Shown piece after piece: positions 1 through 22,545 of a stretch of 22,545 bases of DNA. The stretch is from IMG/VR virus record IMGVR_UViG_3300031841_002686, positions 1 through 22,545 of that record. The stretch is one strand, 5' to 3'. Positions within the stretch are counted from its first letter, which is position 1, and each line of letters starts with the position of its first letter. This DNA is from a virus. Under the pieces are notes generated by a model. That model searched no databases. It had not been told where the DNA came from and worked only from the letters and a program-made list of their open reading frames with translations. The translations under genes and the position numbers were made by a program.

Positions 1-66
1 TTTTGGCCTGAAGGCTATATCCACATTCAAACGCGGATCAACCGCGAATTCATCAACATGATTTAG
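1..66 (+). CDS. C-terminal end of an unidentified early phage protein
   Basis: The frame is open from the first base and stops at TAG 64-66, giving 21 residues (FWPEGYIHIQTRINREFINM then I). The next gene starts 11 bp later, with its ribosome binding site (AGGAG at 65-69) overlapping this stop, so this is the tail of a real gene in the same operon. Too little is visible to assign a family. Confidence 0.6.
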   Translation, partial: FWPEGYIHIQTRINREFINMI

Positions 67-77
67 GAGTAATACCC

Positions 78-443
78 ATGGACTTAACAACTGAATACGT
101 CAGCAAGATCTGCCCCGAGCTACTCGCTTCGGAGGTAAAGATCCTCATTGATAACCTGCTTGACCTGTATGACCCGAGCGAGATTTACCCGCAGGTAGTT
201 AGGGTAACGGCCAAGAGCCTGTTTCCCTACGTCGTTACGACTGAGCGTGTGGTTAAGTACCTTGATGGCAGAGATCGCATCGTCAACGCCATTGAATTTC
301 TGAAGGCAGCGCACAATCAACTAGATAAAATTCCCAGGCTATCTGATAACTGCGGCATGGCAATGCTTGAGATAAGCCAGTGGACTAACTATCTCAGCGA
401 TGAGCTGCGGGATCTGGAGAGGGGCAATGCAAAAGAACAATGA
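78..443 (+). CDS. hypothetical phage protein, 121 aa
   Basis: The family is not recognised. The start is well supported: AGGAG at 65-69 lies 8 bp before ATG 78. The protein looks mostly alpha-helical, soluble and mildly acidic, with no signal peptide, membrane segment or metal motif. Its stop codon (TGA 441-443) lies inside the start region of the next gene, so the two are probably translationally coupled. Being the first complete gene in a run of short overlapping plus-strand genes suggests an early accessory role, but nothing in the sequence shows which. Confidence 0.75.
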   Translation: MDLTTEYVSKICPELLASEVKILIDNLLDLYDPSEIYPQVVRVTAKSLFPYVVTTERVVKYLDGRDRIVNAIEFLKAAHNQLDKIPRLSDNCGMAMLEISQWTNYLSDELRDLERGNAKEQ

Positions 444-615
444 CAAGTACTACCCTGAGACGCTGCTCAAGGTTTACTTTAATTACTGTGCGGCCAATGA
501 TATCCGCCCGACGTTCGAGGACATGGACGATTTTATTTCGGAGATCCTTGGCAACAAGCAGATAAATGGCATACCTTCATACAAGACAATCAATGAGGTG
601 TTTACCAATGAATAA
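427..615 (+). CDS. hypothetical small protein, 62 aa
   Basis: The frame is open from an upstream ATG at 400, but ATG 427 is preferred because it is preceded by a GGAGAGGGG ribosome binding site (about 416-424) and gives a normal 17-bp overlap with the upstream gene. The product begins MQKNNDKYYPETLLKVYFNYC and has no recognisable domain. Its middle (PTFEDMDDFISEILGN) is acidic and probably helical. It ends TAA 613-615, overlapping the next start at 608 by 8 bp. Confidence 0.65.
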   Translation: MQKNNDKYYPETLLKVYFNYCAANDIRPTFEDMDDFISEILGNKQINGIPSYKTINEVFTNE

Positions 616-904
616 CAAGATCTATATCAAGGTGGAGGCTATCGTCCCTGATGACGCTGACAAGTTTGAAGGCGCAGAGATTGACGACTTTGATAGAGCT
701 AATTGCATAGCCAAGCTGTACGTTGACCCTGAAGACATCGACGCCGAATACATAGTCGTTAACTCCGGCGAAAGTCATGAGTTTTGGGGTCAAATATTTG
801 ATGAACCAACAGACATATTGTTTGAAGAAAGTTGCAGCTGGCATGGCCGGCCGATTATCAACGCATCGGAAGTATGCTGGGCGCTAGAGGAGTCGATACA
901 TTGA
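608..904 (+). CDS. hypothetical acidic protein, 98 aa
   Basis: The start chosen is ATG 608 (MNNKIYIKVEAIVPDD), with GAGGTG at 595-600 as ribosome binding site; an ATG 42 bp upstream in the same frame lacks one and would overlap the previous gene too far. The protein is strongly acidic, with alternating beta-like (YIKVEAIV) and acidic segments, and no family is recognised. Small acidic early proteins are often inhibitors or DNA mimics in phages, but that is only a general possibility here. The stop TGA 902-904 overlaps the proposed TTG start of the next gene. Confidence 0.65.
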   Translation: MNNKIYIKVEAIVPDDADKFEGAEIDDFDRANCIAKLYVDPEDIDAEYIVVNSGESHEFWGQIFDEPTDILFEESCSWHGRPIINASEVCWALEESIH

Positions 905-1167
905 AAGACCTAAAAGAACTACCAATGGATTCCCTCGAGGAATCATTGCGACAACTAAGGAAAGTAACTGGGCCACTAAAAGCTGTTCCTACAATTAACA
1001 CTAGCGTATGCGATTGGCACATGAACGATTACGTAGATATGGTAAAGGCTGATTACCGGCGAGGATGGGAGGACGCCATAATGGGCAACTCAAATCTTAG
1101 GGCTTCTATTCATTACACCTACGGCTACGATGATTGCAAGGAATGGAAGTTAAGCTATGGATACTGA
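901..1167 (+). CDS. hypothetical protein, 88 aa, probable TTG start
   Basis: The frame extends back to ATG 832, but the best start is TTG 901: AGAGGAG at 886-892 sits 8 bp upstream, and TTG overlaps the preceding TGA in a TTGA junction, the usual layout in this operon. An in-frame ATG at 874 has only a poorly spaced GGAAG. The product begins MKDLKELPMDSLEESLRQL. The second half, rich in Trp and Tyr (DWHMNDYVDMVKADYRRGWEDAIMG), looks like a small helical fold. The family is not recognised. Confidence 0.6.
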   Translation: MKDLKELPMDSLEESLRQLRKVTGPLKAVPTINTSVCDWHMNDYVDMVKADYRRGWEDAIMGNSNLRASIHYTYGYDDCKEWKLSYGY

Positions 1168-1312
1168 TCTATGGCAATGCCTTGTCTGCCAACAGTGGAT
1201 GGAGCAAAGATATCTAGACCAAGATCAGGTATGCGTAGACTGCAACGAACTCGAAGGTAAAACCGAGCCCGAAGAAAAACGGGACTGGCAAGAGTTTGAG
1301 CCTTACTGTTAA
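1157..1312 (+). CDS. small zinc-ribbon-like protein, 51 aa
   Basis: A short gene starts at ATG 1157, overlaps the previous stop by 11 bp and is preceded by GGAAG at 1145-1149. The product has two CxxC knuckles, C8-x2-C11 and C26-x2-C29 (WQCLVCQQW and VCVDCNE), separated by 14 residues. This is the spacing of a treble-clef or zinc-ribbon finger that would bind one Zn(II). The rest is acidic (EPEEKRDWQEFEPYC). Small phage zinc-ribbon proteins usually bind nucleic acid or a host protein; the target cannot be read from the sequence. It is the last gene before a 193-bp non-coding gap. Confidence 0.65.
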   Translation: MDTDLWQCLVCQQWMEQRYLDQDQVCVDCNELEGKTEPEEKRDWQEFEPYC

Positions 1313-1405
1313 ACTCGAACAGTCCAAGGCGACACCTGTACTCCTCGCCTGTTGAGCCGGTCGGCAGCGCCCCGGTGGGCAATAATCGCTGCACCTACCC
1401 TGCGG

Positions 1406-1421
1406 TGGCACGATACTTGCA
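1406..1421 (+). promoter_or_regulatory. sigma-54 (RpoN) promoter
   Basis: TGGCACG-ATAC-TTGCA matches the sigma-54 consensus TGGCACG-N4-TTGCW at every defined position. The invariant GG (1407-1408) and GC (1419-1420) are exactly 10 bp apart. It lies on the plus strand in the 193-bp gap 1313-1505, about 85 bp before the gene at 1506. Initiation would be expected near 1431-1433, giving a leader of about 75 nt. Sigma-54 promoters need an ATP-driven enhancer-binding activator; no activator gene is seen in the window, so a host one is implied. Confidence 0.65.
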
Positions 1422-1435
1422 AAGTGTTGGCACTT
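1422..1435. repeat. small inverted repeat at the expected transcription start
   Basis: AAGTG-TTGG-CACTT forms a 5-bp dyad with a 4-base centre immediately downstream of the sigma-54 -12 element. It could be a protein site covering the start point or the first stem of the leader RNA. It is short and may be fortuitous. The remainder of the 1313-1505 gap contains no convincing coding frame. Confidence 0.3.
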
Positions 1436-1505
1436 GACATACGCACCCGCTATGACACCCTATCCAACTATCAACCAATGGCCCAGCGGCTGAACAGGAG
1501 TAACT

Positions 1506-1709
1506 ATGACCACAGGCCCAAGCGAGGCACGAACAATCCGAACGGAGGAAGATGTGTTGGCTACGCTGCTGTCCTATCTTCACTTGCACTATGTGAAGGT
1601 GGCGAATACAGAAGAGCCACACGTGAGTATTCCAATAGACCCAATGGAGCTAACTCAAATCGTTGCCGTACTTGCGAGAGCAAATACGATGCGAGGTATA
1701 CGTCCATAG
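1506..1709 (+). CDS. hypothetical protein, 67 aa, first gene after the sigma-54 promoter
   Basis: ATG 1506 has AGGAG at 1496-1500. The product begins MTTGPSEARTIRTEEDVLATLL and is predicted helical; no family is recognised. It is followed after 19 bp by the metallophosphatase gene, so the two are probably cotranscribed from the promoter at 1406-1421. With no enzyme motif it may be a small regulator or partner of its neighbour, but this is only positional inference. Confidence 0.65.
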   Translation: MTTGPSEARTIRTEEDVLATLLSYLHLHYVKVANTEEPHVSIPIDPMELTQIVAVLARANTMRGIRP

Positions 1710-1728
1710 GGCTCCATTAGGGGGAATA

Positions 1729-2886
1729 ATGGAACACCCGTTAGAAGAGTATTGCATAACAGATCATCAAAAAAAGTTAATCAGATTAAGGTATGTAGAC
1801 GGCCTTAGCTGGAGTGAGATATCAAAAACAGTTGGGTCTGATAGATCAAACATAAGAAGCACTTGTCAGACTGTTGAGGGCAGAGCAGCTAAAGCTGGCT
1901 TTGCGCCGAAGCACGATCACGTTCACACTGTTCCGCCTGGCTACGCAGTGAAAGGATCTTCAACGCTTTATAAGGATGGCGCCGTTGCCCTTCAATGGGT
2001 AAAGACTGAGGCAGACAAGCAAGCCCAGCTCGATGCAATAGTTGGTCGAATTGAGTTAGCGTGTGAAGGCATCAAGCCATGGAAGCCAGTCAAGCAGCCA
2101 AAGCAGGTTGAAGAAAATCTTCTGTCTCTTCTGGTCGTCACTGATTTTCACCTTGGCTCATACTGCTGGGGCGACGAGACTAGCGAAGACTACAATACCG
2201 ACATGGCCCGCGATCTATTCCTGTCTAGCATCAAAGAGATGATCGACAGCACACCCAAGTCAAAGGTCGGGCTGCTTTGCAACCTTGGTGATTTTTTGCA
2301 CTGGGATGGACTGCTCCAAGTCACTCCGACTTCCTCTCATATCCTCGATAATGACAGTAGGTACAGCCGTATCGTCGACATAGCGATGACGGTTATGAAC
2401 GAGGCTGTGCGGATGATGCTGCAGAAGTACGAGAAAGTCGTCTTCGTTTGTGCCGAAGGTAATCATGATATTGCCGGCTCCATTTGGTTGCGTAAGTTCA
2501 TTAGGAAACTGTACGCCAATGAGCCAAGGCTGGATGTTATCGACAATGACTTCCCTTACTACGCTTATCGACATGGCAAAACACTGCTGTGCTTCCACCA
2601 CGGGCATAAAGTAAAGATGGATCGGCTGCCTAAAGTGTTTTCAAGCGAGCCTAGATTCAGAGAGGAGTGGGGCAAGTCGACGATGGCGTATATCCATAGC
2701 GGACATTATCACCATGAGCGGATACTAGAAGACGCAGGGGCCGTTATGGAACAGCACCCTACGTTAGCGTCAAGGGATTCATACGCCACTCGTCTGGGCC
2801 TTATGTCCCAGCGAGGCGCTAAAGTAATCACGTACGACACTGAAGACGGAGAGGTCAGCAGGATAACGGTTAGACCTAGAGCCTAA
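1729..2886 (+). CDS. calcineurin-like metallophosphatase with N-terminal helix-turn-helix, 385 aa
   Basis: The C-terminal two thirds carry the ordered motifs of binuclear metallophosphoesterases: D139-x-H141 (VVTDFHLG), GD at 187-188 (NLGDFLHWDG), GNHD at 244-247, His 290-293 (FHHGHK) and GHYH at 325-328. All expected metal ligands are present, so it should be active on a phosphomonoester or phosphodiester, possibly nucleic acid. Residues about 12-45 (LIRLRYVDGLSWSEISKTVG) read like a sigma region 4/LuxR-type helix-turn-helix, so DNA targeting is plausible. ATG 1729 follows AGGGGG (1719-1724). The frame extends 66 bp further upstream without a better ribosome site. This HTH-phosphoesterase arrangement is known in phage genomes, with unclear biological role. 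The stop overlaps the stop of the opposing gene by 4 bp. Confidence 0.85.
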   Translation: MEHPLEEYCITDHQKKLIRLRYVDGLSWSEISKTVGSDRSNIRSTCQTVEGRAAKAGFAPKHDHVHTVPPGYAVKGSSTLYKDGAVALQWVKTEADKQAQLDAIVGRIELACEGIKPWKPVKQPKQVEENLLSLLVVTDFHLGSYCWGDETSEDYNTDMARDLFLSSIKEMIDSTPKSKVGLLCNLGDFLHWDGLLQVTPTSSHILDNDSRYSRIVDIAMTVMNEAVRMMLQKYEKVVFVCAEGNHDIAGSIWLRKFIRKLYANEPRLDVIDNDFPYYAYRHGKTLLCFHHGHKVKMDRLPKVFSSEPRFREEWGKSTMAYIHSGHYHHERILEDAGAVMEQHPTLASRDSYATRLGLMSQRGAKVITYDTEDGEVSRITVRPRA

Positions 2887-3074
2887 GCCGTCTCCCTAGC
2901 TTCTTCGCTCAAAGCCCCCTCGATGGCAGCCCTTGTTGTAAAGGGTTTGCCTTTAGCGTCAGTAAAATACTTAATGCCTTGAGCATCCAGCACCTTAATT
3001 AACTTTGGCGATGTGTACGCCTTAAAGATGTGGAACAGGTCGCGGTAGTACAAGTATTCAGTCTGATCTTTCAT
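2883..3074 (-). CDS. DUF4224-like small DNA-binding candidate, 63 aa
   Basis: The product (start MKDQTEYLYYRDLFHIFK) contains LIKVLDAQGIKYFTDAKGKPF and TRAAIEG, which resembles the DUF4224 pattern (helix, then WLxxxGIxFxxxxxGxPxVxRxxxE) found in phage genes near recombination or excisionase-like functions. The match is by eye only. ATG is at 3072-3074 with GGAG at about 3080-3083. It lies beyond an intrinsic terminator that ends the upstream minus-strand operon, so it is probably expressed by read-through or from its own weak promoter. Its stop (TAG) overlaps that of the convergent metallophosphatase gene (CTAA at 2883-2886). Confidence 0.6.
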   Translation of the reverse strand: MKDQTEYLYYRDLFHIFKAYTSPKLIKVLDAQGIKYFTDAKGKPFTTRAAIEGALSEEARETA

Positions 3075-3088
3075 TCGGTTCTCCGTTT

Positions 3089-3117
3089 AAAAAAAGCCCC
3101 GCTAAACCGCGCGGGGC
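3089..3117 (-). terminator. intrinsic (Rho-independent) terminator
   Basis: On the minus strand a perfect 7-bp GC stem (GCCCCGC at 3111-3117, partner at 3096-3102) with an 8-base loop is followed directly by a run of seven T. The plus-strand reading lacks a T-run, so it acts on leftward transcription. It sits 22 bp after the stop of the SSB-like gene. Confidence 0.85.
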
Positions 3118-3139
3118 AATAGGCGTGGGAGCGCCTTTC

Positions 3140-3418
3140 TCACCAAGGGATATCTTCAGTTGGCGCAGGAGCTGGCTGTCGCGCCGGTTGATCGGCTGGT
3201 GGCTTCCACATATTTCGCTCTGCATACCACCTGCCTGATCGCCCCTCTTTAATCTCAATGTTGAGCCACTCAATATCTGGGTCAGATTTCTTCTGAGCAG
3301 CAACCCAAGCACCAAATTCATCGAGCTTGATGGATAGCTTTGCCTTTACCCACTTAAACTCCTCACCGTCTGGGCCGGGCTTGGCCAGCATTCCATCTAC
3401 AAAAACTTTATCGTCCAT
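3140..3418 (-). CDS. SSB-like protein with DIPW tail, 92 aa
   Basis: The protein starts MDDKVFVDGMLAKPGPDGEE, with alternating beta segments (FKWVKAKLSIKL, EWLNIEIKE, RWYAER) as in a small OB-fold. It then has a Pro/Ala-rich linker (PPADQPARQPAPAP) and ends TEDIPW. A disordered Pro-rich linker plus a short acidic tip ending in DIPF or a close variant is the hallmark of bacterial single-stranded DNA-binding proteins, where the tip recruits repair proteins. The family is inferred, since it is shorter than typical SSB. GGAG precedes the ATG at 3416-3418. It overlaps the upstream gene by 11 bp and is followed by a strong terminator. The recombination neighbours fit an ssDNA role. Confidence 0.65.
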   Translation of the reverse strand: MDDKVFVDGMLAKPGPDGEEFKWVKAKLSIKLDEFGAWVAAQKKSDPDIEWLNIEIKEGRSGRWYAERNMWKPPADQPARQPAPAPTEDIPW

Positions 3419-3656
3419 TAGTCACTCCTTCTGGATTGATTTTCATTACTTTAGTTTCAAAGGTAGTAAAGATCCCGCCCTTGGATGGAGCAAGATTCAA
3501 CGCCTCTTTCACTTCGTTTGGGGTTTCCTCAATGATTGCTCTAAGGATATCCCACTCTTCATTTGCTACCGCACTCTTTACTTGGTAAACAAAATCAAAG
3601 TTCTCACGCACCGCTTGGTTGTACTGCAAAAGACTAAGCTCGCTTTCTAAAGTCAT
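3408..3656 (-). CDS. hypothetical protein, 82 aa
   Basis: The frame is open from 3695, but the start at 3654-3656 (MTLESELSLLQYNQAVRENF) is preferred because AGGAAG precedes it at a usable distance and the overlap with the upstream gene is then only 23 bp. The product is mainly helical and charged, without recognised motifs. Its position between an annealing-like protein and an SSB-like protein, with overlaps on both sides, suggests it belongs to the same DNA-metabolism function. Confidence 0.6.
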   Translation of the reverse strand: MTLESELSLLQYNQAVRENFDFVYQVKSAVANEEWDILRAIIEETPNEVKEALNLAPSKGGIFTTFETKVMKINPEGVTNGR

Positions 3657-4023
3657 CAGCTTCTTCCTCGCTGTATGCCTCGCCATGCAATCCACACAAC
3701 TTAAGAATCACTCGATCCTTTGCTCGCTTCTCAGCCATAGCAAACGGATAGCCGTTCTTGTTGTTGTATGTTGCTGCCTCGCCAATGCTCCATGCAGTCA
3801 AGTCACCTAGCCGACCGTGAACCTCGATAGCTACAGCCTTCTCCAGTATTTCAGCGCAGATGATCTTAGGGGCATCGAACGTAATGCCAAGGTAAGCGGC
3901 TACTTTCTCCAATGCTTTGTGCTTGATAGCCCAGATGCCGGGTCTAACAGCCCAAGCGTCGTTAGATTTGTCAGCCCCAACTTTGTCTAGTAGGGTTCCA
4001 ATGTTATCTGGAAGATTACTCAT
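3634..4023 (-). CDS. ssDNA-annealing/recombination-like protein, 129 aa
   Basis: ATG at 4021-4023 has an excellent GGAGG ribosome site 5-6 bp upstream, so the longer frame reaching 4113 is rejected. The conserved-looking core is residues about 70-125: HGRLGDLTAWSIGEAA, YNNKNGYPFAMAEKRAKDR and GLHGEAYSEEEADDF. The GEA...MAEKRAKDRxxLxL pattern resembles phage single-strand annealing proteins of the Rad52/Erf type, where this helix follows the beta-sheet, but at 129 aa it is short. A specialised DNA-binding role without annealing is an alternative. It heads a minus-strand operon that includes an SSB-like gene, consistent with recombination-dependent replication. Confidence 0.6.
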   Translation of the reverse strand: MSNLPDNIGTLLDKVGADKSNDAWAVRPGIWAIKHKALEKVAAYLGITFDAPKIICAEILEKAVAIEVHGRLGDLTAWSIGEAATYNNKNGYPFAMAEKRAKDRVILKLCGLHGEAYSEEEADDFRKRA

Positions 4024-4051
4024 ACTGCCTCCTTCATTTGATTGAGCTTGC

Positions 4052-4080
4052 AGTCTACAAAACTTTTTAAAACTTTGCAA
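4052..4080 (-). promoter_or_regulatory. candidate sigma-70 promoter for the 4023-2883 operon
   Basis: On the minus strand TTGCAA (4075-4080) and TAGACT (4052-4057) are separated by 17 bp, each matching 4 of 6 consensus bases. The start of transcription would be near 4045, about 20 nt before the start codon. The -35 region falls inside the phased repeats at 4061-4100, so a protein bound there could control it. Moderate evidence only. Confidence 0.35.
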
Positions 4081-4100
4081 ACCTTTATATAACTTTGTTG
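4061..4100. repeat. four 10-bp phased direct repeats (AACTTT core)
   Basis: Four consecutive decamers read AACTTTTTAA, AACTTTGCAA, ACCTTTATAT and AACTTTGTTG, so the AACTTT core recurs exactly every 10 bp, close to one helical turn. The array lies in the 137-bp divergent gap (4024-4160) between the recombination and replication operons. Same-face spacing suggests cooperative binding of a regulator or initiator, or intrinsic bending. No other strong signal is seen in the gap, apart from the TTGACA at 4098 discussed as rejected. Confidence 0.6.
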
Positions 4101-4160
4101 ACAGACCATCCAAAGTCGTTCAGAGTTAAGAGCTTTCACCACAACAAAAAGGGGATAAAA

Positions 4161-5324
4161 ATGCAGGACGAATGGGCAGACTACTGTGACGCAGTAGGTA
4201 GCAAACCCACGTTTGTAATCAAAGAAGAACTAATCAACGAAGCCTTTCCCGGAAACCCATACTATACGAAACAAAACGGATCATCTCTCTCTCGCTTGCG
4301 AGGCGTTGCAGTCAATGGCCGCATAGAAGAGCTTGAGATGCGCCTAGCAAAAGAAAAAGACGTTATCCCGGGGATGATTACTACCGGCACTGTAACGCTC
4401 GTATACGCGCCCTCAGGAGCTGGTAAGACGGTGTGGATTTTGGGCAACCTATTCCAGAGTATTCGGAATAACCTGATAAAAGGCTCGGATGTGATCTATT
4501 TTAACGAAGATGACGGAGCCAAGGGCGTACTCCAGAAGGCCAAGATGGGCCACAAGCACGGCATGACCATGATTACCCTGGCTAACTCTCCAGATCCTTC
4601 GCTACGCACAACGACTGACGCGCTCCATTTGCTGAATGCTATCCGCGAGGAGGGCGAAGCGGACGGCAAGATCGTTATCTGCGACACCCTCAAGAAGTTT
4701 GCTCCTGTCCTTAACAAAGGAGATATGCGAGAAGTTCTCCACGTCTTCCGTGAGTTCGCCGCTGCTGGCGGCACAGTCATCCTGCTGGGCCACTGCAACA
4801 AGCATCGGAGCATGGACGGGCGATTGATCTATGAGGGCGTAGGCGACCTCAAGGCAGATGTAGACAACATGTTTGGCCTTGATCCTGTCAACGACAAGTT
4901 TGCCTTCTATCAAGAGCTGTTAGTAATCAATGAGAAGGATCGTAGCCAGATCAGCTTCGAGGGCGGGTTTAAGTATAAGCAGACCAGTGCGACAGTGGGG
5001 TATGAAGAGTCAGTAGATTCTGTGCAGTTCATGACAGTCGACGACATCACAGAGCTTAAAGAGAAACAACGAGCGCAGATCAATATAGGTAAAGCCATCA
5101 GCAAATACGAAGACGAGTACGTGCTTCTAAGTAGCGTTATGAAAAGCAACAAGATGTTTAGCCAGTCTGATCTTCTTCAGTTTTTACATGATGACGAAAT
5201 CAATCCCAATGGATGCACCAGAAAGAAGCTACTTAACTGTATTGATTTGCTCAAAGGAAACAACCTAAAGCTAGAAAGGCGCGGCGAACACGGCAAGAAA
5301 TTCTACCGTTGGGTGCCAATGTAA
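4161..5324 (+). CDS. RecA-fold ATPase, RepA/DnaB-like replicative helicase candidate, 387 aa
   Basis: Walker A is APSGAGKT (residues 83-90), Walker B is IVICD (171-175), and VILLGHCNKH (206-215) matches the motif H/sensor strand of the RepA-like AAA_25 family of hexameric helicases. Residues 112-122 (IYFNEDDGA) match the EDxxxxxxxR strand that follows Walker A in this family. The C-terminal 60 residues look like a winged helix (SQSDLLQFL, TRKKLLNCIDLL), suited to DNA or partner binding. It probably unwinds or remodels DNA at the phage origin. ATG 4161 follows AAGGGG (4149-4154); the frame starts earlier at 4095 but without a ribosome site. It heads a plus-strand operon with nin-type recombination genes. 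No primase domain is visible. Confidence 0.8.
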   Translation: MQDEWADYCDAVGSKPTFVIKEELINEAFPGNPYYTKQNGSSLSRLRGVAVNGRIEELEMRLAKEKDVIPGMITTGTVTLVYAPSGAGKTVWILGNLFQSIRNNLIKGSDVIYFNEDDGAKGVLQKAKMGHKHGMTMITLANSPDPSLRTTTDALHLLNAIREEGEADGKIVICDTLKKFAPVLNKGDMREVLHVFREFAAAGGTVILLGHCNKHRSMDGRLIYEGVGDLKADVDNMFGLDPVNDKFAFYQELLVINEKDRSQISFEGGFKYKQTSATVGYEESVDSVQFMTVDDITELKEKQRAQINIGKAISKYEDEYVLLSSVMKSNKMFSQSDLLQFLHDDEINPNGCTRKKLLNCIDLLKGNNLKLERRGEHGKKFYRWVPM

Positions 5325-5334
5325 GGAGAGTGTT

Positions 5335-5757
5335 ATGAACGAATTAATAGTGGCGTTAGACACGCTATTTCAGGATCTTGATTCTGCCGAAGGCGAACTG
5401 AGAAGTGCGGCATACCGTAAGCCAGATCATCCCTTCACCCAAAGATTAGAGTCGATAAATAGCACTCTCTTGTACCTTAAAGACCTTACATCTGGATTGC
5501 TTGAGCAACTAGAGCATGATGGTGAGCGAGTTTACTGTGTTCACGCATCAACAGAGATTTCATCTCACGTCAGAGTGTTTGCCAAAAACGAAGCCGACGC
5601 CATTAACTTTGCCTGTAACACATTAGAATCCCGTATATCCAATATGGCAGGAAAGAAGTTTGATTGGTACAGCAATACTATAGGCGAGTCAGTGGTTGAC
5701 TATGGGCATGGCAAGGATAAAAAAGTGTTAAACGTGCCATATCCTGAAGATAAATAG
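5335..5757 (+). CDS. hypothetical protein, 140 aa
   Basis: ATG 5335 has AAGGAG overlapping the previous stop. The N-terminal half is helical (MNELIVALDTLFQDLDSAEG, LESINSTLLYLKDL), and the second half (VYCVHASTEISSHVRVFAKN, EADAINFACNTLESRI) looks like a beta-alpha module. No family is recognised. Its TAG stop (5755-5757) merges with the first unit of the repeat array that follows. Confidence 0.7.
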   Translation: MNELIVALDTLFQDLDSAEGELRSAAYRKPDHPFTQRLESINSTLLYLKDLTSGLLEQLEHDGERVYCVHASTEISSHVRVFAKNEADAINFACNTLESRISNMAGKKFDWYSNTIGESVVDYGHGKDKKVLNVPYPEDK

Positions 5758-5800
5758 AATCCCCAGAATACCCAGAATCCCCAGAATACCTCTAATCCCC
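5756..5800. repeat. left array of five 9-bp repeats (AGAATCCCC type)
   Basis: Units are AGAATCCCC, AGAATACCC, AGAATCCCC, AGAATACCT and CTAATCCCC, contiguous from 5756. The reverse complement of the unit, GGGGATTCT, matches the right-array unit at seven of nine bases, so the two arrays are opposed. Possible iterons of an origin, or one arm of a leader hairpin. It lies in the 135-bp non-coding gap between the 140-aa gene and the ninB-like gene. Confidence 0.8.
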
Positions 5801-5854
5801 TTCTGTAGGGGGCGGGGTAGCCTAGACATAGTGGGGGGTAAATAAGGGTATTAG

Positions 5855-5890
5855 GGGGAAACTGGGGAAACTGGGGAAACTGGGGAAACT
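5855..5890. repeat. right array of four exact GGGGAAACT repeats
   Basis: Four perfect tandem copies occur at 5855, 5864, 5873 and 5882, ending 2 bp before ATG 5893. On the plus strand and in the mRNA this is four G4 runs separated by 5-nt AAACT loops, a canonical G-quadruplex pattern. The last GGGGA is also the only plausible ribosome binding site of the next gene. The 54 bp between the arrays are G-rich (runs at 5808, 5814, 5833) with an AT-rich stretch at 5839-5853. Confidence 0.85.
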
Positions 5891-5892
5891 GA

Positions 5893-6312
5893 ATGGACAC
5901 ATCACACCGCTGGCTTGTTGACACCAAAGACAAGATGAACTTCTTCATCGCTTTCGTTACTACGCAGTTTGATGACGGCAAGAAGATACTGTATGCAATC
6001 AAGGATACTACGCGCAGTGACAGGCAGAATAACGCCATGCACCTGTGGTTCCGGCAGATAGCGCAGGAGTTAAACGACGCAGGATACTGGGTACGACATC
6101 CCTTTAGTGACAAGCTGGAGATACCGTTTACGGAGGTATTGGTTAAAGAAACACTCTACAAGCCCATCATTAAGTCCATGTACAACAAAAGCTCCACAGC
6201 TAAGGTAGCCCCCAAGGAACTCTCAGAAGCCGCTGAGGTGCTAATTAGGTGGCTCTCAGAGCATAAGGGTGTATATGTGCCCTTCCCTCAACAACTAAAG
6301 GATCAGTTGTGA
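5893..6312 (+). CDS. ninB: NinB-like recombination protein, 139 aa
   Basis: Residues 39-56 (TTRSDRQNNAMHLWFRQI) match the signature of lambda NinB (Orf), where an RSxxQN...LW helix recurs. NinB binds ssDNA and SSB and mediates strand exchange or annealing in the lambda Red/RecF context. The length is near that of lambda NinB (146 aa). An in-frame TGA lies directly before ATG 5893 (TGAATG), fixing the upstream limit; an internal ATG at 5935 lacks a ribosome site. The gene starts straight after the GGGGAAACT array, so its translation may be sensitive to how that array folds. It ends in a GTGA overlap with the next gene. The family call rests on short motifs. Confidence 0.7.
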   Translation: MDTSHRWLVDTKDKMNFFIAFVTTQFDDGKKILYAIKDTTRSDRQNNAMHLWFRQIAQELNDAGYWVRHPFSDKLEIPFTEVLVKETLYKPIIKSMYNKSSTAKVAPKELSEAAEVLIRWLSEHKGVYVPFPQQLKDQL

Positions 6313-6779
6313 TCGACAATGAAGACAAAAAATCTTGGTGCCAGGCAGGGGAGCTGGCAGAAAAAGACTTTGTGGCTACCAACAAGCTGGTTGGCTGGGG
6401 CTTAGCTGTAAACCCAAACAAACACGATGACATCTATACGCATGATTTGGTTGGCATGGTTCCTATGGATTTAAAAAGCATCCGCGAGCCTTGGCGAAAA
6501 TCTCAGCAGTTGTTTGGCATACCTTCAGATTATGCGATATCTATTAACCTTAAAGATCTCAAGCGTTATGCCGATCTTTATCCAAACATCATAATTATCT
6601 TGGATGTTGAGTGGTCTGGCATTTATATGATGACTGTGGCTAGGGCCAAAACTCTAATTACTAATGGAAAAGCCGTAAAACACGAATACAAAAACAGAAA
6701 GGACGACACAAAAGGCAATGCCAAAATTAGCTATGTGTTTGATCTTAGAGATTTGGACAAGTTGAGAGAAAGCAAATGA
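6309..6779 (+). CDS. PD-(D/E)XK-like nuclease candidate, 156 aa
   Basis: The start is GTG 6309, overlapping the previous TGA (GTGA), with an AAGGA-type site at about 6298-6302. The N-terminal part has GELAEKD (residues 14-20), NKHDD (37-41) and VPMDLKS (51-57). An E, then D, then D-x-K order (E15 or E18, D41, D54, K56) fits the catalytic core of PD-(D/E)XK nucleases, with the DLK beta-strand preceded by hydrophobic residues. Such proteins serve as Holliday-junction resolvases or recombination exonucleases in phage nin-like regions. A degenerate or non-catalytic member cannot be excluded. Flanked by NinB-like and NinG-like genes in an overlapping chain. Confidence 0.5.
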   Translation: MIDNEDKKSWCQAGELAEKDFVATNKLVGWGLAVNPNKHDDIYTHDLVGMVPMDLKSIREPWRKSQQLFGIPSDYAISINLKDLKRYADLYPNIIIILDVEWSGIYMMTVARAKTLITNGKAVKHEYKNRKDDTKGNAKISYVFDLRDLDKLRESK

Positions 6780-7201
6780 GACTAAAAAGAACAGCAGCAG
6801 ACCACTGGTTTAGCCGATGTGTACGCATGCGAAACGACTTTAAATGCCAAGGCTGTGGCGCACAGTACGAGTCAAACAGCACGGGGCTACACTGCTCGCA
6901 CTACTTTACACGCGCTAAGAAGGGCATACGGTACGACGGAATGAACGCCTTTGCCCACTGCTACGGATGCCACCAGAAGTACGGCAGCAATCCTGACTAC
7001 TTTGTCCGCCACTACATCGACGAATACGGCGAGGGTGCCCTTGAGCTATTAAGGGAAAAGGCCGAAGACATTACGTTAGGCAAGCGCATGAACAAAGAGC
7101 AAAAGGAAATAGCCAAGCATTACAAGGAAGAAGCCGCCCGTATGGAGAATGACAGGGCGGCAGGTGCAGCTGGCTGGTTAGAGTTTAAAAGCTGGGATTA
7201 A
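6776..7201 (+). CDS. ninG: NinG/Rap-like recombination protein, 141 aa
   Basis: The protein shows the lambda NinG (Rap) pattern: C24-x2-C27 (KCQGCGAQ), LHCSHYFTR at 38-46 and AHCYGCHQKYG at 60-70. This set of Cys and His residues resembles a zinc-stabilised HNH-related fold. Rap is a structure-specific endonuclease that resolves D-loops and Holliday junctions during phage recombination. The length (lambda NinG is 204 aa) is short, with the core intact. The C-terminal part is a charged helix (KRMNKEQKEIAKHYKEEAAR). It starts in an ATGA overlap and its TAA shares TTAA (7198-7201) with the opposing late-gene stop. Confidence 0.8.
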   Translation: MRLKRTAADHWFSRCVRMRNDFKCQGCGAQYESNSTGLHCSHYFTRAKKGIRYDGMNAFAHCYGCHQKYGSNPDYFVRHYIDEYGEGALELLREKAEDITLGKRMNKEQKEIAKHYKEEAARMENDRAAGAAGWLEFKSWD

Positions 7202-9810
7202 TCGTCCGTTAGGAGTCGCTCGCCAGTGGTCATGCGAAGAATCCTATCTATGTTAGCAACCCCTGGAGCATAAGTTTGCGCCGTACGCAGCAGTGGCTCC
7301 ATCACATCCTCTTCTCCAGAGATTAGCCTTTCTCCCGCTGTTAGCATGCCAGATCCTGTCCTGCTGATAGCCGTCAACGGAGCGGGGCTAATGCTTACTG
7401 TTTGGCCTCCAAATTCCTTCGCCCTTAGATTGACTGCGCCGCTACTTATGTTGGATGCAATCTGATTCATGGTCGCAGATGTGATGCCTTCGGGGGTAAG
7501 GACGTCTTCTATTTCCTTGTTCTTGCTAAGATCAAGAGTTTTTCGAGCGTCATCCCAGACGCCGGCAAGTACGCCAAAGAGCGCCACATACTTTCCCGTT
7601 TGAATCATCGCAGTCTTTGCGGCATCGGCACCTTCTTTGGTGTTGATACCCTTTTCGGCAACAGTGGCTAGGTTCAGGCCAACTTCAGTTCGGATGTTGT
7701 TCATCTGTCGGTTCATATACGACAGCATGCTATACATCATTCGAGCGTTTGGATTGTCGTTGTAGGCGCGAGGCATTGTACTTGCGCTAACAGGCTGCCA
7801 CTTATTCATGGCCGCACCAGCAAAGTTCAGCACGTACCCAAGCTCATTCTTGTTTAGCGATCCGCCCTGCTTCATCTTCTGTAGTGCGCTGACTGTGCTA
7901 TCAAATTCAGACTGAGACAGCCCTTTCATTCCGTCGTGCTTCTTCAGCTTTTCAATAGATTTCTCGTCGCCCTTCCTTGCAAGGTTTACAGCCCGCTGAA
8001 CCGCCGAGTTAGACAGCATCTCTTGGCCCATCCTGTTAACCTTTTCAACGCCCGACACCCGGTATAGAGCCTTACCCAGAACGTCTACGCCACGGCCAGC
8101 AAGCTCTGGCGCCTTGATGTAGTTAAACACTTCAGCGGTCTTTGTGGTTTCTCTGCCGATAGTGTTAGCGACTTCCCCATAGAAGTTTTTGTCAAGGCCG
8201 AGATCTTTGTTTGAAACCCACTTCTCTGGATTTACGCCGGTAATCTTTGAGATGGTGGGGAAGGTTTCAATAATCCCGCGTGGAACTGTCTGCGCCCAAG
8301 CCTTGATGCCATTCTGAAAAACAGGAGCAGTCACGCCCTCAATTATGTTTAACACAGCGTTCATGGGGTTAGCCAGTAACGCAGTAGATACTGCCCTTCT
8401 TGATACAGCGCCCACCGCATCGCCGCCCATCTTGGAGGTAATTAGTGTGGATCTAAGCGCGTCTTGCAGGTTGCTGCGAATAGCCTTTTCGTTTGCCGCG
8501 CCCTTTAGCTCTTTCTTGGCGGCCTTATCGATGGCCTTGAACACGGAGTCCACTCGACTCCTAGACTGCAACTTTTCTTCTTTTAGGTTGATGTTGTCTA
8601 TATCAATATTAAAACGCTTTGCAACCGCCCTAGCCGTAGCAACATCCTTGGCGTACTGCTTTAGGGCTTCTACTGGATTTGCGTAATCGTTAGACCCCAT
8701 AACTTTGTTTTTATTTACAGCGATTGTGGGCATGTAGTCCCCTTCTGGAAACTTAACGAAGTCCAGATCCTTGAGGACTTTTACTTGATCCCTCATTAGC
8801 TCAACCGCCTTCTTTTCATCGGGTGTCTGCGCCATGCGAATAGCGTCATCCCAAGAGGTTGCCTTATCTCCAAACTTGTTATTAATTCTTAGAAGCGCTG
8901 TTTTTAAGCGAGGGTTATCCTCGAATACTTTTGCCGCTCCAGAAAAGACATCATCATAAATCGCATCGATCTCACTTAGCTCGTGGCGAACCATAATCTC
9001 AGAGTCTTCAACTAGTCGAGCAGCTCTTGCGCCTACATTCTTTTCAGTCCATTCTTTTGTGCCAAGCAGTATGTTTCCAATAGTTCTAGACGCCTTGCTC
9101 ATATTGTCTTTGAAGCCATCACCGACAAGTATGGTTGTATTTTTTCTTTCTTGCAGGCTGGCATCGGTAACAGATCCGCCTTTCCCTGCGCGACCTACAT
9201 TGGCAAATCCTTCTTCGCCGCCAATAAACCCGCCCTCCTTTCCTACGCGCTGTCGCTTTGCCTGCTTTGCTGCAGCAGCTATTTCGTCGGCGTTTCGCGT
9301 AAGGGTTGAGGCAGCAGCGCCAAGCCCCCCGCCAAGGGCTGCGCCCATTGCAGCGCCTTCTAGCCGACCCTCATCTCTCCCGCTTAGATACCCGTAGGCA
9401 GCGCCCTCTGCGGCACCAAGGGTAGCCACCTTGAAAGCCCTATCTAACTTACTTCCTGTCTGAGCTATCTTTACTAACCCGGCTCCAGGTATAAATAAGC
9501 CGGCACCAAGACCAACCGCCGTGATTAGCCCGGATGCGTTGGGATTGGCTTTCTCAAAAGCATCTAGCTCTGCACGAGACTGCTGTATGCCTTGACTATA
9601 ATTGTTGGCTTCACCTGACAAAACACGGATGGTAGCGTCAAGCTCATCGCCTACGCCTATGGCGGACTCAAGAAAGTCCACAGCGCCAGATCGAACAGCG
9701 CTATATTCTTGCACTGGAGTAAAGCTATAGCCTGTTTCCCAAGGTTTTTTCTTTGAGGCAAATGATGGCTGTTTTTTAAATCCAGGAGGTGATTCCCAAG
9801 GTTTTGGCAT
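7198..9810 (-). CDS. large internal virion/DNA-ejection protein candidate, 870 aa
   Basis: It is the last gene of the late minus-strand operon. The N-terminus carries two KPWE motifs (residues 3-6 and 22-25), a feature of the N-termini of large internal virion proteins in many marine podoviruses. It then has hydrophobic Gly/Ala segments at about 93-113 and 131-168 (GAAYGYLSGRDEGRLEGAAM) that could insert in the host membrane. The remainder is long, helical and charged. No lysozyme motif is visible. By position after the nozzle, repeat and coiled-coil proteins it is likely an ejectosome component comparable in role to T7 gp16. This is inferred from context, not from a recognised domain. AGGAA lies within the preceding gene end. 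Confidence 0.6.
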   Translation of the reverse strand: MPKPWESPPGFKKQPSFASKKKPWETGYSFTPVQEYSAVRSGAVDFLESAIGVGDELDATIRVLSGEANNYSQGIQQSRAELDAFEKANPNASGLITAVGLGAGLFIPGAGLVKIAQTGSKLDRAFKVATLGAAEGAAYGYLSGRDEGRLEGAAMGAALGGGLGAAASTLTRNADEIAAAAKQAKRQRVGKEGGFIGGEEGFANVGRAGKGGSVTDASLQERKNTTILVGDGFKDNMSKASRTIGNILLGTKEWTEKNVGARAARLVEDSEIMVRHELSEIDAIYDDVFSGAAKVFEDNPRLKTALLRINNKFGDKATSWDDAIRMAQTPDEKKAVELMRDQVKVLKDLDFVKFPEGDYMPTIAVNKNKVMGSNDYANPVEALKQYAKDVATARAVAKRFNIDIDNINLKEEKLQSRSRVDSVFKAIDKAAKKELKGAANEKAIRSNLQDALRSTLITSKMGGDAVGAVSRRAVSTALLANPMNAVLNIIEGVTAPVFQNGIKAWAQTVPRGIIETFPTISKITGVNPEKWVSNKDLGLDKNFYGEVANTIGRETTKTAEVFNYIKAPELAGRGVDVLGKALYRVSGVEKVNRMGQEMLSNSAVQRAVNLARKGDEKSIEKLKKHDGMKGLSQSEFDSTVSALQKMKQGGSLNKNELGYVLNFAGAAMNKWQPVSASTMPRAYNDNPNARMMYSMLSYMNRQMNNIRTEVGLNLATVAEKGINTKEGADAAKTAMIQTGKYVALFGVLAGVWDDARKTLDLSKNKEIEDVLTPEGITSATMNQIASNISSGAVNLRAKEFGGQTVSISPAPLTAISRTGSGMLTAGERLISGEEDVMEPLLRTAQTYAPGVANIDRILRMTTGERLLTDD

Positions 9811-9812
9811 TT

Positions 9813-11324
9813 TTATTCCTCATTGCTTCCTAACATTCTTTTTGCTCTGTCTGGATTTCCGTAGTTAAACCAAGCAGCTATATAATCATTCATTCTATTT
9901 TTAGGAAGACGATCCTCATCTTTAAGCCTAAAAAGCTCTAAAACATCCTTTAATTCTTTTTCTTGCTCATCAAAAACCCCGGCCTCCTTTGGCGTTATCT
10001 GCTTATAGTTTTTTTCATCCGTGTAATCGCCCCCTTCAAAAATATAAAAATTGCCTTCTTCATCGGGAACAATTTCACCTTTTTCATAAGGAGACATTTC
10101 CGCTCTTATTTCTCCCGCTCGACTTTCATTGAGAAGCTCTATTTGATTTATGATGTCTGAGTTTCTTCTTTGTCTTACGTTTGCCCTCGCCTGCTCTGTT
10201 ATTTCTGGCGTAATATCTTTTTTGTTTTGATCTGCAAGACGCATCTCTTCATCTTTAACTGCAACTCGATCTAAAGGAGCAGCCAAATCAAGCTCTAACT
10301 TTAAAATGTCTCTTTCATTTCTTATTTCTTGATTTTTTTCCTCATCCAAGTCACGCAAAAGAACCCGATTATTTAAATCAGTAATTCTGACCCTTAGGGC
10401 TTTTTCAACAATTTTTGCTCTAGAAAGATCTTTGGTGTTCCACACGCCCTCTTTGTCATTCCACCCTTTTGCCGCATCCTTATATTCTTCAACCAAGGGA
10501 GAAACCGCCTTTCTAACGTCTTCTGGAAGTTGACCAACAAGGTCGGTTATCTCGCCCTCTGTCATCGGTCTTGTGCGAAGTTCTATTGACCGCTGCTCAA
10601 AGGACTTTTTTATTTCGCTATTTCTCATTGCTCCTGTAATGTATTTGTCAGCTGCCGCCTTAAATTCTTCTGGCACAGAATCCATTACGTTATCAATTTG
10701 AGATTGATTTCCGCTGTCTACCGCTCTGATAAATTTAGGAGCATTTTCCTGTATATATCTCGACTCAAGCATTGCCGCTTCTTGTCTCTCAAACTGAAAC
10801 GCATTGACTTGATCTTGGCGGTAGCCTTGCTCAATTTCAGGATTTTCAAGGAGCTGGCTTTTACGAAGCGCGAGAGTCTTTTTTAACTCAGACTTCTTGT
10901 CTTCAGGGATGTCCTGTCGCTCATCAATGCCTTCGAGCACATTGTCTATCTGAGAAACCGCACTAATATCACCTTTCAGCCTTTTTTGTTGGGCGGAAGA
11001 AGTCATGCTCCGAAGTTGAATGATTCTTGATTCAATAGCTTGCTTTTCTTTTAAGGTGGGAGCTTTGTCTCTGGCCTCCTCTAAAAGCCTAATGTTTTCA
11101 GCAAGGGCTGCTGGGGTGCCAGCTATGGCCGAAGATTGCGCCTGACCAGATATTCTGCTTATTTCATCAAATCGATCTAAGGCTTCTTGGCGCTCTTTTT
11201 CTTCTTTTTGTTTTTTTCTTCTTTCGCCGGGCAAGCCGCCAATCTGACGGCCAAGCTCAAACATCCCTTGCGCCATTGAAGGATCTGTTAGCTGTCTAAC
11301 AATGTCTCTGCCAAAACGTGCCAT
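9813..11324 (-). CDS. coiled-coil internal virion protein candidate, 503 aa
   Basis: The product starts MARFGRDIVRQLTDPSMAQG and is highly charged and helical, with long coiled-coil-like stretches (ERRKKQKEEKERQEALDRF at about 35-53, and LRTRPMTEGEITDL further on). There is no signal peptide or enzyme motif. A good AAGGAG site lies upstream of ATG 11322-11324. Between the Gln/Ala repeat protein and the 870-aa protein, it likely belongs to the set of ejected or core virion proteins. This DNA is more AT-rich than its neighbours by eye, so it may have a different history. Function is inferred from position only. Confidence 0.6.
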   Translation of the reverse strand: MARFGRDIVRQLTDPSMAQGMFELGRQIGGLPGERRKKQKEEKERQEALDRFDEISRISGQAQSSAIAGTPAALAENIRLLEEARDKAPTLKEKQAIESRIIQLRSMTSSAQQKRLKGDISAVSQIDNVLEGIDERQDIPEDKKSELKKTLALRKSQLLENPEIEQGYRQDQVNAFQFERQEAAMLESRYIQENAPKFIRAVDSGNQSQIDNVMDSVPEEFKAAADKYITGAMRNSEIKKSFEQRSIELRTRPMTEGEITDLVGQLPEDVRKAVSPLVEEYKDAAKGWNDKEGVWNTKDLSRAKIVEKALRVRITDLNNRVLLRDLDEEKNQEIRNERDILKLELDLAAPLDRVAVKDEEMRLADQNKKDITPEITEQARANVRQRRNSDIINQIELLNESRAGEIRAEMSPYEKGEIVPDEEGNFYIFEGGDYTDEKNYKQITPKEAGVFDEQEKELKDVLELFRLKDEDRLPKNRMNDYIAAWFNYGNPDRAKRMLGSNEE

Positions 11325-11339
11325 TACAATTCTCCTTAA

Positions 11340-13154
11340 TTAATCTAGGATGCTTTCTAGCAATCCACCGACAAGGCCAGATCCCAGACCTCCAGCAAGA
11401 TTGGCTCGACCAAGCTGCGAAGCAAGCAAGATATCCAAACCAGAAGCTGTGGCCTCTCCGAATAATCCAGTGCCATAAAGCTGTGCTTGCTGTTGTGCTG
11501 CTGCCGCAGTTTGCCCTGGAGACAATGCTGCAAGCAATTGTTGCTGCGGAATGTAAGATCCAGCAAGTGCGCCTAATCCTAGTTGTTGCCTTCCGGCCTC
11601 TAATGCTTGAGATCCTTGCAACAAACCCTGCCCGCCAGTTAGCGCCTGTAATGCTTGCGCCTGTTGAGCCGCACTTAGACCCTGAGCCTGTCCTGCTAAG
11701 CCAGCACCTAGGCTTGCGTAATCCATGCCAAGACCTGCTTGTTGGGCCTGCAATCCTCCTGCTAGTTGAGCAAGTTGCGCTGTTTGGCCTGCCGCTGTAG
11801 CTGCTCGACCCAAACCTTCTGATTGAAGCTGTGACTGGATTTGTTCTGCTGACAAACCCAACTGTGCTAGTTGAGTAGATCGTTGTTGGGCTTGAGACTC
11901 CAAGGCTGACTGAGCCTGCTGTGCTTGTAATCCAGCACCAGCAAGTTGCATTTCTCGACCAAAGCCCTCTGCCTCTAATTGAGCTTGCATCTGTTCTGCA
12001 CTTAAACCTAGTTGAGACAGCTGTGCCGCTCTTTGCTGCGCTTGAGATTGCAACTGACTTGATAGCCCCGCTTGACCGCTAAACATACCGCCAAGTGTTT
12101 GAGCTTCCCCAAGAGCTTGTTGACGCTCCGACTGGGCTTGTTGTATAGCCGCAAGAGACGCTCGATCTTGAGCTTCTTCCTGCGCCTTTGCTAAAGCCAT
12201 TTGCTCAGGAGTTCCGCCATACATGGCTGTACGCACACCTAAACGACCTTGAGCCGCTAGTCGCTGCTCTAGCTCTAACCTCTGGCGCTCTTCCTCAGGT
12301 CGCTGTGTAGCACGAATACGCTCAAATACATCGGCTTCTCTAGCTTCAGTAGGCTGAAGAAGATCTGTTGCAGCTTGTCCTGCAAGACCGCCGTATTGCG
12401 CTCTGAGCGCTTCTACGTCCTCTGGAGCGGTTGTTTCAAGCCCAGCCATACCCAAGCCTAGGCCGCGCTCTGCAAGCTGTCCTGCGGCTCTACGGACGTC
12501 TGGAAGCTGTATGTCTGAGAATGTACCAGTTACATCGGTTACTGGCCCGCCTAAAACACCAACCTCTCCAAGCCCAAGACCTTGAGTAGCCGCACTAATT
12601 GCTTGCTGACCCAAGCCAGATATGCTTTCTGGTGGTCTTTGAGTTATTAGCTCAGGAACCTGACCTGCAAACTGACCTCTTAGTAGGTTAATGTCGGCAG
12701 GCTGTGCTGCTGAAGCACCCATAAATTGCTGGCCAAGAGCGGCAGCTTGTGTTGATGCAGCCTGAGTAGGATCTACGCCAAACGCTGGCTGACCTATCAT
12801 TCCAGATCCTTGTGCTAAAAAGTCTGTTCCAGCTGCTGTAAGTTGTTGAGCAGGAGTTAACCCTAAAGTTTGAAGCGGAGATAAATAACTTTGCGCCTGA
12901 GTCATTAAGGCTTGTTGCATTTGTTGTTGAGGGCTGCCTAAAGCTAATGTGTACTGCCCATCATCACCTGCAGTAAACGTACCGCCTGTTGCGCTTGTTA
13001 CGGTATAAGGCTGAAACTGTGCTTGTTCTAGCTGAGTTGCTGCAAGCTCATCTGCAAGCTCTCTTCCTCTTGTGCCTAAAGTCCCAAGATCACTAAAGGC
13101 TGTTTGCAGAAGGCCAGTGCCAGCTCCACCTATTAACCATTCTGGTAATGACAT
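11340..13154 (-). CDS. Gln/Ala/Leu/Gly-rich repeat virion protein, 604 aa
   Basis: The protein starts MSLPEWLIGGAGTGLLQTAF. The middle holds EEERQRLELEQRLAAQGRLG (287-306), a motif seen in marine phage virion proteins. Residues 371-400 and 421-450 are near-identical (QAQQR...QLGLSAEQ...) at an exact 50-residue period. The composition predicts a long helical, rod-like or disordered protein. It starts in a TAATG overlap with the upstream small gene. A core, ejection or tail-tube-lining role is likely from its neighbours, but the family is not named with confidence. Confidence 0.65.
   Translation of the reverse strand: MSLPEWLIGGAGTGLLQTAFSDLGTLGTRGRELADELAATQLEQAQFQPYTVTSATGGTFTAGDDGQYTLALGSPQQQMQQALMTQAQSYLSPLQTLGLTPAQQLTAAGTDFLAQGSGMIGQPAFGVDPTQAASTQAAALGQQFMGASAAQPADINLLRGQFAGQVPELITQRPPESISGLGQQAISAATQGLGLGEVGVLGGPVTDVTGTFSDIQLPDVRRAAGQLAERGLGLGMAGLETTAPEDVEALRAQYGGLAGQAATDLLQPTEAREADVFERIRATQRPEEERQRLELEQRLAAQGRLGVRTAMYGGTPEQMALAKAQEEAQDRASLAAIQQAQSERQQALGEAQTLGGMFSGQAGLSSQLQSQAQQRAAQLSQLGLSAEQMQAQLEAEGFGREMQLAGAGLQAQQAQSALESQAQQRSTQLAQLGLSAEQIQSQLQSEGLGRAATAAGQTAQLAQLAGGLQAQQAGLGMDYASLGAGLAGQAQGLSAAQQAQALQALTGGQGLLQGSQALEAGRQQLGLGALAGSYIPQQQLLAALSPGQTAAAAQQQAQLYGTGLFGEATASGLDILLASQLGRANLAGGLGSGLVGGLLESILD
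11745..12044 (-). repeat. 150-bp tandem coding repeat (two units)
   Basis: The 50-residue units begin at 12044 and 11894 in the 604-aa gene. The first 30 residues of each are strongly conserved (QLGLSAEQxQxQL, EGxGR), while the last 20 diverge. An intragenic duplication that has drifted while keeping the heptad-like Gln/Leu pattern. Confidence 0.65.
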
Positions 13155-13387
13155 TAGTAAGTACCCCCATCAATTGTTCCTGTAGACAGAGTTCCCGTGA
13201 ACGTCAGTGCAGGAATAGTTACTGTGCCTGTAAACGTAGGCGATGCAAGGTCGGCCTTCGTAGCAACGGCTGTAGAAATCGCATCGAATTCTGTTTCAAA
13301 TTCAGCGCCCTTAATGATTTTGCCGCTGTCACCGGAAGGTAGACTATCTTTAGCGGCAAAGTCTGTAGTCTTACTGTAGTTACTCAT
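13154..13387 (-). CDS. small fibre-like virion protein, 77 aa
   Basis: The product starts MSNYSKTTDFAAKDSLPSGD, then KADLASPTFTGTVTIPALTF, ending TGTIDGGTY. The TKADLASPTFTGTV module is common in tail-fibre and appendage proteins of marine phages, and this short stand-alone version occurs near nozzle genes. The ATG overlaps the previous stop (ATGA) and the end overlaps the next start (TAATG). Its last five residues DGGTY are identical to those of the tail fibre ending at 21486. Confidence 0.7.
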   Translation of the reverse strand: MSNYSKTTDFAAKDSLPSGDSGKIIKGAEFETEFDAISTAVATKADLASPTFTGTVTIPALTFTGTLSTGTIDGGTY

Positions 13388-14910
13388 AGTACTTTACCCA
13401 TTAGTGCTAATACGTTTATCTCTTGGAGAGACAAAGAAGATCCGTTTATGTCTGCTTCCAATCCAATCGTGATTACTCCGCCGCCGCCAGTCGTGTTGAT
13501 GCCTCTTCGAGACGTAAGGTCGCCTCCAGTAAACTCGACAGTTGTGTTGAATTCGCTTTCGTTGTAATAACCAGTTACCTGATTACCCACAGTAAACTCT
13601 GCCGTTTGAAAAAAAGAAGCAAAGTCGTAAGCCCATTTTAGGAATACAACGGTACTGTTAGCGCCCACAATCGTAGGTCTTAACTTTTTAAGAATCTTAA
13701 GTTTAGAAGGATCGCCAAAGGTTAAGCCGGGGCCGTAATACTTAAACCGATACTTTTCGCCATTGTCTTCATAGCTGCTATACGTGCTAATTCCATTGCC
13801 ATTACCAATAAGCAACGTCCCGTCTTCTTTGCGAGTATAAGCAGTAAAGCCAGTGCCGGGCCATCGAGTCGTTCGGTACGATCCGTTTTCGATTGTGCCT
13901 CTTACATCAAAACAAAACGTCGTGTCTTGCGATGTAAACGTAAGCAAATAGAAGCCCTCTTCTGGGCTGTATACAGTTCTATAAAACTCTGACTCATTCT
14001 GAAGCAAGCGAATAATGTCTTTAGTGATGTTTCCTGACAGGCTACTTATAGGCATAGACTTTTCTTGTATTGTCCGCCCAAAGCTCTTTAGCCCTGTGTG
14101 AGACAAAAACAACACGTCCGTACCTGTGTACTGCACTGTATCCCTATCAACGCAGCCTACACCCGCTACGGTGTCAGCCAACGCCATAGTTGCCGGCGCT
14201 TCTGCCCCTGAGTAAACAACAATGCTGTGTTTTCCAAGAATAATAAGAAGGCTGTTGTGCGCAGCTAAGGCAACAATCTCGTCATAGCCATCAGGCCATA
14301 CCTTAGAAATATCAATAGAGCCGCTAGTGCCGCCAGACCAATCATGCCCAATTAATAAGTCAGACCAGTAAACAGTAGATTTGTCACTACTAAAGTCAGC
14401 AGTCCACAATCGCCCGTAAGCAGATAGGACTTCATTTCCATACATCGCAGAAGAAACGCCAGCAGCGCCAGAAACAGTGCTTAGTTTAATAACAGATCCG
14501 CCAGCATTATCATAAACAAGCGGCTCATACCCGCGTTGAAAGAAATAGATCTTGTTGTTAAAGTTGACCATCTTCCAGTTGTCAGCAGTAATTGTATAAC
14601 TGCCGGGAGTTTCATTGGCTAACGTAGTTGTGCCGCTAAGTATCTTGTTATTGCCTACAGAGAAGATCTTGCGATTACCGCCGCTATCTTCAAACTCTTT
14701 GATAGCTCGTATCTTGGCTGATCCTAATTCTGTCTTTGTAGTAGTTAGGACTTCGTGACCTTTCCGAGACGCAATACGGCCCCGCTTGTCAATTACTGCG
14801 TTATCAGCAATCTCAGCAAACGAAGGGTCTTGTGCTATCGGAGAATCTTCTGTGTTGATTCCCTTAAACGCTGGAGCGACAAGATTAATGCTTTGTAATG
14901 GTTGAGCCAT
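13384..14910 (-). CDS. tail nozzle protein, T7 gp12/P22 gp10-like, 508 aa
   Basis: The N-terminus is MAQPLQSINLVAPAFKGINT, then EDSPIAQDPSFAEIADNAVIDKRGRIASRKG. This is the opening of phage tail-tube nozzle/beta-propeller proteins, in which the first strand binds the adaptor ring. The rest is beta-rich with repeated Gly-Asn and Tyr turns (YFFQRGYEPLVYDN, YWSDLLIGHDWS, GFTAYTRKEDGTLLIGNGNG), as expected of a propeller. It directly follows the adaptor gene with a 7-bp gap, the usual adaptor-nozzle order. It would form the distal tail tube through which DNA is ejected. Assignment is by motif and order. Confidence 0.7.
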   Translation of the reverse strand: MAQPLQSINLVAPAFKGINTEDSPIAQDPSFAEIADNAVIDKRGRIASRKGHEVLTTTKTELGSAKIRAIKEFEDSGGNRKIFSVGNNKILSGTTTLANETPGSYTITADNWKMVNFNNKIYFFQRGYEPLVYDNAGGSVIKLSTVSGAAGVSSAMYGNEVLSAYGRLWTADFSSDKSTVYWSDLLIGHDWSGGTSGSIDISKVWPDGYDEIVALAAHNSLLIILGKHSIVVYSGAEAPATMALADTVAGVGCVDRDTVQYTGTDVLFLSHTGLKSFGRTIQEKSMPISSLSGNITKDIIRLLQNESEFYRTVYSPEEGFYLLTFTSQDTTFCFDVRGTIENGSYRTTRWPGTGFTAYTRKEDGTLLIGNGNGISTYSSYEDNGEKYRFKYYGPGLTFGDPSKLKILKKLRPTIVGANSTVVFLKWAYDFASFFQTAEFTVGNQVTGYYNESEFNTTVEFTGGDLTSRRGINTTGGGGVITIGLEADINGSSLSLQEINVLALMGKVL

Positions 14911-14917
14911 AACTACC

Positions 14918-15564
14918 TCACGGCGTATAGAAGATTACTTCTTCTGGGTGCTTCTGAGCGTCTAGCGCAATAGCATCGGATAGATACTTGTCCGCAATAG
15001 AAAAATACTCAGGAGCCGATGTCCCGCCTGTTTCCCCTCTTTCCCTGGCTAACAATGCAATTGCTAAATGAATAACTGGCATAGACGGAATCGCCATGTC
15101 GTCATCATTAGCAGACAGGTCAGCCTCTCGCTTTACGCAGTTAAAACGGATTGTGTACGCTTTGTCGGGCGTTGGATAGATATCAATTTGGGTATCACCA
15201 TTGCTGTCTACGCCATTGTACGTGTAGTAAGTAGGCGCACTCGTACGTGGCTCGGAGATAAGATAAGCCTCGTCAAAAAACGTAGCCGTCTTATACTCCA
15301 TAAACAGGTTTGACGTATCGTTTATGACGTTTAACGCCTTAATCCTGTTTTGGCTGCCGGTAAGCACGTAGTTAAACACGTCGCTGCTAGTTGTAATCGT
15401 TAGCGTTGTGCGCAGTGCAGACCAATCCCAAGCATCTTCCACCATGCGTTTAGCATCGTTTACAAAGTCACCTACCATTTTTGCGTAAGTGCTGCCTTGC
15501 ACAGAAGCGACTTCTTCCTCTCGAAGCCGCCTTAACACATTATTTACTAAGTTCAGATAAGTCA

Positions 15565-15565
<1 letters not shown>
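14918..15565 (-). CDS. tail adaptor (tail tubular A, T7 gp11-like), 215 aa
   Basis: The sequence MTYLNLVNNVLRRLREEEVA, then VGDFVNDAKRMVEDAWDWSALRTT, is characteristic of the gp11/gp4-type head-to-tail adaptors: a helical N-terminus, the EDAWDWSALR segment that contacts the portal, then a beta domain (YYTYNGVDSNGDTQIDIYPTPD) and a C-terminal helix. The length is close to T7 gp11 (196 aa). It begins in a TAATG overlap at 15563-15567 with AGGAAC as ribosome site. Twelve copies would join portal and nozzle. Confidence 0.8.
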
Positions 15566-17958
<2,393 letters not shown>

Positions 17959-17961
17959 TCT

Positions 17962-18306
17962 TTATTTCTTCCAGTTAGCCAGGCCACGCAGCCCGAAAGA
18001 AGCTGCCACAGCAGCCCCTAAAAAACCTTTGTACCAATCAGGCATCTGATTTAGCACGCGAAAACCTTCCATTACCGTAGGCACCATGCTGGGAAAGAAC
18101 GCAAGGATGCAAGGAATGGAAAACAAAATCGTAAACCATTCGTCCTTCCATGAACTGCTTGCATTGTTTGCATGAATATTTTCCCAGTTACTGTCTTGCT
18201 TAATTGCTTCTAGCTTACGCTCGTGTACCGCTTTCTTCTCTTCAGCCTTACGCTCAAGGTGCCCGCCAATAAGGTTAGTTAGTGGGCCAAGCAATGCCTG
18301 CCACAT
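17962..18306 (-). CDS. holin-like membrane protein, 114 aa
   Basis: The protein has an amphipathic charged N-terminal helix (LERKAEEKKAVHERKLEAIK, residues 17-36), then SSWKDEWF, a hydrophobic segment at about 57-78 (WFTILFSIPCILAFFPSMVP) and a second at about 92-110 (YKGFLGAAVAASFGLRGLA). The ASSWKDEW...IPxxLAFxP...PDWYxxxLGxAVxASFG pattern recurs in marine phage late clusters next to lysis genes. A pinholin or holin role is inferred from its size, two membrane segments and position. It starts in a TAATG overlap with the XhlA-like gene. Confidence 0.65.
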   Translation of the reverse strand: MWQALLGPLTNLIGGHLERKAEEKKAVHERKLEAIKQDSNWENIHANNASSSWKDEWFTILFSIPCILAFFPSMVPTVMEGFRVLNQMPDWYKGFLGAAVAASFGLRGLANWKK

Positions 18307-18503
18307 TATCTAGCAAACTCTAAGATAGCGATCGCCATAGTAATCATTACTGCTACCATGCCGAACCCACGAGCCATTAGCGCCTCTAGTCGGTCAAAGC
18401 GCTTACTGTGTTCGTCAAGCTGCATCTGAATCATTTCGTAGCGAATACTACATTCACGCTCGTGAGCCTCTAACCGACTTATTGCTTGCTCTAGATCAGA
18501 CAT
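18306..18503 (-). CDS. XhlA-like lysis accessory protein, 65 aa
   Basis: The coiled-coil N-terminus (MSDLEQAISRLEAHERE, MQLDEHSKRFDRLEALM) is followed by one C-terminal membrane segment (about 47-63, GMVAVMITMAIAILEFA). This tail-anchored layout and length match the XhlA/haemolysin-type proteins that assist holins in phages. AAGGA precedes ATG 18501-18503. It is directly upstream of the holin-like gene in the transcript. No endolysin is identifiable in the window, so the lysozyme of this phage must lie elsewhere or be unrecognised. Confidence 0.65.
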   Translation of the reverse strand: MSDLEQAISRLEAHERECSIRYEMIQMQLDEHSKRFDRLEALMARGFGMVAVMITMAIAILEFAR

Positions 18504-18512
18504 AACGAATCC

Positions 18513-18674
18513 TTACTTCTTTGCGTGGCCGACGTTAACAGCCATGATGTCAATAAAACGATACAACTTAGCCATCCATGCGTCGTCCTTAGGCGTAGGT
18601 GTTACTGCTGCAATGATTGAGCAAACACTAATTACCATAGGAGCCACTGAAGCAAGATCAGCCAGTACTTGCAT
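18513..18674 (-). CDS. small membrane protein, 53 aa
   Basis: A short gene starts in the TAATG at 18672-18676 and ends TAA 18513-18515. The product starts MQVLADLASVAPMVISVCSI and continues IAAVTPTPKDDAW. Residues about 4-24 form one hydrophobic segment, followed by a cytoplasmic-type charged part (MAKLYRFIDIMAVNVGHAKK). Position just before the XhlA-like gene suggests a lysis-module partner, such as an antiholin. Absence of a convincing ribosome site fits translation by coupling to the gene before it. Confidence 0.6.
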   Translation of the reverse strand: MQVLADLASVAPMVISVCSIIAAVTPTPKDDAWMAKLYRFIDIMAVNVGHAKK

Positions 18675-18982
18675 TACCACGGAACACCTGCCTCAGTCAC
18701 AGGGTTTTTTTGCTCTTCGATGTTAGCAGTCAATGACGCTTCAACAGCATCCTTGTCAACACCGTCAGCCCAGCACCAACCAAGAACTACCTCTTCAGTA
18801 AGGTCTGCGTAGGGTATGAAGTCGGGGCTAGATGCGTCGTAAGTAAACGAGGCGGTGCTGTAAGCAGAAGCAGAGTAAGTTTCCTCGCCAACAGTCTCTG
18901 AGTCAGTTACACGCCAGTGGGCAACGATAACGCCGCCGTCAGCCGTGTTGTGTTCGAGTGTAGATATAGTCCATGTAGCCAT
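18674..18982 (-). CDS. DUF7936-like phage protein, 102 aa
   Basis: The product starts MATWTISTLEHNTADGGVIV, then AHWRVTDSE and, later, YADLTEEVVLGWCWADGVDK, ending AGVPW. This TWTISxLExxxxDGGVxxAHWRVT opening and a GxPW end are typical of a small family placed beside tail-fibre genes in cyanophages and other marine phages. Function is unknown; a small virion or fibre-associated role is possible. AAGGAG precedes the ATG, which overlaps the fibre stop (TAATG at 18980-18984). Confidence 0.65.
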   Translation of the reverse strand: MATWTISTLEHNTADGGVIVAHWRVTDSETVGEETYSASAYSTASFTYDASSPDFIPYADLTEEVVLGWCWADGVDKDAVEASLTANIEEQKNPVTEAGVPW

Positions 18983-21486
18983 TAGTTAGCTCCTTCGAGT
19001 TGTTCAATGCGAGATTTAAGGTTTTCAATGATGTCTTGCTGGTCTTGGATAGCTTTAACAAGTGTTGGCACCATATCGCCCATCTTCAAGCCCAGCTTAG
19101 TTTCTGTTTCGGAATACTTATAGTCATGGACTAGCTCAGGCATTACTTCTTCAACTTCCTGAGCTACAAAGCCCATGATGTCGTTGCCGTCGCCGTTCTT
19201 CCAATCAAACCGTCGTGGCTGTAAGGCAAGAACAGTATCTAGTCCCTTGTCTAAGTCACGGATGTTTTCCTTGAGAGATTCATCAGAGATAGCTGTAATG
19301 CTTGTGCTTGTTGCATAAATTGAGCCAGCGTAGTTAATAAAACATCTATACGCAGAAGCGCCTGTCGAGTAAATCTGGAAAGCATCTTGGGCTGAAGTGC
19401 TTGTTTCGCCAGTAATTATTAACTTACCGTCATCATTACCAGAGGTAGTTGGCTTAGTAAGTTTTATACCAGCGCCAGTAGTTGCAGAAGAGTTGGACGT
19501 ATTAACCAGCAAGTTGCCAGACGCATCCAGCCTCATAGCCTCAGCACCGCCCTGAACAAACTGAGTAACGTCTGAGCCAATAAAACTTATGTAAGTATTG
19601 GTGTCGTCATGTCCTATTACTTTGTCTAAGTAAGCGGCGTTTGACAGGTAGAGGTCTTTAAAGCGATATAACGAAAGACCTATACTAATGTTTCCATCAT
19701 CTAGCTGATTTGTACGCCAAGGCAAAATAGCGTTGTTTGCATCATTAAACATAACGCCAGTGATGCCATTACCCAGATACATATCATTGCCACTAGACCC
19801 GATGTATCCGATTTGAGTGCCGTCCTTGTAAAACGCCGCAAGTTCGCCGTCATTAGATAGTCGATTTACAAAGAACGGAGTGCCACCAGCAGAGCCGCTT
19901 CGTGTAATTGTTACAGCGCCGTCAGCTTGTAGCTCTGTACCTGCTGTGCCAAAGGCTGAACTGGTTTTACCAATCAGAACATCACCTGCGCTGGTAATGC
20001 GCATACGCTCTGATGCGCCACTAGCGAATTCCAAAGCGTCATCGGCATGATTATAGGAAAGGTATCCTCTATATTGTTCATTTCCAGAGGTACCGTCGGC
20101 AAACATCAAGTAACTTCTGCCCGAACTTGAGCCTCTTATTGTTATTCCTTCTTCAGCACTGCCACCTCCAACAACTAAGTTTTTAGCGTAGTAACTACTT
20201 GGTGAACTTTGGCCGATGCCAACGTTGCCACTAGAGTCGATACGCATACGCTCCGTAAAGCTAGCGCCTGTGGTAAATACAAGGCCGTCAGAAGTTGTTA
20301 CGTTAATTGCACCGCGTACAGCACTAGCGTCTTTTAGCTGGAGATAAGCGCCGTTTGCTTTTGTAAAGATAGCATTACCAGAGCTGTCGATACGCATACG
20401 TTCTGTATCGGAAGTCTCAAGTATCATTGCAGAAGCTGATTTATTATTGATTACAAAATTGTCAGACGAATCTACCTCAAAGAAAGCCCTTTCTGTACCT
20501 GAGTCACGCATACTAATTTTAGGATTTGTATCATCAACAGTTAAAACATCAAATAAAGTTGAACTAGTGCCAATGCCAACATTCCCGCTAGAGTCGATAC
20601 GCATGCGTTCGGAGTCAGTATTGTTTCTAAAGACTATATCACCAGAGCCATCACTGAATATCTGTGCGTGTTGCGAACCGTTCTTGTAGAACTTAAATGC
20701 ACCGCCACTAGTGCCGTCTGCAATAAAGGCTGTGTAGGCGTCTCCGTCTGCATGAACGCGACCGCTAGGGGAGGCAACGCCTATGCCAACTTGACCTGAG
20801 TTATTTAGCGTCATGCCCAGAGTTGGTGAAGAGCTTAAGCCGACATAGTAAAACTTTAAGTCTTGGGCGTGATTAGTGGCTACGGTTCCAGTAAAGTCCG
20901 ATTCGATTCTAGCGGCGTTTGCTTCTGCCCCTGTTGCAGACAAGTACAATGCAGACTTGTTGTTTGCTGTAGAAACACCATTGGTATTGGAGATTTCAAA
21001 CGAGGTTGTGCCACCTGCATTACTTGCCTGCACGACTGCCGTAGACGCATCTACCGTAAGGCCGTCGCTTACAACACTCCCCGTTACGTCGATGCCTGTG
21101 GAGGTTGTTTCCAGCTTTTGACTGTTGTCGTAATAAAGCCGCACAGAACCGTTAGGCAACGCAGAAAACATTGTTTCACTAAGAGACGCTTGCATAACAA
21201 TGCCGTTGCCGTTTGTGCTGAGATACATATTCCCAGTACCAGCGTCTACAATGTACGAGTGACTGGCGTCATGATAAATCTGTAGGTCAGAGCTGTCGCC
21301 AAAGGTAGCTTTGCGGTTGTCAGCAAAGGTTACGTCAGTGCCGGGATTAGTTCCTACCTCGATAACAGTGCCGCTTGCGTTTTCTGTGTAGAGGCGCTTG
21401 TTAGTTAGATCTAATGCGGGTTCGCCTTGAACAAGATCACCAGCCGTAGGTGCGCCAGAACCATTCTTGAGTTTAATCGTGGTCAT
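18982..21486 (-). CDS. tail fibre with C-terminal S74 auto-chaperone, 834 aa
   Basis: The N-terminus (MTTIKLKNGSGAPTAGDLVQ, GEPALDLTNKRLY) is the short attachment motif of many marine phage fibres. The shaft is a beta-rich trimeric-fibre-like region with repeated (S/T)ERMRIDSSGNVGIG segments (at least five, including AEAMRLDASGN). The last 101 residues are an S74 intramolecular chaperone: SDESLKENIRDLDKGL, then MGFVAQEVEEVMPELV and a terminal coiled coil (IIENLKSRIEQLEGAN). S734 and K739 match the Ser-Lys cleavage dyad, so it should cut itself off after trimer assembly. The mature fibre would recognise the host surface. It starts in a TAATG overlap. Confidence 0.85.
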   Translation of the reverse strand: MTTIKLKNGSGAPTAGDLVQGEPALDLTNKRLYTENASGTVIEVGTNPGTDVTFADNRKATFGDSSDLQIYHDASHSYIVDAGTGNMYLSTNGNGIVMQASLSETMFSALPNGSVRLYYDNSQKLETTSTGIDVTGSVVSDGLTVDASTAVVQASNAGGTTSFEISNTNGVSTANNKSALYLSATGAEANAARIESDFTGTVATNHAQDLKFYYVGLSSSPTLGMTLNNSGQVGIGVASPSGRVHADGDAYTAFIADGTSGGAFKFYKNGSQHAQIFSDGSGDIVFRNNTDSERMRIDSSGNVGIGTSSTLFDVLTVDDTNPKISMRDSGTERAFFEVDSSDNFVINNKSASAMILETSDTERMRIDSSGNAIFTKANGAYLQLKDASAVRGAINVTTSDGLVFTTGASFTERMRIDSSGNVGIGQSSPSSYYAKNLVVGGGSAEEGITIRGSSSGRSYLMFADGTSGNEQYRGYLSYNHADDALEFASGASERMRITSAGDVLIGKTSSAFGTAGTELQADGAVTITRSGSAGGTPFFVNRLSNDGELAAFYKDGTQIGYIGSSGNDMYLGNGITGVMFNDANNAILPWRTNQLDDGNISIGLSLYRFKDLYLSNAAYLDKVIGHDDTNTYISFIGSDVTQFVQGGAEAMRLDASGNLLVNTSNSSATTGAGIKLTKPTTSGNDDGKLIITGETSTSAQDAFQIYSTGASAYRCFINYAGSIYATSTSITAISDESLKENIRDLDKGLDTVLALQPRRFDWKNGDGNDIMGFVAQEVEEVMPELVHDYKYSETETKLGLKMGDMVPTLVKAIQDQQDIIENLKSRIEQLEGAN

Positions 21487-22545
21487 TAATAAGTTCCCCC
21501 GTCAACAGTTGACAGTGTAGTAGTGATAGAAGTTGTGCCTGAGCCTGTAACTGCTCCAGACAGAGTAATCGTTTCGTTGCCAGTTATATAGCCTGAGTTG
21601 TTAGTTAGGACAGAAATATTGTCCCCACTTTGCAATGCACTATCAGCCAGTGCGCCTTGTGCTGCCGTAGCGTAGTCAGCAGAACTAAAGGCTTTGACCT
21701 GTGCAAGGTTAGTCACCTCAGAATCCATTAGCGCGCCAGCAGCGGTTACGTTAGCTGTATCCGTTACGTCTGCGCTAGCCTCGATACCGTTGAGCTTCGT
21801 ATGGTCTGCGTCAGTAAATACATTGGAATCTGTTGCTGACTCTACAAGCGCTCGTATTTCAGCTGCCGTCTGATCCGCTGTAGCGTTTGCTTCAACACCG
21901 TTTAACTTTGTGTGATCCGCATCGGTAAACACATTGGAATCTGTAGCGGCTTCTACTGCCGCTCTTATCTCTGCGTTGCTTTGGTCTGCCGTAGCCCCTG
22001 CTTCAATGCCATCTAACTTGCTGTGGTCTGCATCAGTAAAGACGTTAGAGTCAGTAGCAGAGCCAACCAATGTGCGAATTTCTGCGGCTGTCTGGTCGGC
22101 AGTAGCGCTGGCCTCAATGCCGTCTAGCTTCGTACCGTCTGCGGCCACGTCACGACCATCAACAGTACCGCTAAGTACCACGTTGCCTGTGATGTTGACG
22201 TTACCCGTACCCGTAATGTCGTTGCTATTTAGATCTAGATTGCCGCCCAGTTGCGGACTAGCGTCACCAACAAGATCCGGGTTAATACTGTTCCACGTGG
22301 AACCATCGTAGATTCGAGTCGTGTTGTCGCTAGTGTTGAAGTACCAGTCACCTGCCGTTACAGCGTTGCCATTAAGGTCAACAGTAGGGTTGGTAGCAGA
22401 AGTGCCAAGGTAAAGACCATCAATTGCTTCTTGAGCCGCCTCTGCCGCTGTTTGCGCTGCTTCTGCCGCAGTCTGAGCAGTTTGAGCTGCAGTAGCGCTG
22501 GTCGCTGCGTTAGTTGCAGATGTACTGGCAGAAGTGGCAGAAGTG
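21486..22545 (-). CDS. tail fibre protein, 5' end beyond window (353 residues visible)
   Basis: The frame runs open from the window edge; the internal GTG at 22181 is not the start. The visible protein begins with an Ala/Ser/Thr/Gln stalk (TSATSASTSATNAATSAT), then AIDGLYLGTSATNPTVDLNG and DWYFNTSDNTTRIYDGSTWN, the usual fibre collar module. LGGNLDLNSNDITGTGN follows, then three 37-residue repeats and a C-terminus STVDGGTY. Likely the tail fibre or its anchor on the virion. The stop overlaps the next fibre's start (TAATG), so two fibre genes are adjacent and probably made together. Confidence 0.85.
   Translation of the reverse strand, partial: TSATSASTSATNAATSATAAQTAQTAAEAAQTAAEAAQEAIDGLYLGTSATNPTVDLNGNAVTAGDWYFNTSDNTTRIYDGSTWNSINPDLVGDASPQLGGNLDLNSNDITGTGNVNITGNVVLSGTVDGRDVAADGTKLDGIEASATADQTAAEIRTLVGSATDSNVFTDADHSKLDGIEAGATADQSNAEIRAAVEAATDSNVFTDADHTKLNGVEANATADQTAAEIRALVESATDSNVFTDADHTKLNGIEASADVTDTANVTAAGALMDSEVTNLAQVKAFSSADYATAAQGALADSALQSGDNISVLTNNSGYITGNETITLSGAVTGSGTTSITTTLSTVDGGTY
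21798..22130 (-). repeat. three 111-bp fibre repeats plus a partial fourth
   Basis: Units of 37 residues begin KLDGIEA or KLNGxEA and contain ATADQxxAEIR and ATDSNVFTDADH; a fourth partial copy starts at about 21797. Tandem shaft repeats of this type are common in phage fibres. Confidence 0.8.

Follow-up and report, generated by a model that had tools for sequence, protein, structure and literature searches.

Opposed 9-bp iteron arrays 3' of an AAA_25 helicase gene are a candidate replication origin in a group of uncultivated phages

Two opposed arrays of 9-bp iterons, which lie around a G+C-rich core and would be bound by the C-terminal winged helix of the AAA_25 (RepA-like) helicase encoded immediately upstream, are most likely the replication origin of the phage whose DNA is considered here, judging from comparison with its relatives. 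The window, by which the whole analysed stretch of 22,545 nucleotides is meant (positions 1 to 22,545 of IMG/VR record IMGVR_UViG_3300031841_002686), holds one such element. Comparative sequence shows the iteron layout, a universal link to the helicase, concerted change of the left and right repeats, and a repeat type that co-varies both with the winged helix and with that of a distant half-site. Because the repeats and the DNA-binding domain of the helicase change together in dozens of phages, all uncultivated and mostly marine, the element is a candidate for the site at which this helicase starts. In the proposed mechanism the winged helix would bind the iterons, helicase subunits would assemble on both arrays in opposite orientations as two opposed hexamers, the core between them may open or extrude as a hairpin, and two helicases would start, one in each direction, so giving bidirectional replication. 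The helicase has many relatives in IMG/VR (67-100% identity) and no cultured ones, none of 50,697 phage records or 72,556 plasmids matches it, and among 84,980 genomes only one MAG fragment, titled Gammaproteobacteria, does so; hence the replication of this phage group was hitherto undescribed. What is offered now is a concrete candidate origin, its proposed initiator and a putative specificity code in which a few residues stand against one base pair.

The features concerned are collected in Table 1. A preliminary description, made from the letters of the window, had reported five units of AGAATCCCC type and four of exact GGGGAAACT with a core of 54 bp between them, and these are real, being read directly in the sequence, the two arrays also being called by Tandem Repeats Finder at period 9 (scores 56 and 74, the left array also at period 18 with a score of 70). 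GGGGATTCT, the reverse complement of AGAATCCCC, matches GGGGAAACT at seven of nine bases, and the exact 18-mer of the element is absent from the rest of the window. Downstream of the helicase the gene order is an optional 140-aa ORF, the element, ninB and a NinG-like gene; the ORF is found in the window and some relatives and most relatives are without it. Its stop codon overlaps or reuses the first repeat unit, as if the ORF had been inserted exactly at the array edge. Counted against an origin is that the core has no clear A+T-rich unwinding element. GC skew, put forward in the preliminary description as a check, tracks gene direction and gives no origin signal. Elsewhere in the window (15700-17000) a long PEPEPEPE-coding repeat tract sits in a 797-aa structural protein on the minus strand.

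Table 1. Positions of the element, its neighbouring genes and the distant half-elements
Feature	Sequence	Position	Strand	Remarks
AAA_25 (RepA-like) helicase gene	window	4161..5324	+	387 aa; PF13481, E 2.2e-10; proposed initiator
Predicted C-terminal winged-helix domain of helicase	window	5085..5321	+	AlphaFold2 mean pLDDT 88.7; H-H-E-H-H-E-E
Codon tracking repeat type	window	5154-5156	+	M
Codon tracking repeat type	window	5175-5177	+	L
Codon tracking repeat type	window	5226-5228	+	K
Codon tracking repeat type	window	5232-5234	+	L; recognition helix, L vs R
Codon tracking repeat type	window	5286-5288	+	E; wing, E vs A/T
Optional ORF between helicase and array	window	5335..5757	+	140 aa; no family
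Left iteron array, five 9-bp units	window	5756..5800	+	C-rich on +; layout conserved; AGAATCCCC AGAATACCC AGAATCCCC AGAATACCT CTAATCCCC
Core, 54 nt	window	5801..5854	.	two G runs, TGTAGGGGGCGGGG and GTGGGGGGTAAA
Right iteron array	window	5855..5890	+	GGGGAAACT x4, exact; opposed to left array
ninB (Orf-type recombination mediator)	window	5893..6312	+	phrog_72, E 2.6e-10; PF05772; neighbour only
Half-element	G001	~12.27 kb
Half-element	G005	~30.3 kb
Half-element	G010	~10.98 kb
Half-element	L239	5777-5794
Half-element	L185	13714-13731
Half-element	L202, L226, L218, L228

Opposed 9-bp arrays stand 3' of the AAA_25 helicase gene in all 98 distinct helicase loci of the IMG/VR relatives (2-6 units per side as scored), and because of this recurrence the two-array layout is far beyond chance. 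A search for similar arrays in related phages had been proposed in the preliminary description, and it turns out that they are present throughout, with the opposed orientation kept and with a position set by the helicase. In 85 of the 98 loci no more than 30 nt separate the helicase stop codon from the beginning of the left array, which often overlaps it, and in the remainder an ORF lies between the two. The gene beyond the element varies (ninB, a cytosine-methyltransferase-like gene, others), and where ninB is absent or displaced the element is still beside the helicase; since the next gene varies and the helicase link is constant, the element belongs to the helicase and not to ninB. Between lineages the 9-mer changes on the left and right together, the left/right pairs being AGAATCCCC/GGGGAAACT, AGAATGCCC/GGGCAAACT, AGTTTGCCC/GGGCATTCT, CGTTGGCCC/GGGCCAACC and others, and although as many as six of the nine unit positions can differ from one lineage to another, left-right complementarity stays at about 7-9 of 9 in the best register. 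The iteron consensus is close to NGWWTSCCC. The core is symmetric (GGGGGC..GCCCCC) in many other relatives and inverted in one sister clade (12 loci, reverse score 31-46 vs forward 8-18), where it is C-rich on the plus strand. Two related genomes have an extra right-type array some 170-200 bp past the main one (L135 ~5463-5494, L146 ~2596-2627). In IMGVR_UViG_3300046167_000364 (58241 bp; L027/L034) two differing copies of the ninB/helicase region are about 36 kb apart on one contig, which may reflect an assembly join between two phages or else a concatemer made of variants.

Details of how the repeats would be recognised come from the C-terminal domain of the helicase. The full-length model is poor (pLDDT 57) and its fold search unhelpful, and so only the C-terminal domain was used; its predicted winged helix resembles PadR/LmrR/PerR/Fur proteins by Foldseek (probability up to 1.0, with E only 0.005-0.06, weak E-values being common with domains of 79 residues). 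In the clade holding both repeat types (16 CCCC-type vs 33 GCCC-type helicases) four columns of the 417-residue protein separate the types perfectly, all in the C-terminal ~77 residues, among them a recognition-helix column and a wing column, and the 12 most discriminating columns all map to the winged-helix domain. The winged-helix tree needs one change of repeat type, the ATPase tree 7-8 and the NinB tree 10; with the five type-tracking columns removed, the winged-helix tree needs three, vs eight on the ATPase tree for the same row set. Independent contrasts, four of four on supported branches and seven on the best tree, all go in the same direction, the four supported switches (two for the distant site) being too few for a significant sign test. 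Recombination can move the winged-helix domain and the adjacent array together, by co-transfer or co-inheritance. Linkage as the sole cause of the co-variation was tested with NinB, which flanks the element just as closely on the opposite side and does not track repeat type (best column at most 0.59); co-transfer of domain and array may nevertheless have contributed. The predicted fold and the perfect co-variation with repeat type suggest that the C-terminal winged helix recognises the repeats.

A second site lies at a distance. In one subclade the complete-looking relatives have, some 8 kb away from the main element, a half-element made of an array and core without a right array. It stands in the intergenic region between divergent genes, ahead of the terminase/portal block, and is missing in many genomes and in other clades; the window ends before reaching that region. 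The half-element is of the same type as the main element of its own genome in 13 of 13 distinct cases (4 CCCC, 9 GCCC). L238 and L240, two sister genomes, have nearly the same sequence flanking the half-site, while half-site units, main units and winged helix have all switched between them. The same type at unlinked sites points to a single trans-acting DNA-binding protein which, on these sequences, would read both the main element and the half-site. Somewhat more tentatively, the helicase may be a self-sufficient initiator, an AAA_25 (RecA-fold) motor with a fused winged helix loading as two opposed rings. Its specificity domain and the iterons would then be exchanged as one module, recognition having changed between CCCC and GCCC several times among closely related phages, with the distant half-site re-tuned in step.

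The divergent setting of the half-element, between the terminase/structural block and the early genes, would also suit a set of operators, with the helicase or a free winged-helix product repressing or roadblocking transcription both at the half-site and beyond the helicase gene, and the main element does sit within a co-directional gene run. That the arrays are such control sites (autoregulation, local transcription control) and not an origin seems unlikely, because the double array is universal and the half-site is absent from many genomes, and because a pair of opposed arrays immediately 3' of the gene is how a SaPI-type origin is laid out, an operator being expected 5'. An origin and a control function may nevertheless coexist: the element may be regulatory as well, the half-site being missing from many genomes, and the half-site itself suggests an extra regulatory role in some of them. 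Upstream of the terminase block a separate string, CCCTATCCTATAT, occurs in 26 of 50 records searched, exactly once in each with one mismatch allowed (for example G001:12218-12230). It is mostly followed by a conserved TTTTTTGTATCTGGGTGGGAACTA and reads on the other strand as TATAGGATAGGG, perhaps a phage promoter.

Whether the element acts as DNA or as RNA had been left undecided in the preliminary description, which besides an iteron-type origin beside a RepA-like helicase proposed a bistable leader of ninB, with the right array pairing to the left or folding alone as a G-quadruplex. An RNA reading, in which the helicase-ninB mRNA would form a long hairpin that serves as leader switch, attenuator or processing site and the right array would form a G-quadruplex, does find some encouragement: the 137-nt stretch folds as RNA at -64.7 kcal/mol (z -5.08; equally stable shuffles 0/200), left/right complementarity is maintained through the unit changes, and some lineages carry GGGGGC..GCCCCCTTTTT within the core. 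Nonetheless it is very improbable. The opposite strand folds equally well (z -5.10), cores are inverted in the sister clade, and when the two halves are aligned without preference for either wobble, the mismatches count 145 of G.T type vs 146 of A.C type, so that the asymmetry looked for in one-strand pairing (G.U for A.C) is lacking. Most left-right mismatches exchange A with T or G with C and thereby preserve the type of base pair, and each unit has conserved unpaired positions, with one or two mismatches per unit retained. A structured leader would also hold a fixed place before the gene it regulates; instead the element follows the helicase, ninB is not always next, and repeat type goes with both a DNA-binding domain and a DNA site that is unlinked. 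The claim that the last GGGGA is the only ribosome site of ninB holds for the window and its close kin, and most lineages outside these have a separate GGAG-type site after the array. Rfam has no match to the element. An intrinsic terminator was likewise rejected, since the G+C-rich hairpin has no T run after the window element; some lineages have a T run inside the core. Given the helicase link, the concerted change, the 145 vs 146 count, the equal folding of the strands (z -5.1 each) and both core orientations, the evidence points to an element that acts as double-stranded DNA, such symmetry not being expected of a one-strand RNA. The origin half of the earlier proposal is thus well supported, as the arrays follow the helicase in every relative and their sequence tracks its winged helix, and the bistable leader and G-quadruplex are best set aside.

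Among known systems RSF1010 shares the helicase class, as AAA_25 has the RecA/KaiC-like fold of RSF1010 RepA, a hexameric helicase with repeats near it at oriV. The RSF1010 iterons are bound by a separate protein, RepC, in contrast to the phage helicase with its own predicted DNA-binding domain. Closest in layout are the Staphylococcus pathogenicity islands, and the related SCCmec Cch2: the C-terminal domain of SaPI Rep binds short repeats that lie immediately past the gene encoding Rep, and a two-hexamer loading has been proposed (PMC7581432), which compares with the short repeats directly 3' of the helicase gene in 98 of 98 loci here. Membership of the SaPI Rep/Cch/Cch2 family was rejected, as Pfam finds AAA_25 only and the PDB holds no sequence relative of the helicase. 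The best-supported model, by analogy, is that the phage element would work like a SaPI-type origin; its helicase, being of another class (AAA_25 and not SaPI Rep/D5-type), places it outside that family, and its repeats are 9 bp, G+C-rich and in two opposed arrays in a tailed phage.

A different analogy is the archaeal plasmid pRN1, where a 100-nt stem-loop origin lies 3' of orf904 with structure kept and sequence variable (PMC4234260). By that analogy the phage origin would be a cruciform or hairpin DNA recognised by shape, a mode proposed for pRN1, and not linear 9-bp iterons. The inverted-repeat element is directly 3' of a winged-helix replication protein in both, with a stem-loop that is conserved while its sequence changes, and in the L153-like clade the forms are nearly perfect inverted repeats. 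Recognition by shape is still very improbable here, given that the periodic units track specificity residues of the winged helix, that each unit retains one or two mismatches, and that the half-site has a single array and core without a second arm. Moreover pRN1 is without 9-bp iterons, and in the phages the sequence changes of the element follow the winged helix. Membership of the pRN type fails on the prim-pol and SF3 helicase of pRN1, only an AAA_25 helicase being found here.

The iteron origin preferred here provides a general search rule, namely to look immediately 3' of AAA_25 helicase genes for short repeats in opposed orientation, and at least one unrelated phage group has already been found in this way. 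A pattern scan of IMG/VR for GGGSAAACTGGGSAAACT gave matches beside the window-type helicase and, in two phage groups unrelated to it, immediately 3' of a helicase gene, other matches being coding-sequence repeats or unrelated. In the first group (L181, L187, L207, L229, L241) CCCCAGTTT / CCCCAGTT repeats are directly 3' of an AAA_25 helicase gene, as in L187 at ~9400-9640, although that helicase is only distantly related (734 aa in L187) and the repeats, 8-9 bp long and of mixed orientation, are accompanied by a TATATATA stretch. In the second, L175 (8000-8090) and its copies, CCCCAGTTT-type repeats lie directly 3' of a Toprim/DnaB-type primase-helicase gene. Both layouts are apparently convergent. 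The distant AAA_25 phages RHph_X2_26, Mae-Yong1326-1, P26218 and 1.123.O have no such 9-bp arrays 3' of the helicase; in Mae-Yong1326-1 and P26218 that position holds repeat-rich inverted repeats.
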